From contig QZKU01000075.1 of the NCBI GenBank assembly GCA_003598085.1, positions 10,474-74,473 on the forward strand: a stretch of DNA of 64,000 nucleotides, written 5' to 3'. Below, piece by piece: positions 1-64,000 of this stretch. The DNA comes from Candidatus Abyssobacteria bacterium SURF_5 (lineage in GTDB: Bacteria > Abyssobacteria > SURF-5). A program made the position numbers and the translations under genes. Within the stretch, counting starts at the first letter, position 1. Each line of letters opens with the position of its first letter. The notes beneath the pieces were generated by a model. It had not been told where the DNA came from and searched no databases. It saw nothing but the letters and a program-made list of their open reading frames with translations.

Positions 1-15
1 AGTCTGGCGCAACAA

Positions 16-828
16 ATGACCGATCCGTCCGAGCAGGCTCACGCAGCGACTGCGCAACCGGGAACAACATCGATTTTCGTCCTGTACAAGAATGGAACAG
101 TTTCGAAAGGAACGGCATTGGAACTATCCCTGGAGGCAGAGGGTTTTGAATTCTCATCGCTCGACTGCGCGTCATCCGAGAATCTACAGTATGTCTCCTA
201 CGAAGAGGTTACTGCGGTCCGGGTTCTCAACAGTCCTGACGAGTCGCGAAAGAAGTGGCCGACGCCCTTTGAGGGAGAGGGACACCGAGCGGTAATTGCT
301 CTCAGAAACGGGATTGTTCTTGAAGGAACAGTGGGGGCCATTGCGGAATTCGCCGAGCCGCGCTTCCTTCTTTATTCAACGCGAAAGAAGCGGCCCGTAT
401 GGACGCTGATAGAAAAGGCGGGAACCATAGGTATCCTGTGCGGGGATTATCGAAGCGGAATGTACAATGAGCCATTCGAGTATTTGGCTTATCAAGGGCT
501 AGCTGACTGTCGTGATTATCTTGCGCCGTCCCCGGAGGAATCCGGAGCCGATGAAAGGTTCTGCGCGAATGACTTTCTTACGGCTTTGCGAAAGTATCAA
601 GTCGCCGCCCGGATGCGACCGTCTTCACGACGACTTCTCATGAAGATCTCTCTTGCAAACCTCAATCTGGGTATTCAACTCGTGCGCGAACACAAGTACG
701 GCCGGGCCTTGCATATCTTGAGAAAAGTGGCGGCGGATGATCATCTCCGAACGAGAGCGCAGAGTCTTGCTGCAACTATTGCCATTCTGTGCAAGCCGCC
801 ATTGCTGATGAAAAAGAAAGAGTTCTAA
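16..828 (+). CDS. Hypothetical protein with duplicated beta-rich domain and TPR-like C-terminus
   Basis: Unrecognised 270-residue protein at the window edge. The reading frame stays open to base 1, so the true start may lie upstream. Two similar segments are visible, at residues about 21-50 and 93-121, each with the pattern hydrophobic-x-(K/R)NG-x-V-x-x-GT followed by a second strand ending in aromatic/hydrophobic residues. This looks like a duplicated small beta-barrel. The last 80 residues (about 185-260) are helical with an alternating A/L pattern resembling TPR helices. No signal peptide or membrane segment is seen. It ends 23 bases before the tyrosine autokinase start and is probably the tail of an upstream exopolysaccharide operon. 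Function is unknown. Confidence 0.7.
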   Translation: MTDPSEQAHAATAQPGTTSIFVLYKNGTVSKGTALELSLEAEGFEFSSLDCASSENLQYVSYEEVTAVRVLNSPDESRKKWPTPFEGEGHRAVIALRNGIVLEGTVGAIAEFAEPRFLLYSTRKKRPVWTLIEKAGTIGILCGDYRSGMYNEPFEYLAYQGLADCRDYLAPSPEESGADERFCANDFLTALRKYQVAARMRPSSRRLLMKISLANLNLGIQLVREHKYGRALHILRKVAADDHLRTRAQSLAATIAILCKPPLLMKKKEF

Positions 829-851
829 CCGATTGCTCGAAAGGGGCCGAT

Positions 852-1658
852 ATGTCAAAAATTGAGCGAGCATTAAGAAAAGCCGAAGAAGACAAACGGA
901 AAATTCCACCCAGCGATCCCCCACGAGATGAGGGGCCCGATCCAACAGTTCCGCATGTCACGCAGACGGTCAGGGAATTTCAGCCTTCACACACGGAACT
1001 TTCAGAATCCTTTCGAAAGATCGCTGCGAGGCTGAAATCATGCTGTGAAGTGATGGGGACGAACGACATTCTCTTCACGAGCGCAATAAGCCAGGAAGGC
1101 AAAACGACAGCGGCGGCAAATTGCGCAATAGCCCTGGCACAGGATTTCAATCTCTCCGTTTGCCTTGTGGATTGCGACCTGCGCAACCCACAGCTTTCGG
1201 GATTCTTCACTTCGCCCCAGGGACCGTCGATTACCGACGTCTTGCGAGGGACCGCGGAAATCCCTTCGGTCATCCAGTCAACCACTACGGCAAACCTGTC
1301 GATCGTCCGATCAACAAAGGCAGGCCGCTCGTCTCTTCCGTTATTAAGCAGCGGCAGGCTTGCAAACCTTGTTTTCGAGCTGCGCTCGCGATTTGATTTC
1401 GTCGTATTCGACTCTCCGCCGATTCTGCCGATCGCCGACGCGGTAGTGCTTTCCAAGAGCGTTTCGGGCGCTGTTCTTGTTATCGAACCAGGCAGAACCC
1501 GGAAGAAACACATCGAACAAATTCTCGAACAGATCGACCCCGTTCGGGTCATCGGATTCATCATGAACTACAAGAGATATCGTATTCCACAACCATACAA
1601 CTACCGGAAATACTACGATTACGGTTCATGCGCACCTTTGGCGCTTGAAGGGAAATAG
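852..1658 (+). CDS. BY-kinase, tyrosine-protein autokinase of the XrtA/CpsD type
   Basis: Cytoplasmic bacterial tyrosine kinase of the CpsD/CapB/Wzc-C-terminal family, which controls polysaccharide polymerisation and export by cycles of autophosphorylation. The start at 852 (MSKIERALRKAEE) is preferred to an upstream in-frame start at 789 because this N-terminus is typical of the exosortase-A-associated kinases and because 789 would overlap the previous gene. Visible: Walker A SQEGKTT (residues 80-86), Walker A' LVDCDLRNP (105-113), Walker B VVFDSPP (184-190), and a C-terminal cluster of seven tyrosines between residues 240 and 257. No transmembrane chain-length domain is fused, so a separate Wzc-N-like partner is expected upstream. 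A candidate phosphatase partner is encoded at 13801. Confidence 0.93.
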   Translation: MSKIERALRKAEEDKRKIPPSDPPRDEGPDPTVPHVTQTVREFQPSHTELSESFRKIAARLKSCCEVMGTNDILFTSAISQEGKTTAAANCAIALAQDFNLSVCLVDCDLRNPQLSGFFTSPQGPSITDVLRGTAEIPSVIQSTTTANLSIVRSTKAGRSSLPLLSSGRLANLVFELRSRFDFVVFDSPPILPIADAVVLSKSVSGAVLVIEPGRTRKKHIEQILEQIDPVRVIGFIMNYKRYRIPQPYNYRKYYDYGSCAPLALEGK

Positions 1659-1682
1659 GCAAAAAGGAAAAAGGGGAAGACT

Positions 1683-1907
1683 ATGGTTGAGAACGGCGAC
1701 GAAATCCTGACCGGACAAGAGGCAAGACAATTTTTGAAAATTAGCCGTTCGACTCTTTGGAAGCTCACTCGAGAGTCCAAAATTCCGGCGTATCGCGTCG
1801 GCAACGGAAAGACCTCGAACCTGCGCTATAAGAAATCCGAGCTTATGGCGTGGTTGAATTCCAACCGAGTCAGCGAGAGGATACTCGAATCGCGTGGAAT
1901 TCAGTAG
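1683..1907 (+). CDS. Small excisionase/MerR-type helix-turn-helix protein
   Basis: A 74-residue DNA-binding protein. Residues about 8-62 match the excisionase (HTH_17) pattern: a helix carrying LTGQEARQFL, a recognition helix with SRSTLWKLTR, a wing with IPAYRVG, and the terminal ELMAWL helix. It has a good ribosome site (aaggggaag before ATG) and lies 24 bases after the kinase in the same direction, so it is probably co-transcribed. No integrase or phage gene is nearby, so a role as a local regulator of the polysaccharide operon is more likely than excision. That role is inferred. Confidence 0.8.
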   Translation: MVENGDEILTGQEARQFLKISRSTLWKLTRESKIPAYRVGNGKTSNLRYKKSELMAWLNSNRVSERILESRGIQ

Positions 1908-2010
1908 TACCTGAACCCTGCTCCTTACACTTTTCCGGTTCCGGGGGGTACCGTGTGCTCCGGCTGAACGCCATTTTCCCGAGGATGTGTAAGGTAAAGA
2001 AAGGTTTTTC

Positions 2011-3183
2011 ATGTATGTAGAACACATTTCCGACTTTTCACAGTTCGAGTCGCTTCGCGAGGAGTGGAATTCCTTTGTTGACCGGTGCGATGAAAGTCAT
2101 ATCAGCCACACACATGAATGGCTGGTTTGCTGGTGGAAGGCATTTCGGGAAAACGCACAACTGTGGATTTTGCTGTTCAGGAAGAGGGGGCGGCTTGCGG
2201 GAATTTTGCCGCTGATGCTCAGGCGGAAGCAATTCCGGGGGTTTCCCGTGAGGGTGCTCAGTTTCCCATTGAACGGTCACACACCAGAAGGCGGTCTGCT
2301 CTTCGAGAAATCTCAAACGGAAGGGCTCGAACACTTCCTGCGATATCTCCATGACGGGCGCAACCGGTGGGATATCCTGCGACTCGAGAAAGTCTATCAA
2401 AAATGTCTGTGCGATACTGATTTCCCTCTTCTCCTGGACAAGAATAACCTTCGACATGTGCACGTGGACACTTTTCAGTCGCCATACGTGGAGACCACCG
2501 CCGACTGGGATGAGTATTATGCCAGTCGGTCAAAGAAATTTCGAAAGGTGATGAGGAATAAGCTGAATCGAATGAATCAGGACGGCCTGCTTAGCATGGA
2601 GCGGTTGACTGGAGCGGACATCACTCCCGAAGCGTTGGAGGAAATCTTTGATGTCTCGAGGAGGAGTTGGAAAGCACAACTGAAACGATCCATTCCCGAT
2701 GACGTCCATGTTGAAAACTTCTATCGCGAGATCACGGCCGCACTGGCCCCGCTGGAGAAAGTGGACGTGTGGCTGATGAGAAGAAACGGAAAGGTTGTAG
2801 CCTTTGAATACCATCTCAAGCACAAAGGAATCATTTATCCTATTCGCGCAGATTTCGATGACTTCTACCATGTTCTTTCTCCCGGATCGCTGCTCGAATT
2901 CCTTATCATGAAAAGGCTTTTCGATGATCCTCTTATCAGAGGCTGCAACTCGTGCGGGCGCACCTATGATTATCTGATGCATTGGGCGACGGACATAATC
3001 GAGCACAGGGAGATTCTCATCTTCAATTCCAGGAGTTATTCACGACAGCTCTTCTTTCTGGAATCCAAGATAGTGCCAATAGCAAAAAAGGCCAAAACCT
3101 GGGCATTTGATAGGGAGCAAAACAATGAAAAAGTCACTGTCCAGAGAGATGCTCGAAAGATTCACTCCATCCATAGCAGGTGA
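2011..3183 (+). CDS. GNAT/FemAB-like acyltransferase (CelD/BcsL type)
   Basis: 390-residue protein of the Acetyltransf_6 group found in cellulose and exopolysaccharide loci. The N-terminal half carries the typical opening (residues about 8-50, with HISHTHEWLVCWW) and ILPL. The C-terminal GNAT core (about 170-330) contains the RKVMRNKLNRM helix, VAFEYHLKHKGIIYPIRADF and the SPGSLLEFLIMKRLF helix. The family is thought to transfer acyl groups to sugars or amino sugars of the growing polymer, but no substrate can be read from the sequence. The start is supported by AGAAAGG upstream. The end overlaps the radical SAM gene by 59 bases, so the two are translationally linked. Confidence 0.8.
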   Translation: MYVEHISDFSQFESLREEWNSFVDRCDESHISHTHEWLVCWWKAFRENAQLWILLFRKRGRLAGILPLMLRRKQFRGFPVRVLSFPLNGHTPEGGLLFEKSQTEGLEHFLRYLHDGRNRWDILRLEKVYQKCLCDTDFPLLLDKNNLRHVHVDTFQSPYVETTADWDEYYASRSKKFRKVMRNKLNRMNQDGLLSMERLTGADITPEALEEIFDVSRRSWKAQLKRSIPDDVHVENFYREITAALAPLEKVDVWLMRRNGKVVAFEYHLKHKGIIYPIRADFDDFYHVLSPGSLLEFLIMKRLFDDPLIRGCNSCGRTYDYLMHWATDIIEHREILIFNSRSYSRQLFFLESKIVPIAKKAKTWAFDREQNNEKVTVQRDARKIHSIHSR

Positions 3184-4306
3184 AGTGGCAAATGCCGTTC
3201 GGCGTGAAGTGAGCTATTCTCGCGGAGAACCCAAGCTGGCGGTACTGTTTTTGACATACCGCTGCACTTCCCGCTGCCGCACGTGCAAGATGTGGCTGCT
3301 TCAATGGGAGGCCAAGCGCGAGCTGACGCCGGCCGAGTGGGTACGGGCGGCTGATACACTGACCGATGCGGGTGTCACAGTTTTCGAACTGTTCGGCGGC
3401 GATGTTTTCTTAAGGAAAGATGCATTGTTTCCTCTTATCTGGCGCCTGAAGAAAAAAAATGCAACAGTCCATATTCCGACGAATTCCCGGCTCCTCGATG
3501 AGGAGACGGCCGAGATGCTGATTGACGCGGGTGTCGATTACTTGTACCTGTCGACCGATGGGATCCGGGAAACCCACGATAGTATCCGCGGAATCGGCAA
3601 TGCTTTTGCATCAGTGCAAAGGGCAATTAAGGCGCTCGTAAAAAGTCGAAGAAACCGGTCGTGGCCGCGACTGATTTGTAACACGACCGTTTCCAAATAC
3701 AATGTCGATTCCCTCGAGAAAATCGCTCAGTTCGCATCGACTTCGGGCTTTGACGAAGTCGATTTTGAATATGTTGGCGAGATGACGAAGGAGGATGTCG
3801 CCTCCTCAATGGTAGATGGCTTCAGTCCAACACCCTATTTTCTCAGAGACGGAGAATCGGTGCTCATATCTCCCGCACAGGCAGTCATTCTTAAAAAGAA
3901 GCTACGCGCGATTCACCGCAAACATACGTCTACCGGTTTCACCGTCAGCAGCGTCAATATTGACTGTCTCTCCGAAGACGACCTTATTACCGGGTCGGTC
4001 CCAAGACATAAATGCTACACCGAGCGATGTGAAGTTGTTGTCGATCCCGGCGGAAACGTGGTTGCCTGTCCCTTCTTCCATACATATAAGCTCGGGAACC
4101 TCTTTGAGGAGGATTTCAAAAAGATCTGGTGGAGCAAGAAGCACGAGAGCTTTCATCGGCACTTGCGTGAGAAAGGACTTCCCATGTGCCGGCACTGCAT
4201 TCCGAGCGTCCAGCGCAGTCATTCCTTCTCCGACAGGTTGGAAAGAATCTACACGGTTCGCTTGCGGGCGGCACAACGAAAACTACTTGCGATTTCAGAC
4301 CTATGA
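3125..4306 (+). CDS. Radical SAM/SPASM domain protein
   Basis: 393-residue radical SAM enzyme. The 4Fe-4S/SAM motif CTSRCRTC (C47, C51, C54) follows the first strand (LFLTYR), and the C-terminal SPASM-type cysteines (CYTERCEV, VACPFF, MCRHC) would bind auxiliary clusters. The ATG at 3125 (with AGGGAG upstream) is preferred over the TTG at 3107. SPASM proteins modify peptides or small molecules. In polysaccharide loci they are often annotated only as radical SAM protein, and no precursor peptide is seen here. It lies inside the previous gene's end and overlaps the next gene by ATGA, so it belongs to the same transcript. Confidence 0.88.
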   Translation: MKKSLSREMLERFTPSIAGEVANAVRREVSYSRGEPKLAVLFLTYRCTSRCRTCKMWLLQWEAKRELTPAEWVRAADTLTDAGVTVFELFGGDVFLRKDALFPLIWRLKKKNATVHIPTNSRLLDEETAEMLIDAGVDYLYLSTDGIRETHDSIRGIGNAFASVQRAIKALVKSRRNRSWPRLICNTTVSKYNVDSLEKIAQFASTSGFDEVDFEYVGEMTKEDVASSMVDGFSPTPYFLRDGESVLISPAQAVILKKKLRAIHRKHTSTGFTVSSVNIDCLSEDDLITGSVPRHKCYTERCEVVVDPGGNVVACPFFHTYKLGNLFEEDFKKIWWSKKHESFHRHLREKGLPMCRHCIPSVQRSHSFSDRLERIYTVRLRAAQRKLLAISDL

Positions 4307-5085
4307 GTCTTTCAGGAAGAGCAAAATACTACTACCTCAGATTGCGGGAAGAGTACAGCGAGAATGGCCTGTTGGATACCGGCACATTCGTCTGCTCAAG
4401 CGCGATCCGGAAAGCTTTCCTCACTAACAGCTCCACCTGGTACCGGTTGGAGTTGCGGAATTGCTTGCCACTGATAAAGCCGCGTGTTGCAGCGCAATTC
4501 GATTTCATGGATCTCGAGCAGGCCACAGAATATTTCCGAAACAGGCATGTGTCCTTTCCGTGGATGTTCAGCGAATCCGAACTGGAAGTTGCGGCCTTCA
4601 ATGGGCATAAGTTTCCTTGCTTTCTTGTCGACGGCGCCATCACGGCATATTTGAAAGTCGGCATCTCCAACGTCTACGTGTTTGATTATAAACAGGCCGT
4701 TCATCTGGCGCCCGCCACCGCCATATTCTACGACGGGTTCGTTGAGCCTTCGTATCGGTGCAAAGGCCTCGGAGCCGCCATCCTTTCGGCAACCGCAGCT
4801 TTCCTTAAGGAAGCTGGTTTCCACACTGTTTGGGCGCAGATTCCCGCATGGAACGTCGCCTCTATAAGAATGACACTCAACGCCGGTTTTGAACCCGTTG
4901 GCGAAGCACGGTATTTTCGGGTGCTCGGAAGGGAATTCCTGTTCAACCGCCCAAAGAGTCTCCCGCTTCGACTGGGATCCTTCAATAGTGGCGGTTATCG
5001 GATGAGCCTGGAGGAATCGACGAGCCAGCAACAAAGCGTCAAGGCCGGCAGACCGTTGACAAAAAGGAACGATCGGAACCCATGA
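4303..5085 (+). CDS. GNAT family N-acetyltransferase
   Basis: 260-residue acetyltransferase. The start at 4303 overlaps the preceding stop as ATGA; a longer in-frame start at 4186 would lie deep inside the radical SAM gene and is rejected. The acetyl-CoA-binding motif A is seen as VEPSYRCKGLGAAIL followed by a helix, with the AWNVASIRMTLNAGFE motif B and a final YFRVLG strand near residues 180-240. The N-terminal 140 residues resemble GNAT proteins with a regulatory first half. Probably acetylates an amino sugar or precursor in polysaccharide assembly; the substrate is unknown. It overlaps the next gene by ATGA. Confidence 0.85.
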   Translation: MSLSGRAKYYYLRLREEYSENGLLDTGTFVCSSAIRKAFLTNSSTWYRLELRNCLPLIKPRVAAQFDFMDLEQATEYFRNRHVSFPWMFSESELEVAAFNGHKFPCFLVDGAITAYLKVGISNVYVFDYKQAVHLAPATAIFYDGFVEPSYRCKGLGAAILSATAAFLKEAGFHTVWAQIPAWNVASIRMTLNAGFEPVGEARYFRVLGREFLFNRPKSLPLRLGSFNSGGYRMSLEESTSQQQSVKAGRPLTKRNDRNP

Positions 5086-7148
5086 ATGCTCAAAATAAAT
5101 GGAAAAAGTTTGGAGCCGAAGCCGCTTGCAGGACCGGTATCTTCGAAATCGGCCGGTTCTTCCGCAGGAACACGATTCCGATACTCTGCTACCACCGTTT
5201 CGCGCAGTCCCGGAAATATGGCGCCCTGCCGGCAGCCCTCTTTGAGAGCCACTTGAAATACATCAGGTCGCGCTTCACACCTATCTCATTCCGGCAACTC
5301 GACGCGATCCTGCAAGGCATTATCTCAGTCAATAACCCCATAATACTCACTGTAGACGATGGCTATCGCGACTTTTTCGAGGTGGCCCTGCCGTTGCTGA
5401 AGAAATATGGATGCACTGCAACTTTTTTTGTCACAACTCGCTTTGTGGATGGAGAGATATGGCTGTGGCCGGACATCATAAACTACGCCGTTCAGCATAC
5501 CGAGCGGGAATCCCTTTTTCTGCCGGTCACCGGAGAATCCATCCGGCTCACAACCATGGAGGACAAGGCGGCTGCGCGCAGTCGTCTTCACAGGACTTAT
5601 AAGGAACTGTCGACCGAACTACGGAAGCGCTTTCTTGAAGATGTTTCCACCGGCCTGAACATAAGCATTCCTGAATTACCCAGTTTCGACTATCAAGCGG
5701 CTTCATGGGAGCAGATACGAGAGGCGGCCAGAGAAGGTCTCGAGGTCGGCTCCCACACAATGAATCATGAAATCCTGGCCCACATCGATCCGAAACAGGC
5801 GGAGGCAGAAGTCGAGCAGTCGAAAAGGCGAATCGAAACCGAGTTGAACGAGGACGTAATCGCTTTTTCCTATCCAAATGGGATGCAAGGGGATTTCAGG
5901 CAGTGCGATAAGGAAGCGTTGCGAAAGAACGGCTATCGCTTCGCCGTCACCTGTAACTTCGGTTTCAATAATCTCGATTCCGATCCGCATGAGCTTGATC
6001 GAATTGTTGCAAGTGCCGATATCGTTTCCTTCACTAAGGAAGTGTCAGGCTTTGAGAACCTCCTCCATCCTGGATCAAACGGCAGGACTTACACCGCTTC
6101 CGCTCCTCCCGCCACTTCGACCGTGGTTTCATCGCTCTGTGATGACGAACAAAAGGAGGAATGGGACCTCTTCGTGGATCAGTCCGAGAGCGGAAGCGTT
6201 TTCCACCGGTATGCATGGAAGCACGTCTTCGAAAAATCCTATGCGAACACGTGCCTCTACTTGATTGCCAGGGCTGAAAGAGCGGTCGTGGGGGTACTTC
6301 CCCTGATTTCAAAGAAAAGCCTTCTTTTCGGAAATTTCTTTGTCTCACTTCCCTATTTCGACCATGCGGGTATCTGTGCCGACGGCCAAGAGGCGCGCAA
6401 ATCCTTGTTGTTATGTGCGATCGAGTTCGGCCGGCGCGCAAACGCCCGCTATATCGAGTTCCGCTACGCCCGGGAAGAAATGCTCCTGCCCTCTAAACAA
6501 TCAAAAGCTTCTTTGGTGCTTCAGTTGCCGGACGACCCGGACCGGCTGTGGCACACGCTGAAGGCAAAGGTTCGCAATCAGATAAGGAAGGCTGGGAAGG
6601 CGGGCCTGTCGGTGGTATCCGGAGAACAGGATCTCATCGATGACTTCTTTTCTGTCTATGCACGGAACATGCGTGATCTCGGTTCTCCCTCACATTGCAG
6701 GTCCTTCTTTCAGAACATCTGTGAATATTTTCCGGAAGCGGTACGCGTCTTCTGTGTCCGCCTTAACCACAAGCCCGTTGCGGCGGGCTTTACTATCGCC
6801 TCGGGAGACGTCCTCTGCATTCCCTGGGCATCGTCATTACGCCAGTACAACGCGATGTGTCCGAACATGCTGCTTTATTGGGCCGTCTTATCATATGCCT
6901 GTGAGAGAGGCTTTGCCTCGTTCAATTTCGGTCGATCCACTCCCGGCGACGGCACATATCAGTTCAAGATGCAGTGGGGAGCAATTCCTGTGCAACTCTA
7001 TTGGCAGTACTGGCTGGCGCCGGGCGAGACACTGCCGAATTTGAGCATGACCAACTCGAAATACAGTCTTCCGGTCCGAGTGTGGAAAAACCTCCCGCTC
7101 ACCGTAACCGAAAAACTCGGCCCACGGATAATACAAAAACTTGCATAG
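5082..7148 (+). CDS. Fusion: polysaccharide deacetylase (NodB) plus FemAB-type acyltransferase
   Basis: 688-residue two-domain protein. Residues about 30-330 form a NodB-type deacetylase: CYHRF, the catalytic/metal Asp pair in TVDDGYRDFF (D92, D93), the metal histidines in GSHTMNHEILAH, and FSYPNG. Residues about 350-675 match the FemAB/GNAT proteins associated with exosortase-A loci, including VFHRYAWKHVFEKSY, YIEFRYAREE, KVRNQIRKAGKAG and FNFGRSTPGDGTYQFKMQWG. In related loci these two activities are usually separate genes, so one chain would couple N-deacetylation with re-acylation or peptide-like decoration of the same sugar (inference). No signal peptide is seen. The start overlaps the preceding stop as ATGA. 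Confidence 0.88.
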   Translation: MNAQNKWKKFGAEAACRTGIFEIGRFFRRNTIPILCYHRFAQSRKYGALPAALFESHLKYIRSRFTPISFRQLDAILQGIISVNNPIILTVDDGYRDFFEVALPLLKKYGCTATFFVTTRFVDGEIWLWPDIINYAVQHTERESLFLPVTGESIRLTTMEDKAAARSRLHRTYKELSTELRKRFLEDVSTGLNISIPELPSFDYQAASWEQIREAAREGLEVGSHTMNHEILAHIDPKQAEAEVEQSKRRIETELNEDVIAFSYPNGMQGDFRQCDKEALRKNGYRFAVTCNFGFNNLDSDPHELDRIVASADIVSFTKEVSGFENLLHPGSNGRTYTASAPPATSTVVSSLCDDEQKEEWDLFVDQSESGSVFHRYAWKHVFEKSYANTCLYLIARAERAVVGVLPLISKKSLLFGNFFVSLPYFDHAGICADGQEARKSLLLCAIEFGRRANARYIEFRYAREEMLLPSKQSKASLVLQLPDDPDRLWHTLKAKVRNQIRKAGKAGLSVVSGEQDLIDDFFSVYARNMRDLGSPSHCRSFFQNICEYFPEAVRVFCVRLNHKPVAAGFTIASGDVLCIPWASSLRQYNAMCPNMLLYWAVLSYACERGFASFNFGRSTPGDGTYQFKMQWGAIPVQLYWQYWLAPGETLPNLSMTNSKYSLPVRVWKNLPLTVTEKLGPRIIQKLA

Positions 7149-7259
7149 CCGAGATTTCTGTATCGCGAGGAAGGAGGAGACCGCCGATCGAGCAGCCATT
7201 CAAAATTCGATTCTCTTTGTTTTAGCCGGATCTATAGGCGGTCGGGAAAAAGAGGGACC

Positions 7260-8501
7260 ATGAAAATCAGGCGGATTTTACCACCTTCGGGTGCTGAAGT
7301 AACTTTACGCGCCCTGATCAGCGCCACGAGAGGCCTGACTTGGCCCTCGAACGTGCTGGTGAAATTGGAAAATTCGCTGAAGGACATCTTTCAGGCCAAA
7401 TACGCATTTTTGCTTTGCTCCGGCCGGGCGGCTCTGACGGTTATACTCCGGGCGCTGTCGGATATTACCGGCAGAGACGAAGTTATCGTCCCTTCTTATA
7501 CCTGCTTCTCGGTACCGGCATCAGTCGTGAGGGCCGGTTTGAAGGTTGTCGTGTGTGATGTCGGAAAAGATAGTGCGGACTATGACACGAGAAAGCTTCA
7601 GCCCCTCGTGAACGAGAAAACCCTCTGCATCATCGCCAATCATCTTTTCGGTATTCCGTCGGATGTCGACGCGCTAATGGCTGTCGCGCGCACTCATGGT
7701 TCATTCGTGCTGGAGGACTGCGCGCAAGCCATGGGCGCCACTATGAGAGGTAAGCCGGTAGGTTGCCTGGGCGACGTCGCCTTTTTCAGCGCCGGGCGCG
7801 GCAAGAACGTGTACCTGGTTTCCGCGGGCTTAATCATCACTGCTGACGAACGCATAGCGTGGGCGCTGGCCCGAAGGATATCGCGCCTGCCGGCCGCTCG
7901 ATTGAATGAAAATATCAAGGCAGCTATGACAGCTTTCTTTATCTATCTGTTTTCGCGCCCGTTCCTCTACTGGCTGCCTTACAGTCTCCCTTTCCTGAAA
8001 ATCGGCACGACTCTTTATTCCACGGATTTTCCCATTGCGCGCCTGCCCGCCTTTAACGCGGGATTCGCAGAAAGATTGCCGGCCGTACTTAGAGACTTAA
8101 CGGAATCCCGAAGAAAAATTGGCGGCAGGTATCGCAGGAAACTTATGGCGTGCGGTTTCCATGCTCTGGACGAACCGATTGGCGCCTCCGCCGCCTATCC
8201 CCGATTCCCCGTCCTTGCCCATGATGGCATTGAACGGGAAACCATCTACAGACGTTTGACTCGCATGGGGATGGGAGCGACCATGGGCTATCCTGCGGCC
8301 ATTCCGCACATCCCACAGCTTCAGATGTCGGAAAGCTGCAAGAGGGATTGTCCCAATGGAGAGGCCCTTGCGAAACTTCTGATAACGCTGCCGACGCACC
8401 GTGCTGTTTCCTGCAGCGATATGCGGATTATCCTGGAAGTATTCGAGGAACATGCCACGCCGAGTGCAAAAGAACTTTCACCCTTGACGAATGCGGTATG
8501 A
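7260..8501 (+). CDS. DegT/DnrJ/EryC1/StrS-type PLP aminotransferase
   Basis: 413-residue PLP-dependent sugar aminotransferase family member. The fold is recognised from GRAALTVILRAL, DEVIVPSYTCFSVPASV, LEDCAQAMGA and the Schiff-base lysine region FFSAGRGKNV (K182). The usual GEGG that follows the lysine is replaced by LVSAG, which is unusual. The family makes 3- or 4-amino-deoxy sugars from nucleotide-linked keto-sugars, so it probably supplies an amino sugar to the polymer and a substrate for the nearby acetyltransferases. RBS GAGGG lies upstream. A 111-base gap before it is one of the larger gaps of the operon. Typical length for the family is 370-420 residues. Confidence 0.87.
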   Translation: MKIRRILPPSGAEVTLRALISATRGLTWPSNVLVKLENSLKDIFQAKYAFLLCSGRAALTVILRALSDITGRDEVIVPSYTCFSVPASVVRAGLKVVVCDVGKDSADYDTRKLQPLVNEKTLCIIANHLFGIPSDVDALMAVARTHGSFVLEDCAQAMGATMRGKPVGCLGDVAFFSAGRGKNVYLVSAGLIITADERIAWALARRISRLPAARLNENIKAAMTAFFIYLFSRPFLYWLPYSLPFLKIGTTLYSTDFPIARLPAFNAGFAERLPAVLRDLTESRRKIGGRYRRKLMACGFHALDEPIGASAAYPRFPVLAHDGIERETIYRRLTRMGMGATMGYPAAIPHIPQLQMSESCKRDCPNGEALAKLLITLPTHRAVSCSDMRIILEVFEEHATPSAKELSPLTNAV

Positions 8502-8649
8502 GGAAATCAGAAGCAACCAATGCGATTGAATGGCTCCGCCCTCTCCCTGCAGGAGGCGGCGGGTTGCCGTTGTTGCGCGCAGGGAAATCGATTGGCGCCG
8601 TCTTTCCTTTGCGGCCACTCAAGGCGTCAACTGTCGGACGAGGAGGCGT

Positions 8650-10086
8650 ATGACCATAACCCCGGATGCAGATTCAGCGATGCGAGGCATGGACAGGATG
8701 GCTCACGGTGTCGTTTCGAGGATCCCACCGCTCCTTCTTGCACACCGGCGATTGGACACCTTCTCCTCAAATGTCTTCATTGTGTTCACTGTGAAAGCAA
8801 TTTCCACCGTTGTTGGAATGGCAACGGGTATCCTGGTCGCCAGAAGCCTCGGGCCGACAGGAAAAGGTTCCTACGCGTTAATAACGACGCTTCCCGCCCT
8901 CGTCTTTTGCCTCGTCCATCTCGGCGTTGCCGAGGCCAATGTGTATTTCCTGCGAAAGCAAACGCACCAAATGGATCCCGCCGTCATTCGCGGCAACACG
9001 ATGGCGTTTACGATTTTGATCAGCGGCTTCACTGTGGCCACTCTCCTCCTGCTGAAACCTTACCTTTGCTCAACGTTCCTCTCGGAGCTTCCGGACATCT
9101 ACTTCTACATCATACTGCTGCTGGTTCCTTTTTTTCTGTTTGACACCTTCGGCAGTTCTCTACTGGTGGCATTCGAACAGTTCAAGCTTCTATCAGCGAT
9201 AAATCTTGCCCTAAGATTCGTTGATACTTTTGTTGTCGTCGCAGTTCTCTACATATTCGATCTCGGACTGATGGGAGTGGTACTGGCGTACTTACTTTAT
9301 TTCGTGCTCAAATCCGCCGCCTTTTTCCTTGTCGGCTTCTGGAGGCAGCCAATCCGCCGGATCCCCGATTTGAGAAGCATGTACTCCAGTATCAAGTTTG
9401 GGTTGAAATCACATGCTCAAAGTCTTACCGGAGTCCTTCATTACAAAATAGATATATATATCCTGGCCCTCTTTCTCACCCCAGGCGATATCGGCTATTA
9501 CAGTATTGCGGTCGCGCTCGTATCATTGATCTTCTACATTCCCGACGTTGTAGGGCATGTGATGTACCCAAAGGTCGCCTCGCTCAATGAAAAAGATGCC
9601 CATCTTTTTACCGCGCAAACCTGTCGCAACACCCTCTTCGTAACCATACTGCCGGCTGCCGGAATCATCGTGTTCGGAAGATTTCTCATAAGGCTGCTTT
9701 ACGGCCAAGAATTTCTGCCGGCGACCAGCGCACTCTACCTGTTGATGCCCGGAACCATCACCATGTGTCTCTATAAGATCCTCACGCGCAATTTTACAAG
9801 CAGGAACCGGCAGGAATTGACAGTTTTCGCCGGATTGTTTGGTTTACTTATCAACGTCGGCCTTAACCTCATGCTCATTCCTCGGATGGGAATTGCGGGC
9901 GCCGCTCTTGCCACCAGCATTTCCTATTCGTCCACCAGTATTCTTCTCCTTTTCTTTTTCCTGCGCCAATCAGGAATCAGGGCCAAGGACTCTCTGTTCA
10001 TAAATGGGTCCGACATTTCCGCTATCGTCCAAACGGGTCAAAGCATTGTTTTCCCACACAAGATAAAGCCGCGTGTACAGGTATGA
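8650..10086 (+). CDS. Wzx-type polysaccharide flippase
   Basis: 478-residue multi-pass membrane protein of the MOP/polysaccharide_synt family. The first helix region (VKAISTVVGMATGILVARSLGPTGKG) is typical of Wzx flippases, and about 12-14 hydrophobic segments run along the protein, with the late FASRN-like loop and the GIAGAALATSISY segment. The start at 8650 has an excellent ribosome site (GAGGAGGCGT); the open frame back to 8530 has no such site. It moves lipid-linked repeat units across the inner membrane for Wzy polymerisation. It overlaps the following glycosyltransferase by ATGA. Confidence 0.92.
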   Translation: MTITPDADSAMRGMDRMAHGVVSRIPPLLLAHRRLDTFSSNVFIVFTVKAISTVVGMATGILVARSLGPTGKGSYALITTLPALVFCLVHLGVAEANVYFLRKQTHQMDPAVIRGNTMAFTILISGFTVATLLLLKPYLCSTFLSELPDIYFYIILLLVPFFLFDTFGSSLLVAFEQFKLLSAINLALRFVDTFVVVAVLYIFDLGLMGVVLAYLLYFVLKSAAFFLVGFWRQPIRRIPDLRSMYSSIKFGLKSHAQSLTGVLHYKIDIYILALFLTPGDIGYYSIAVALVSLIFYIPDVVGHVMYPKVASLNEKDAHLFTAQTCRNTLFVTILPAAGIIVFGRFLIRLLYGQEFLPATSALYLLMPGTITMCLYKILTRNFTSRNRQELTVFAGLFGLLINVGLNLMLIPRMGIAGAALATSISYSSTSILLLFFFLRQSGIRAKDSLFINGSDISAIVQTGQSIVFPHKIKPRVQV

Positions 10087-11300
10087 AACGGATTCTTTTT
10101 CATGAGAGCAGCTTGAATGGAAAAGTGGGAGGGTCCCACCATAGCCTGCTGCTCATTATCAAAAATCTGGACCCCACGAAATACGAGAAGATGGTTGTCT
10201 TAAATTCCGATGTTGCGCTCCGTCCGGAATTCGAGAATGTTTGCAAGGTGCTCATCTGGGAGGGACCCAGCGCCTCTTATTTTGCGGGGCTCGGGGCGCG
10301 GCAGGGATGGAATACGAAGTTCTGCAACTGGCCGACGCCTATCGGGAAACCCGCCAATTTCGTGTACTGCAGCTCACGCATGTTCTATAACGATATCCTT
10401 CTTGGGGCGACCGTGATCAGGAAATATTATCATCTCCTTAAACGCGAAAAGATCGACTTGCTGCACTTGAATAATTCATTCGATACCTATTGGAGCCTTG
10501 CCGCCATGCTGGCTGGAGTACCCTTGGTGCAGCACGTGAGAGGCGTCAGCGGAAGTCTGTCCTCACCGCTTCGGAACTATCCGGTAAAGGTAATCTGTAT
10601 CTCCGACTGCATCAAGCAGAATGTTCTGGCCCGTGGAGTCGACGCCCGAAAGGTAGTTCGCATTTACAACGCCGTCGACTGTCAAACGTTCCGGCCGAAT
10701 CGGAATTCACACGAACTGCGCGCGGAGTTCGGGCTCCAGGATTCTGATTATGTAGTATCGCTCTTCGGAAACATCCAGAAATGGAAGGGACAGGAAGTTC
10801 TCTTGCGAGCCTGCGCACGGCTGAAGGAAAGGCACAAGAATCTTAAATGCGTCCTCTTCGGTGAAATTATAGAAGAGGGCTACGCCAAGGAACTCAAGCG
10901 ACTTGCGGATGTGCTGGAATTGAAAAATTCCTTTCACTTCGCTGGATTCAAAAAGGAAAATGCGGACTGGATGAATGCGTCGGACGTGATTGTTCACACA
11001 TCAATTCTGCCGGAGCCCTTCGGACGCGTGTTGATCGAGGCGATGAGTCTGGGCAAGCCCGTCATTGGAACAAACCTTGGCGCCGTTCCCGAAATTGTGG
11101 AGGACCGAGAATCAGGGCTTTTATTCGCGGCCGGCAACGACGAGCAACTCGCCGCTCATATAGATTTTTTGCTAAAAAATCCCCATGAGGCCGAGCAGCT
11201 TGGGCGTAGCGCCATCCAGAGGGTTAAACAGCTGTTTGACGTGCGCCAGCATATAGAAGCCATACAGAATCTCTACAAAAGCATCCTCAATGGTGACTGA
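10083..11300 (+). CDS. GT4-family glycosyltransferase
   Basis: 405-residue GT-B glycosyltransferase. The N-terminal acceptor domain contains the loop GKVGGSHHSLL, and the C-terminal donor domain has SLFGNIQKWKGQEVLLRA, HFAGFKKEN and the E-x7-E nucleotide-sugar motif in EPFGRVLIEAMSLGKPV, followed by GTNLGAVPEIVED. A soluble or peripheral inner-membrane enzyme that adds one sugar to the lipid-linked repeat unit; the sugar cannot be deduced. The start overlaps the flippase stop (ATGA), indicating translational coupling. Confidence 0.92.
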   Translation: MKRILFHESSLNGKVGGSHHSLLLIIKNLDPTKYEKMVVLNSDVALRPEFENVCKVLIWEGPSASYFAGLGARQGWNTKFCNWPTPIGKPANFVYCSSRMFYNDILLGATVIRKYYHLLKREKIDLLHLNNSFDTYWSLAAMLAGVPLVQHVRGVSGSLSSPLRNYPVKVICISDCIKQNVLARGVDARKVVRIYNAVDCQTFRPNRNSHELRAEFGLQDSDYVVSLFGNIQKWKGQEVLLRACARLKERHKNLKCVLFGEIIEEGYAKELKRLADVLELKNSFHFAGFKKENADWMNASDVIVHTSILPEPFGRVLIEAMSLGKPVIGTNLGAVPEIVEDRESGLLFAAGNDEQLAAHIDFLLKNPHEAEQLGRSAIQRVKQLFDVRQHIEAIQNLYKSILNGD

Positions 11301-11332
11301 ATTGTCCGATCAGCCAAAGGGATAGGTGCGGA

Positions 11333-12667
11333 ATGATGAAATCAACCATGGGACGCCGGAAAGAAACCAGCAATATCGGTTTGTTTCTCATAATCCTTTA
11401 CATGTTTTTTGAGTACGTTCGGCCACAGAGTTTTATTGCCGGGCTTGCGCCACTGCATATTCCGATGATTGTGCAGTCCATTATCATTCTCTCGCTGTTT
11501 TCGTGTGACTTTGAGCGTTTCAAGAAGAGAGAAACTGTTTACTTTTTTCTGCTGCTCTGCCTGATGGCGGCGCACGTGCCGTTTGCAACCAACAACTATT
11601 GGGCGTATCAGATAACCAGAAGCATGACTCTGCAATTCGTTGTTTTCTTGGCGATTATCGGCCACCTCCACACGTTCCACAAACTCGGCCTCGTACTGAC
11701 GCTGTGGATCGCTGTCGCCATCCTTTGCAGCATTGCGGGGATTGCGCAGGGAGGCCGCATCCCCGAATCAGGTTTTCTCGGCGATGAAAATGATTTTGCG
11801 CTCTTCCTGAACATGATGATCCCGCTGGCTTTTTTCAGCGGTCAGGCCGCTCGCTCGAAGAGGGCGAAACTTTTTTACTATTCGGGCGTGGCAGTGTTGA
11901 TCCTCGGAACCGTCTCCTCAATGTCCAGGGGCGGTTTTCTGGGAATGCTCCCGCCTCTTCTGTACTGCTGGTGGAAAACAGACTCGAAACTGAAGACCGG
12001 GATAGCGGCCGCACTCGTCGGCTCGCTCCTGGTTGTTTCCTTTATTCCCGACAAGTATTGGACTGAGATGAGCACCATCCAAGAGGAAGGCTTGAACGTG
12101 GGAACAGGTTCGCAGCGGGCGTACTTGTGGAGACGCGGATTCGAGATGTTTCAGGATCATCCCTTGATCGGCGTCGGCCCCGGAAACTTCAACTGGAACC
12201 TGCGCTATTACGAGCCGCCCGATGGCTTTGCCGGTCGTTCTCATGCCGGACGTCCCTCGCACTCGATCTATTTTACCATGCTGCCGGAACTCGGCATGAT
12301 GGGAACCTTCTTGATCCTGGGACTGACGTGGGTCAGTCAAATGGAATCACGCCGACTGAATAAGACAATCAGAAAGCGCCTTCCGCCAGACAAGAAAGAC
12401 GAAGAGACCGGCAGACTGGAGGCTTTCGGATTCGGTTTCACGGGAGCTGTCCTTGCCTATCTCGTCTCCGGAGCATTCCTCTCGGTTCTCTACTACGGGC
12501 ACTTCTGGTTGATCATTGGTTTCACCGTGGCAACCAATAGGCTTCTGAAGGAGCGCCTGCATCAGTTGGCGGACGAAACAGAAAGCCCCAAGCGAGCATA
12601 TCATGAGAGTAGCGATAACAGATGGCAATACGCGCGCCGCATTGGCAATCACCCGTTCGCTCGGTAA
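11333..12667 (+). CDS. O-antigen ligase/Wzy-type polymerase
   Basis: 444-residue polytopic membrane protein. About ten hydrophobic helices are visible, starting with NIGLFLIILYMFFEYVRPQS. The Wzy_C motif is seen in the large periplasmic loop: SQRAYLWRRGFEMFQDHP, then GVGPGNFNW and the RPSHSIYFTMLPELGMMG segment. The family includes repeat-unit polymerases, O-antigen ligases and exosortase-A-associated O-glycosylation ligases. Beside a Wzx flippase, a polymerase role is most likely, but ligation cannot be excluded. Two adjacent ATGs (11333/11336) are possible starts. The 3' end overlaps the ATP-grasp gene by 65 bases. Confidence 0.88.
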   Translation: MMKSTMGRRKETSNIGLFLIILYMFFEYVRPQSFIAGLAPLHIPMIVQSIIILSLFSCDFERFKKRETVYFFLLLCLMAAHVPFATNNYWAYQITRSMTLQFVVFLAIIGHLHTFHKLGLVLTLWIAVAILCSIAGIAQGGRIPESGFLGDENDFALFLNMMIPLAFFSGQAARSKRAKLFYYSGVAVLILGTVSSMSRGGFLGMLPPLLYCWWKTDSKLKTGIAAALVGSLLVVSFIPDKYWTEMSTIQEEGLNVGTGSQRAYLWRRGFEMFQDHPLIGVGPGNFNWNLRYYEPPDGFAGRSHAGRPSHSIYFTMLPELGMMGTFLILGLTWVSQMESRRLNKTIRKRLPPDKKDEETGRLEAFGFGFTGAVLAYLVSGAFLSVLYYGHFWLIIGFTVATNRLLKERLHQLADETESPKRAYHESSDNRWQYARRIGNHPFAR

Positions 12668-13859
12668 AAGCGGACATTGGATTGCCGTTGGCGCCGAAAC
12701 GCGGACGAGTCTTGCGGGCGCCTCGAAATATTGCGCCGAATCCTTTACCTATGATTCCCCCTTCCGGAGCATCAAGGCGGCGGCGCAACAATTGTCGCGT
12801 GAAGTGATGCGGCGCAATATAGCCTGTCTCATTCCGGCAGCTGATGTTTCCCTCATTCCAATATTGACGCATCAGGAAACGCTCTTCAACGGCGTCTCCA
12901 TACCGTATCCACCGCTGCAGATCGCCCTGCAGGCGTCCGACAAACGATTCCTCTTCCCATTGGCCCAGAAGTGTGGTGTCCCGATCCCGAGGACGATTTA
13001 CTGTGATCAGCCTGTACGGCCGGGAGACATCTATTCGCAAATCTCCAGCTTTCCGGTTATCGTCAAGTCGGCCCGTTCTCTCTTTGTCGAAGCTGACCGG
13101 CTCGTGCATGGGGGCGTTTCCTGTGTCTCCAGCCGGGAAGAACTCCGGCGGCTGCTTGCCGCAAAGGACTACCTCCATCGACACTCATTTCTCGTCCAGG
13201 AAAGGATCTTCGGAACCGGAATGGGATATTTTGTTCTGCTTCATCAGGGAAAACCGCTGGCTGAATTCAGTCACCGGCGCATACGCGAAAAACCGCCGGC
13301 CGGCGGCGTAAGCGTCTATAGTGAGAGCACTCCTCTTCGTTCCGACATCAGAGAATTTTCGCTCAAACTCCTCAATTCCCTGGCTTGGTCGGGCATCGCC
13401 ATGGTCGAATTCAAACTGGACCGCCGCACGAATCTCCCGATGCTCATGGAAATTAATGGCAGATTCTGGGGGTCCCTGCAGCTTGCGATTGACGCGGGCA
13501 TTGATTTTCCGACCCTGCTGGTGAATTCCATTTCGAATGGCGCCGAACAGCGGCCGCAAGTTTTCTACAAGCCGTATATACGTTGGAGGTGGCTGTTGGG
13601 CGACCTCGACAACATGCTGCTGCGCTGTCTCAAACCGGATAAGTCACTCTCGCTGCCGCCACTGTTTCCCTCGCGGCCACGAACAGTAATGCAGTTCTTA
13701 TCGGCATTCGGCAGGCGCCATACCGGCTACGATACTCTTGACAGGTCTGACATGCGCCCGTTCCTCTTCGAGTTGCGGTCATATCTGAACCAGTTGTCTC
13801 ATGATCGAACAAACGATAATGCAAGTCCTTTGGGCATCGAAACTACTCAGCAATCTTGA
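12603..13859 (+). CDS. ATP-grasp domain protein
   Basis: 418-residue ATP-grasp protein resembling the carbamoyl-phosphate-synthase-like ligases found in capsule and exopolysaccharide loci. The N-terminal Rossmann segment is MRVAITDGNTRAALAITRSLG, followed by the ATP-binding segment (FPVIVKSARSLF, HSFLVQERIFGTG) and the metal-binding EINGRFWGSLQLAIDAG around residues 280-300. Such enzymes ligate an acid to an amine or amino acid with acyl-phosphate chemistry, which suggests amino-acid or peptide decoration of a sugar. The substrate is not evident. It begins inside the preceding gene and ends inside the phosphatase gene, so it is tightly coupled. Confidence 0.85.
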   Translation: MRVAITDGNTRAALAITRSLGKSGHWIAVGAETRTSLAGASKYCAESFTYDSPFRSIKAAAQQLSREVMRRNIACLIPAADVSLIPILTHQETLFNGVSIPYPPLQIALQASDKRFLFPLAQKCGVPIPRTIYCDQPVRPGDIYSQISSFPVIVKSARSLFVEADRLVHGGVSCVSSREELRRLLAAKDYLHRHSFLVQERIFGTGMGYFVLLHQGKPLAEFSHRRIREKPPAGGVSVYSESTPLRSDIREFSLKLLNSLAWSGIAMVEFKLDRRTNLPMLMEINGRFWGSLQLAIDAGIDFPTLLVNSISNGAEQRPQVFYKPYIRWRWLLGDLDNMLLRCLKPDKSLSLPPLFPSRPRTVMQFLSAFGRRHTGYDTLDRSDMRPFLFELRSYLNQLSHDRTNDNASPLGIETTQQS

Positions 13860-14442
13860 AAAGGTTCGAGGATGGAAGCATTGGAACGCCATCCTGGACC
13901 GGACCTATGCCTTTTACTACCGCGCGCGAAGGCAGACGCCAAGTGCCGTCGTCCGCAAAAAACTCGCTCCTGCTTCCGGCATTATCATCATTATATGCAG
14001 GGGCAACGTGTGCAGGAGCGCGTTTCTCGCGAACTATCTGAGGACGATTGTCTATCCGCAGGATCGTTTCACATTCCTATCGGCTGGTCTTCGCACCCGC
14101 GACGGAAGCCTGGCTCCACCCGATGCTCTTCTTTGCGCGGCGGACTACGGAATTGATCTGACGTCTCACAGGGGAAAAGCAATTACAGTGATGGACGTTC
14201 AAGAAGCTGCCTTGGTAGTCGGCATGGAGCCGATTCATCACATCGAGTTTTTCCTGAGATATTTTAAATGGAGGAGAAAGTTTCTGCTGCTCCGGGCTCT
14301 GGAGGACCGCCCTCTTTCCGTCACGGTCCCAGACCCCTTCGAAAAAGGTCCGGAAACATTTCAAGATTGTTTCCGCATCCTGGTGGAGAATGGAAACGCG
14401 CTGATGATCGCGCTCCAGGCATTTGGAGAACGGCACGTATGA
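13801..14442 (+). CDS. Low-molecular-weight protein tyrosine phosphatase with N-terminal extension
   Basis: 213-residue LMW-PTP. The P-loop CRGNVCRS (C66, R72, S73) fits C-x5-R-S, and the general acid Asp is in the late VPDPFEKG segment. The first about 58 residues form an N-terminal extension not typical of the 150-residue family. A later start cannot be excluded, but no strong ribosome site distinguishes one. In capsule loci LMW-PTPs dephosphorylate the BY-kinase, so the partner is likely the kinase encoded at 852. It overlaps the previous gene by 59 bases and the next by ATGA. Confidence 0.88.
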   Translation: MIEQTIMQVLWASKLLSNLEKVRGWKHWNAILDRTYAFYYRARRQTPSAVVRKKLAPASGIIIIICRGNVCRSAFLANYLRTIVYPQDRFTFLSAGLRTRDGSLAPPDALLCAADYGIDLTSHRGKAITVMDVQEAALVVGMEPIHHIEFFLRYFKWRRKFLLLRALEDRPLSVTVPDPFEKGPETFQDCFRILVENGNALMIALQAFGERHV

Positions 14443-15554
14443 TCCGGATCGCTCATCTCTTCGACACTTCCGGCCCCGGCGGGGCCGAAACCGTCCTCGT
14501 AAGCCTCGTGCGCGGACTCGATCCAAAACGGTTCGATTCCGTTGCATGCATTCGTGAGAACAGTTGGATGCACAGGCAGCTCGAGCAAAAGTGTGTTCTC
14601 TCTTTTCTCACGGTCCCGCGCACCTACGATGTGCGTTTTGTCGCCGGTCTCAGAAAACTCATCAAACAACTGCACATCGACCTCGTGCATTCCCACGAGT
14701 TTTTCATGAACTTCTACGGTACTGCGGCCGCCGCAGCGGCTGGGATCCCGAGCATTGCCACCGTCCACGGACAAACCCCCTATGCGGCCGAAAAGCTGCG
14801 CCGCCGGCTGGCGTGCCGGCTCGTCGCATCCCGCGGATGCATGGTGGCCGTCTCGAACCAGGTCGCCGCAAGATTTCACAACGAGGTCGGAATATCACGG
14901 GATCGAATTCGCACAATCTACAACGGAATAGATATCGACGTCTATGGCGACAATGAAAGGCTCGACGACCTGCGGCATGAATTAAATCTCCCCGCGGGAA
15001 CCCCCCTGGTCGGCATGGTGGGAAATCTCTACCCGGTCAAGGGTTATCCTTTTTTTCTCGAAGCAATGAGCCTTGTGAAGCAGAAATTCCCCTTGGCGAA
15101 CTTTATCATCTGCGGTCGCGGGAAGCTTCAGGCGGAACTTGAAATGCAGGCGCGCCATCTTAACCTTTCGGGCTCGCTGAAGTTTCTCGGGTTCCGCCCG
15201 GACGTGCCCCGCCTGCTTCGGCTGATGGACGTGTTCGTGCTCTCCTCGCTTTCGGAGGGTCTTTCGCTGTCCATCCTGGAAGCGATGGCGGCCGCCAGGC
15301 CGGTCGTGGTAACCGATGTGGGCGGGAATCACGAGATAGTCGTCGAGGGAGAGACGGGGTTTCTCGTTCAGCCGCGTAATGCAAAGGCCTTAGCTGAAAA
15401 AGTGTGCTACCTGCTGGGCAATGATAGCGTCGCCCGGAGGATGGGCGAAAACGGCAGAACCCGCGCCGCAGCGGTTTTCAGTCGCGAGATAATGCTTCGC
15501 AATTACGAACACCTGTACGAAGCCTTGGTTCATAACGGTCGGGTAAAACAATGA
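14439..15554 (+). CDS. GT4-family glycosyltransferase
   Basis: 371-residue GT-B enzyme. The start at 14439 overlaps the phosphatase stop as ATGA; the open frame extends to 14268 but that would lie inside the phosphatase gene. Motifs: GPGGAETVLVSLVRGL near the N-terminus, HSHEFFMNFYG, VGMVGNLYPVKGYPFFLEAM, LKFLGFRPDVPRLL, and E-x7-E in EGLSLSILEAMAAARPVV followed by TDVGGNHEIVVEGETG. Adds a sugar during repeat-unit assembly; specificity unknown. It overlaps the next gene by 4 bases. Confidence 0.92.
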   Translation: MIRIAHLFDTSGPGGAETVLVSLVRGLDPKRFDSVACIRENSWMHRQLEQKCVLSFLTVPRTYDVRFVAGLRKLIKQLHIDLVHSHEFFMNFYGTAAAAAAGIPSIATVHGQTPYAAEKLRRRLACRLVASRGCMVAVSNQVAARFHNEVGISRDRIRTIYNGIDIDVYGDNERLDDLRHELNLPAGTPLVGMVGNLYPVKGYPFFLEAMSLVKQKFPLANFIICGRGKLQAELEMQARHLNLSGSLKFLGFRPDVPRLLRLMDVFVLSSLSEGLSLSILEAMAAARPVVVTDVGGNHEIVVEGETGFLVQPRNAKALAEKVCYLLGNDSVARRMGENGRTRAAAVFSREIMLRNYEHLYEALVHNGRVKQ

Positions 15555-16684
15555 TCGATGAAATCTTTTTCATCTCATTCTTTCTGCTACTCTATCCGGT
15601 GTTCCTTTATCCCGTGTGCATGCTCCTCCTCTACAATCTGCGGCGGCGTCCCATTATCCGGAACCCTTTCCCGGGGAAAGTCACGGTTATCATTACGGCT
15701 CATAACGAAGAAAGCAAAATTCGAGACAAACTCGAGAATACGCTGAATCAGGATTTTCCGCACGAGCGGTTGCAGATCCTCGTGGCCTCCGATTTCTCGA
15801 CGGATGCCACCGATTCAATTGTTGGCGCTTATGCCGAGCGTGGAGTCACCCTCATCCGGCCCGACCGCCGCGGCGGAAAAGAATATGCGCAGAAATACGC
15901 GGTGGGCAAAGCTACAGGAGATGTAATCGTCTTTTCGGATGTCGGCACGGAGTTAGAGATCGGCGGAATCAGCCGCATCACATCGAACTTCGCAGACCCT
16001 ACAGTCGGCTGTGTCAGTAGCCGGGATGTATTTCTGGCTCCCGGCCGCGCGGTCTCCGGCGAAGGAATCTATGTCCGGTATGAAATGCTTCTGCGGAAAT
16101 TGGAAACCGGCGCACACTCAGTCGTGGGTCTCAGCGGCTCATTTTTTGCCGCGCGCACGAACATTTGCGCGGGAATCCGGACAGATACGCAGAGTGACTT
16201 TCAAACTCTCCTGAACGCGGTCCGGCTGGGCTACCGCGGGGTGGCCGACCCGCAAGCCATCGGATACTATCGTGAGCTTGCGGCGCCGCATAATGAGTTG
16301 CGCCGAAAAATACGAACTGTCCTTCGCGGAATAACCACCTTGATGACAAACGCGGACTTGTTGAACCCGTTGCAGTTCGGTCTCTTTTCATTCCAACTCA
16401 TCAGCCATAAGCTGCTGAGATGGCTGGTTCCTTTGTTTCTGTTCCTCATGCTTATTACCAGCGCCGCCGGGGCATTCGATAGCGCCCTCTTTCGGCTGGC
16501 GTTCCTCGCACAGTGCGTTGCATACGCCCTCGCACTTGCGGCCTTCTTGAACAGGAGAATCTCCCGGATCGGCCCGATGGCGCTTTTCCGGTACGGGCTG
16601 ATCAGCAATATCGGAATCATCGTTGCCTGGCTCAAGTTTCTCCGAGGCGAAAGAATCGTCTACTGGGAGCCTTCAAAGAGATAG
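15551..16684 (+). CDS. GT2-family membrane glycosyltransferase
   Basis: 377-residue family 2 glycosyltransferase with one N-terminal membrane helix (residues about 5-28) and two or three C-terminal helices (about 275-310 and 345-365). The GT-A core shows VTVIITAHNEESKI, ILVASDFSTDATD, the DxD-like DVGTE near residue 133, and the QSDFQ segment in place of the common ED motif. The layout resembles processive or polyprenyl-phosphate-linked GT2 enzymes of exosortase-A loci. It overlaps the preceding gene by ATGA. The donor sugar is unknown. Confidence 0.88.
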   Translation: MIDEIFFISFFLLLYPVFLYPVCMLLLYNLRRRPIIRNPFPGKVTVIITAHNEESKIRDKLENTLNQDFPHERLQILVASDFSTDATDSIVGAYAERGVTLIRPDRRGGKEYAQKYAVGKATGDVIVFSDVGTELEIGGISRITSNFADPTVGCVSSRDVFLAPGRAVSGEGIYVRYEMLLRKLETGAHSVVGLSGSFFAARTNICAGIRTDTQSDFQTLLNAVRLGYRGVADPQAIGYYRELAAPHNELRRKIRTVLRGITTLMTNADLLNPLQFGLFSFQLISHKLLRWLVPLFLFLMLITSAAGAFDSALFRLAFLAQCVAYALALAAFLNRRISRIGPMALFRYGLISNIGIIVAWLKFLRGERIVYWEPSKR

Positions 16685-16755
16685 CGACAAAAAACCATTT
16701 GTTGCTCCCTCTCAATGTCCGGAAAAGACGCTTAACCGTCAAGTGGGGCTATCTT

Positions 16756-17970
16756 ATGGATGAACCAATCTCTTTCTCTGGGGCAGCAGACGGGTTTGCG
16801 GATTCCACGCGCCAGGAATCCTCTGCATCGCACCGACAGCCTTCAGGGCACGTCTGCCACATTATCTCGGGCGATCTGTGGGCCGGAGCTGCCTGCCAGG
16901 CATACCATCTCCTGTCTGATCTCATCAAGACCGAGACCATGTTGTTTTCTGCGATCACATTCAATCCCGGAAAGCTGACGAACCAGCTGACATCCATTGG
17001 GATGCCGGTGCTCTGCCTCCCCGAGGATAGACTTTCCTCCCTCGAAATTCTTTCCGAAATTCATCGCTATGTTGACAATCACGGGATCGACATCATTCAT
17101 TGTCACGGCCATAAGGAACAGATTTTCGGCTGCATCGCCAGCCTGCTGTTGCGCAAGAGGGTGAAGGTGGTCAGGACGCTGCACGGCATGCCGGAACCGT
17201 ACTCCGGATTGGCCGGTGTTCGGGCGAAGTGCTATCAAATACTGCAAAATTGCTGCTCGCTCTTTCTGACCGAAAAAATAGTCGTCGTCTCCAACGATAT
17301 GAAAGATCGCCTTAAGCAGAGGAAATGGGCGAGAAAACTGATCTGCATCCATAACGGAATTGACCCGGAGAAAGTGAAACCGACGGTTTCACGCGAGCAA
17401 ATGAAGAATCTGCTTGGCATTGTGGGAGATGATTATGTAATTGGAGTTGCCTGCAGGCTCGTACCAATCAAGAGACTTGATATCCTCCTTCAGACGATGC
17501 GATTTCTTCAGCAAAAGCATAAAGAAGTCCTGCTGCTGATTGCGGGCGACGGTCCATTGCTGAGTCAACTGAAGAGACAGGCGCAGCTTCTTGGAATCGA
17601 GAAGCGAGTTCGATTCCTCGGCTTCCGTACGGATATCTATGACGTAATGTCTACCTTCGATGTCTTTGTGATGACGTCGGATCATGAGGGTGTTCCGATG
17701 GGGTTACTCGAAGCAGTGGCATTGGGAATTCGCGTGGTGGCGCCTGCGGTGGGAGGCATTCCCGAAGTTGTGAACGACCACACAGCTGTCCTGCTTGAAA
17801 ACCTCAATTGCGAAACCCTGGCGGATTGCCTGCACTCTGAAATTCTGAAGCATCGTGCCGGCGAAAAAGGCCATCTCACGCAAAAGCATCTTCCTCCCTC
17901 TTCCGGCGAAACATCCTTGAAAATGGTACAACTGTATGAAAATATCGGAATCTCCCGCAAGAGAAAATAA
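16756..17970 (+). CDS. GT4-family glycosyltransferase
   Basis: 404-residue GT-B enzyme. The start at 16756 (MDEPISFSG) follows a GGGG ribosome site; an earlier in-frame start at 16513 would overlap the GT2 gene by 170 bases and is rejected. Motifs: HVCHIISGDLWAGAACQAYH (exosortase-locus-type opening), HCHGHKEQIFG, VACRLVPIKRLDILLQTM, VRFLGFRTDIYDVM and E-x7-E in EGVPMGLLEAVALGIRVV. The extra N-terminal 30 residues are polar and of unknown role. The 3' end overlaps the next glycosyltransferase by 35 bases. Confidence 0.9.
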   Translation: MDEPISFSGAADGFADSTRQESSASHRQPSGHVCHIISGDLWAGAACQAYHLLSDLIKTETMLFSAITFNPGKLTNQLTSIGMPVLCLPEDRLSSLEILSEIHRYVDNHGIDIIHCHGHKEQIFGCIASLLLRKRVKVVRTLHGMPEPYSGLAGVRAKCYQILQNCCSLFLTEKIVVVSNDMKDRLKQRKWARKLICIHNGIDPEKVKPTVSREQMKNLLGIVGDDYVIGVACRLVPIKRLDILLQTMRFLQQKHKEVLLLIAGDGPLLSQLKRQAQLLGIEKRVRFLGFRTDIYDVMSTFDVFVMTSDHEGVPMGLLEAVALGIRVVAPAVGGIPEVVNDHTAVLLENLNCETLADCLHSEILKHRAGEKGHLTQKHLPPSSGETSLKMVQLYENIGISRKRK

Positions 17971-19087
17971 GGCACTCCGGGTCGTTGGACTTATTCAGGG
18001 CCGCGAGGAAGACCCGCTGAGTCGAGCCGGCGTTAACTTCCGCTTCTACAAGGAATTCAGGCGTCGAGCCACCGTTGTCAAAGTCATCGACGTTGAACCC
18101 GCCGGATTGCGGCGCATATCGCTGGCGCTCCGCTCCTTTCACCCCGACCGCAAGCGCTGGGCGCGCCGATTCTATGAGAACCCGGTCATTTTCATGGCTC
18201 GAACGCGGCTTGCGGAAGAACAATTGCACGAACTGGACAACTCATACGATGTGATCCTGCAGGATGGCGCCATGTGGATGCCCGGCCGCCGAAATGATCA
18301 TAAACCGTTGCTCACATATCATGACAGCAATGTCATCCTTGGCAGTAGCGGCGGTCCCTATGCCCAGGGCTCGCATTATCGGGGAGAGACGCTCCGGCGG
18401 GCGATAGCTCTCGAGAAGGAGGTATACAATCGCGCTTCGCGGGTGGTCACCTTCTCCGAGTGGGTGCGAAACTCGATGGTCCGCGATTTTCAAGTGCCGG
18501 AAGGTAAGACCAAAGTGGCCAAGCCCGGTGTCAATTTTGATATCCCCACCGACTTCCAGAAGCGGTATGATGAACGAACCATCCTCTTTGTCGGTCGGAA
18601 CTTCGAACGAAAAGGTGGGCCGGTTCTCCTTCGGGCTTTTCGGCGCGTGCGAGAGATGCTGAAGAGGGCAAAACTGATCATCCTCGGCTGCTCACCACCC
18701 GTCTCACAGGATGGTGTCATCGTCAAAGGCCTGATCCCGCGGGAGCGCGAGGATGAAATTGAGGAGCTCTATCAGTCGGCATCGGTTTTCGCGCTGCCTT
18801 CCAGGTTTGAGCCGTTTGGACTCGTCTTTCTTGAGGCAATGGCATATAGGCTGCCGTGCGTGGGGACAAACATCTGTGCGATGCCGGAAATCATCGGCGA
18901 CGGAGAGTGCGGATTTCTGGTCCGACCCGACGATCACAAAGGTCTTGCGGAAAAGCTGATTATCCTGCTGGAAAATCCGAAGTTGATGCGGCAAATGGGC
19001 GAGAGAGGATACAGCAAAGTCACAACCGACTATACCTGGGAACAGTTCGCACGCTCTATTCATCGGTACTGTAAGGAAATTGTCTAA
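17936..19087 (+). CDS. GT4-family glycosyltransferase
   Basis: 383-residue GT-B enzyme starting inside the previous gene (35-base overlap). The donor-domain motifs are FVGRNFERKGGPVLLRAF, a short linker with GLIPREREDEIEELYQSA, and E-x7-E in EPFGLVFLEAMAYRLPCV followed by TNICAMPEIIGDGECG. The N-terminal domain carries YHDSNVILGSSGGPYAQG. It resembles starch-synthase-like GT4 enzymes. Probably another sugar-adding step of repeat-unit assembly. Confidence 0.88.
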   Translation: MKISESPARENKALRVVGLIQGREEDPLSRAGVNFRFYKEFRRRATVVKVIDVEPAGLRRISLALRSFHPDRKRWARRFYENPVIFMARTRLAEEQLHELDNSYDVILQDGAMWMPGRRNDHKPLLTYHDSNVILGSSGGPYAQGSHYRGETLRRAIALEKEVYNRASRVVTFSEWVRNSMVRDFQVPEGKTKVAKPGVNFDIPTDFQKRYDERTILFVGRNFERKGGPVLLRAFRRVREMLKRAKLIILGCSPPVSQDGVIVKGLIPREREDEIEELYQSASVFALPSRFEPFGLVFLEAMAYRLPCVGTNICAMPEIIGDGECGFLVRPDDHKGLAEKLIILLENPKLMRQMGERGYSKVTTDYTWEQFARSIHRYCKEIV

Positions 19088-19122
19088 TAAACCGAGCTTA
19101 CGCGAAGAAAAAGGATCGAGAT

Positions 19123-20142
19123 ATGCTGCCGGAGAGGAGGAATACAGTGGGCAGATTCACCTGTAAAGTTCTGAGTTACCATCGCGTTTTGCCGGCGGAC
19201 CTTCTCTCGGGACAACTAACGCAGCGTTCGCTGCTGGTGCCGGCGGAGTCGTTCCGGCGCCATATGATGTACATACGGAAGAACTACCGTGTTGTGACTG
19301 CGGATGAACTGGCTCGCGCGCTCCATTCCGGCAAGGGGTTCAGTCAGCCTTCGTGTGCGGTCACATTTGATGACGGCTGGCGTGACAACTATTTGTATGC
19401 CTTTCCCATTCTCAAAGAATTCGCCATTCCCGCCACTCTTTTTGTGGCCGTGAATCATATAGAAACGGGGCAGGATTTCTGGCCGGAACGCTTGGCGCGA
19501 CTTCTTTCTTCCATTGAATCATCCAATCCGAACCTGGATCTCCTAAAGGAAATGCTACCGATCAAGGCGAACGCCCATTCAACTCCGGCCGAATTCGCGA
19601 ATCTCGCAACCATCTCCCTGAAAGACAAGCCGCTCGCTCGTATTGAGCAAATACTGGCACAACTTGAAGCGATGCCGGGACTGAGGCGCAACCACATCAG
19701 AACGGAACGCCCCATCTCCTATTGGCATGAACTCGAAGAAATGATCGAGTCGGGCCTTGTCACAGTGGGGTCGCACACGCTGTCGCATGTGATATTGCCC
19801 CGCGAGGACGACAAGGTGCGCACGGAAGAGGTTGTTCGATCGAGGGAAATTATCGAGGAAAAGCTTCGCCGGCCCGTCCTCCATTTTGCATATCCGAACG
19901 GTGAATTTGACGACGCAACAGAATCCCTCGTCAAGGATTCAGGTTACCGTTCCGCCTTCACCTGCCTTAATGGGGTCAACGGTGCGACCACTTCTCCCTA
20001 TCGCATCAGGCGCATCCACATCTTTGATCCGCAGGATACCGGCCAAAACGGTTTCTCGGAGATTCAATTCTCAATAAGGATTTCCAATTGTTATCAATAT
20101 ATAAAGAGATGCCGGAATCTTCTCACCAGGCGAAGGTATTAA
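19123..20142 (+). CDS. Polysaccharide deacetylase (NodB domain)
   Basis: 339-residue NodB-type carbohydrate deacetylase. Visible: SYHRVLP, the Asp pair in CAVTFDDGWRDNYLYAFP, the metal histidines in VGSHTLSHVILPRE, and FAYPNGEFDD. There is no signal peptide, so it probably acts on lipid-linked intermediates at the cytoplasmic face, like the N-terminal half of the protein encoded at 5082. The ribosome site is AAGGA. The next gene begins 3 bases after its stop. Confidence 0.88.
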   Translation: MLPERRNTVGRFTCKVLSYHRVLPADLLSGQLTQRSLLVPAESFRRHMMYIRKNYRVVTADELARALHSGKGFSQPSCAVTFDDGWRDNYLYAFPILKEFAIPATLFVAVNHIETGQDFWPERLARLLSSIESSNPNLDLLKEMLPIKANAHSTPAEFANLATISLKDKPLARIEQILAQLEAMPGLRRNHIRTERPISYWHELEEMIESGLVTVGSHTLSHVILPREDDKVRTEEVVRSREIIEEKLRRPVLHFAYPNGEFDDATESLVKDSGYRSAFTCLNGVNGATTSPYRIRRIHIFDPQDTGQNGFSEIQFSIRISNCYQYIKRCRNLLTRRRY

Positions 20143-20145
20143 ATA

Positions 20146-21195
20146 ATGTTCGAACAATCCGCACAAATGAAAAGCAATTACGGAGGAACGCAAGAGGACC
20201 TTCCCGTTGTATCGATCATTGTTCCCGCATATAATTCCCGGGCCACGATCGGGCCCTGCCTGCAATCGATTCGCGCCCTCGAATATCCGGCAGAAAAAAT
20301 CGAGCTTATCGTGATCGATAATGGCTCAAAGGACGAAACGAGAGACATAGCTGCCAAGGCGGGCGCAACAGTAATCGTTCGCTCCGACATTTTCGTCTCC
20401 GAGATGCGAAATGTGGCGGCCAAGCAGGCGCGCGGAGAAGTTTTTGCCTTCGTCGATTCCGATTGCGTCATCGCTGCCGACTGGCTCATTAACGCGCTTC
20501 GCCATCTCAAGAACGAGGCGGTCGGCGCAGCCGGGTGCGGATATGCGCTCGGCGCCTCTCCTTGCTGGATCGAACGGCATTGGTTTTATCTGCATTTGGA
20601 CTCAGGCGCTCGCGCCGTCACATTCCTGCCGGCGGGAAACATGGCGGTGCGGCAATCAGTGTTTCAAAAAGTGGGCGGCTTCGATCCCCACCTTGAGACG
20701 GGCGAGGACAGCGACCTCTGCCTACGGCTTCGCAAAGAGGGATTTCAGATCATTTCGGATGGCGCAATCAGAAACGTCCATCTTGGAAATCCGAAGTCCC
20801 TGCGGAAATTCCTCCGCAAGGAAATCTGGTACGGGAAAGGCCTGGCCGCTTGTATGAATTCGCACGATTGGAAGGATCGCACCTTTGTGCTGACCAACCT
20901 GTTTCTGGTTTCCCTCTTTGGGATGGCGGCAGGAATAATCCTCTCTCTGCTCGCCGGAAATCCAATTCTTCTGATTTGCGGACTCAGCGGAGCAATAATG
21001 GTAGTTCTTGTTTCGACCGCTTACCGTACTATCCAAAGACGGTCGTTAACCAGCTTCTTTCATCTTGCAGTCCTGCATGCCGTCTACTATCTCGGCCGAT
21101 CCATCTCGCTGTCCGAAATCTATTGCCGTCACATTGCAGCAGTGTTTCGGGTCTTCGGGAGAAGACGAAGCGCTAAATCAGAAATACTGAAATGA
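20146..21195 (+). CDS. GT2-family glycosyltransferase with C-terminal membrane helices
   Basis: 349-residue GT-A enzyme. Core motifs: VSIIVPAYNSRATIGPCLQS, VIDNGSKDET, the metal-binding DSD in FAFVDSDCVIAADWL, and GEDSDLCLRLRKEGF. Two hydrophobic helices follow the catalytic domain (about residues 250-295), anchoring it to the inner membrane. Rhamnosyl- or N-acetylglucosaminyl-transferase roles are both possible; the donor is not readable. It is the last glycosyltransferase of the operon. Confidence 0.9.
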   Translation: MFEQSAQMKSNYGGTQEDLPVVSIIVPAYNSRATIGPCLQSIRALEYPAEKIELIVIDNGSKDETRDIAAKAGATVIVRSDIFVSEMRNVAAKQARGEVFAFVDSDCVIAADWLINALRHLKNEAVGAAGCGYALGASPCWIERHWFYLHLDSGARAVTFLPAGNMAVRQSVFQKVGGFDPHLETGEDSDLCLRLRKEGFQIISDGAIRNVHLGNPKSLRKFLRKEIWYGKGLAACMNSHDWKDRTFVLTNLFLVSLFGMAAGIILSLLAGNPILLICGLSGAIMVVLVSTAYRTIQRRSLTSFFHLAVLHAVYYLGRSISLSEIYCRHIAAVFRVFGRRRSAKSEILK

Positions 21196-21289
21196 GGAAA
21201 GTCTTTTTTCGAAAAGGGGGTAGCATCTCCAGCTTCTCGCTGAAGATGAACATCCGAGACATCTGGTAAAAGCAAGGAGGACAGGAGAC

Positions 21290-22624
21290 ATGCACCCGAC
21301 TATCGCGCGCCATGCCATCTATCTGCCCGTCCGCAAGGCTCTCGGGGGGAATCTTGAGACAGCCATTGAACGCCAGACGGCTCTCGAGCGTCTGCCCCAC
21401 GATCGATTGAGAGCATATCAGGAGAAAGCCCTGAAAAGACTCATCGATCATGCCATAAAAAACATACCCTTTTATCGGGACTTGGGGATGAGGCGCCTTG
21501 ATGTGAAAGGAGGGAGCCCGCTGGAAATCATCCAGCACTTTCCGATCACCTCCAAAGTCCGCCTCCGAAGCGATCTTCGATCGTTTATCGCCGATGGCCA
21601 CAAAGTATCGTGGCGCTCCACAAGCGGTTCGACGGGCTTTCCTTTTCGCTTTTGCAAAGATCGCCTGGCGCTGCTGCATATGGACGCCGCAATGCATGCC
21701 GCATATAGCTGGCATGACATACAAATCGGTGACAGACAGGCGCGTATTTGGGGCAGGCGGCTGAACCGAAAGCAGAAATTCCTTCAAGACATCAAGGATC
21801 TGCTGCTCAACCGCCGGCGATTATCGGCCTTTGAAATTACATCTGAGTCTTCCCGTTTCTTCTTTGCTGTGCTCGACAAATTGCGACCGGCGTTTCTTTA
21901 CTGTTATCCGAATGCGGCCGTGCTTTTCGCCCGCCACCTTCGACAGATGCGACTCAATGCACGCTCGCTTTCTCTAAAAGCCATTATTTGCACAAGTGAA
22001 CCACTACTTGAACTTCATCGCAATATTCTCACGGATGTATTTGCCTGTTCCATAATCAATGAATACGGGAACAGTGAAAACGGGATTCTTGGAATCGAGT
22101 GCGAGCGCGGGAACATGCATGTTCTTTCCGGCAATGTGATCCTCGAGGTTCGTCATAAAGATAAACCGGCTCCTCCGGGCATAGAGGGACAGATCGTCGT
22201 TACGGAACTACATAGCCGCTCCATTCCTTTCATCCGATACCAGACCGAGGACTTTGGCAGTCTGACAACTGAGCCATGTCCCTGTGGACGGACATTTCCT
22301 GTTATAAAGCTTTCCCCTACCCGGGGGTCCAGCGTCATTGCCTGCCCGGACGGACGCAAAGTTCATGATGCTCTTCTCGCCTATATTTTTCATGAAGGTG
22401 TGCTTCAGTTTCGGGTGGTGCAGGAGGCCCTCACCAGTCTTAGCGTTGAAGTGGTGCCCGATCACAATTATTCAAAGGGTCTGGAAGAAAACTACCGAAA
22501 CAAGCTGCTCGAATACTGCGGCGCCGGTATGAACATCACCTTTAAGAAACGGGAAGCAATCCAACCGGAACAAAGCGGCAAGGTTTCTTATTTTGTTTCC
22601 CGGCTGCGGGAGACACGGAATTGA
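21290..22624 (+). CDS. PaaK/CapK-like adenylate-forming ligase, copy 1
   Basis: 444-residue member of the phenylacetate-CoA ligase/CapK group. ATP-binding P-loop: STSGSTGFPF (around residues 108-118). Other motifs: YCYPNAAVLFARHL, KAIICTSEPLLELHR, NEYGNSENGILGIECERG and the CPCGRTFP cysteine motif. The usual (R)TGD signature reads YQTEDFG here, with Gln and Glu replacing Arg and Gly, so activity may be altered. CapK-like proteins in capsule loci probably activate a carboxylic acid for transfer to the polymer. The RBS is AGGAGG-like. It is followed 31 bases later by a close paralogue, a clear tandem duplication. Confidence 0.88.
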   Translation: MHPTIARHAIYLPVRKALGGNLETAIERQTALERLPHDRLRAYQEKALKRLIDHAIKNIPFYRDLGMRRLDVKGGSPLEIIQHFPITSKVRLRSDLRSFIADGHKVSWRSTSGSTGFPFRFCKDRLALLHMDAAMHAAYSWHDIQIGDRQARIWGRRLNRKQKFLQDIKDLLLNRRRLSAFEITSESSRFFFAVLDKLRPAFLYCYPNAAVLFARHLRQMRLNARSLSLKAIICTSEPLLELHRNILTDVFACSIINEYGNSENGILGIECERGNMHVLSGNVILEVRHKDKPAPPGIEGQIVVTELHSRSIPFIRYQTEDFGSLTTEPCPCGRTFPVIKLSPTRGSSVIACPDGRKVHDALLAYIFHEGVLQFRVVQEALTSLSVEVVPDHNYSKGLEENYRNKLLEYCGAGMNITFKKREAIQPEQSGKVSYFVSRLRETRN

Positions 22625-22655
22625 AAAGTCTCACTAAGAGTATTAAGGAGCCCAT

Positions 22656-23987
22656 ATGAATCCCGTGATCGCAAGACATGCCATATATTTGCCCATTCAA
22701 AGGGCGCTTGGCGGGGACTTGAAAGTTGCGCTACGCTTTCATGCCGACATCGAACGCCAACCCGAGTCTGAATTGGAAAAGTATCAGGAAGGGGCCTTGA
22801 AGGAGCTTCTCGATCATGTATTCTCAAATGTTCCCTTCTATCGGGAAATCGTCCGCAAACAACCCGATCTCCGCACAAAAGATCCGTTTGATATCCTCGC
22901 GCGCCTTCCCATCGTCTCGAAGGCGGACATACGAGAGGACATCAGTCTCTTTCGAGATAGCAAATACACTCCCTTCTGGCGCAGCACAAGCGGGTCGACC
23001 GGTCTCCCCTTTCGCTTCTGCAAGGATCGTCCCTCCCTGCTCCAGATGGATGCCGCAATGCATGCAGTATATTCCTGGTACGGCATCGAAATCGGAGACA
23101 GACAGGCGAGAATCTGGGGCCGCGCCCTTCGCCCCCGCCAGCGAATGGCGCAAGGGGTAAAAGACCTTTTGCTCAATCGTCGGCGACTTTCGGCCTTCGG
23201 AATCACCCGCGAGACCTCACGCACATTTTTCTCCGCACTGGAACGGTTTCGGCCGGCCTTCATCTACTGCTATCCCAATGCCGCAGTCCTGTTCGCCCGA
23301 TATCTCAACGATATGAGCCTGAACGGCAGAGCCCTCTCCCTAAAAGCCATCATCTGCACGAGTGAACCCCTGCTCGAAAACCACCGCTCATTCCTCACCG
23401 ACGCATTCGGCTGCCCGGTCATCAGCGAGTACGGGAACAGTGAAAATGGCATTTTGGCATTCGAGTGCGAGAGAGGACAGATGCACGCGCTTTGCGGAAA
23501 TGTGATCCTCGAGTTCCTCAACAACGGCAAACCTGCCTCCCCCGGCTGTCTCGCGGAAATAGCCGTCACGGAACTGCATAGTCGATCCATTCCCTTTATC
23601 CGGTATCGGACCGGTGATCTTGGCGCACCGCGCGCCGAAAGGTGCACGTGTGGCAGGCCGCTTCCGCTTGTCCAACTCTCGTGCGGACGCGACCATAGCT
23701 TCATTCTGCGGCCCGACGGTACCCGGGTACATGCAGCGCTGCTTGCCTACATCCTGAAACAGGGAATCCTTCAGTTCCGCGTCATCCAACTCAACTTGCG
23801 CGAACTTATCGTCGAATTCGTCCCGGACCACACGTATACGGACGGACTCGAGCGCATTTTCCGCAAGCGCCTCCACAAGTATTTCGGCAAGGAGTTTTTC
23901 ATTCGGTTCCGAAAAGTTGCACACATTCCCCCTGAGAAGAACGGAAAGGTTTTGTACTTTGTCTCGCAAATAGGTACACAGCTCTAG
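22656..23987 (+). CDS. PaaK/CapK-like adenylate-forming ligase, copy 2
   Basis: 443-residue paralogue of the protein encoded at 21290, aligning over its full length with long identical blocks (FCKDR, MDAAMHA, YCYPNAAVLFAR, KAIICTSEPLLE, EYGNSENGIL). It has the P-loop STSGSTGLPF and, unlike copy 1, the canonical YRTGDLG signature; CTCGRPLP is kept. It is the last gene of the exopolysaccharide operon and has a good RBS (AAGGAG). It may activate an organic or amino acid that the FemAB/GNAT or ATP-grasp proteins attach to a sugar. That link is inferred from context. Confidence 0.88.
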   Translation: MNPVIARHAIYLPIQRALGGDLKVALRFHADIERQPESELEKYQEGALKELLDHVFSNVPFYREIVRKQPDLRTKDPFDILARLPIVSKADIREDISLFRDSKYTPFWRSTSGSTGLPFRFCKDRPSLLQMDAAMHAVYSWYGIEIGDRQARIWGRALRPRQRMAQGVKDLLLNRRRLSAFGITRETSRTFFSALERFRPAFIYCYPNAAVLFARYLNDMSLNGRALSLKAIICTSEPLLENHRSFLTDAFGCPVISEYGNSENGILAFECERGQMHALCGNVILEFLNNGKPASPGCLAEIAVTELHSRSIPFIRYRTGDLGAPRAERCTCGRPLPLVQLSCGRDHSFILRPDGTRVHAALLAYILKQGILQFRVIQLNLRELIVEFVPDHTYTDGLERIFRKRLHKYFGKEFFIRFRKVAHIPPEKNGKVLYFVSQIGTQL

Positions 23988-24356
23988 TTGTCCTATTTCT
24001 TTTTTGAAGCGGCCTTACGCATTATCCGTCCGCTTTCCTCGCGCGTGACCGCAATGCTCAATTAGTACTATTGAAGCTAATGTGAACAATTTTAGGATTC
24101 GCTGATCACTTTTTTACATGCAGTTCACCGACTGGTAATTGAGGAGAAGATTGGCGGCAAACGCTTATATTACTTGAGGGATAACTCGATTATAGCCCGT
24201 CGCTTTAGGGGCCGGCACTGTTAATCCGCCTATTAAGAAGCAACTTATGCTAGGACTATGCTCGCTGCTTGCATTTTATCGAAACCATATGATAGACTCA
24301 TTGCCGTCCCCACCTTGAATTTCCATTGGAGAAGGCTAAACCGAGAGGGAAGCATT
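23988..24356 (+). promoter_or_regulatory. Intergenic region with possible promoter TTTACA-N17-TAATTG
   Basis: This 369-base gap separates the exopolysaccharide operon from a secreted protein gene. A weak sigma-70-like pair is seen: TTTACA at 24113-24118 and TAATTG at 24136-24141, spacing 17, leaving a leader of about 210 bases. No convincing hairpin terminator follows the ligase gene, so read-through is possible. No gene is seen in the gap. Confidence 0.3.
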
Positions 24357-25571
24357 ATGGGGAGCAACATGTGCGAACGAGTGCTAAAGGTGTTTGCTGG
24401 GGCGGCGGGTGTGATTGCGATCGCGCTCACGTGCACCAGCGGAATCGCAGAAGGAGGAATTCTTTTTTCCAGTAGTTGGAACACCGCGACAGGCTCTTCG
24501 TCAACCGCAATCAATGATGGCGGCAAATGGACTTCCGGTTACAACACGCCACCCCTGCAAAATCCATACGTATCATCGGGTGGACCGGACGGCCAGAATT
24601 TCCTTAACATGGTTACGGTGGGCGGCGGCGGCTGGGGCAATCCGTACTACATGAACTGGTTTATCAATGGTTCAGATATTTTCCACGACCCGAACGACCT
24701 GTACGTCCGAGTATACTTCCGCGTTCACCAGAGTTGGGTAGACAATCTGCATAACAGCAATCACTGGTTTCAGGGGGTTGACAATTCCGATAACAGGGAC
24801 ACCAAGCATTATCTGCGTTTCGAAGGGAGACCGGGTGAATTGCCTGGCGTCGGTTCCAGGTGGGTCATCGGAGTCGGCATAAATGCAGTCGACCAGGTTT
24901 ATAAAGCCAATATCACGATGGAAGCCGAACGGTGGTATTGCTACGAGATCAATGTGCATAGAATCGACTCCAGCCGGGAACGTTGGTACATGCGGCTCGA
25001 CGGCGTCGACATCACCGACAAATTTCTGTGCACGGGCGGCTCTAATTACGGAAAATGGCTGGGCGACTTGTACGACCAGGGCTTCAGCTGGACCAACGAG
25101 TATCACGGAAATCTCTGGATGTGCACGTATGATGAGAGTACCCTCAACGACGGGTGGGATGTGGCGCTCATCGAAGTCAGGGATGACCGCTGGCCCGGTC
25201 CCATCGGCGGTTCTTCGGAGGATAGCACCCCGCCTACTGGAACGATACAGATAAGCGGACCGAACGGGATGACGGAGCGCACGGGAACTGCGTCAGTAAC
25301 TCTCGCCCTGAGCGCCTCAGACAGCGACAGCGGAATGGGCGCCGGCGCTGAGATGCAGTTCAGCAACAATGGAACGCTCTGGAGTTTGGCTGAGCCCTAC
25401 AAGACAACGAAGGCATGGGATCTTACTGATATTCCGGCCGGCACCGAACAAGTCAGAACGGTCTACGTGAAATTCAAGGACGTCGCCGGCAATTGGTCGG
25501 CGCCGATAACCGACACAATCATCCTGGACAAGCAGCCGCCGAATCCTCCGGCCAGCATAGCGATAGAATAG
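24357..25571 (+). CDS. Secreted jelly-roll-like protein with Ig-like C-terminal domain
   Basis: 404-residue exported protein. The start at 24357 has GAGAGGGA upstream; the open frame back to 24258 is rejected. A Sec signal peptide is seen (hydrophobic AAGVIAIALTCTSGIAEG, cleavage near residue 32). Residues about 35-285 form a beta-rich domain full of aromatic/Gly strands (HNSNHWFQGVDNS, RWYCYEINVHRID, RWYMRLDGVDI, WDVALIEVRDDRW), reminiscent of concanavalin-like polysaccharide-binding or lyase folds. Residues about 293-400 form one Ig/cadherin-like domain of the TPPTGTIQISGP...DVAGNWS type. No PEP-CTERM or LPXTG tag is present. It probably binds or trims the polymer outside the cell; this is inference. 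Confidence 0.75.
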   Translation: MGSNMCERVLKVFAGAAGVIAIALTCTSGIAEGGILFSSSWNTATGSSSTAINDGGKWTSGYNTPPLQNPYVSSGGPDGQNFLNMVTVGGGGWGNPYYMNWFINGSDIFHDPNDLYVRVYFRVHQSWVDNLHNSNHWFQGVDNSDNRDTKHYLRFEGRPGELPGVGSRWVIGVGINAVDQVYKANITMEAERWYCYEINVHRIDSSRERWYMRLDGVDITDKFLCTGGSNYGKWLGDLYDQGFSWTNEYHGNLWMCTYDESTLNDGWDVALIEVRDDRWPGPIGGSSEDSTPPTGTIQISGPNGMTERTGTASVTLALSASDSDSGMGAGAEMQFSNNGTLWSLAEPYKTTKAWDLTDIPAGTEQVRTVYVKFKDVAGNWSAPITDTIILDKQPPNPPASIAIE

Positions 25572-25594
25572 ACTCAGGATACCTTTCTGGCACC

Positions 25595-25626
25595 GAGGGT
25601 GCAGCTCTTGCTGCACCCTCTTCTTA
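25595..25626 (+). terminator. Intrinsic terminator
   Basis: A perfect 10-bp inverted repeat, GAGGGTGCAG (25595-25604) and CTGCACCCTC (25611-25620), with a 6-base loop, followed by TTCTTAT. It lies 24 bases after the stop of the secreted protein gene. The remaining bases up to 25902 hold no recognisable gene. Confidence 0.75.
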
Positions 25627-25902
25627 TCCGCTCCTTGCGCCACATTTGAATCTGAAAATGTCTATTGTCGGAGATAATTTTCCGGTGCCCGTACTTGATC
25701 AAAAGCAGGTCGACCGCAACCGAATGCTTTGCCATTCTGCGAAACCCATCCCGCGCGTATCGAAGGAGCGGGAATCCGTCTTCGATTTGCCCCTAACGAT
25801 AGCTTTGCTCGGCTTGGACTGCGGGGTCTCCACCTTCAGAGTCTCCATTGCCATTTTCCTTTCAGGTGTGCCGATGTTAGAGTAATGTGTACTGGTCGCC
25901 CT

Positions 25903-26730
25903 ATGAGAAACGCACTGACAATCGACGTTGAAGATTACTTTCAGGTGGAGAGCTTCAAATCCCTGGTCAAGTTCGAATCCTGGGAGCAATTTGCTCTGCG
26001 CGTGGAGGCGAATGTCGACCGCCTGTTGGCAATTCTTGAGGAAGAGCAAATAAGATGCACTTTTTTCGTCCTCGGATGGATTGCTGACCGTGCTCCTCAA
26101 GTCGTCCGCCGCATTCACGGACAAGGACATGAGGTCGCCAGTCACGGCTATGCGCATCAGATGGTAACCGGACAGACGCCGGGCGAATTCCGTGACGACA
26201 TCCATAAGGCGAAATCAATTCTTGAAGATATTACCGGCGAGGGGATATTAGGGTACCGGGCGCCAACCTTCTCTGTAACCCGCAATACTTTCTGGGCCCT
26301 TGATGCGCTGGTGGAGGAAGGTTTTCTTTATGATTCGAGTGTCTTCCCCGTTCGCCACGACCGCTACGGCATTCCGGATTGGACACAATACATCACGCGC
26401 GTCCAGCTTCGCAATGGAGCCTCCATACTGGAGGTCCCACCGTTGACCGCAAAGGTGCTGGGAACCAACATCCCCCTGGGCGGCGGCGGTTATTTCCGCC
26501 TCGCTCCATTATGGCTGTCCCGCTGGGCAATCCTGCGCTTCAATTCGGTCGGTCATCCGGCAGTGATCTACCTGCATCCCTGGGAAATCGACGCAAGTCA
26601 GCCACGCTTCCCCCTCCCCCCCCTGCAGAGGTTTCGGCACTACGTCAACATTGAGACGACCGAAAGGAAGCTTCGCCGCCTCTTGGCAGGCGCCCGGTTT
26701 ACTTCAGTGAGAAACGTGCTTTCGCTCTAA
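25903..26730 (+). CDS. XrtA-associated polysaccharide deacetylase (NodB plus DUF3473)
   Basis: 275-residue deacetylase of the type tied to exosortase-A/PEP-CTERM loci. The N-terminus NALTIDVEDYFQV carries the catalytic Asp, the metal-binding histidines lie in HEVASHGYAHQMV, and YRAPTFSVT follows. The C-terminal DUF3473 signature is clear: GGGGYFRLAP, YLHPWEIDASQPR, FRHYVNIETTERKL. The ATG at 25903 gives the family's usual N-terminus; 25885 is an alternative and neither has a strong ribosome site. Modifies the exported polysaccharide or its lipid intermediate. It converges with the regulator gene on the opposite strand. Confidence 0.9.
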   Translation: MRNALTIDVEDYFQVESFKSLVKFESWEQFALRVEANVDRLLAILEEEQIRCTFFVLGWIADRAPQVVRRIHGQGHEVASHGYAHQMVTGQTPGEFRDDIHKAKSILEDITGEGILGYRAPTFSVTRNTFWALDALVEEGFLYDSSVFPVRHDRYGIPDWTQYITRVQLRNGASILEVPPLTAKVLGTNIPLGGGGYFRLAPLWLSRWAILRFNSVGHPAVIYLHPWEIDASQPRFPLPPLQRFRHYVNIETTERKLRRLLAGARFTSVRNVLSL

Positions 26731-26776
26731 GGACAGAAGCGCCTGCTGTGGATACTTTTCAGAGGGGGTGAGAGTG

Positions 26777-28162
26777 CTACACCTTGAAGGTCAACTCGAG
26801 CAAGCCGTATTTCTTCATCTTCTGATATAAGGTCGTCCGGTTGATTTCCAGAAACTCGGCTGTTTTATTGCGATTCCCCTTAAAATGCTGCAGTGATTTT
26901 GCGATGGCGCGTTTCTCCGCGTCCTCGACCGCAAGATGGAGCGGCACCATCCTGTTGGCTGAATCCATCCGGCTGGTGGTGCGAATCTGATCGGGCAGAA
27001 ATTCCGGCGTGATCTGATCGCCCGCACATAGTATTACCGCCCGTTCAATCGTGTTTTCCAGTTCTCTCACGTTTCCGGGCCAAGAATGAGAAAGCAGCCG
27101 TTTCATCACCTCGGGCGTAATTCCCTTGATGTGTCGCGAATTCAGACGATTGTACTTGTCGAGAAAATATTCGACGAGCGCCGGCACATCTCCGAGACGT
27201 TCCGACAGCGGTGGCAGGATAATTTTGACTACGTTCAACCGGTAGAACAAGTCTTCGCGGAATTCTCCTTTCGCCACACACTGATCCAAATCCCGGTTTG
27301 CGGCCGCGATAACACGAACGTTGCTTTGGATCGTTTCGGCGCTGCCGACTTTTTCGAATTTCTTATCCTGCAGGAATCGCAACAATTTCACCTGCAATCC
27401 CAGAGTAAGCGTGTCGATCTCGTCGAGGAAAATAGTGCCTTCCCCGGCTTTCTCGATCTTCCCAATCTTATCGGCGACCGCACTTGTGAAAGCCCCCTTC
27501 ACGTGGCCGAACAACTCGCTTTCCAGCAGATTCTCCGACAATGCTCCACAGCTCACTTCAACAAGAGGCTGATTCTTTCGCCGGGAATGATAATGAATAG
27601 CCCTCGCGATACTGGACTTGCCGGTGCCGCTGGCGCCCGCAATCAGGATAGTTGCCTCGGTATCGGCGACAATGGAGATAAGCTGGAAGATTTTCTGCAT
27701 CTGGTGGTCGTTGCCTACCAGGTTCCTGAACCCGAATTTTTCGCTCAGTTGCTTCTTCAGTTCCAGGTTTTCGAGCCTCAGGCTCTTCTGTTCCAGCGCT
27801 CGATCAATACACAGTTTCACTTCTTCGTCGTTGAGGGGCTTCGTCACGTACTCGAAGGCGCCCAATTTTATCCCGTTCACCGCGCCTTGTATTGAGCCGT
27901 ACGCGGTGATCAAGATGACCGCAGTTTCTCCATAATGTTCCTTGACGCTTTTCAGCAAGTCATAACCATTCAGACCCGGCATGTTAATGTCGGCGAAAAT
28001 CAGGTCGCACGACTGCTTCTCCAGGAAGTTGAGCGCCGTCTCCCCGTCCTCGAATGCCTGAACGGCGAATCCTTCGCGAACAAGGAGTTCCCTTAAAGAA
28101 TACCGGATGAGCGGGTCATCGTCGACAATAAAAATCTGCGCGTTCTTCCTCTTGAGCCGCAT
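26777..28162 (-). CDS. PrsR-like sigma-54-dependent response regulator
   Basis: 461-residue NtrC-family activator. Receiver domain residues 8-125 with the phospho-acceptor Asp (D58, FADINMPGLNG). AAA+ domain: Walker A GASGTGKS, the sigma-54 contact loop GAFTSA (canonical GAFTGA with Gly to Ser), Walker B LDEID. C-terminal Fis-type HTH: GNRNKTAEFLEINRTTLYQKMKKYG. The closest described group is PrsR, which controls PEP-CTERM proteins and polysaccharide genes with sigma-54. The ATG at 28162 is preferred; a TTG at 28186 overlapping the kinase stop is possible. It is co-transcribed behind the histidine kinase gene. Confidence 0.88.
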   Translation of the reverse strand: MRLKRKNAQIFIVDDDPLIRYSLRELLVREGFAVQAFEDGETALNFLEKQSCDLIFADINMPGLNGYDLLKSVKEHYGETAVILITAYGSIQGAVNGIKLGAFEYVTKPLNDEEVKLCIDRALEQKSLRLENLELKKQLSEKFGFRNLVGNDHQMQKIFQLISIVADTEATILIAGASGTGKSSIARAIHYHSRRKNQPLVEVSCGALSENLLESELFGHVKGAFTSAVADKIGKIEKAGEGTIFLDEIDTLTLGLQVKLLRFLQDKKFEKVGSAETIQSNVRVIAAANRDLDQCVAKGEFREDLFYRLNVVKIILPPLSERLGDVPALVEYFLDKYNRLNSRHIKGITPEVMKRLLSHSWPGNVRELENTIERAVILCAGDQITPEFLPDQIRTTSRMDSANRMVPLHLAVEDAEKRAIAKSLQHFKGNRNKTAEFLEINRTTLYQKMKKYGLLELTFKV

Positions 28163-28182
28163 GTATGCTGATAGCTCCGCCC

Positions 28183-29790
28183 TCAAGTGACAAGCTGGCT
28201 CTCTGGAAATGTTAAGTAAAAGGTCGTCCCCGCATCTTCCCTGGATTCCGCCCGTATGGTCCCGCCATGCCTTTCAACCGCCTTCTTCACTATCGTCAAG
28301 CCCAGGCCGGTTCCCCTCCCATATTCCTTCGTGGTCCAAAACGCATCGAAGATTCGAGCTTGCTGCGCCTCAGGAATCCCGCAGCCGTTATCCGCGATGG
28401 AAATCCGCAGTTGGTGTGAGCGAACGCTCGTCTTGATAGTGATTATTCCGTTATCCGAACTGATCGCGTCGACAGCATTCGCGAGTAAATTGACAAAGAT
28501 CTGGTGAAAATGGTTTGCGTCCACCAACGGATTGCGCGGACTCAGTTTCAGGTCAACTTTTATGTTCTTTTCGCTGTTCCGACAGCGAACGAGCGCCAAG
28601 ACGTTTTTTATCACGGAATTCAATGATGACGGTTCTTCATGCTTCGCCGACAATCCCAAGAACGACTTCATCAAGGCGCTCATTCGCTGGAGCCCCTTGA
28701 GTGCCTGATCAAGGTATTCATCGGCAGGAATACCTTCACTTACATTTGAGCGCGCCATCTTCACCAGTCGAAAGACCCCGTCAAGCGGATTATTGACCTC
28801 ATGGACGATTATCGAAGTAAGGCTGCCAATAAGTGACAACCTTTCTGATTCAATCAGCTTCTGCTGAACCTCGTAATTGCTGGTGTTATCGCTCAGGACA
28901 GCCAGCCCCGTTTCGCCACTGCCGCCGCGCAGTGCATCGAGCGCCGAAAACTTCACCTTCAGCACGCGACGAGAGCCTACCGCCCTGACATTAATCAAGC
29001 TGAATGGGAGTTTTCGGTCGCGCAAATCGGTGAGTTTTCTTGAGAGAAGATCCGGCGAAATCTCAAGCGGAAGTTTGCGCAGGTCGAAACCCACATTTAC
29101 GAGCCGGCCCGCATTTCCGAACAGCGAGTGCAATTCCTCTTCCTTGTTACAGAAGGTGATACGGAAGGAAGCGTCGAAAAGAAGCACGCACCCTGGAAAA
29201 CACGACAACAGGCGGCACATCGGATCCTGCTCCTTTTCTTTCACCTTCTTCCGACCTTCGATCGCGTACAGACTGCTTCTCAAGAGCTCCGATTTACCGC
29301 GTTTGAATGCCCGCTCAAATCTGTCCCCATAGTGAGTGGATATTGCCTTGCACCTCTCGATTTCCCGGTTTCCGAACTTCCGGCCGCCTTTGGGCCCCGT
29401 CACGTTCACCACCGCAAAGACCGTTGCCTCCTTCACGATTGGAAAAGAAAGAAACTGCTTTACCATGCCTTCCTCTTGCCGAGGTGTCAGGCAGCTTCTC
29501 GCGAGCATATCGTTCAGAATGAGCGGCTGTCTCTTTTTGGCTACCAGCCCGGTGATCCCGTTCCCGATCGCGACGCTGTCCCCGCAATGATGATTCGCGC
29601 GCGGCCCAGCCGCGGAGACCAGCCGCAGAGCTGCTTCCTGCGGCTTCATGAGGAATACCGATCCCGATTCCACCTCAAACTCGCCCATGCAGTGCAGCAT
29701 TACTTCCTCAGCGATCTTCTCCATCGGATAGACATGCCTTGCATGACTTTGTCGCGGAATGACGTCTGTAACATCGGGTTTCAAATACAC
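28183..29790 (-). CDS. PrsK-like soluble sensor histidine kinase (GAF, PAS, HisKA, HATPase)
   Basis: 535-residue kinase, the likely partner of the adjacent regulator. Domains: GAF about 22-162 (EVESGSVFLM, NGITGLVAKKRQPLILND), PAS-like about 195-305, HisKA with H330 in IVHEVNNPLDG, then HATPase N box VNLLANAVDAI and G boxes DNGCGIPEAQ, GRGTGLGLTIVKKAVERHGG. Described PrsK proteins carry an N-terminal multi-pass membrane module before the GAF domain. Here it is absent, so the kinase should sense a cytoplasmic signal. The start is a GTG with AAGGGAG just upstream. The stop overlaps the regulator's alternative start. Confidence 0.87.
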   Translation of the reverse strand: MYLKPDVTDVIPRQSHARHVYPMEKIAEEVMLHCMGEFEVESGSVFLMKPQEAALRLVSAAGPRANHHCGDSVAIGNGITGLVAKKRQPLILNDMLARSCLTPRQEEGMVKQFLSFPIVKEATVFAVVNVTGPKGGRKFGNREIERCKAISTHYGDRFERAFKRGKSELLRSSLYAIEGRKKVKEKEQDPMCRLLSCFPGCVLLFDASFRITFCNKEEELHSLFGNAGRLVNVGFDLRKLPLEISPDLLSRKLTDLRDRKLPFSLINVRAVGSRRVLKVKFSALDALRGGSGETGLAVLSDNTSNYEVQQKLIESERLSLIGSLTSIIVHEVNNPLDGVFRLVKMARSNVSEGIPADEYLDQALKGLQRMSALMKSFLGLSAKHEEPSSLNSVIKNVLALVRCRNSEKNIKVDLKLSPRNPLVDANHFHQIFVNLLANAVDAISSDNGIITIKTSVRSHQLRISIADNGCGIPEAQQARIFDAFWTTKEYGRGTGLGLTIVKKAVERHGGTIRAESREDAGTTFYLTFPESQLVT

Positions 29791-30181
29791 TACTCCCTTC
29801 TGCTTTTCTCAATGTCGATATGACGGATGAGGAGCTAAATCTGATCCGGCGGGAAGAGCAGCGTCTTTTATGGCGCGACCAGCCTGCTCTGCGAACATGC
29901 TGCTCGATTGTTTGCAAATTTACCGGCCGTTGGGATTGTGAGATCCGGACCAGCCTCTAACTCTGACGAGAGGGTGATTACCCCCCTTAAATCCTGTGTC
30001 AATTATGTTCATAGCATTCCTTCTGAGCAAGAGCAGAGAACCTAGGAAAAAGATATTTTTTCTTGTTGTGACAGGTCAACATAACCGCTCGATTTGTTTA
30101 TTTTTACGAACTTGTCCGTAAGGGTAATAAGCATGGAGAAAAATATTTGTCTTGCACATTGTGGCTCGCCGCAACGAGTTA
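29791..30181. promoter_or_regulatory. Divergent intergenic region between kinase and PilZ genes
   Basis: 391 bases without a convincing gene. For the - strand kinase a possible promoter is TTGACC (complement of 30074-30079) and TATCTT (complement of 30050-30055), spacing 18, with a long leader. No good promoter is seen for the + strand PilZ gene. A sigma-54 type GG-N10-GC element was looked for and not found. The stretch is AT-rich around 30045-30150, as expected of a regulatory region. Confidence 0.25.
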
Positions 30182-30640
30182 ATGATACCGCCGCTCACGC
30201 CTCACGGTGACGGCTCGGAAATTGCAATTCCGGCCATCATGGTGAAGGTTGAAAGAGCACGCAATTTCGACACTGTCGCGGGACCGGGCCAAAACGTGAG
30301 GAACAAAGACAGGCGAGGAAACGATCGAATAAAAGTGCATCTGTTTGCGGTGATGCGGAAGATCATGAAGTGTAAGAGGCTCTCGCAACCGCATGTGGGT
30401 TTCACTCGAGATATCTCCGCCAAGGGTGCATATATCTACACAAGAATGAAGGTCAGGAAGGGCGACCAACTTTTTCTATCAGTCCACATCGTTTCCGACG
30501 GGCCTCCTGGAGGCGCCCCACCGAAACTGGAGGGCACGGGATATATCCTGAGGATCGATCGAGTACACAAGGAACTCCCGCTTGCCCGACTCTATGGGGT
30601 CGCTTTGCAGTTTAGTCACGAATTCGCTGTAAATTTTTAA
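30182..30640 (+). CDS. PilZ domain protein
   Basis: 152-residue protein with a C-terminal PilZ domain, the common c-di-GMP receptor fold. The RxxxR element is seen in RRGNDRIKV (about residues 45-53) and the D/NxSxxG element in RDISAKGAYIY (about 78-88); the order and spacing fit c-di-GMP binding. The N-terminal 40 residues are of unknown role. The ATG at 30182 is chosen; a TTG at 30152 is possible. It stands 22 bases before the priming sugar transferase, so c-di-GMP may control polysaccharide initiation here. That is inference from position. Confidence 0.85.
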   Translation: MIPPLTPHGDGSEIAIPAIMVKVERARNFDTVAGPGQNVRNKDRRGNDRIKVHLFAVMRKIMKCKRLSQPHVGFTRDISAKGAYIYTRMKVRKGDQLFLSVHIVSDGPPGGAPPKLEGTGYILRIDRVHKELPLARLYGVALQFSHEFAVNF

Positions 30641-30662
30641 TCAAGATGAGGAATAACTGAAC

Positions 30663-31616
30663 ATGCAATCCCTGAAAATAATCGCAAACGGAATGAGATT
30701 TCTCGCCTTCTGGGCGATCCCTGGATTCTATCTCCTCGGTGCAAGCGCCGTCGTGAGCGGGCAATGGGAAAACTCTCTCGGGCTCCTCCTGGCGGCAACG
30801 GCGCTTCTTATCGTTTACGTGATCTGGCTCCTCCGGCTCAAAGGAGAACGATATATCAAAGTCAAAGCCTTCTGGGAGCGCCCCCTCGCTCTGCTCATGC
30901 TCCTGTTCTCTTTCCCCTTGCTTCTACTTACAGGACTGCTCATCAAATTGGAGTCGCCGGGACCGGCCCTCTATTTTCAGGAACGCATCGGGATGAACAG
31001 CAGGAGGAGAGAACGACGGTGCTGCTCCGCCTCCGGCAATCCGCCTCCCCTTCGTTCGGAACGCAGGCACGTCGACCGTCGCGGGCGCGATTTTGGCGGG
31101 CGCCCTTTCATCATCTGCAAGCTGCGCTCGATGACGGCCGACGCCGAATGCTGCATTGGCGCCGCGTGGTCCTCCGGTGACAATGACCCGAGGGTCACGA
31201 AGATAGGGTACTACATTCGCAAGACTCATCTGGACGAACTGCCCCAACTATGTAATGTGCTGCGTGGCGACATGAGTCTCATCGGTCCGAGACCGGAAAG
31301 ACCGGACTTCATAACTCAGCTTAGTACGGTCGTAGACGGTTACCGTGATCGACTCGTAGTTCCTCCTGGAATTACCGGCCTTTCGCAAGTGCGCAAGGAA
31401 CAGGACCAGTCGGTCGACGACGTCGTCGAAAAGCTGCGAAATGACCGCGAGTACATCGACAATGTCTGTTTTTCGCTCGACGTGAAGATCGCGCTCAACA
31501 CCGTATTGCTGATGGGGAACCTCTTCTGGAGCGCCGTCAGGCGCAGAACCATCGAGAAGATTGAGCCGAAAACTCCCGATATTATCTTTGCAGATAATCC
31601 CCGCTCAGACCGGTAG
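30663..31616 (+). CDS. Priming sugar transferase (bacterial sugar transferase family)
   Basis: 317-residue inner-membrane polyprenyl-phosphate sugar-1-phosphate transferase, the enzyme that starts repeat-unit synthesis. Membrane helices lie at about residues 12-32, 36-56 and 77-98, the last preceding the KLESPGPALYFQERIGMN motif. The catalytic DE motif lies in KTHLDELPQLCNVLRGDM, followed by SLIGPRPERPDF and PPGITGLSQV. A polar Arg/Cys-rich insertion of about 33 residues (around 118-150, with ERRHVDRRGRDFGG) separates the amphipathic segment from PFIICKLRSM. It lies downstream of the PilZ gene in the same transcript. It probably supplies the first sugar to the operon at 1-23987. Confidence 0.9.
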   Translation: MQSLKIIANGMRFLAFWAIPGFYLLGASAVVSGQWENSLGLLLAATALLIVYVIWLLRLKGERYIKVKAFWERPLALLMLLFSFPLLLLTGLLIKLESPGPALYFQERIGMNSRRRERRCCSASGNPPPLRSERRHVDRRGRDFGGRPFIICKLRSMTADAECCIGAAWSSGDNDPRVTKIGYYIRKTHLDELPQLCNVLRGDMSLIGPRPERPDFITQLSTVVDGYRDRLVVPPGITGLSQVRKEQDQSVDDVVEKLRNDREYIDNVCFSLDVKIALNTVLLMGNLFWSAVRRRTIEKIEPKTPDIIFADNPRSDR

Positions 31617-32095
31617 AGCGTTATCGACGGCACTCCCCCCGCGCTATCCTGCTTTACCGACAAAGGAAAAATTTATTTTGAATTGACAAGCGTCGGTTCA
31701 TCTGATATAATTTCGCCACTTCCGACACCCATACCTCATATATCCCTGATGTCCCCCCAATTTACCTCTTAAAGGAGATGTTACGGCTGAAGCGCGGCAG
31801 GCAAGGGCGCGGCCGATTCAGTCGCTGTCGATGATCGAGGCACTTCGTGCGACAATCGACGACCTGGTGCGGCATACCATCAAGATGCATGTATAGGCGG
31901 CCGGCGCCGATTAGATTATCAGAAGGACGATCATCCTGCCCTGTTTCAATTTTTTCTAAGGAGGGCTATTTGGAACACATATCTGTGCGCAACTTCTAAT
32001 TTTCGGCGCCGTGTCTCGTGCTGGGCGCAGATGAAGAGACAAGGCTCCGTATTGGTAAGTTGTTTTTGGGCAAAAACGGATATAGGGAGAAGGTT
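31617..32095 (+). other. 479-base intergenic region with short open reading frames
   Basis: After the sugar transferase a consensus promoter (31683-31711) is followed by an AAAGGAG sequence (31771-31777). An ATG directly after it opens an 18-codon frame (31778-31834), whose stop overlaps a second ATG (31831) opening a 21-codon frame ending at 31896. The second frame is open back to about 31780 with gene-like codon use. These may be leader peptides or the remnant of a lost gene. No product is recognised. The region ends with the ribosome site of the secreted protein gene. Confidence 0.35.
31683..31711 (+). promoter_or_regulatory. Consensus sigma-70 promoter TTGACA-N17-TATAAT
   Basis: Both hexamers match the sigma-70 consensus exactly, TTGACA at 31683-31688 and TATAAT at 31706-31711, with the ideal 17-base spacer. 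Transcription should start near 31718. The next long gene starts at 32096, so the transcript would carry a leader of about 380 bases containing short frames. Confidence 0.8.
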
Positions 32096-34282
32096 ATGCA
32101 TAGTTTCAAAGGCTACAGTTGTATTGTCGGAGTAGCATTCGCGTCCCTGCTCGTATTCTCTGCAGCATCACAAGCCGCCACTTACATCAACCAGCCCCTC
32201 GTTCAATTATCATGGAGTCCCAGTCCAGAACCCGATACGCAGGGGTATGAGGTACATCGGGCAACCGCGCCGGATGGCGCCTACGTGAAAATCTCCCCGA
32301 GTCTCATTCTCACCACTGCATGGTCTGATACTACTGTAACGACGGGGAACACGTACTACTACAAATTGAAAACTATGGATACGTGCGGAAACCTCAGCAT
32401 TCTCTCGCCTTCATCGGATGGAGCGGTCATTGATACACTAAGCCCTTCGGTTTCCGCAACTCCTGCGGGCGGCACGTACTCCTCCAGCGTCACGGTAACT
32501 CTTAGCGCCAGCGAGCCCTCCGCTATTTTCTATACGGCCGACGGAAGCACGCCGACTCAGCAGTCCAGCGTTTACACGAGCCCCATCTTGTTGTCCAAGA
32601 CAACGTCCCTGAAATATTTTGCCATTGATCGCGCACGTAACGAAAGCGCCGTTAAAACAAGTCAATATATAATCGGCGGCTCTTCCGATGATTACGACGG
32701 CGACGGCTATTCGAACACTCTCGAGCAGCAGATGGGCACCGACCCGAACGATCCCGACAGCAAGCCCGCGGCGGCATCGATCGAGATCGCTCCGCTCGAA
32801 GCCCCCTTGGGAATCGAGGGAACGGCGCAGCTCACCGTCTCGGGCACGTTTATTCCTTTGCAGGGCGACCCGATTCAATATGATCTCTCGTCGCTGGTGG
32901 ATTATCATACGGATTCTTCACCTGTAACCGTGTCGAACTCCGGTCTGGTGACGGGTAAATCAGAGGGAACTGCACAACTGTGGGCAGAGCAAACCGCTGG
33001 AAGTTCCAGCGTGCTCAGCAATCAGGTGCAAGTAACTGTCGACGGCACTCCCCCGTCGGTCAATCTCCTGGAGAGCCGCCCCTATGACAAACAGGGAACG
33101 GCTCAGGATACCGGCCCAACGCCGCGAGTTCCCGTCGACACAGGGATAGTAATCCGCGTATATGATACGCAACTCGGCGACAACGTCGGCATCGACGAAG
33201 GAACCATCTCCTTGCTGGTGAATCAGACAGAAGTTCCTGCAAAGGTGAGGGAAATGATAGAGGGTGATTTGCATGAACTCGATATTGCGTTCCAGAATCC
33301 GACCGCGTTTGGATTTGACCAGGTCGTCACCGTGAAGCTCAGCCTCGCCGATATGGCGGGAAATCAATTGGTGTTTACGGAAGTTTTCCAGACCGAGACA
33401 CAGATGGAGCACCAGTTGGCTCTCCTGAACTCTCCCGTTCAATCGGGAGTTGCACTCGGCGACGGGACCTCGGAAATCTCCGTGCTTCCCGAGCCAGACT
33501 CCATTGATGATGAAATGCTCGAAGGCGCCAGGGTCATCTTTCATGATTACGAGCCGGTAACCCCCCGCGTGGGACCTGTCCATGAAATTCCCGCGCTGGA
33601 CCTGGCGACACCGATAGGCATCCCTCTCAACCTCGAACCGGCCACAGTTTTCGATGGGCCGATCACCGTCGTGCTACCCGTTCCGGATGCGCAAGTGCAG
33701 GATACCAATCAGGACGGCATTCCAGATATGGGTCTCGAAGCGTATGACATCTATCAGTTCACGCCCAATCCGAACGTGCTCTGGCGTCACAGTGCCGATG
33801 CGCCCGGTTGGGCAGTCGAAGAATCAAGAGTCGATCACTATGATACCTTGCCGCCGTCAATCGAAATCCAGATCAACGAGCCGAGCCCTCTTCAGATCGG
33901 CACCGCAATGCCGCATGTGGTTCCGGCGCCGGATATCAAGGCCAATGCACGAGATCGATTCCTCGTTACGACACAAGCGACTGTCGTGACCGTCACGCTG
34001 GATCTTGACGCCGGGGCGATTGATAGGAGCGTCGACTGGTGGATTCTGGCAGACACTCCGAAAGGATGGTATTACCTCGATCTTGGCAAGAAATTGTGGA
34101 AGAAAGGCTTGTTGCCCAGTGCTCAGGCCGCACCCATTGACATGACGTCGGAAATAATCTACTCGGGCATCCCTCCCTTTGGAGGAGGAACTTACAGACT
34201 CTATTTCTCCCTGGATAATAATGCGGATGGGCGATACGATGGAACCTGGAATGACTCGGTTCCGGTTCTGGTGTATCGGTAG
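32096..34282 (+). CDS. Large secreted multidomain Ig/FnIII-type surface protein
   Basis: 728-residue exported protein. The start at 32096 has GGGAGAAGG upstream. The signal peptide is residues 1 to about 29 (core VGVAFASLLVFSAASQA). Domains in order: FnIII-like (about 35-115, WSPSPEPDTQGYEVHRAT), chitobiase C-terminal-like (about 118-190, TLSASEPSAIFYTADGSTPT), a calcium-type DYDGDGYSNTLEQQMGTDP thrombospondin-3-like motif near residue 200, a Big2-like domain (about 230-320, SNSGLVTGKSEGTAQLWA), then Ig-like domains from about 325. The last 250 residues are unassigned. No sorting tag is seen. Its downstream neighbour is a strong bidirectional terminator. Likely an extracellular matrix or polymer-associated protein. 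Confidence 0.8.
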   Translation: MHSFKGYSCIVGVAFASLLVFSAASQAATYINQPLVQLSWSPSPEPDTQGYEVHRATAPDGAYVKISPSLILTTAWSDTTVTTGNTYYYKLKTMDTCGNLSILSPSSDGAVIDTLSPSVSATPAGGTYSSSVTVTLSASEPSAIFYTADGSTPTQQSSVYTSPILLSKTTSLKYFAIDRARNESAVKTSQYIIGGSSDDYDGDGYSNTLEQQMGTDPNDPDSKPAAASIEIAPLEAPLGIEGTAQLTVSGTFIPLQGDPIQYDLSSLVDYHTDSSPVTVSNSGLVTGKSEGTAQLWAEQTAGSSSVLSNQVQVTVDGTPPSVNLLESRPYDKQGTAQDTGPTPRVPVDTGIVIRVYDTQLGDNVGIDEGTISLLVNQTEVPAKVREMIEGDLHELDIAFQNPTAFGFDQVVTVKLSLADMAGNQLVFTEVFQTETQMEHQLALLNSPVQSGVALGDGTSEISVLPEPDSIDDEMLEGARVIFHDYEPVTPRVGPVHEIPALDLATPIGIPLNLEPATVFDGPITVVLPVPDAQVQDTNQDGIPDMGLEAYDIYQFTPNPNVLWRHSADAPGWAVEESRVDHYDTLPPSIEIQINEPSPLQIGTAMPHVVPAPDIKANARDRFLVTTQATVVTVTLDLDAGAIDRSVDWWILADTPKGWYYLDLGKKLWKKGLLPSAQAAPIDMTSEIIYSGIPPFGGGTYRLYFSLDNNADGRYDGTWNDSVPVLVYR

Positions 34283-34303
34283 GACCCCTTCCACTACTAA
34301 AGG

Positions 34304-34341
34304 AAAAAACCGCCGGTCGCATAGCGGCCGGCGGTTTTTTT
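34304..34341. terminator. Bidirectional intrinsic terminator
   Basis: A long GC-rich inverted repeat, CCGCCGGTCGC (34310-34320) and GCGGCCGGCGG (34324-34334), with a 3-base loop and one G-U-type mismatch, flanked by AAAAAA on the left and TTTTTTT on the right. It can terminate both the + strand secreted protein gene (stop at 34282) and the - strand thiolase gene (stop at 34354). Confidence 0.92.
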
Positions 34342-34353
34342 CCTGTTACTCTT

Positions 34354-35535
34354 CTAATCTTCCTTTCCGAAAATGGCCACGGTGCAGGTGAAAGAACCCG
34401 GCCTGCCGCCAAGGTTGTGCGTCAACCCCAGCCTGGGGTTCTTGCGCTGGCGCGCTCCCGCCTTCCCCTGGAGCTGTTTATATACCTCATAAATCATTCG
34501 GATCCCGCTCGCTCCGATCGGATGCCCGAAACATTTCAGGCCACCATCAATGTTAATGGCCAGCTCGCCGTCCTTATCAAAGGTTCCAGCCTCATGATAT
34601 TCAGGGCCCTTCCCCCTCGGAGCAAAGCCAAGGTCCTCCGTGATGACCAACTCCGTGATGGTGAAGCAGTCGTGCACCATCGCCATGTCGATCTCTTCGA
34701 GCGGCACCTTGACGTCGGCCTCGCGATATGCCATTTGCGACGCCCGCACATTTTCCTCGAAATGAACGAAATCATAATCGTCCTGAAGCATCCCTTGCTG
34801 GCCGCCGACAGCCATCCCGATGCCTTTGACAAGCACGTAATCGTCCCTGAACTTTCTCGCCAGCTCCGGGGTGGTGAGAATAGCGGCCGCCGAGCCGTCA
34901 CTCACTCCGCAGCAATCGAACAAGCCAAGCGGCCAGGCCACCATGGGCGCCTTCAATGCCTGTTCGAGTGAGATCTCTTTTTGGAAATGCGCCTTCGGGT
35001 TTAAAGCTCCGTTCTTGTGGTTCTTTACCGCGATCCGCGCGAGCGTCTTCTTGAGCTCGTCCATTGGCACGTTGTAATGGTGCGCGTAGCGCGTCGCCGC
35101 AAGTGCGAACTGTACCGGGGGCGGTGTATTGACATCGACCATGCTGCTGCCGGGAGCGCCGAAACCTCCGAGTCCCGTCCAGCCGGTATCCTTCAGCTTT
35201 TCCACACCGATCGCAAGCACGATGTCGTGTATGCCGGCAGCAACCGCATAGCAGGCGTTCCGGAACGCATCAGTCGCCGTGCAGCACGCATTTTCAACGC
35301 GGGTGATCGGCACATAATCCAGTTTCAAGGCTGCCGCGGCCGGCTGGCCGGTCATGCCGGATTGCACCGTCCCCAGCCATGCCGCTTCGATGTCCTTCGG
35401 ATCTATTCCCGCATCTTCATAGGCCTCATATGCCGCCTCGACCATGAGGTCACTGGCGTCGCTCTCCCAGCGTTCGCCGAACTTGGAGCAGCCCATTCCA
35501 ATTATTGCGACCTTGTCTTTTATTGATGCACTCAT
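34354..35535 (-). CDS. SCP2-type thiolase, copy 1
   Basis: 393-residue thiolase-superfamily protein of the SCP2/lipid-transfer type. Nucleophile region ENACCTATDA (C84), HDCF motif in MVHDCFTITELV, and GGLKCFGHPIGASG with the catalytic His. The usual C-terminal CxG of biosynthetic thiolases is replaced by HNLGG; in SCP2-type thiolases the HDCF Cys takes the acid/base role (family knowledge). Predicted to cleave or form a C-C bond of an acyl-CoA, possibly in complex with the adjacent DUF35-containing protein. The ribosome site is GAGGTGAG. It lies 9 bases after the synthase-like gene in one operon. Confidence 0.88.
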   Translation of the reverse strand: MSASIKDKVAIIGMGCSKFGERWESDASDLMVEAAYEAYEDAGIDPKDIEAAWLGTVQSGMTGQPAAAALKLDYVPITRVENACCTATDAFRNACYAVAAGIHDIVLAIGVEKLKDTGWTGLGGFGAPGSSMVDVNTPPPVQFALAATRYAHHYNVPMDELKKTLARIAVKNHKNGALNPKAHFQKEISLEQALKAPMVAWPLGLFDCCGVSDGSAAAILTTPELARKFRDDYVLVKGIGMAVGGQQGMLQDDYDFVHFEENVRASQMAYREADVKVPLEEIDMAMVHDCFTITELVITEDLGFAPRGKGPEYHEAGTFDKDGELAINIDGGLKCFGHPIGASGIRMIYEVYKQLQGKAGARQRKNPRLGLTHNLGGRPGSFTCTVAIFGKED

Positions 35536-35544
35536 TTTCTCACC

Positions 35545-36972
35545 TCATTCCTTGATCCGGGCAGGAATGCATTTCCAGAAATAGTTGGGAACGCCCCCGA
35601 CGGTAGCGACCCTGCGAAACGACATTTCAAGCGGCATATCCACTGCGATCTCTTCGATTTCGCGATCGGTCATCGTGCACAGCATCCGACCGCCGCCCTC
35701 GAAGTTGACGATACAAACAGCGAGCGGGATATCCATCGTGCCCGCGATATAATCCAGCGAGTACGTGAATAATTTCCCTTTCTTATCAGAGAAGCGCACC
35801 TTGTCGAAATCATCCTTCGTGCGGCATCTCGTGCACACCCGCTGAGGCGGGTACTGCACCGTACCACAACTCCTGCATTTCACCCCATGCAGTCTCAGAA
35901 TTCGATCACGCTCCCTCCATAGTGCGGAGGACGACGGCGGCGATGCCGCGGGACGACGTGATGCGGCCTCGGCCGAAAGGATTCCCCTCCATTGCGCGTA
36001 TGAGGCATAATCAGGCACATTCTTCTTCGACTGCAGGGCTCGCCTGAATCCTCCCCTCTTCTTCATCGTATCGATTCGATCGGTAACCCGAAGAAGGAAA
36101 ATATCAATCCCGTTTCCGTAACTGATCAGCAGAATCCTTTCTCCCGGCTCCGCCTCCTCGAGCGCGCCTGCCAGCATCAACAGCGGATGCGCACAACCGG
36201 TCAGCCCGACAGCCCCGAACAGGCCGTCCTGCAGTCTCGACGGCTCAATTTTCAGCAGCTTCGCGATCTGCAAATGCCACCGGTAGTCGGGCGCGTATGA
36301 AACGATTTTGGCAAAATCCGCAGGCGCGCATTTGTACTTTTTCATGCATTCGGAAACAGCCTGGCGAAAGGCGCTCACAAATCCTTGCTCGATAACAAAT
36401 CGATCCTCCCAGGATTTCACATACTCATCTTTGTCTGTTCTCCAGACATCGCTGATCTCGTGATACATCGTATAATAGCCCTGGATTTCGGCGACCACGT
36501 TCTCAGATCCCACCACCACGGCGGCTGCGGCGTCTCCGAAGAGCATCTCAAACTGCGAGCGCGGAGGCGGCATTCGCGTGTCGGCGGCAGCAACAAGAAC
36601 ACGGCCTGCGCTTCCCGACTGTACGGCATCCGCAGCGGCGCGCAGCGCCTGCGTTCCGGCCCGCAACGAATCCGAGAAATCGCTCGTTCGTATATCGGTG
36701 CGAAGGTCTGCGGCGGCCGCCATCGTCACCGAAGCCCCTCTCTCGAGGAAAGGAGCGGTCGTTGATGCGAAAAATGCACCGTCAATTGATTCGCGATCTA
36801 CTCCATTCAGGCAATCAAGTGACGCGGCAACTGCCATGGTGAGGCTATCTTCATCGAAATTTGCAACCGCTTTCTCACCCGGCGCACCCGGGAATCCCCA
36901 TTCCCGGGAGATAATCTCCCGCGCCAGCCGCCACGTTGGAATGTAAGTGCCGCATGCGACTATTCCAACCAT
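35545..36972 (-). CDS. HMG-CoA-synthase-like protein fused to DUF35 zinc-ribbon/OB domain, copy 1
   Basis: 475-residue fusion. Residues 1 to about 320 have the HMG-CoA-synthase/KAS III-like fold (VGIVACGTYIPTW, NFDEDSLTMAVAA, AVGLTGCAHPLLMLAGALEEAEPGERILLISYG). Residues about 350-475 are a rubredoxin-like zinc ribbon (CRSCGTVQYPPQRVCTRC) followed by the DUF35 OB-fold. The Cys nucleophile expected after SDFS is Leu (L103), so it probably cannot act as a synthase. In archaeal and steroid-degrading systems DUF35 proteins scaffold thiolase/synthase complexes, so a binding role with the following thiolase is inferred. The ATG at 36972 has AAAGGAG; a TTG at 36978 is less likely. Confidence 0.85.
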   Translation of the reverse strand: MVGIVACGTYIPTWRLAREIISREWGFPGAPGEKAVANFDEDSLTMAVAASLDCLNGVDRESIDGAFFASTTAPFLERGASVTMAAAADLRTDIRTSDFSDSLRAGTQALRAAADAVQSGSAGRVLVAAADTRMPPPRSQFEMLFGDAAAAVVVGSENVVAEIQGYYTMYHEISDVWRTDKDEYVKSWEDRFVIEQGFVSAFRQAVSECMKKYKCAPADFAKIVSYAPDYRWHLQIAKLLKIEPSRLQDGLFGAVGLTGCAHPLLMLAGALEEAEPGERILLISYGNGIDIFLLRVTDRIDTMKKRGGFRRALQSKKNVPDYASYAQWRGILSAEAASRRPAASPPSSSALWRERDRILRLHGVKCRSCGTVQYPPQRVCTRCRTKDDFDKVRFSDKKGKLFTYSLDYIAGTMDIPLAVCIVNFEGGGRMLCTMTDREIEEIAVDMPLEMSFRRVATVGGVPNYFWKCIPARIKE

Positions 36973-37047
36973 ATGCAATCACTCCTTTCAAATGTCCTTG
37001 AGATAAGGAGCACTCACCACAAGAACTGCATTCTTCCCGCGGGGCCA

Positions 37048-37076
37048 AATATATGCAATCGCCGGTCAAATGTCAA
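37048..37076 (-). promoter_or_regulatory. Sigma-70 promoter TTGACA-N17-TATATT
   Basis: On the - strand, TTGACA (complement of 37071-37076) and TATATT (complement of 37048-37053) are 17 bases apart. It lies about 76 bases upstream of the synthase-like start at 36972 and should drive the first synthase/thiolase pair. Confidence 0.75.
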
Positions 37077-37164
37077 CAACGGCGCAACGCCCTCCCCGCC
37101 TGCCAACACTGTTCTGAGCCAACATCCCCGAGCTTGAGGTGCGCGCCCGGCATACGAAAACTTC

Positions 37165-37937
37165 TCAGCGGGTGTCTGGGGGCTGTCCCTCATAGCGAAT
37201 CGTCGCCAGGCACAGCGCCTGGTTTCGATCCTCGATGTGCAAGGCCTGCTCGAGGCCCGCCGCATCCAGGTTGCAGTTGATTGCCTCCTTCGTCAGCCGC
37301 AGACCCAGCGGATTCTTGCGACACATTTTATCTGCCAGGTCGCGGGCTTCATCAAGGAGTGTCTCGCGCCGGACAATTCGGCTGACCATCCCCAGTTTGA
37401 GTGCGGTCTCAGCGTCCATGAAATCGCCGGCAGCATGAACTCATATGCCCGCCCTGCCCCGATCATTCGGGGCAGAAAATAGCTGGAGCCGCAATCCGCG
37501 CCGCCCAGCCCAATGTTAATGTAGGCAGCCCCGAACCGGACGTCGCGGGAAACGATCCGCACGCAGCATCCGAGTGCGAAACTCAATCCTCCGCCCACGG
37601 CGGCGCCGTGGATCGCGCCGATTATCGGTTGAGGCGCCTGCCGCATCTTTAGCAGCAATCGCGAGATGCGCGCCTGCAGTCGATATATGATTTTGAGGTC
37701 GGCGCTCAACAGCTGTCCGGCCGTCTCTTTCAAGTCAAGCCCGGAGCAGAATCCCCTGTCTCCCGCGCCACACATGATGATCACGCGTGTTGCGTCGTCA
37801 TGCCGCCGCGCGTTCCAGAATTCTTCAAGCTCTATGATCATGGTTTCGTCGATGGCATTGACCCGGTCTGGCCGGTTGAGAGTCAATAATCCGACAAGGT
37901 CAGAGACTTCATAGCGGATCGACTTGTATTGAGTCAT
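37165..37937 (-). pseudogene. Enoyl-CoA hydratase/isomerase (crotonase), frameshifted
   Basis: Two overlapping - strand frames together give a complete crotonase of about 257 residues. The upstream frame (37293-37937) has TLNRPDRVNAIDETM, the oxyanion segment GFCSGLDLKET and AAVGGGLSFALGCCVRI up to GAGRAYEFML. The downstream frame (37165-37419) continues with MDAETALKLGMVSRIV and NPLGLRLTKEAI to the C-terminus. Restoring the expected L-T-G-D-F-M-D-A-E junction needs one extra base near 37430-37434, so a single base appears deleted. This may be a true lesion or an assembly error. The intact enzyme would hydrate or isomerise enoyl-CoA between the two thiolase pairs. Confidence 0.85.
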
Positions 37938-38137
37938 ACGGTTACCTCCAAAACAATTAGTGGGGCTTCAAAGACTCATGGCCTCTCAATACCGGATGGC
38001 GTGGGGAATCCATAATATCATAAATCGGGTGATTTGGATGCTGCGCGGACCGGGCGATGGAGGTTTAAGTCGATGCTGAAAGCAACTGCAATGCGCAAAT
38101 CGGCCAATAAAGGTGGGGCAGCGCTGAAGGAGATCCT

Positions 38138-38464
38138 CTAATGAAATTCGACGTGCTGGACGACGTCGTTTTTTTTGATCTGTTCAGTCAATATGCGCTT
38201 TGTTTCTTCGCTACGGATGGATTCGACTTCGGAGACTTCAAGATTATCCCTATTGCGGCGGGTCTTCCAGCCGAGAATATAGCCGGGGACAATTGCATAG
38301 CGACAGCCGGTGATTCCGCAGCATGAGGTATCCACCACTCCCATGCCGACCACATAAAGAACCTCACGTCCATTGAATGGAAGACGCACTTCCTTCTCGA
38401 GGACGTAATGCCCTCCGATAGAGCGAACCTCTTCGTCCAGTGGAATGTGGGTATACTCTCGCAT
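38138..38464 (-). CDS. Small conserved-looking hypothetical protein with CCG-GC motif
   Basis: 108-residue protein with no recognised domain. A hydrophobic strand precedes a cysteine-containing loop (VVGMGVVDTSCCGITGCRYAIVPGY written as VDTSCCGITGCR, around residues 43-54), which could bind a metal or cluster. The C-terminus is charged and helical with EETKRILTEQIKK. The start at 38464 has AGGGGAA upstream; an open frame to 38497 exists. It sits between the crotonase and the second thiolase, all on the same strand, so it may share their transcript. Function unknown. Confidence 0.65.
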   Translation of the reverse strand: MREYTHIPLDEEVRSIGGHYVLEKEVRLPFNGREVLYVVGMGVVDTSCCGITGCRYAIVPGYILGWKTRRNRDNLEVSEVESIRSEETKRILTEQIKKNDVVQHVEFH

Positions 38465-38541
38465 ATTCCCCTGTGGCTGAAAACTCTGGAATATCACTCC
38501 TGTTCCAGAATAAGGATCAATTTTGCAGAGAAGAAGTGAAA

Positions 38542-38567
38542 GCGGCGACTCTTGCTGCAGCCGCCGC
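38542..38567 (-). terminator. Weak hairpin after thiolase copy 2
   Basis: A 6-bp inverted repeat (GCGGCG at 38542-38547, CGCCGC at 38562-38567), 15 bases past the thiolase stop on the - strand, is followed in that direction by TTTCACTTCTTCTC. The loop is 14 bases and the T tract is broken, so attenuation or partial termination is the most that can be claimed. Confidence 0.3.
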
Positions 38568-38581
38568 CCTCAACCGAAAAA

Positions 38582-39793
38582 TTACACGCCGTATTTGCCG
38601 ACAATTGCTATGCTGCACACGTTCATGAACGGGAAGCCGCCCAGATTGTGTGTCAGCCCGATCTTCGGGTCCTTGAGCTGGCGCTTATCGGCTCTGCCAT
38701 GAAGCTGCAGATACATTTCATACACCATTCGCAAGCCTGATGCCCCGATCGGATGACCGAAGCACTTCAGCCCGCCGTCAACCTGGCAGGGAACTCCACC
38801 GCCGTCGAGATTATAGAAGCCATCCATCACGTCCTTCAGCGCGCCTCCCTTGGGCGAAATATGGAGGTCTTCCATCGTGACAAACTCGGTGATGGAGAAG
38901 CAATCATGCACTTCCATCATCGAGATTTCCTTGCGCGGATCCTTGATTCCGGCTTCCTCATACGCCTTCCGGCTTGCCTTTTCGGTTGTAACGAAGTGGT
39001 CGCCGTCCCATTCGTTGAAACCGAGTTCCTCGCCGCTGCTCAAAGCGAGTTGAAGCGCCTTCACGGTGATAAAATCCTTCTTGCCGAGATCCTTCGCGAT
39101 CTTTGGAGTCGTCACGATGGCGCAGGCCGAGCCATCGCTTACACCGCAGCAATCGAACAGGCCGAGCGGATGCGCGATAATGGGCGCTCCCAGGATCTGC
39201 TCGACCGTCACCGGTTTTCGCAGATGCGCTTTGGGGTTAAGAGCGCCATTCGCATGACTCTTTGCAGACACGTGCGCGAGAGCAAGCTTCAGCTCATCGT
39301 CCGGAATCTTGTATTTCGCGGCGTACGCGCTCGCAAGCTGCGCGAATGAGCCGGGTGCGGTAATCTGAGGAAACCAGAGCCACGTCAAACTTCCTGAACT
39401 CGAGCCGCCGCCGGGCAACCCGCCGTAGCCGGTATCCTTCAGCTTTTCGACTCCCATGGCCAGACAGATGTCATACGCGCCGGATGCAACCGCATAAACG
39501 GCTCCCCTCAGTGATTCCGTCCCGCTCGCACAGAAGTTTTCAACGCGGGTGCATGGGATCTTATCCAGCCGCAGCGCCATCGAAAGCGGCAGGGCGCTTT
39601 TGCCGACATTCACTTCGTCCATACACGTGCCAAGCCACGCGGCCTGGATGTCCTTCTTCTCGATTCCCGCGTCCTCCACGCACTCGGTGAACGCTTCGAC
39701 CATCAGCTCTTCCGCGCCTACGTCCCACCGTTCGCCGAACCTCGTGCAGCCCATGCCGATTATTGCGACCTTATCTTTTATTCCGGTTGCCAT
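38582..39793 (-). CDS. SCP2-type thiolase, copy 2
   Basis: 403-residue paralogue of the protein encoded at 34354, aligning over its whole length (same KDKVAIIGMGC opening and GLFDCCGVSDGSA block). Catalytic motifs: ENFCASGTESL (C88), VHDCFSITEF, and GGLKCFGHPIGASG; the C-terminal region again has HNLGG. A Gly/Ser-rich segment (GGLPGGGSSSGS, around residues 125-136) is specific to this copy. It follows the second synthase-like gene by 13 bases with a strong AAGGAGG ribosome site. It probably acts on a different acyl chain than copy 1. Confidence 0.88.
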   Translation of the reverse strand: MATGIKDKVAIIGMGCTRFGERWDVGAEELMVEAFTECVEDAGIEKKDIQAAWLGTCMDEVNVGKSALPLSMALRLDKIPCTRVENFCASGTESLRGAVYAVASGAYDICLAMGVEKLKDTGYGGLPGGGSSSGSLTWLWFPQITAPGSFAQLASAYAAKYKIPDDELKLALAHVSAKSHANGALNPKAHLRKPVTVEQILGAPIIAHPLGLFDCCGVSDGSACAIVTTPKIAKDLGKKDFITVKALQLALSSGEELGFNEWDGDHFVTTEKASRKAYEEAGIKDPRKEISMMEVHDCFSITEFVTMEDLHISPKGGALKDVMDGFYNLDGGGVPCQVDGGLKCFGHPIGASGLRMVYEMYLQLHGRADKRQLKDPKIGLTHNLGGFPFMNVCSIAIVGKYGV

Positions 39794-39806
39794 TGCAGTT
39801 TCCTCC

Positions 39807-41261
39807 TTATGCTTCCGCTTGCGGAAGAGCCTTCCAGAAGTAGCCGTGGAAGCCGCGTTCCTTGTCGTGATACCGTTTGCGGAAAGCCATTTTGACCGTT
39901 TTTCCGACCTTCAGGTCGCCAAGTTCGCAATCGCTGAAGTCGGCAAGAATTCTTCCGCCTCCTTCGAACTGGACCATTCCGTAGCAATTCGGCGGCTCGA
40001 CGGAAACAGATAACATGTCGCCGGTGAACGTCTTGATGTGAGCCGGCGTGTCCGCAAATTCGACCGACTCTTGAGATTTGACCGAACCGCAGTCGGGATT
40101 GACGCAGATATCGTTGCTCGGGATCTGGCGCGTGCCGCATTTGCGGCATTCGCCGCCGACAAAACCAAGGAGGAACTTGCGTTTTCTGTAGAGAACGGTG
40201 AGAGCCGTCTGAGTGGGCGCTTCCGCCCGAATCCCCATTTCCGTCTGCATCAGGTCGCGGAACCGGAGGAACTTCTGGTAAACATCCACTTCTTTCCGGT
40301 TCGCGAGAGAACCCTTTATGCCCTGGCGCGGTGGCAGAGACTTGATTTTATCCGTCACCTGGAACAGCAGCGCATCCGACCCCTGCCCGAAGCTCGCCAC
40401 GAGAATCTTGTCGCCCGGCTGGGCCTCCTCGAGCGCGGAGATGAACATCACGAGCGCGTGGGCCGCTCCGGTCTCGCCGCATACTTCGTGCATATTATCC
40501 ACCAACTGCTCGCGCTTGAACCCCATGCCCTTGGCGATACCCTGGTGCTCCCGTTTAAAGAAGCACGGGAATACCAGCTTCGAGATATCCGCCGGAGACA
40601 TGTTGCACTTCTTAAGCAGCCCGGTGACTACTTCGGGAATGATCTTTGAATAGCCCTCATCACGAACCCACCGCTCTTCCCAGTTGTAATCGTATTTATT
40701 CATCGACCCGCGATAATGATCAACAAAATCGTAAGATACCGAATAGCTCCCGAGGCATTCGGCAATGACATTCTCCGTCCCCAGCAGAAGAGAGGCCGCA
40801 CCATCACCGTACCACATCTCATGAAAATAGGCCGACTTGGTTATGCGCATATCGGCAGCCGTTAGGAGAACCGATTTCTTTTCGCCGCCTTTTAATGCCT
40901 CAAGGGCAGTCACCATCGCCGTCGTCGCTGTCTTTTGGGAAGCGGTGAAGTCGGCGGTCAGAACATTGTCCTTGAGATTCAAGGCCGTTGCTACAATTCC
41001 CGAATTCTGCCGATCAGCAAAGGGGGCCGTGGTGGAGGCCATGTACAGCGCATCAACTTTGCTCTTATCCATCCCCACCAGGCAATCACGGGCGGCGGCG
41101 ACCGACATAGTCAATGAGTCTTCATCCCAATTGCACATCGAACGCTCGCCCTGGGCCACCATCATGATGGCGGGGGCGAACCATCCCATGGCCTGAAAGA
41201 CTGCCATCCGCTGCAGTCTCAAACGAGGGATGTATCCTCCGTATGCAGTGATACCGATCAT
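39807..41261 (-). CDS. HMG-CoA-synthase-like protein fused to DUF35 zinc-ribbon/OB domain, copy 2
   Basis: 484-residue paralogue of the protein encoded at 35545. The start at 41261 (MIGITAYGGYIP) has GGAGGAG upstream; a longer frame to 41372 lacks support. The synthase-like half shows NWDEDSLTMSVAA, LTADFTASQKTATTAM and AAHALVMFISALEEAQPGDK; the position of the nucleophilic Cys is Gln (Q109). The C-terminal half has the zinc ribbon CRKCGTRQIP...CVNPDCG and an OB-fold with GMVQFEGGGRILADF. A scaffold or acyl-CoA-binding partner of the adjacent thiolase is inferred; synthase activity is unlikely. Confidence 0.85.
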   Translation of the reverse strand: MIGITAYGGYIPRLRLQRMAVFQAMGWFAPAIMMVAQGERSMCNWDEDSLTMSVAAARDCLVGMDKSKVDALYMASTTAPFADRQNSGIVATALNLKDNVLTADFTASQKTATTAMVTALEALKGGEKKSVLLTAADMRITKSAYFHEMWYGDGAASLLLGTENVIAECLGSYSVSYDFVDHYRGSMNKYDYNWEERWVRDEGYSKIIPEVVTGLLKKCNMSPADISKLVFPCFFKREHQGIAKGMGFKREQLVDNMHEVCGETGAAHALVMFISALEEAQPGDKILVASFGQGSDALLFQVTDKIKSLPPRQGIKGSLANRKEVDVYQKFLRFRDLMQTEMGIRAEAPTQTALTVLYRKRKFLLGFVGGECRKCGTRQIPSNDICVNPDCGSVKSQESVEFADTPAHIKTFTGDMLSVSVEPPNCYGMVQFEGGGRILADFSDCELGDLKVGKTVKMAFRKRYHDKERGFHGYFWKALPQAEA

Positions 41262-41439
41262 TTTTGCTCTCCTCCGTTTCTCGTAAATTGTTGCCCGACC
41301 CGAGCTGAATGAAGGCCGCCACCAGTAGAGCCAGTGCTTGTATTTTTCCGACCTCGCTTGGGGCAGAGGCACGGCTCCTGCAGACGACGGGGACGCTCCT
41401 TCCCTGTTTCAGCAAGACATCCGAGTTTATGCGCTAGAT

Positions 41440-41468
41440 ACTATATTCCAGAAGGCGCGGCAGGTCAA
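41440..41468 (-). promoter_or_regulatory. Sigma-70 promoter TTGACC-N17-TATAGT
   Basis: On the - strand, TTGACC (complement of 41463-41468) and TATAGT (complement of 41440-41445) are 17 bases apart, about 180 bases before the second synthase-like gene. The gap from 41262 to 41610 holds no other recognisable feature. Confidence 0.65.
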
Positions 41469-41610
41469 GAGAAAAGTGAACAAGTCTCAGAGACTGGTCA
41501 CAATTCCTCATGTTTTCGTCGGAAGAACTCTCGAAAAGGCATAGTTTAAGCAGATTCTGGAGCAACGTTCGACGCAGATCCGCCGCGGCAACGGCTCGCC
41601 AAGACAGGGT

Positions 41611-42930
41611 TTAACGCGGGATTTTGTAGCGGAGACCGTGGAGGCGGCCCGTCAGAAACTGCCGGTAAATCTCGAGTCGGCTCAGAGGCGACAGATCCAG
41701 CACGCTCACGTTCAAATTTTCTGCAAGAAGCGCAATGATATTGTCACAGCGGCCGCATGTATTGAGCGGCTCCACATGGATGTACTGTTTTCTGACCCGC
41801 TCGAGCGCTTCCTTGCAGGCGCATTTTCCCAACACTATGATCGGCTCGCGCAGTCCATTGAACTGGTCGTCTTCAAGGTTTCGGCCGGTGACAATCGTCA
41901 GGGGCAGGCCGTCAAAATCGTGTGGAGTCTGCCGCTCATTCACAAGCAATTCGGCCACCTGCTCGAGATGGCCCAGGCATCCTTCGTAACAGGCGCCGCC
42001 TTTGCCGACCACAATCTTCATGCTGTCCGGCAGATGCGGGTTATATTCCCAGGGAATCCTTTCTTTGCAGGTGGGCAATTGTCCCTCGATCCGGATGTTC
42101 TGCAAATTTCCCTCGCCAAACCCTTGCGCGGCGGCCAGCGATAGGTGTTTAACCTCGACGGGATCATACCCCAGAATTTTTGCGCAGACGGCATCGACCG
42201 CGACGACATCTTCCCCCGCCACAATTACATCTTTCTCGTTGAGAAGGTCGGGCAGATACTTTACTGCCGGAATAGGCCCTCTGGCGACCACTTTGAGGGC
42301 ATCAACAAGAGTGAAATCAGGTCTGATAAACGCGAGCAGGTCGACAAGCTTCTGATGCAGCCGATGGTTATGGTGTCGGGCCTTATCCTTATCATACAGC
42401 AGGCCCATCTGGTTCTTTATCCCTGCTGTCATCTGGGTCTGGCAGTGAGCCTTCAACACGGGCATGTTGAGGTAAAGATTCTTGTCGCGGCCAACGATCA
42501 GGTTCTCATAAAGAATCTGGGGGAATCGGGCTTCCGATTCGTTCTTGCCATCCCGCATCATCACCTTGACCGATTTTTCCTCATCCAGATACAGGCAATA
42601 AACGCGAAGCTTCTTGGCTAGAGCGTCCAGCCCGATTGTGGAGAAACAGAGCCGGCTGAAGTTTCCCTGCGAGCAGTTCTCCATCAAGTAAATGCGCTTC
42701 TTTGAATCGACCCTCTTTATATATTCGACGGCCGCCTCAATGAGATCCAGTGATGTGTGAAGATGCGGATGGAAGTATACCGCATTTACTTTAATGAAGA
42801 CTTTTTCGCATGACCGCAACAATCCTTCGATTCGGGGGAATCGCCCAAAGGAATTGGCCACGGCCGCGGCGGGCGCACCGGCTACTCTTTCAACCGTTAC
42901 AACAACATTTCCCAACGGCTTATTCTCCAT
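41611..42930 (-). CDS. DUF362 domain protein with Cys-rich C-terminus
   Basis: 439-residue DUF362 protein. The DUF362 core (about residues 25-265) includes KVFIKVNAVYFHPHLHTS, LYLNMPVLKAHCQTQMTAGIKNQMG, and VIVAGEDVVAVDAVCAKILGYDP. The C-terminal part has several cysteine pairs (GGACYEGC, GKCACK, NTCGRCD), which could hold a metal or iron-sulfur cluster, although classic ferredoxin motifs are missing. DUF362 has no settled biochemical role. The gene is divergent from the acyl-CoA ligase and on the strand of the thiolase pairs, with its own promoter. Confidence 0.82.
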   Translation of the reverse strand: MENKPLGNVVVTVERVAGAPAAAVANSFGRFPRIEGLLRSCEKVFIKVNAVYFHPHLHTSLDLIEAAVEYIKRVDSKKRIYLMENCSQGNFSRLCFSTIGLDALAKKLRVYCLYLDEEKSVKVMMRDGKNESEARFPQILYENLIVGRDKNLYLNMPVLKAHCQTQMTAGIKNQMGLLYDKDKARHHNHRLHQKLVDLLAFIRPDFTLVDALKVVARGPIPAVKYLPDLLNEKDVIVAGEDVVAVDAVCAKILGYDPVEVKHLSLAAAQGFGEGNLQNIRIEGQLPTCKERIPWEYNPHLPDSMKIVVGKGGACYEGCLGHLEQVAELLVNERQTPHDFDGLPLTIVTGRNLEDDQFNGLREPIIVLGKCACKEALERVRKQYIHVEPLNTCGRCDNIIALLAENLNVSVLDLSPLSRLEIYRQFLTGRLHGLRYKIPR

Positions 42931-42996
42931 CCCCGCTCTGGCGGCCCGAAAACCAATGGCGCCGGACAGGGTCGTTCAGTCCTGTTAATGTGAAGC

Positions 42997-43025
42997 ATTT
43001 TATCAGCAGCTTCTTGCGATTGCAA
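42997..43025 (-). promoter_or_regulatory. Sigma-70 promoter TTGCAA-N17-TAAAAT for the DUF362 gene
   Basis: On the - strand, TTGCAA (43020-43025) and TAAAAT (complement of 42997-43002) are 17 bases apart, and TG stands one base before the -10 box (extended -10). It lies about 67 bases upstream of the DUF362 start. Confidence 0.65.
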
Positions 43026-43046
43026 GTCATTATTGTGCGAAAGCGG

Positions 43047-43076
43047 TTGCGTATTTCGGCGGGCAAATGATAGAAT
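43047..43076 (+). promoter_or_regulatory. Possible extended -10 promoter for the acyl-CoA ligase
   Basis: TAGAAT at 43071-43076 is preceded by TGA, giving an extended -10 (TGATAGAAT). A poor -35, TTGCGT at 43047-43052, is 18 bases upstream. The same TGATAGAAT sequence appears before the LemA gene. Confidence 0.4.
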
Positions 43077-43115
43077 GGCGCGTTCATCTCATCGCGGTTT
43101 TAGGGGGAGGCGCCA

Positions 43116-44639
43116 ATGAATTTAGCGGAATTAGCCGAGAACAAGATTCAGGAATTCGGCGAATACGTAAACCTGATTTTTGACGATCGCGAATATACGA
43201 ATGTTCAGTTGCACGAACAATCAAGACGGCTTTCGGCCGGGCTGAGACGCCTGGGCATCAAGCCCGGCGACATGGTGATGGTGCTCATGCCAAACTGCCC
43301 GGAGGTGCTCGTATCCTATCCTGCAATCTGGCGCGCCGGCGGCATCATCGTTCCCGTGCTATTCCTGCTGGAATCACAAGAGATCGAATATATTGCCCGG
43401 GATTGTCAAGCGGTCGCCGTTATCACCTCTCCGGAATTCCTCTATAAGTTCCAAAATGCTCGGCTCAACGTATCCCCGCTGCGCCATGTGATCTTGACCG
43501 GCACTGAAAAGCATCCGGACTCCGTTTCTTTCAACGATCTCCTTTTGGAAGGAGGAGATGACAGTATTCATCCCGCCGATGATGAAGATCTTGCCGTCTT
43601 GCTTTATACTTCGGGAACGACCGGCACTCCGAAGGGAGTCATGCTCACGCATAAGAACCTTTACGCGAATGCCCTCAACATAAAGAACACGGCCGGCGAC
43701 AGCGACCGCGGAGATGTCTCCCTGGCAGTCCTTCCCCTCTCTCATTCATACGGGCTGGGACTTCTGGTAAGCGGCTATGTCAGCGATCGGACCGGGAAAA
43801 CCGTGCTTCTGCGATGGTTTAATCTTGAAGAGGTTTTCCGGTGCATCGACAAATACAAAATAGCAAATATGGCCGGCGTTCCCACGATGTACATTTACAT
43901 GCTTCATTATCCGGATGCGGATAAGTACGAGCTATCCTCAATGAAAAATTGGCTTGTCGGCGCCGCGCCAATGTCACAGGCGACTCTCAAACAGTTCGAA
44001 GAGAAGTTCGGCGGCGAGATGTATGTCGCTTACGGTCTCTCGGAAGCGTCGCCCGGAGTCGCTTCGGAGCGCGATACGTTCCCCCGCAAGCCCGGCTCGG
44101 TCGGTAAACCTATGGTGGGCGTCGACGTTAAAATTGTCGACGAAAATGATAAAGAAGTCCCTGCGCACACTGTCGGCGAGATCCTGTGTCGCGGCGGCAA
44201 TATTATGAAAGGCTACTACAAAATGCCGGAGCAAACGGAGGAGGCTCTGCGCGGCGGCTGGTTGCACACCGGCGACATGGGCATGTTCGACGAGGATGGT
44301 TATCTTTATATTGTCGAGCGAAAAAAGGATCTGATCATACGCGGCGGCTTCAATATCTATCCGAAGGACGTCGAGGAAGTGTTATACAAACATCCTGCCG
44401 TGGCGGAGGCGGCCGTTGTCGGCAAGAGCGACGCGTATATGGGAGAGGAGGTACTTGCCTACGTAGTGAAGGCGCCCGGAGCCGAGGCCACCGCTGCCGA
44501 CCTTATCGTTCATTGCCAGGCAAACCTGGCGAAGTACAAATGCCCCAGACGAATTGAGTTTCTCGATTCGATGCCGAAGAACCCCATTGGAAAGATACAA
44601 AAAAAGGAACTGCGAAAACTGGCGCAAACCCTGCAATAG
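43116..44639 (+). CDS. AMP-forming acyl-CoA synthetase
   Basis: 507-residue member of the ANL superfamily, long-chain-fatty-acid/aryl-acid CoA ligase type. P-loop LYTSGTTGTPKG (about residues 164-175), A5 region VAYGLSEASPG, A7 GGWLHTGDMGMFDEDGYLYI, A8 ERKKDLIIRGGFNIYPKDVEE, and the A10 lysine in NPIGKIQKKELRK. It activates a carboxylic acid to the acyl-CoA that the hydratase and thiolases of this cluster could process. The acid is not deducible from motifs. The ribosome site is GGGGGAGGCG. It is transcribed away from the DUF362 gene. Confidence 0.92.
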   Translation: MNLAELAENKIQEFGEYVNLIFDDREYTNVQLHEQSRRLSAGLRRLGIKPGDMVMVLMPNCPEVLVSYPAIWRAGGIIVPVLFLLESQEIEYIARDCQAVAVITSPEFLYKFQNARLNVSPLRHVILTGTEKHPDSVSFNDLLLEGGDDSIHPADDEDLAVLLYTSGTTGTPKGVMLTHKNLYANALNIKNTAGDSDRGDVSLAVLPLSHSYGLGLLVSGYVSDRTGKTVLLRWFNLEEVFRCIDKYKIANMAGVPTMYIYMLHYPDADKYELSSMKNWLVGAAPMSQATLKQFEEKFGGEMYVAYGLSEASPGVASERDTFPRKPGSVGKPMVGVDVKIVDENDKEVPAHTVGEILCRGGNIMKGYYKMPEQTEEALRGGWLHTGDMGMFDEDGYLYIVERKKDLIIRGGFNIYPKDVEEVLYKHPAVAEAAVVGKSDAYMGEEVLAYVVKAPGAEATAADLIVHCQANLAKYKCPRRIEFLDSMPKNPIGKIQKKELRKLAQTLQ

Positions 44640-44668
44640 CACCACAGGAGGATAATACCTTGTTTTAT

Positions 44669-45487
44669 CTAACGGGCAGGTAACTCGTCAGGGAAATACA
44701 CATCCGGATACGGCTCTTCGGATATCTGCTCATCCTCGCCCCAATCCTCCCAGCTCTCCGGTTCCCGGAGCTGCCGTTCTTTCTTCGGGAGAGGCGCCAT
44801 CCTGCGACGCTTTCGCTCGGTCAGAATTTTCTCGACTCGCTGTTTTTCAGCCAAAGCGGGTGCTATGTCCAACTGGATCCAATTGTAATGGACCCCTCCC
44901 TCATCCTCGGCAAGGTTCTGCCAACCGGTTGCTATCAACTTCCAGAGGCCGCCGCCGTAATATCTGCGCGGATCCCCTTCAAAGAGATTGGATGATTCCG
45001 ACTCAGCGCGCACATTAACGTTGCCAAAAACTACATTAACCTTTCCGCCGGCGAGGAACATGGTCCCATCGGTGAACCTTTCGAAATAGAATAACGACCC
45101 GGGCTTCCCGGAGCGCAGATAAAACAAGACTTCTTTCCCGCCATCAGCCTGAGTAAAAGCTTCAACAAGATGCGGCGTCATTCGATACAGCTCGTCGGCG
45201 GTAAAAACATTTCTTGTCTCAGACCACCCGAACAGCCCCTTTTCCTGATAGCGAATCGAACCCAGCAGGTACTTCAAGTCATCAGTTCTTACATCGGTCG
45301 GGTGATCGTAACCCATGGCCACCGGAACATTCTCTCGATCGACCCATTCGCGAAGTGTTATTCCCGTGCGCCGGTCCTCGAAAAGAGGAGTCTTTACCGA
45401 CCTCCTCTGTGCGCACGAATTCAGCAGGACCAGGAATGCGATCAGAAATAGACACTCGAAAAGTCCAGCCCGATGGAACGCTCTCAT
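44669..45487 (-). CDS. Predicted lipoprotein of unknown function
   Basis: 272-residue protein with a lipoprotein signal: hydrophobic CLFLIAFLVLLNSC, lipobox LLNS-C with Cys at residue 25. The mature part is mixed alpha/beta with Tyr-rich strands (GKPGSLFYFERFTDGTMFLAGG, YYGGGLWKLIATGW) and an acidic, proline-rich C-terminus. No known domain is recognised. Its start overlaps the stop of the DUF1285 gene as ATGA, so it is the last gene of a three-gene operon. Confidence 0.75.
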   Translation of the reverse strand: MRAFHRAGLFECLFLIAFLVLLNSCAQRRSVKTPLFEDRRTGITLREWVDRENVPVAMGYDHPTDVRTDDLKYLLGSIRYQEKGLFGWSETRNVFTADELYRMTPHLVEAFTQADGGKEVLFYLRSGKPGSLFYFERFTDGTMFLAGGKVNVVFGNVNVRAESESSNLFEGDPRRYYGGGLWKLIATGWQNLAEDEGGVHYNWIQLDIAPALAEKQRVEKILTERKRRRMAPLPKKERQLREPESWEDWGEDEQISEEPYPDVYFPDELPAR

Positions 45488-46014
45488 TTTCTTATTGGAA
45501 TTTCCAGTTTTCTGCGCTCGCCGCCTGAGCGTACATAGTAGGTTTCGCTCTGTTCGTCATATTCGATATGGGCCGCAAGCTGGTAATATGCCTGCCGCGA
45601 AAACTTGGCCTCCAGGTTCCCGCGCACACTGCAAAAGGGGATGTTATCCCGGGAAAAGGTGAGGGTCTTGATCTTAAGCCTTTCTTTAACGCCGTCGGAC
45701 AAAAGAAGACCCAGCTTCCCGGAAGCATCCTCTTCCAGGCGAACCACCACAAAGGGGACGTCATCGACGACTACCGGCGCTTCATCTCTCCCGAGCCGGA
45801 CATAGTACGCGCCGCCCTTCGATCGCCTCAGATTCCTTGAGAAGAGCTGCAGGATATCCTGGCGGACAATCTCGACTCCGCCATGGAACCATCTGCCTTC
45901 CGAATCGATTCTCAGTTCATACGGGCTGCCGGCATCTTCCCGTAGATGGAGCGTACCGATATGTTTGCCAACCTCGACCGCCTTCGAGCGCTTCGCCCTC
46001 TCGCTGTCGCTCAT
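45484..46014 (-). CDS. DUF1285 family protein
   Basis: 176-residue soluble protein. The DUF1285 pattern is visible: RIDSEGRWFHGGVEIVRQ, LQLFSRNLRRSKGGAYYVRL, then APVVVDDVPFVVVRLE, with a second beta-rich half (IPFCSVRGNLEAKFSRQAYY). The start at 46014 has GGAG upstream; the open frame to 46071 would run into the previous gene. The biochemical role of DUF1285 is not established. It lies between an unknown gene and the lipoprotein gene, overlapping the latter by ATGA. Confidence 0.8.
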   Translation of the reverse strand: MSDSERAKRSKAVEVGKHIGTLHLREDAGSPYELRIDSEGRWFHGGVEIVRQDILQLFSRNLRRSKGGAYYVRLGRDEAPVVVDDVPFVVVRLEEDASGKLGLLLSDGVKERLKIKTLTFSRDNIPFCSVRGNLEAKFSRQAYYQLAAHIEYDEQSETYYVRSGGERRKLEIPIRK

Positions 46015-46030
46015 CAGCCGCTCCGGGAGA

Positions 46031-46519
46031 TCAAAACTCCCTATCCAGGATCTTAAGGATGAATTTCTCAAGTGAGACGGGATAAAACCGGACGTTAGGC
46101 GTAAAGATGACGCCGGTATTTATTATCTCTTTTCGTTCCAATTCGTCATAAACCGCGGCAAGCGCCGATTCCAGGCACGTCTCAAGGTTAGTTATCGTCA
46201 ATTCTTCGGATTCGATGTTGACTTGATTCTTTTTTACATAGGGAAAAGCAAAGATACGGCCGACGATATTTTCGTCAATGCCGTCACAGCCGAATAGATC
46301 CCCGTATGTCGGCCCCAGAACTTCCGGCGATATCACGAATTTCGGAGAAACGGTTATCCTGCCCCGGATTTCAACCACATTGGTCGACTTCTGAAGCGAC
46401 CGCCCCAGCAGAATATACGGAAGCATGTGGTATCCGCTCACGTAGCCCGCTGTCGGCTTCTTCAATATTTCCGTTTCCTCAAAAACTTCGCGGAAAAGAT
46501 GAGAATCTCTATCCAGCAT
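46031..46519 (-). CDS. Hypothetical protein, first gene of the DUF1285 operon
   Basis: 162-residue soluble protein of unrecognised family. Features: HMLPYILLGRSL, a strand pair with VEIRGRITVSPKFVI, FGCDGIDENIVGRIFAFPY, and a C-terminal VIFTPNVRFYPVSLEKF. No membrane segment or signal is seen. The start at 46519 follows GGGAGG, and a TTG at 46531 is possible. It is followed 16 bases later by the DUF1285 gene. Co-transcription suggests a shared function, which cannot be named. Confidence 0.7.
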   Translation of the reverse strand: MLDRDSHLFREVFEETEILKKPTAGYVSGYHMLPYILLGRSLQKSTNVVEIRGRITVSPKFVISPEVLGPTYGDLFGCDGIDENIVGRIFAFPYVKKNQVNIESEELTITNLETCLESALAAVYDELERKEIINTGVIFTPNVRFYPVSLEKFILKILDREF

Positions 46520-46544
46520 ACATCCTCCCAAATATAACAGTCAT

Positions 46545-46573
46545 ATTCTAGCACATGAAGCGAGATTTTAAAA
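46545..46573 (-). promoter_or_regulatory. Possible extended -10 promoter for the DUF1285 operon
   Basis: On the - strand TAGAAT (complement of 46545-46550) is preceded by TGC (extended -10). The -35, TTTTAA (complement of 46568-46573), is weak at spacing 17. It would start transcription about 20 bases before the first gene of the operon. Confidence 0.4.
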
Positions 46574-46611
46574 TATGGCAGCGTCCCATAGAAAAAACGC
46601 GCGCCCGCTAT

Positions 46612-46640
46612 TTGGAAAATGTTTTTGGCTGTGGTATAAT
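46612..46640 (+). promoter_or_regulatory. Sigma-70 promoter TTGGAA-N17-TATAAT
   Basis: TTGGAA at 46612-46617 and a perfect TATAAT at 46635-46640, spacing 17, with TG one base before the -10. It should drive the penicillin-acylase gene starting at 46758 with a leader of about 110 bases. Confidence 0.7.
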
Positions 46641-46757
46641 CTCGCTTGCCGCGCCGCGAGGCAGACGGCACAAACTATTCTGAATAACGGTTTTTCGCAA
46701 ATCGGATTCCCCTGTTGGGTGCTTTGGTGAGGCGTCCTATCGCAGAAGGAGAGAGAC

Positions 46758-49178
46758 ATGTTCTTTCCCAGAGTTCAGAACCTTCTCTATTTATTGATAT
46801 GCCTTCCTCTGTTGTTGTTGTCCGCTGCTCCTGCGGCCGCAGACCAGGAGCAGGAGAGCGAATTCCTGCTTTCGGGCGAGGTGCTCATTCATTATGACGT
46901 GTTCGGCGTGCCCCACATCACCGCCTCAAATGACGCCGACCTTCTTTTCGCCCAAGGCTACGTCACTGCGCGTGACCGCCTCTGGCAGATGGAATATAAC
47001 CGGAGGCTCGTTGCAGGGCGTCTGGCCGAAATTCTTGGCGAATCCTATGTCGAGCAGGACTATGAGATCAGACGGCTCGGCCTGTATCGCTCCTCCGTCG
47101 CCACGTACGAAACGCTCAGTGACGAAATGAAAAAGTTGTCGATCGCCTTCGCCGCGGGCGTCAATCACTACGTCAACACCCACCAAGACCATCTCCCCCG
47201 CGAGTTCAAGGATCTTGGATACGTACCCGAGCCCTGGCACCCGATCGATTCGACTGCGATTCCCCGAATGATGTTTTGGCATCTTTCAGGGTCACTCGAA
47301 GAAGAGCTGATGCTCGCCAAGTTGGTTGACGAATTGGGCCCTGATAAAGCCCTCGAATTGGTTTCGTCAAGACCGGCCGACCCCGAGACTCATATCAGAT
47401 GGCGGCAGGCGGCCGAGATCCTCCCGCAAGCTTTCGGCGCCCACGGCTTTCCAATTCTGGCGGCGCTGGAAGACTTTTCCCGAGGCCACGGGGCAGCACG
47501 CTCGATCGGCAGCAACAACTGGGTCATTGACGGCACAAAATCCGCCACCGGCGCTCCGATTTTGGCGAATGATCCGCACCTGGCATTGCTCAATCCGCCG
47601 ATCTGGCACGAAGCGCACCTGATGGGTCCCGGAATCAATGTTATCGGCTCCACGTTTCCCGGTGTTCCCGGGATAATCATCGGGCACAACGAGCACATTG
47701 CCTGGGGAGTCACCAATGTCGGGTACGACGTTTGCGATCTGTATATCGAGAAGCGTGATCCCGAAAACAACAAAAATTATCTGTATAAAGGCGAGTCGAG
47801 ACCCTTCCGGAAAGTGACCGAAAAGATCGCGTACAGGAGCGGCGGCTCGATGAAGAAAGTTGAGCGCGATATACTCTTCACGCTGCATGGTCCCGTTGTT
47901 GCGGAAGAAGAGAACCACGTCGTCTCCATGCGCTGGACCGGGCACGAGCCCTCCACCGAGTTTAAATATATGTACCTGCTGAACCGGGCTTCGAATGTGG
48001 CCGAATTTCGCGATGCCCTCAATTTCTACCAGGTAGGCGCACAGAACTTCGTTTACGCCGACATCGACGGCAATATCTTTTATCAACCGACCGGGAAGGT
48101 CCCCATTCGCAATGGCGCGCCGTATCTTCCGCTTGACGGCTCGTCCGGCGAGTGCGAGTGGGAGAGCTATATTCCGTATGATAGCCTGCCAAGCGTCCTC
48201 AATCCGGAGGAACATTTTATCGCGACCGCCAACGCTCGTCCCGTCGATGAAGCGTACCCGTTCTATATCGGGTACTTTTTCGATATCGGATACCGGGTTC
48301 GCAGGATAAAGGACCTCCTTTCGGCCAAGGAAAAGCTGACGTTCGAGGAAGTTCAGGCTATCCAGGGCGATGACTACGTTCTGGCTGCGGAAAGGCTGAA
48401 ACCGCTGCTGCTCGAGGCCATTGAGGCCGAGAAGAAATTGCTTCCGGCAAGAACGCTTCAAGCCGCGGCGCTCATCGAACAATGGGATAATTACTCGACC
48501 ACCGACAGCGCCGCCTGCACTATCTTCAATAAATGGCTTGAACGAATTGCCTTTAATGCTCTTCATGATGACCTCACCGACGAATCGTTTGAGTACTGGG
48601 CCTCCAATCCCGATATCATCGTGGTACTCCTGGTGCGAAGCGCATCACCGGATGAACTCAAGTTCGATTGGTTCGATAATGCCAGGACCGAGAGGCGCGA
48701 GACCAAAAACCAGATCATAGCGCGCAGCCTCCAGGAGGTTCTCGATGATTTCTCTTTCAGGTACGGCTTCCAAATGAAGGACTGGGCATGGGGAAAAACC
48801 CACACGACCACGCTGACTCATGGGATGGGCAAGATAAATGCCTCGTACAATAATGGCCCCCATCCCCGACGGGGATGCAACGATACGATCAATAATGCCG
48901 GGTTCCCCTTCTTCAACAAGACATTCGCATCCGGCTCAGGCCCCTCATTGCGAATGGCGGTCGAGTTGCGGCCTGGGGTGGAACGCGCAGAGAACGTAAT
49001 CCCGGGCGGCCAGTGCGCGAACCCAGCGAGCCCGCATTACCAGGACCAGCTCGTCAATCTCTGGCTCAGGAACAAGGCGCATCCAATGCTCTTTAGCAGG
49101 GAACAGTTACAGAATAATCTGGAAGGAGTGCTGAAGCTGGTGCCGGCTGAATCGGAAGAAACGCGGTCAGAAAAATAA
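46758..49178 (+). CDS. Penicillin acylase family Ntn hydrolase
   Basis: 806-residue exported precursor. Signal peptide residues 1 to about 29 (LLYLLICLPLLLLSAAPAAA). The alpha chain contains VLIHYDVFGVPHITASND and FAQGYVTARDRLWQMEYNRR. Autocatalytic cleavage should occur before S252 in RSIGSNNWVIDGTKSATG, making Ser the N-terminal nucleophile of the beta chain. Other conserved pieces are ILANDPHLAL, GHNEHIAWGVTNVGYD and MRWTGHEP. The family hydrolyses amides such as beta-lactam side chains or acyl-homoserine lactones; which of these is used here is not deducible. It has its own promoter and converges on the oxidoreductase gene. Confidence 0.92.
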   Translation: MFFPRVQNLLYLLICLPLLLLSAAPAAADQEQESEFLLSGEVLIHYDVFGVPHITASNDADLLFAQGYVTARDRLWQMEYNRRLVAGRLAEILGESYVEQDYEIRRLGLYRSSVATYETLSDEMKKLSIAFAAGVNHYVNTHQDHLPREFKDLGYVPEPWHPIDSTAIPRMMFWHLSGSLEEELMLAKLVDELGPDKALELVSSRPADPETHIRWRQAAEILPQAFGAHGFPILAALEDFSRGHGAARSIGSNNWVIDGTKSATGAPILANDPHLALLNPPIWHEAHLMGPGINVIGSTFPGVPGIIIGHNEHIAWGVTNVGYDVCDLYIEKRDPENNKNYLYKGESRPFRKVTEKIAYRSGGSMKKVERDILFTLHGPVVAEEENHVVSMRWTGHEPSTEFKYMYLLNRASNVAEFRDALNFYQVGAQNFVYADIDGNIFYQPTGKVPIRNGAPYLPLDGSSGECEWESYIPYDSLPSVLNPEEHFIATANARPVDEAYPFYIGYFFDIGYRVRRIKDLLSAKEKLTFEEVQAIQGDDYVLAAERLKPLLLEAIEAEKKLLPARTLQAAALIEQWDNYSTTDSAACTIFNKWLERIAFNALHDDLTDESFEYWASNPDIIVVLLVRSASPDELKFDWFDNARTERRETKNQIIARSLQEVLDDFSFRYGFQMKDWAWGKTHTTTLTHGMGKINASYNNGPHPRRGCNDTINNAGFPFFNKTFASGSGPSLRMAVELRPGVERAENVIPGGQCANPASPHYQDQLVNLWLRNKAHPMLFSREQLQNNLEGVLKLVPAESEETRSEK

Positions 49179-49289
49179 AGGACGCGCCGTCAATTGCCGC
49201 TGATCGGGAAAACGCGCAGAGCCTTCAAATGTACTGTCTAAGATAGTCTGTAAGATCGGCTTTCTCAATAAATCCTGTCTTTGAATCAT

Positions 49290-50513
49290 TCATTCTGCCT
49301 GCAATTGGGCGCTCTCGTCCTCCAGTTTCTTCTTTGCTCCCTGTTCGCCGGCATAACAGCGCATCGGGCTGTGGTGGACGACGATCTCCAACGAACATCT
49401 ATTGCAGTTCCTGCATGTAATAGTGTCGCCGTCGCCCGCCTGCATTTGATTGACCAGATTCGGCTGGCGTATAAACGGCCGGCACAGCGAAATGAAATCG
49501 GCTTGACCGGACTCAAGAACGTGCTCCATCATCGCGCGCCGCCGAATGCCGCCCACCGCAATCACCGGCGCCTTGACATGCTTCTTCACTTCCGCCGCCT
49601 GCGGCGTAAAATAACCCTCTTCAAAGCGGGCCCATTTTCTCAGCGACTTCTCCATCAACTTAACGAGCAGGCGCTCGATCGCGTTGCGATTCCTCATGAC
49701 GAGGTCCATCGGAATTTCGCCCTTGATCGTTGACAGACCTCGCTCGGCAATGCCTCCGCTCACTTCAATGGCAGCGATTCCCATCTCGTCCAGTTTCCTG
49801 CATACCGACACACATTCGGACAGAGTCACTCCCCGTTTGATGTAATCCTCACAATTGATTTTCACCAGGATCGGGTAGTCAGGCCCGACATGCAAGCGAA
49901 TACTTTTGAATATCTCCACAAGAAATCGCATTCGATTCTCGAGCGAGCCGCCCCACTGATCCGTCCGGCGATTGGTATGGCCCGAAAGAAACTCATTCAC
50001 CAGGTATCCATGGGCGGCATGTATCTGGACTCCGTCAAAACCGGCTTTCTTCATGCGCCGCGCCCCCTTGCCGAAATCGGCTACAGTATCCTCGATCTCC
50101 CGATTCATCATTGCGCGCGGCTTGATCATGTTCAGATTGTCGCGTACCGCCGACGGCGCTAAAGGCGTTTCCCCAAGAATTTTCGGATCGCATTGGCGGC
50201 CGCCGTGGTTGAGCTGGGCAACAATTTTGACGTCGTATTCGTGCACGGCGTCAACAACCTTCTTTAGATCGTCGATAACCTCGTCCCGGTCAATGACCGG
50301 AATGCGTGGAATGGCGCGGCCCTGCACATTCACATAATAATTACCGGGAATGATCAGGCCCACTCCCCCCTTCGCGAGATTACGATAGGCGCGCAGGTAA
50401 TGCGCGGTCACCCGGCCCTCATTCGATGCGAGACACTCAGCCGTTGCCGACCGAACGAACCGATTCTTTACTCTCAGCGGACCGATGGCCCCAGGCGTGA
50501 ACAAAGTAGACAT
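49290..50513 (-). CDS. Old-yellow-enzyme-family NADH:flavin oxidoreductase
   Basis: 407-residue FMN-binding TIM-barrel protein. Visible: LFTPGAIGPLRVKNRFVRS, VGLIIPGNYYV, AQLNHGGRQ, the substrate-binding HAAHGYLVNEFLSGHTNRR (His/His type) and the phosphate-binding IAVGGIRRRAMME with DFISLCRPFI. The C-terminus has CRNCNRC, recalling the iron-sulfur Cys motif of 2,4-dienoyl-CoA reductases, but the second FAD/NADH domains of that family are missing. Reduces activated C=C bonds, possibly of enoyl-CoA or unsaturated ketones. It has its own promoter at 50550-50579. Confidence 0.87.
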   Translation of the reverse strand: MSTLFTPGAIGPLRVKNRFVRSATAECLASNEGRVTAHYLRAYRNLAKGGVGLIIPGNYYVNVQGRAIPRIPVIDRDEVIDDLKKVVDAVHEYDVKIVAQLNHGGRQCDPKILGETPLAPSAVRDNLNMIKPRAMMNREIEDTVADFGKGARRMKKAGFDGVQIHAAHGYLVNEFLSGHTNRRTDQWGGSLENRMRFLVEIFKSIRLHVGPDYPILVKINCEDYIKRGVTLSECVSVCRKLDEMGIAAIEVSGGIAERGLSTIKGEIPMDLVMRNRNAIERLLVKLMEKSLRKWARFEEGYFTPQAAEVKKHVKAPVIAVGGIRRRAMMEHVLESGQADFISLCRPFIRQPNLVNQMQAGDGDTITCRNCNRCSLEIVVHHSPMRCYAGEQGAKKKLEDESAQLQAE

Positions 50514-50549
50514 ATGGCATCGCTCCTTTCCCCCAAGCAGGCGCGCCTT

Positions 50550-50579
50550 ATACTAGCAGACGGGATACGCGACTGGCAA
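50550..50579 (-). promoter_or_regulatory. Sigma-70 promoter TTGCCA-N18-TAGTAT
   Basis: On the - strand, TTGCCA (complement of 50574-50579) and TAGTAT (complement of 50550-50555) are 18 bases apart, with TGC before the -10 (extended). It lies about 40 bases upstream of the oxidoreductase start. Confidence 0.6.
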
Positions 50580-50642
50580 ATCGCCGGCGTAATTGTCGGA
50601 ACTACGGGGGTTCTGCGTCGCTGAGAGCCTGTATTCAGAACG

Positions 50643-50672
50643 CAAAAAAAGAGGCCGAAATTCTCGGCCTCT
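50643..50672 (-). terminator. Intrinsic terminator of the EF-hand repeat protein gene
   Basis: On the - strand, a perfect 9-bp stem (AGAGGCCGA at 50650-50658 with TCGGCCTCT at 50664-50672) around a 5-base loop is followed by a run of T (A at 50644-50650 on the + strand). It lies 30 bases beyond the stop of the gene at 50702. Confidence 0.85.
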
Positions 50673-50701
50673 CTCCTCGCAGTATGCACTTCAGCAGTGA
50701 A

Positions 50702-51937
50702 TCAATTATTTCGCGCCTTCTTGCTCTTCTTCGCTTTCGCCTTCTTCCTGGCGCCGTCATCAGGGTTCTGTTTCGACTTCTTATATTCTTTCTTGGCGGC
50801 AGCCGGATTGTCGTCGGCTTTCCTATGAAGAGCCTTGGTCGTCTCGCCGTGATCTACCGCACCTTTGCGTAAATCCCTTGTCTTTCCCGGATTCTCTTTT
50901 CCATCCTTGTAAAGTCTTCGGGTCGCGCCCCTATGCTCCTCGGCGTCTTTATATCCTTCTCTTACGGCCTTCGGGTTTTTCTCGCCGGCCCGATGCACCT
51001 TTTCCGCCGCGTTGGGATGCTCTTGCGCATCCTGATACACCTTCTTCGTCGCATGTGGATGTTCAGCCAGCGGCTTGCGCTGCCGGTATGCCTCCTGCGC
51101 AACCTCCGGATGAGCGTTCAGCCACTCGCGATTCTGGTACATCTCCTTCGAGAATTCCGGATGCGCGTCCAGATATCGCCTGTTCTTGTAAACTTCCATG
51201 GAAACATCGGGGTGCTGCTCCAGCCACTTCCGATTCCCATACATCTCTTGCGCGACCTCGGGATGCGCATTCAAATACCAGCGATTTGCATAGGCTTCTT
51301 TTGCAACCTCCGGATGGGCTTGCAGCCATTTTCGGTCTGAATACATGCGCTGCGCCGCTTCCGGATGCCGGCTCAGCCACTCGCGATTCGAATACAATGA
51401 TTTCGCGACCTCCGGATGACTCGCCAGCCATTCGCGGTCGCCGTACATCTGTTCAGCGACCCCGCGGTTCTCATTCAGCCACTCGCTGTTCTTTGCCAGT
51501 TCCCCAGCAACTTCAGGATGGCTTTTCAGCCAGTTCGCGTCCTGAAAATTTGTGTTTGGATAGTCCGCCTTCAAGCTTTCCAGAGCCTGGCGTTCCAGGT
51601 TTCGATGGGTCTCCATCTCCCACTGGCGCTGCATCTTAACTTCGTCATAAGACAGGAGACCGTCGCCGTCCGCGTCAGTCTTTGTGAAACGTCCGGAATC
51701 TCGGTAGAATTCGAAATCCCTCTTCGCGCTCGAAATCTCGGCAGAATCCAAAAAGCCGTCTCCATTCGCGTCAGCTTGATCCCAGCGATCCTGATCGTAC
51801 TGATCGACATATGATGTCCGCTCCTCTTCACGGACCGACTGTGCCGCCGCAAAACCGGATGAAACCACTATTACTCCTGCAACAGAGGCACATATCACTA
51901 CTGTCTTTCCGACGTCCCTCAGTCTCGACATCATCAT
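50702..51937 (-). CDS. Secreted EF-hand protein with 17- and 14-residue tandem repeats
   Basis: 411-residue exported protein. Signal peptide about 1-33 (VVICASVAGVIVVSSGFAAA). Two EF-hand loops follow, DANGDGFLDSAE (residues about 56-67) and DADGDGLLSYDE (about 88-99). Then come nine 17-residue units of the form AxEMYxNRxWLxxHPEV (residues about 144-296), then seven 14-residue units of the form TKxxYKDxxEHPxA (about 297-394), and a Lys-rich tail. Three adjacent ATGs (51937, 51934, 51931) follow GGAGGTGG and cannot be separated. An extracellular, calcium-binding, helical repeat protein is likely; the family is not recognised. It has its own promoter and a strong terminator. Confidence 0.82.
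   Translation of the reverse strand: MMMSRLRDVGKTVVICASVAGVIVVSSGFAAAQSVREEERTSYVDQYDQDRWDQADANGDGFLDSAEISSAKRDFEFYRDSGRFTKTDADGDGLLSYDEVKMQRQWEMETHRNLERQALESLKADYPNTNFQDANWLKSHPEVAGELAKNSEWLNENRGVAEQMYGDREWLASHPEVAKSLYSNREWLSRHPEAAQRMYSDRKWLQAHPEVAKEAYANRWYLNAHPEVAQEMYGNRKWLEQHPDVSMEVYKNRRYLDAHPEFSKEMYQNREWLNAHPEVAQEAYRQRKPLAEHPHATKKVYQDAQEHPNAAEKVHRAGEKNPKAVREGYKDAEEHRGATRRLYKDGKENPGKTRDLRKGAVDHGETTKALHRKADDNPAAAKKEYKKSKQNPDDGARKKAKAKKSKKARNN
50756..51508 (-). repeat. Coding tandem repeats, nine of 51 bases then seven of 42 bases
   Basis: Within the EF-hand protein gene, 51050-51508 encodes nine consecutive 17-residue units and 50756-51049 encodes seven consecutive 14-residue units. The consensus of the first set is A-(Q/K)-E-M-Y-x-(N/D)-R-x-W-L-x-x-HPE-V. 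The second set loses three residues around the WL pair but keeps a Y/H and the N/H-P ending. The units tile without gaps and account exactly for the region up to the Lys-rich tail. Confidence 0.9.
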
Positions 51938-52046
51938 CCACCTCCATCCAAATTCCTGCCAAAGTGTCATGCTCACGATGTGCTCTTTGGCGTTTTTGAC
52001 GAAACATCTCCTGAAATATTCATCTGAGTGAAAAAATAACAGATTG

Positions 52047-52075
52047 ATGCTATCGAAAGCGGTTCGAAAAGTCAA
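52047..52075 (-). promoter_or_regulatory. Sigma-70 promoter TTGACT-N17-TAGCAT
   Basis: On the - strand, TTGACT (complement of 52070-52075) and TAGCAT (complement of 52047-52052) are 17 bases apart, about 110 bases before the EF-hand repeat protein gene and directly after the glycyl-radical enzyme gene. Confidence 0.6.
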
Positions 52076-52105
52076 GGAAGAGACCGAACGGCAACCGAAT
52101 CCGCC

Positions 52106-54607
52106 TCAACAATGTTCGGTTCTTTCGATGATATGTTCTTGCACGCGCGGGGATTGCTCGACGAAATAGGCGCTGTAGCCTGCGACCCTGACCACCAGGT
52201 CGCGATACTTCTCCGGATGCTCCCGGGCATCCAGCAGCGTCTGTTTGTTGACCACAGTAAACTGCATCTGGAACCCGCCGAGGGCAAGATAGGTTTTCAT
52301 GATATCTATGAATTTTCCGATATTCTCGTCCTTGAAGGTGTCCGGGTTGAATTTCATGTTGAAAATGCTGCCATTTTCCATTAAATGATGGTCAAGCTTC
52401 GCTACCGATTTGACCGTGGCTGTCGGGCCGCGCCGATCACAGCCGCGAGAGGGTGCGACGCCTTCCGTCAGCGATTCAAACGCATAGCGCCCGCTGGGGA
52501 GGGCTCCAACGGCGCTTCCCAAAATCATCGCCAACTCGATCGACCAGATGCCCGGATTATACACGCTCCCCCAATAATCCCGATGATTTTTCACTTCCTT
52601 CAGGAAAACACTGCAGCTTTCACGCGCGATTTCGTCGACCGAATCGTCATCATTCCCGAATTTGGGCGCCGCATTGAGCAGCATCTGGCGCAGCCTCTCG
52701 CCCGACGCGAAGTTATTTTTCAGCGCCTCGACGAGTTCGGTCATCGTGAGTTTTCGCTCGTCAAACACCAGCTTTTTGACAGCGGCCAGCGAGTCGGCCA
52801 CGTCGGCGACTCCAATTCCTTCGATGCCCGCAAAATAATATTTCGAGCCGCCGTCCGTCAGGTCGAGCCCCGACCGCATCCCATCATCGGTGATCGAAGA
52901 AAGGAACGGAAGCGGCCGCAAAAGGGAGTGACCCATTTCAATCGCAGAAATGGATTGATTAAACTGCGTAACGGCGAATCTAACCTGCCTGGCATAAGCG
53001 CTCAGCAGTTGATCATATGTTTCGAAGTCTGCGGCTTTGCCCGTTTGCGGGCCAACCTGGTCGCCGAAAATAGGACAGCGCCCGTTATGAAGCGCCAGCT
53101 CCAGGCATTTTGCCAGGTTTACGAACCCGATGCTGGATGGGCCGATAGACGTGCCCGCGCTGCCCATTTCGATACAGCCGATGTCGGCGTACTCGTGGGC
53201 GTCCATTTCCTCAAAGCCAAGCCGCATCAGCGCCGGGATCATCACCTCATCATTCATGATGCCTGGCTGGCCTTTTCCGCGCCCGATCAGACGCGCGCAG
53301 GCCTCGAGCAGTTCCGGCGGAGAATTCTTGTGAAGCCGCACGGCCAGGCTGGGGTGACCCAGGCCTGTATTCGCGTGAGCGTGCATGATCAGGTATGTCA
53401 GCTCATTGGTCGTGTCGCGTCCATTCACGTCCTTGCCGCTCAACGTGATGGTCACGAGATTGCCGCGCCTCGGATAGAAAAGCGACCCCTGCTGCCGTCC
53501 GCTGTAGAGCCACGAACTTTGTCCGATGCGAATGAGGAAATTTTCGAGCAGCTCGACCGCTCCGGTGCGCGAAAGAGACCGGTCCTCAAGCCCCTTGCGA
53601 TATATCGGGTACAGAATCTGATCCATGCGGCCGGGGCAGATCGATATCTCGCAAGATTCCATCTGATTCGCAACCAGCATCAACAGCGAGCATTGAATCG
53701 CCTCGAAAAAGTTCCGCGCCTGCCTCTCGGGGACGTGGAGGCAGGCGTCGCGAATCCTCAGCAACTCTGCCCGGCGCCGGCCGTCTTCTTCCTTCGCCGC
53801 GAGATTCTCGGCATACCGCGCACAGCGCTGCGCATGGGCGATCAAGCCCTCAATCGCGATACTGACCGCTTTGTAAAAGGAGATCTTCTTCGGGGTGAGC
53901 GCATCCTCCGGAGAGTGCTGCAGCCTCTGAACATTTCGAACGGCTTCGTCACGAATGCTGCCGAGCCCATACTTGATGCCGCGATCGATGTCGACAATTA
54001 CGTGTCCAATGCCTGCAAGCATATTGTAAGCGAAAATGAGGCCGCGCTGATGGACGAGGTCGTCGTTGTGCGGCTTCATGTGGTTGTAGTAATCCTGTAG
54101 TGCTTTGCCGCGCCAGTAGGGCGCGATCTCCTTCAATTCCGCTATCTCGTCATCGCTGATCGAAACCGGATTGATGTTGAAATTGCTCGCTTCCTGCCAC
54201 GCGTCCTCATCGAGATATGAACTGCATAATTCCGGAAACACCTCCGAGCACAGCATCTTGCCGCCCGCATAACCGGCAAACAAATCGTTCTCGTTCAGCA
54301 CAACGGTTACATTTTCCAGATAATGCCGAAAGGCCTTCGCAAGCCGAAGAATTTGGGGCTCGCCCTCTGTCTCCCGAAAACTCTGCGTGTAGTAACGAGC
54401 GCGCTCGATGCAGATGCTAAACTGGGTGTTGAAGAAGGCTTCGCGCCGCCGGCGATTGATCTCGGTCGAAGGCCCGCTCTCGGAGGCAATGTATTTTATA
54501 TGGCTGGTATTGCCGTTGCCGCCGCTCTCCGCCAGAGCCCGAATGAACCTTGTTTCGCCGACTCGCGATTCATCTGATTTCTTTCTTGTTGAGATCGTCG
54601 AAGTCAT
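52106..54607 (-). CDS. Glycyl-radical enzyme of the PFL/diol-dehydratase/lyase type
   Basis: 833-residue glycyl-radical enzyme. The glycyl motif RVAGYSAYF near the C-terminus places the radical Gly at about G810, and the thiyl cysteine lies in EYADIGCIEMG (C478) with the Glu two residues on (E480). GC-x-E is typical of the eliminase branch (glycerol/propanediol dehydratase, choline lyase, isethionate lyase) rather than benzylsuccinate synthase. The substrate cannot be named from these motifs. The start at 54607 overlaps the TetR stop as ATGA; the open frame to 54790 lies inside that gene. No radical SAM activase is adjacent. It requires strict anoxia to work. Confidence 0.92.
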   Translation of the reverse strand: MTSTISTRKKSDESRVGETRFIRALAESGGNGNTSHIKYIASESGPSTEINRRRREAFFNTQFSICIERARYYTQSFRETEGEPQILRLAKAFRHYLENVTVVLNENDLFAGYAGGKMLCSEVFPELCSSYLDEDAWQEASNFNINPVSISDDEIAELKEIAPYWRGKALQDYYNHMKPHNDDLVHQRGLIFAYNMLAGIGHVIVDIDRGIKYGLGSIRDEAVRNVQRLQHSPEDALTPKKISFYKAVSIAIEGLIAHAQRCARYAENLAAKEEDGRRRAELLRIRDACLHVPERQARNFFEAIQCSLLMLVANQMESCEISICPGRMDQILYPIYRKGLEDRSLSRTGAVELLENFLIRIGQSSWLYSGRQQGSLFYPRRGNLVTITLSGKDVNGRDTTNELTYLIMHAHANTGLGHPSLAVRLHKNSPPELLEACARLIGRGKGQPGIMNDEVMIPALMRLGFEEMDAHEYADIGCIEMGSAGTSIGPSSIGFVNLAKCLELALHNGRCPIFGDQVGPQTGKAADFETYDQLLSAYARQVRFAVTQFNQSISAIEMGHSLLRPLPFLSSITDDGMRSGLDLTDGGSKYYFAGIEGIGVADVADSLAAVKKLVFDERKLTMTELVEALKNNFASGERLRQMLLNAAPKFGNDDDSVDEIARESCSVFLKEVKNHRDYWGSVYNPGIWSIELAMILGSAVGALPSGRYAFESLTEGVAPSRGCDRRGPTATVKSVAKLDHHLMENGSIFNMKFNPDTFKDENIGKFIDIMKTYLALGGFQMQFTVVNKQTLLDAREHPEKYRDLVVRVAGYSAYFVEQSPRVQEHIIERTEHC

Positions 54608-55272
54608 ACGGTAGTCTCCTTGCCGTTCTCCGATTGCCGGCCCTCCCGCCTCGCCATTCCGTAGAAAATGATCTCGAGCGCGTTCTTGAATAAATCCTCG
54701 AGACTCACGCCCATCACCATAACATTCTTGCGCTCGGCCAACATCACCAGCCCATCCATCATGCCCCACAGAACGTTCGTCGCTTTCCACGGGTCCATCC
54801 GCGCCAGTTCTTCGCCTTTAATGCCCTCACTGATAACGCGCTCGATCATCTTCAATAGCGCGATCGCCTTCGCATCCAGCGCCGCGGACATCTCCGTGCG
54901 CTCCTTCAGCGTCGTCTCATGCAGGTGTATGAACGCGAGGATATCGAAATACTCCGTGTGCTCAACATAAAAACGGTGGTAGGCATGCGCAATCGCCGAC
55001 AATCTCGCTAATGCGCCCATGCCCGGCCACGATATCGCCTGCTCTGCCATTCGATGGAAAATATCTATCCCATCACCATAGAGCGCCATGTAGATTTCTT
55101 CTTTGCTCTTGAAGTACAGATAAAATGTTCCCGTGCTGACGCCGGCACGGTCGGTGATCATCTCGATCGTGGTGTCGCGGTAGCCTTTTTCAAAAAACAA
55201 CTCCCTCGCCGCATCCTTCAAGAGGCGCCTTCGCTGCTGCTTATCTGCAATACTTCTAGCTCTCGTACTCAT
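54604..55272 (-). CDS. TetR-family transcriptional regulator
   Basis: 222-residue TetR repressor. N-terminal HTH (residues about 12-58): LLKDAARELFFEKGYRDTTIEMITDRAGVSTGTFYLYFKSKEE, quoted here by its parts AARELFFEKGY and AGVSTGTFYLYFKSKEE. The C-terminal ligand domain has FDILAFIHLHETTLKERTE and NVLWGMMDGLVMLAERKN. The start at 55272 has a GGGGG ribosome site. It is the first gene of an operon with the glycyl-radical enzyme and probably represses both in the absence of the enzyme's substrate. A palindrome at its own promoter is the likely operator. Confidence 0.92.
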   Translation of the reverse strand: MSTRARSIADKQQRRRLLKDAARELFFEKGYRDTTIEMITDRAGVSTGTFYLYFKSKEEIYMALYGDGIDIFHRMAEQAISWPGMGALARLSAIAHAYHRFYVEHTEYFDILAFIHLHETTLKERTEMSAALDAKAIALLKMIERVISEGIKGEELARMDPWKATNVLWGMMDGLVMLAERKNVMVMGVSLEDLFKNALEIIFYGMARREGRQSENGKETTV

Positions 55273-55380
55273 GAACCCCCAGTATGTGAAAAACAAATCT
55301 ATTCTTCAGAAGGGAGCCCTTGCCTTAGTCCATATGACCCTTGGCGCTGCCCTGGAGCGATATATTTCTGCCACGCTTTC

Positions 55381-55427
55381 TGAATAATATTCATATATAT
55401 TGTATCCGCAAAACCGACCCGTGTCAA
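55381..55427 (-). promoter_or_regulatory. Promoter TTGACA-N17-TACAAT with palindromic operator candidate
   Basis: On the - strand, TTGACA (complement of 55422-55427) and TACAAT (complement of 55399-55404) are 17 bases apart. The perfect odd palindrome TGAATAATATTCA at 55381-55393 covers the predicted start site, five bases after the -10. A TetR dimer bound there would block transcription. The rest of the gap to 55786 holds no gene. A 7-bp inverted repeat (AGCCATC 55747-55753, GATGGCT 55771-55777) follows the cyclase gene but has no T tract. Confidence 0.75.
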
Positions 55428-55786
55428 TGGGAAAAGAACTGGCAATTGCAAACACTTATTACGTAGGATGTTACACATTACTTTAGGCGTATAAGCAAAA
55501 ATTCTTGTGATTCTGAATCTGATTCAATAATCCTACTTTCAAGGCGCAGTGAAATACGCATTGGAGTGGCCTGGACAGCCCTACTTTAACATCCCTTTCC
55601 GTCTTTTCATCCATAATCGAACAGCCTCTTGTCGGTAGGCAAACGAGGACACGTCGAGATGGATACTTCTATACTTGCGGATGCTGGTTTTCTAAAAACT
55701 CGTGAAAGATCTGGATGAAACAATCGAGATAAGAGTCAATTTCGGAAGCCATCTGCGTTTTGATCTTTCTGATGGCTCCCTCTATT

Positions 55787-58700
55787 TCAAAGCTTTTTCA
55801 TCAGTTCTTCGGCTATTTCAAGGTGTTTGGGCATGCCGATTGTTCCGTACATTTGGACGGCTTCGGAAAGGAGCGCGCGGGCCTTTTCCTTGTCGCCCGA
55901 AGCATTGCGCTCGATGAGCATGCGTGCATACCAGCGGCGGACTTCGGGCTGCTCGATTTTGTGGGGAACCTCGTGCGCCTGCCGGAGTGCAGTTTGATAA
56001 TGCTCCTCAGCTTTGTCCCACTGCCGGCCGGCCATGGCGGCGATTCCCGCTGTTGTTTGTACAAGGCCGTCAAAAGATACGCGAATTATGTTGCCAGTAG
56101 CTGTTGCCTCAAGAGCCAGCGGGTAGAACCTGGAAGCCTCGCTCCATTCATCCAGGACAACCAAACCCTCGACAGCCGCACTCACTACTCTCATGGTATG
56201 TGGTGTCGCCAGCCCTCCGAGGAGTACTTCCTTTTTGGGTTCGAGAAGCGCCAGGGCGGCGCCCTTGTCGCCTGCGTAGGCCGTCACCAGAAAGAGCCCT
56301 CCATCGCAATAACCATAAATGGCGGTACCCACAGGCGGCTCGCTTTCAGCTCCTTTCCGAAGCGTTTCCCTTGCTTCATTCCAGCAGCCTCTCCAGAATT
56401 GCGCTCGTCCGAGGCTGCCATATTCAAAGACTATCCAGATTACGCCCGCGCTCTTTGCAGATTCAATTTGGTTTGCGACGCGTTTCTCGAACTGCTGAAG
56501 GTTTCCCGTGACCGCTACTCCGCAGAGGGCCTCGCAATGGAGTGCATTACAGCGAGCAGTGTCGTTTCTGCTTTGAGCCGCCAGCGCAGCCGCTTCGGCG
56601 CCAATTCTTGCAGCTTCTTCTAAACGACCGCTGCATACTGCGCCCCATTGGCTTACAAAGAGCGAAGCCGAGGTGTCATAGAGGTTGCCGACAGGCCGCA
56701 ACAAACGTGCCGCCTCCAGACCAACTTCGACGGTATCCTTGCTCTGCCAATGGAAAATGTGGTGAAATGCTTTTCGATGAAGGAGGGAACCCAAAAGCGG
56801 CTTGCTTTGTAGCTTTTCGGCAATATCGAGAGCTTTTTTAAAGCAGTCATTCGCGTTGTCCAGGGTTCTTCCGGACATCATGCTCAATACCATCCCCAGT
56901 GCGCCCAAGAGACGGCATCTGTCGGCATTTTCGGTATCGCCCAGAGCCGCAAGCCCCCGTTGGGTGATTTCGTACGCTTCTTTCATTCTGCCATAGCGAG
57001 CGAAATGGTAGGAAAGATCCGCGCACACGTGCCCCACAGACTCCCTGTCATTAACCCGCTCAAAGACGTCCAACGCCTCCCGCCAGTCAGCAAGCGGCTC
57101 GTTCCAATTACCCAGACTCCGCCGGGCCATGCCTCTCTTGAAAAGCAAGCTGCCTCGCCGCGCCAGGTTTTCCCCTGCTTCGAGCGACAGTGCGTCGTCA
57201 TAATGACGCAGGGCGTCCTCAAACGCCGAAGCCTTCAGGGCGCGGTCCCCCGCCAACGCAAGATAGGTTACTGTCTTGATTCTGTCGGCGGCCGCTCCAG
57301 CCTCAGAGAGGTGATAAGCCATCGCGGCCGCGCGCTCCTCCAGCGCATCGGCATAGAGCCGCTCCATCGCGTCGGCCACACGAAGGTGAAGCCGTTGCCG
57401 CCGGGGCGCCGATAGGCTGCTGACAAGCGCGTGACGGATCAAATCGTGGGCAAAGCTTATTCGCGCCTGCCCGCGCTCAGTCTTCGATGTCACTAGTTGC
57501 GCCCGCTCCGCGTCATCGATCGCGTCAAGAAGCGTATCCTCATCGAGATTTGCTACCTGCCCAAGAAGCTCGAAACCGAATCCCCGCCCGATAATCGCTC
57601 CGGCAGTCAAAGCGCGGCGGCACTGGTCGCTCACACGTGCGAGTCGATGACCGACAACCAGGCGAACGCTTTCCGGCACATTAAGTTCGTCGATTCGGAG
57701 ATCCGCACGCCATCTTCCTTCGGCATCAAACAGCTTCCCCTCTTCTGCCAAATGCTTAAAAAGCTCTTCCACGAAGAATGGATTGCCCTCCGTCTCCTCG
57801 AATACCGCCTGCACAAATGCGGCCGGCGGTTCCTTTCCGGTCCTCCCACGGAGCATCGCCATAACGTTCGTCTCGGGAAGAGGCTTGAGAGCTATCCGAT
57901 AGTCAAGCCGCCTGCGAACAAGTTCTTCAAGACAACGAGCAAGCGAGATAGAGACTTCAAGTTCGCTGTCCCGATAGGTGCCGAGGATATAAACCGGCAT
58001 CTCATGAACCTGCTGCACCACGTGCTGAAGAAGCAGCAGCGTGGCGTCATCGGCCCACTGGAGGTCTTCAATTATCAACAGCATCGGTTGTACCCCAGCG
58101 GCTCTCTCGATGAAGTCGCGCACGCCGTTGAACATATAGTAACGTTCCAACTCCGGCGGCATTTCCGCGGACGGCGGAATATCGCGAAAAAGCGTGCGGA
58201 GCCTCGGCATCAACTTTGCCACTTCGGGAGCTGAATCGCCCAGGGCCAACCGCAAGGCAGCCGGCTCCACTATCCGTGCAGCCAACTCGATCGCCTCAAC
58301 AAAGGGTATGTAAAACGGCGCGCCTTCCATCTGATAGCAATGCCCGGTCAGGGTAAGGAATCCATGGCTGCGAGCTTCGATCATAAGCTCCTCGCATAGT
58401 CGTGTTTTCCCTACGCCTGGCTCGCCGCCCACCAAAACGAGCGCACCGCGACCGCCTCGCGCCTGCTCGAGAAACCGTCGCAGCTCGGCCCGCTCGATCT
58501 CCCGGCCCACAAAGGGAGTTCTCTCCGCGATGTGCGGCGGAGGGCTGAAAAGTGGAGCCTTTTCCTCTTGCCACAGGATTTCATACAGCCGCCACCGATC
58601 CGGAAAGCCTTTCAGCCAGAACGGGCCGCGGTTTACCACGGCCACATCCTGTAATTTGCCGATGACCCCACGGGTATGCTCCGAAATCAAGATCTGGCCG

Positions 58701-59080
58701 CCCGCAGCTTTAGACATGATGCGGGCGGCAGCGTCCACCGCTGACCCAAAAAGGTCGCCTCCTTCGTGAATCGCCTCACCGGTATTCAGACCTGCGCGCA
58801 CCTGGACCTGCTGTTCAGGGTGCTGCCGGGCATGTTCACCCAAAGCTCGCTGAATCGCCACCGCACACTCCACGCCACTACGCGCCGAGCCAAACGCGAC
58901 CATGAAGCCATCGCCCAATGCCTTGATTTCTTCCCCATTGTGCCGTTCTATTTCTCGACGCACCAGTTCGGCATGAGTCTCTAAAAGCTGCTGAGCACTT
59001 CTTTCACCCCGGGTTGTTCTCAATTCGCCGGAGCCGACGACATCGGTGAAAAGAACCGTTACAGTTGCGGTAGTAGTCAT
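55787..59080 (-). CDS. Class III nucleotide cyclase fused to AAA/NACHT-like ATPase and TPR repeats
   Basis: 1097-residue soluble signalling protein. Cyclase domain residues about 5-165: metal Asp in LFTDVVGSG (D13), LGDGFMVAF (D57), adenine-selecting Lys K53. The transition-state pair reads VDAAAR (D116, R120) where Asn is usual. An ATPase of the AfsR/LuxR-activator type follows (Walker A GGEPGVGKTRL about 218-228, Walker B LLIIEDLQWADD), then TPR-like helices from about 590 to the end. Such proteins respond to ligands or partners and produce cAMP or act without catalysis. No DNA-binding domain is seen. The start has an AGGAGT ribosome site. Confidence 0.9.
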   Translation of the reverse strand: MTTTATVTVLFTDVVGSGELRTTRGERSAQQLLETHAELVRREIERHNGEEIKALGDGFMVAFGSARSGVECAVAIQRALGEHARQHPEQQVQVRAGLNTGEAIHEGGDLFGSAVDAAARIMSKAAGGQILISEHTRGVIGKLQDVAVVNRGPFWLKGFPDRWRLYEILWQEEKAPLFSPPPHIAERTPFVGREIERAELRRFLEQARGGRGALVLVGGEPGVGKTRLCEELMIEARSHGFLTLTGHCYQMEGAPFYIPFVEAIELAARIVEPAALRLALGDSAPEVAKLMPRLRTLFRDIPPSAEMPPELERYYMFNGVRDFIERAAGVQPMLLIIEDLQWADDATLLLLQHVVQQVHEMPVYILGTYRDSELEVSISLARCLEELVRRRLDYRIALKPLPETNVMAMLRGRTGKEPPAAFVQAVFEETEGNPFFVEELFKHLAEEGKLFDAEGRWRADLRIDELNVPESVRLVVGHRLARVSDQCRRALTAGAIIGRGFGFELLGQVANLDEDTLLDAIDDAERAQLVTSKTERGQARISFAHDLIRHALVSSLSAPRRQRLHLRVADAMERLYADALEERAAAMAYHLSEAGAAADRIKTVTYLALAGDRALKASAFEDALRHYDDALSLEAGENLARRGSLLFKRGMARRSLGNWNEPLADWREALDVFERVNDRESVGHVCADLSYHFARYGRMKEAYEITQRGLAALGDTENADRCRLLGALGMVLSMMSGRTLDNANDCFKKALDIAEKLQSKPLLGSLLHRKAFHHIFHWQSKDTVEVGLEAARLLRPVGNLYDTSASLFVSQWGAVCSGRLEEAARIGAEAAALAAQSRNDTARCNALHCEALCGVAVTGNLQQFEKRVANQIESAKSAGVIWIVFEYGSLGRAQFWRGCWNEARETLRKGAESEPPVGTAIYGYCDGGLFLVTAYAGDKGAALALLEPKKEVLLGGLATPHTMRVVSAAVEGLVVLDEWSEASRFYPLALEATATGNIIRVSFDGLVQTTAGIAAMAGRQWDKAEEHYQTALRQAHEVPHKIEQPEVRRWYARMLIERNASGDKEKARALLSEAVQMYGTIGMPKHLEIAEELMKKL

Positions 59081-59646
59081 CGTGACTCCTTCATGTCATG
59101 CCCGGACCATTGGATTTTTGGGGTGCGCCATTCATCCGGCCCGGCTGCACGACGTTATTGAAAAAAACAAATTTCGCGAATGTGCGAACCGTGAATCGTC
59201 CCATTCCACCGCTGGTTCCCAACAAGAATGCGTTTTTCATCCCCGGGGATACCTCTTTCTCTCTGTATTTCTCAATCCCGCTGGCTCTCAAAATCTTGAA
59301 TTTCTTTTCATGCTCGAATATGTAGATCAATAAAGCAATTTCGCAATCGAGTGATTAATTTTATAATAAGTATTATATCCGTTTCAAGAATCGGGAAAAG
59401 GGGAGATATCTCTCGTTCTTGAAATACAAAAAGACGGTTTGGGAAGAGCAAGTGTAGGATGGGTATAGAACAGCCAAAACCGAAGGTGGAATCTCCGATG
59501 GGTCAGGCCTGTCCGGTTGGCAGGCTGAGACGAACGAGCCAATACAGCCATCGAAAAAGATCAACGTATCCCCCCTCCTTGAATTGGGGCCAACGTTGAC
59601 CTTATACTGAGAGTGTACCTTTATCCTTTCCCATGGCTGAAAAAAC
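59081..59646. promoter_or_regulatory. Divergent regulatory region with nested inverted repeats
   Basis: 566 bases between the divergent cyclase and Cache-kinase genes. Repeats: TATAATA/TATTATA (59362-59368 and 59371-59377); TTTCAAGAA/TTCTTGAAA (59382-59390 and 59416-59424); and the palindrome GAGATATCTC (59403-59412) between the latter arms. A possible - strand promoter is TTGAAA (complement of 59382-59387) with TATAAA (complement of 59360-59365), spacing 16, so an operator arm would overlap the -35. No gene is recognised in the region. Confidence 0.5.
59579..59608 (+). promoter_or_regulatory. Sigma-70 promoter TTGAAT-N18-TATACT
   Basis: TTGAAT at 59579-59584 and TATACT at 59603-59608 are 18 bases apart, with the expected start near 59615 and the kinase start at 59647. 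It should drive the kinase and regulator pair. Confidence 0.55.
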
Positions 59647-61476
59647 ATGTTTCCCATGAAGAGCACATTCTTTAATAATCTGCGGATCAAGCTGATGCTG
59701 CTTTTTCTGCTTTCCGCGCTCGCGCCGCTGAGCATCGTGGGAGCGTTCTCGATTCGGACGGCGGAGGAACTCATTACCGAGATGGTTTCCAACCAGTTAA
59801 AGAATGTTGCCGACGACAAGGCGGCTTTGCTGGACCGCTGGATGTCGGAGCGGAAATCGGACCTGAATGTGATCGCCGGCTCATCCATTCTGAGATCAAT
59901 GGAACCGGAGCGCATTGCCCCTTACATTCAGTTGGTTCGCAATAATTATAAGGTGTACAAGAGATTTCTTGTTCTCTCTCGCGACGGCGAGATAATCTTC
60001 GACAGCGACCCTGGGAACGGGGGTATTAACGCGCAGGAAGAATGGCTGGAGCACAGCGCCAATGGGGATCTCTATACTTCCAATATCTTCCTTGATCCGG
60101 AGGCAAGCGAATCCGTCTTTTATGTTTCGGCGCCCATCCTTGATGAACGAGGCGAGGTCAAAGGTGTGGCGCGAGCGACCGTTAGCGCCGGCGCCATACT
60201 CTCGCAGATATTGAAGGTGTCTCTCGGGCAAACCGGCGAGTGTTACCTGGTCGACAGGCAAGGAACCTTTCTCGTTCACAAGGATCCCCGAAGAATTCTA
60301 AGAGATAATATCGCTCAGTCTGGAAGTTTCAAGAAGATATTCGGCACCGAACGCCTGAAGAAAATATATACCGATTATAGGAATATCGAAGTGCTGGGCG
60401 CTTCCAGGCAGGTCGCGGGGGAAGATTGGTACTTGGTGGTCGAGCAGGACAGGGATGAAGCGTTCCGCGAAGCCGACAGGCTGACGAGGTATGTTTACCT
60501 CGCGATCGTCTCTTCGGTGATAGGCGCAGCGCTGCTCGCCTGGCTGCTCTCTTCTTCCGTCGCCAATCCCATCCGAGCGCTGAGTAACGCGGCGGAGAAC
60601 CTTGCCCGTGGCGACTTCGAGAACGCGGTCGTCGCCTCGAAACGAACGGATGAAATAGGGATGTTGTACGGTGCGTTTGGCAGCATGGCCAAACAGCTCG
60701 AGGCTCGCCAGCACAGTCTTGAAGAGAAGGTGGACCTCACGGAGGCCGAATTGAAGAAGACCGAGCTCGCTGCCGCGCGCTCGCATCAGCTTGCGGCGCT
60801 GGGGCAACTGGCCGCCGGCGTAACCCACGAGATTCGCACCCCCATTGCCTCTCTCAAGCTTTTTCTGCAATCCGTCGAGTCGGAAATCGAAATCTCGCCC
60901 GAATACGAGGAGGACTTTCGGGTGGCAATGGGGCAAATCAAAAGGATAGAGGCCACCATCAACCGATTTCTTGATTTTGCGCGCCCCCAGGAGCCGATTT
61001 TCTCCACGGTCAATGCGAGGGATATAATCGAAGAGGCGTTGCTTGTGGTTCGACCGAAGGCAAATCAGCAGGAAACGGTTGTCTCCATCGATGTCAATGG
61101 AGAGCTGCCTGCGATACGAGGCGACAGAAAACAGCTTGGAGAAGCTCTGGTGAATCTGATGGTCAACTCGCTCGAGGCGATGACACAGCGCGGCGAGCTT
61201 AAGGTGTCGGCGCAAATGGACCATTCTCAAACGGCGGATGGTACGAGAAAGCGCCTGCTTATCAGCGTCTCGGATACCGGACCCGGCATAGGGGAATCCG
61301 ATCGCGATAAGATTTTCGATCCGTTTTTCACAACCAAGGCTTCCGGAACCGGTCTCGGGCTTTCCATTGTTCAGACAATCGCCCGCGGCCATGGCGGCGA
61401 GATTACCTACTTATCGACTTCCGGCCGCGGCACAACGTTTCAACTATTTCTGCCGATCCTCGACATGCAAGGATAA
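59647..61476 (+). CDS. Membrane sensor histidine kinase (Cache, HAMP, HisKA, HATPase)
   Basis: 609-residue kinase. TM1 about residues 14-34 (LMLLFLLSALAPLSIVGAF), a periplasmic Cache-type domain about 40-270 (YKRFLVLSRDGEIIFDSDP, GQTGECYLVDRQGTFLVH), TM2 about 282-303, HAMP about 304-358 (NPIRALSNAAENLARGDF), HisKA with the phospho-His in GVTHEIRTPIASLK (about residue 393), and HATPase with VNLMVNSLEAM, DTGPGIGESDR and GTGLGLSIVQTIARGHGG. Senses an external small molecule and phosphorylates the regulator encoded 6 bases downstream. The ligand is unknown. Confidence 0.93.
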   Translation: MFPMKSTFFNNLRIKLMLLFLLSALAPLSIVGAFSIRTAEELITEMVSNQLKNVADDKAALLDRWMSERKSDLNVIAGSSILRSMEPERIAPYIQLVRNNYKVYKRFLVLSRDGEIIFDSDPGNGGINAQEEWLEHSANGDLYTSNIFLDPEASESVFYVSAPILDERGEVKGVARATVSAGAILSQILKVSLGQTGECYLVDRQGTFLVHKDPRRILRDNIAQSGSFKKIFGTERLKKIYTDYRNIEVLGASRQVAGEDWYLVVEQDRDEAFREADRLTRYVYLAIVSSVIGAALLAWLLSSSVANPIRALSNAAENLARGDFENAVVASKRTDEIGMLYGAFGSMAKQLEARQHSLEEKVDLTEAELKKTELAAARSHQLAALGQLAAGVTHEIRTPIASLKLFLQSVESEIEISPEYEEDFRVAMGQIKRIEATINRFLDFARPQEPIFSTVNARDIIEEALLVVRPKANQQETVVSIDVNGELPAIRGDRKQLGEALVNLMVNSLEAMTQRGELKVSAQMDHSQTADGTRKRLLISVSDTGPGIGESDRDKIFDPFFTTKASGTGLGLSIVQTIARGHGGEITYLSTSGRGTTFQLFLPILDMQG

Positions 61477-61481
61477 ATGAT

Positions 61482-62924
61482 ATGGAGCGAATACTGATCG
61501 TCGATGACGACGAAGGCCTGATCCATTTCCTCAGCCGTTTCTTCTCGAAGATGGGCAAGGAGGTGGTCTCTTCCACCAACGGGCCGGCGGCGCTCGACAA
61601 GATTTCCAGCGAGAGCTTTGACCTGATCCTCATCGACTACAAGATGCCGGGACTGAACGGTCTCGATACGCTGAAGGAGATCAGGAAACGCCGCGTCAAG
61701 ACGCCGGTGATCATCATGACCGCCTACGGGACGACTGAAACAGCGATCGAAGCAATGAAATTGGGGGCGTACGACTATCTGCTCAAGCCGTTTGATCGGG
61801 ATCAACTTCATCGCATCGCCGCCGACGCTCTCGAGGTGAACCGATTGATGAAAGAGGTCGTCACCCTGCCGGCCGGATATGGCGGATTACCCGTATTCCC
61901 CCAGGAGTCGGTGAGGATCGTCGGCAGCCACAGGAAAATGCAGGAAGTATATAAGCTGATCGGTCAGGTCGCGGAGAAGGACGTGACGGTTCTTATCACA
62001 GGCGAGAGCGGAACCGGAAAAGAACTCGTCGCAAAGGCCATCTATCACCACAGCACGAGGAAGAACAGACCGTTTCTCACAATCAATTGCGCCGCCATCC
62101 CCGATACTCTCTTCGAAAGCGAACTGTTCGGCTACGAACGCGGCGCGTTTACGGGCGCCGAACGGACTCACATCGGCAAATTCGAGAGAGGCGCCGGCGG
62201 CACGATGTTTTTCGATGAAATCGGCGATATGTCGCTTGCCACGCAGGCGAAAGTCCTTCGCGTGCTGCAGGAAGGGGACTTTGAACGGCTCGCAGGCAGC
62301 GAGACCATCAAGGCAGACGTAAGAATTATAGCCGCGACAAACAAGAATCTGATGAAGGCGGTCGATAATGGAGAATTCAGGGAAGACCTGTACTGGAGAC
62401 TGAAAATCATCTCCATCGATTTGCCGCCGCTGCGGGAGCGGGCGGAGGACATTCCGGAATTGACGCAATATTTCTTTGGCCGCTTTTGTGGAGAGTATCA
62501 AAAGTCTATCCGCCACATTGCCGACCCCGCTATCGAGAAACTCAAGTCATACTCTTGGCCCGGCAACGTTCGCGAACTGGAAAATTGCATCAAGCGGGCC
62601 GTGCTCCTGTGTACCGGCGATGTCATCGGCGAAGAGCACATAAAACTCGAGACACAGAAAGATGAATCGCGAAGCTCTCGAAATCACGAGCAACTGATGA
62701 GCGACCTCAGGACGGAGGTGGACGGGCTTATTTCGGAAGTGTTGAAGCTATCCAATAGCAAGGTTCACGCGAACATCGTGGAACTCGTCGAGGAAATGCT
62801 CATAAATCGGGCCCTCAAAGAATGCGCAAACAATCAGGTGAGGACGGCCCGCATGCTCGGCATCAGCCGCAACACACTCCGCCACCGCATGAGAAAATAC
62901 CGAATAACTTCGAATGAAGAATGA
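61482..62924 (+). CDS. NtrC-family sigma-54-dependent response regulator
   Basis: 480-residue regulator and cognate partner of the preceding kinase. Receiver domain 3-120 with D52 (LIDYKMPGLNG), AAA+ domain with Walker A GESGTGKE, the canonical sigma-54 loop ERGAFTGAE, Walker B FFDEIGD and the R-finger region FREDLYWRLK, and a C-terminal Fis-type HTH (NNQVRTARMLGISRNTLRHRM). Unlike the PrsR-like regulator at 26777, GAFTGA is intact. Its targets are not in evident view, as no sigma-54 -24/-12 element was found in this window. Confidence 0.93.
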   Translation: MERILIVDDDEGLIHFLSRFFSKMGKEVVSSTNGPAALDKISSESFDLILIDYKMPGLNGLDTLKEIRKRRVKTPVIIMTAYGTTETAIEAMKLGAYDYLLKPFDRDQLHRIAADALEVNRLMKEVVTLPAGYGGLPVFPQESVRIVGSHRKMQEVYKLIGQVAEKDVTVLITGESGTGKELVAKAIYHHSTRKNRPFLTINCAAIPDTLFESELFGYERGAFTGAERTHIGKFERGAGGTMFFDEIGDMSLATQAKVLRVLQEGDFERLAGSETIKADVRIIAATNKNLMKAVDNGEFREDLYWRLKIISIDLPPLRERAEDIPELTQYFFGRFCGEYQKSIRHIADPAIEKLKSYSWPGNVRELENCIKRAVLLCTGDVIGEEHIKLETQKDESRSSRNHEQLMSDLRTEVDGLISEVLKLSNSKVHANIVELVEEMLINRALKECANNQVRTARMLGISRNTLRHRMRKYRITSNEE

Positions 62925-63055
62925 TTCCTGCCGGAAACGCCCTGCCATTAGAAGTGCTCTGGAAGAAATCTGAAACCGATTAAACTCAAAGGGTTGATCC
63001 CACTTTACGAGCTTTCCACCATCACTTTGATCTTCATCCTGCCCTGTTGAACAAG

Positions 63056-63084
63056 TTTACCTATTTGCGCCCGCATGATAGAAT
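63056..63084 (+). promoter_or_regulatory. Possible promoter TTTACC-N17-TAGAAT for the LemA gene
   Basis: TTTACC at 63056-63061 and TAGAAT at 63079-63084, spacing 17, with TG one base before the -10. The leader to the LemA start at 63198 is about 107 bases. Confidence 0.45.
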
Positions 63085-63197
63085 GAATCACAAATGAAAT
63101 CCTCAGCATCTGCAATTTTACAGATTCGGCGGCCCATGCGGGCAGAGCGGCAGTCGATGAAGTTTGTTTTCCGCGGCAATCAACAGGAGGATTGCAC

Positions 63198-63758
63198 ATG
63201 AGTTGGATCTTGACGGGCATCGTTATCATAGCAGTGGCGGTGGCGCTTTATCTCGTGTTCGCCTTCAACCGATTTGTCACGCTTCGCAACAGGATCAGGA
63301 ACGCCTGGGCGCAGATCGACGTACAGCTCAAGCGCAGATACGACCTGATCCCCAACCTCATGGAAACGGTGAAGGGCTATGCGAAACATGAGAAGGGGGT
63401 ATTTGAAGCCGTGACCGAGGCGCGGGCGCGCGCCATCGGCGCGAGCACCGTGAAAGACCAGGGAGCCGCCGAGAATCAGCTTTCGGGCGCGCTGAAGAGC
63501 CTTTTCGCCGTCGCCGAAAATTATCCAGAACTCAAAGCGAACCAGAACTTCCTGATGTTTCAGGAAGAGTTGGCCGGAACCGAAGGAAAAATCGCGTACG
63601 CGCGACAGTTTTACAATGACAACGTCATGGCGTACAACATCTATCGGGAAAGCTTCCCCAGCAACATCATCGCCAATCGCTTCAATTTTGGTCCAGAGGA
63701 CATGTTCGAGATCGACATCGCAGCCGAACGAGGGCCCGTGAAGGTGAAGTTCGACTGA
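63198..63758 (+). CDS. lemA: LemA family protein
   Basis: 186-residue inner-membrane protein. A single N-terminal membrane helix (residues about 3-24, [18 protein letters not shown]) is followed by the typical LemA start [40 protein letters not shown] and the helical core [21 protein letters not shown], quoted here in parts. It ends with [22 protein letters not shown]. The function of LemA proteins is poorly defined; they occur with membrane-stress and vesicle-trafficking-like genes. The ATG at 63198 has AGGAGG upstream; a TTG two codons earlier is unlikely. Confidence 0.93.
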
Positions 63759-63765
63759 CGAGCAT

Positions 63766-63807
63766 GCGCCTTAAGCCATTTACTTAAGACGCGCGCGACT
63801 GCTTTTT
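63766..63807 (+). terminator. Weak hairpin after the LemA gene
   Basis: A 10-bp inverted repeat with one mismatch (GCGCCTTAAG at 63766-63775 and CTTAAGACGC at 63783-63792) with a 7-base loop. A T tract (63803-63807) begins 10 bases later, which is too far for a textbook terminator. Confidence 0.3.
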
Positions 63808-63907
63808 GTACGGACTGCATTCTGCCGCTCTCTTGGGGGACTAAGAGACTGTCCTATAATGGGGTTGGCGCCGATGACAGAACGGTATCGACAAGTCAGA
63901 GTAACCC

Positions 63908-64000
63908 GTCATTCCTGCGAAAGCAGAGATTTTGTTGATGCATACGATTTTACATTGATCATTTAATTTTTGAGATATTTGGAGCTTGCCGAAGAATGAC
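63908..64000. repeat. Possible MITE-like element at the window edge
   Basis: The sequence opens with GTCATTCCTGCGAAAGCAG (63908-63926), resembling a widespread type of intergenic repeat in Gram-negative genomes. It ends with GAATGAC (63994-64000), the exact inverted complement of its first 7 bases. The interior is AT-rich and non-coding. The right end may continue beyond the window, so the element cannot be bounded. Confidence 0.35.

Follow-up and report, generated by a model that had tools for sequence, protein, structure and literature searches.

A rare, multi-phylum family of EF-hand helical-repeat proteins with an unusually short unit and a partly conserved, putative stress-cassette neighbourhood

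Introduction

The periplasmic EF-hand protein CaBP of Caulobacter and the ECF factor SigV are linked in a regulatory loop; a CaBP deletion mutant makes more matrix, and a link to an anti-sigma factor was left open by the authors (2026, PMC13171946). The protein described here, from Candidatus Abyssobacteria bacterium SURF_5, resembles CaBP in its apparent Sec-type signal sequence and its EF-hands, and in that the gene is tied to an ECF sigma factor in some members of its family. It differs in that CaBP has 133 residues, three EF-hands and no repeat array, with the sigV promoter inside cabp (PMC13171946), and in that no sigma gene adjoins the array gene in the window, by which we mean the whole stretch of 64,000 nucleotides that was analysed.

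Among repeat proteins the nearest likeness is to the HEAT, ARM and TPR solenoids, in that the array is predicted to consist of stacked short helices and its model scores Z 7-9.5 against HEAT/ARM proteins, values which are common for helical repeats. The unit of those proteins is 34 residues long in TPR and about 42 in ARM; that of the array, at 17 residues, is much shorter and has no sequence match to them. The MHB family reaches a score above its Pfam cut-off and carries what we take to be the same helix-corner motif as the array (xLxx[HN]PExx), but the score is a sum over repeats and the architecture is unlike. Proteins of the DUF3106 family (PF11304), for which the literature searched yielded no paper naming the family, are likewise exported-looking and made of short units punctuated by Trp and Pro, with a period of 18; profile comparison nevertheless shows no homology with the array, the hhalign probability being 0.1 on the units, and otherwise the N-terminal signal alone aligns.

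Results

Anatomy of the gene and its product

The array gene occupies window 50702..51937 on the minus strand and encodes 411 residues, from an ATG at 51937 to a TGA stop at 50702-50704. Further in-frame ATGs are found at 51934 and 51931, and since a GGAGG sits just upstream, a later ATG may be the true start. A genome search found the gene in single copy in the 5.1 Mb window genome. Residues 1-33 (51839..51937) read as a signal-peptide-like N-terminus, with a basic start, a hydrophobic core and FAAAQ. They are followed by an EF-hand pair, residues 34-104 (51626..51838), whose loops DANGDGFLDSAE and DADGDGLLSYDE fit the 12-residue EF consensus: acidic or polar residues at 1, 3 and 5, Gly at 6 and Glu at 12. 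The Pfam models EF-hand_7/EF-hand_1 recognise the pair, which relatives conserve; on this region PF00036 scores 25.4 bits (at its cut-off) and PF13499 27.2 bits (E 5e-06, slightly under its cut-off of 30). A linker, residues 105-129 (51551..51625), is conserved among those relatives that have EF-hands, and AlphaFold2 models a long helix over residues 97-125 with block pLDDT 72-93.

The remainder of the protein is made up of nine 17-residue units with the consensus HPEVAxExYxNRxWLxx (residues 140-292, 51062..51520), seven 14-residue units with the consensus [HN]PxAxKxxYxDAxE (residues 293-390, 50768..51061) and a Lys-rich end (residues 391-411, 50705..50767), all on the same strand. Net charge runs from -9 in the EF region through -2 in the 17-mer array to +6 in the 14-mer array and +8 over the last 18 residues; the protein has 16 His residues. 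Just 3' of the TGA, at 50638..50690 on the minus strand, lies a hairpin with a GC-rich core, GAGGCCGA-GAATT-TCGGCCTC, and T7 (fold -28.3 kcal/mol, z -5.8). It is likely an intrinsic terminator, consistent with the transcript ending there; a terminator scan did not flag it, probably because the stem extends into the T run.

Two repeat periods

The HP anchors of the units stand at residues 140, 157 (NR instead), 174, 191, 208, 225, 242, 259, 276 and 293, and after that at 307, 321, (335), 349, (363), 377 and 391, giving nine intervals of exactly 17 followed by seven of exactly 14. The second 17-mer is degenerate, with NRGVA in place of HPEVA, and the HP/NP pair has gone from two of the seven 14-mers. 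BLOSUM62 self-similarity over residues 126-300 is 2.46, 2.96 and 2.52 at lags of 17, 34 and 51, against a maximum of 0.008 in 500 shuffles; over residues 286-400 it is 1.22 at a lag of 14, with a shuffle maximum of 0.65, about half that value. The slight excess at lag 34 over lag 17 is a hint that the 17-mer units are paired.

These data bear out the preliminary description of this DNA, in which two EF-hands were said to precede nine 17-residue units, seven 14-residue units following without a gap, and a Lys-rich tail; its proposal that the shorter unit had lost three residues around the WL pair can be placed more exactly, as the 14-mer retains HPxxAxKxY and the three residues are missing between the Y and the next HP, the position of NRxWL in the 17-mer. 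Its label of a secreted EF-hand repeat protein holds for the EF-hands and the helical repeat, which are real, and the N-terminus makes the protein exported-looking.

At identical residues of the 17-mers, codons agree in 131 of 275 pairs (47.6%), close to the 45.2% expected from codon usage, so that the units are old and have been kept alike by selection on the protein; the same comparison rules out a recent expansion of the repeat by duplication of DNA. A run of 14-mers with matching signature also occurs in an Omnitrophota protein (L018), after a region of DRRED repeats, and the gammaproteobacterial protein (L023) terminates in some 14-mers, while three others (L008, L017 and L022) have one final spacing of 10. 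The spacings 17, 14 and 10 step down by about one helical turn each time. A 14-mer profile run against 386 genomes found no further genome and, as far as these sequences go, the switch from 17 to 14 recurs but is rare.

The repeat and the named families

No Pfam or NCBIfam model accounts for the repeat, and the EF-hands alone can be named with confidence. Pfam MHB (PF16525) does pass on the 411-residue protein, with 32.1 bits against a cut-off of 27.4; tested by their own Pfam cut-offs on nine relatives, MHB passes in four, RecA_C in six and APOBEC1 in two. Four units alone score 26.0 bits against MHB, below its cut-off. The element common to these matches is the corner WLxx[HN]PE, a helix end followed by a proline-capped helix, and the MHB and RecA_C cut-offs are reached because weak matches to this corner add up over ten copies. 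Judged from the sequences, we regard the MHB, RecA_C and APOBEC1 matches as reflecting shared local geometry and not descent. Identification as a haemophore from the MHB score was therefore rejected, given the RecA_C passes in relatives and the sub-threshold score of the four-unit piece; and the match of the family profile to RecA 3cmu in the PDB (E 2.3e-08) was set aside as a short motif summed over multi-copy RecA fusions, not homology. Models of TPR, ARM and HEAT were absent from the Pfam matches to E 5. The preliminary description, which did not recognise the repeat as a named family, thus survives in the sense that no match is convincing. A profile hit to a described family, which it had set as its refuting condition, is formally supplied by MHB passing its cut-off, but that match is here judged non-homologous.

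Predicted structure

Structure prediction, which had been suggested as a check on the array, gave confident repeating helices over the 17-mers and a poor model over the 14-mers. From the single sequence, AlphaFold2 predicted short helices in alternation, at pLDDT 83-94 across residues 111-220; with an alignment of 11 sequences the block mean pLDDT was 83-97 for residues 111-280 and fell afterwards, with values mostly of 45-73 beyond residue 290, so that the model of the 14-mer region is unreliable. The helices alternate between 6 and 9 residues, mostly with one-residue breaks at the H of HP and the N of NR. Each unit would then pair a helix of 6 residues (REWLxx) with one of 9 (PEVAxxxY), with tight corners at H/N-P and N-R, and the 17-residue units are predicted to stack into a regular alpha-solenoid. 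Foldseek returned no match at E < 0.001. With VIA-align the closest solved folds were HEAT/ARM solenoids (top Z 9.5, rmsd 3.8, 167 residues aligned); according to its documentation such solenoid matches are common for helical repeats, and being generic they exclude no family.

Relatives and their distribution

A direct protein search of 60 genomes gave nothing credible except the gene itself; matches in one genome (G053) traced to a different 17-residue repeat at the DNA level, its frames mostly broken, and were put down to chance. Relatives were instead detected at the DNA level, by a degenerate pattern that requires two tandem [WYF]Lxx-HP[ED] units with a spacing of 17 residues and that was tried first on the window. 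Scanning 84,980 genomes with it yielded 22 stretches, 11 of which are true array genes on reading frames, their products 33-48% identical to the 411-residue protein; the other half (for example in Paenibacillus, Bacteroidetes and Anaerolineaceae) proved to be unrelated frames or proteins. Profile searches verified the array in all eleven genomes that contribute true array genes and added one more (G172), with a protein most like the one from a Nitrospirae genome (L012).

The family thus counts 13 genomes: the window genome and 12 others, which fall under at least seven phylum-level names. They are assigned to Hydrogenedentota, Nitrospirae, FCPU426, Goldiibacteriota, Omnitrophota (two), Desulfobacteraceae, another deltaproteobacterium, Gammaproteobacteria, Myxococcales and Bacterium BMS3Abin06, together with G172. 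The family is rare, being present in 3 of 386 family-spread genomes and in 1 of 198 genomes from the phylum of G172; the window's own phylum has three genomes in the set, and the array gene is absent from the other two. No relatives were found on plasmids. Viral scans by tblastn found none, and the pattern gave one large viral protein, which is unrelated.

Spacing of the [HN]P anchors in the relatives is almost always exactly 17. The EF-hand region is present in eight of the 13 family genomes and absent from five, so that Ca2+ is not essential to the family, and in the Omnitrophota members the first EF loop is degenerate. On their sequences, the array proteins form an undescribed family, exported-looking, with 17-residue units, usually an N-terminal EF-hand pair, and a basic end.

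Two further features of the relatives were observed. Omnitrophota and Nitrospirae-like members (L018:5709-7280, L012:3437-4486 and L031:1141-2070) have an additional DRREDVRDRRED region following their 17-mer array, and in L018 the 14-mer array comes after this region. A deltaproteobacterial locus has a second, short array fragment (L022:3100-3306), an 84-residue frame without a clear start some 2.3 kb upstream of the full gene, which is probably a remnant of duplication.

A sigma/anti-sigma cassette beside the array gene

In six relatives the array gene is accompanied by genes for a zf-HC2 anti-sigma protein, a small acidic protein and DUF3106, and in five of them by an ECF gene. The cassette lies within a few kb of the array gene in five relatives and is separated from it by a contig end in the sixth. 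In one Omnitrophota genome (L051:9383-11552) the order, all on one strand, is ECF sigma, zf-HC2 anti-sigma, small secreted acidic protein, DUF3106 and array gene; the other (L085:1024-3104) has the same genes in the same arrangement. In G172 (L056:8862-10657) the array gene is followed by ECF, zf-HC2-like, small-protein and DUF3106 genes, and in Myxococcales (L055:135-1968) the neighbours of the array gene are a long protein with an aromatic C-terminal residue, ECF, zf-HC2 and the small protein, and DUF3106 lies at the edge of the contig (C51:135-521). The Goldiibacteriota locus (L052) reads zf-HC2, small protein, DUF3106, an outer-membrane-barrel-like protein and array gene. An ECF gene was not seen at this locus, and the barrel-like protein has no Pfam match. 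In FCPU426 a full cassette (L084:6525-8383) ends one contig, and the array gene and the end of a barrel-like protein lie at the end of another (L053); the two are likely parts of one split operon.

DUF3106 is present in 6 of the 12 genomes of relatives, compared with 29 of 386 in the background. All six anti-sigma proteins have an apparent membrane span followed by an acidic LExLE tail at their end, and the small secreted neighbour is made mostly of this LExLE motif; the anti-sigma profile itself matches the small protein in two genomes (G390 and G172). In seven of the 13 family genomes no cassette adjoins the array gene, some of these genes being on short contigs. The sequences upstream of the family genes showed no ECF-type promoter in common, and a GAAC-N18-TCTG string, being present only in the window, was treated as chance.

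By eye, similar pieces of the cassette are also seen at two DUF3106 loci without an array gene (L090 and L091), which makes it probable that the cassette extends beyond the array family. The DUF3106 protein, too, is built of tandem repeats, each 18 residues long (RWxxLPPEQRxxLRxRxx; L051:9383-10153 and L084:7856-8383), and the cassette with its array gene thus sets two different short-helix repeat proteins side by side.

The window genome has no cassette of the relatives' kind: DUF3106 is absent from it, its three zf-HC2-like matches all lack the acidic LExLE tail, and the array gene stands alone. Its surroundings were read by eye. Directly upstream on the same strand, about 170 bases away, is a glycyl-radical-enzyme-like gene (window 52106-54790), itself preceded by a TetR-like gene. 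Window 34357-41372 holds two alike tandem pairs of a thiolase-like and a synthase-like gene, with smaller genes in between. The long plus-strand run at window 1-26000, some 25 kb distant from the array gene, looks like an exopolysaccharide synthesis cluster, with genes resembling those of glycosyltransferases, deacetylases and ligases.

Discussion

Our preferred reading, held tentatively and at a probability of roughly 0.45, is that the array protein is an extracytoplasmic, Ca2+-responsive scaffold of the envelope, belonging to an undescribed solenoid family and probably tied to envelope stress; we infer that it is exported and binds Ca2+, and likewise the details of its fold, its partner and its role in stress. 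The protein would work outside the cytoplasm, in the periplasm or at the surface, scaffolding the cell envelope. Ca2+ bound by the EF-hands would position the rigid linker helix; the solenoid would display a row of repeated sites for a partner that is itself extended or repetitive; and the 14-mers and Lys residues of the basic end may hold an anionic envelope polymer. As the array gene adjoins anti-sigma, DUF3106 and usually ECF genes in several phyla, the protein is probably made, or sensed, in the envelope-stress response; the cassette neighbourhoods of six relatives are the best clue to such a role.

A purely structural protein of the surface or matrix would also be highly regular and basic at its end: the solenoid would be a spacer or glue, the Lys end would bind exopolysaccharide, the EF-hands would only stabilise, and the cassette would be incidental. 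Polysaccharide-like genes seen by eye near some relatives (glycosyltransferase-like at L008, deacetylase-like at L022, Wzz-like at L011), the apparent exopolysaccharide cluster at window 1-26 kb and the raised matrix production on deletion of CaBP in Caulobacter (PMC13171946) speak for it. However, the cluster in the window is distant, most relatives have other neighbours, and the DUF3106 cassette recurs in six genomes; we consider this reading somewhat unlikely, and it has most room in the window genome, where the array gene has no cassette beside it.

The cassette could also be given a more direct part, in which the array, together with DUF3106, binds the LExLE tail of the anti-sigma protein or competes with the small LExLE protein, so that the ECF sigma factor would be under the control of Ca2+ or of the load of protein outside the membrane. 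The acidic tail common to all six anti-sigma proteins and the small secreted neighbour, the profile match between these two in two genomes and the mostly basic character of the arrays or their ends would suit this scheme, but the window genome and several relatives have the array gene without LExLE proteins, and we think it quite improbable. To the idea of a haemophore that binds haem as in the mycobacterial MHB family we give next to no weight: the MHB scores of the protein and of four relatives and the 16 His residues are set against the RecA_C and APOBEC1 passes in the same nine relatives, the failure of the four-unit piece, a shared part that is the helix-corner motif, and a different architecture. 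Returning to the envelope scaffold, a wider claim, that its 17-residue unit represents a distinct class of very short two-helix solenoid with a 14-residue variant and is also, in several phyla, the Ca2+-responsive extracytoplasmic part of an undescribed ECF module whose anti-sigma factor and small secreted protein have the acidic LExLE tail in common, is one we find doubtful.

What is new here is a rare multi-phylum family of helical-repeat proteins that combine EF-hands with a unit of unusual shortness and have a partly conserved, putative stress-cassette neighbourhood. The family is found mostly in uncultivated lineages. Its predicted alpha-solenoid unit, half the length of a TPR, is of interest for the study and design of repeat proteins, and its recurrent neighbourhood provides a testable function and draws attention to the cassette of sigma, anti-sigma, LExLE and DUF3106 genes.
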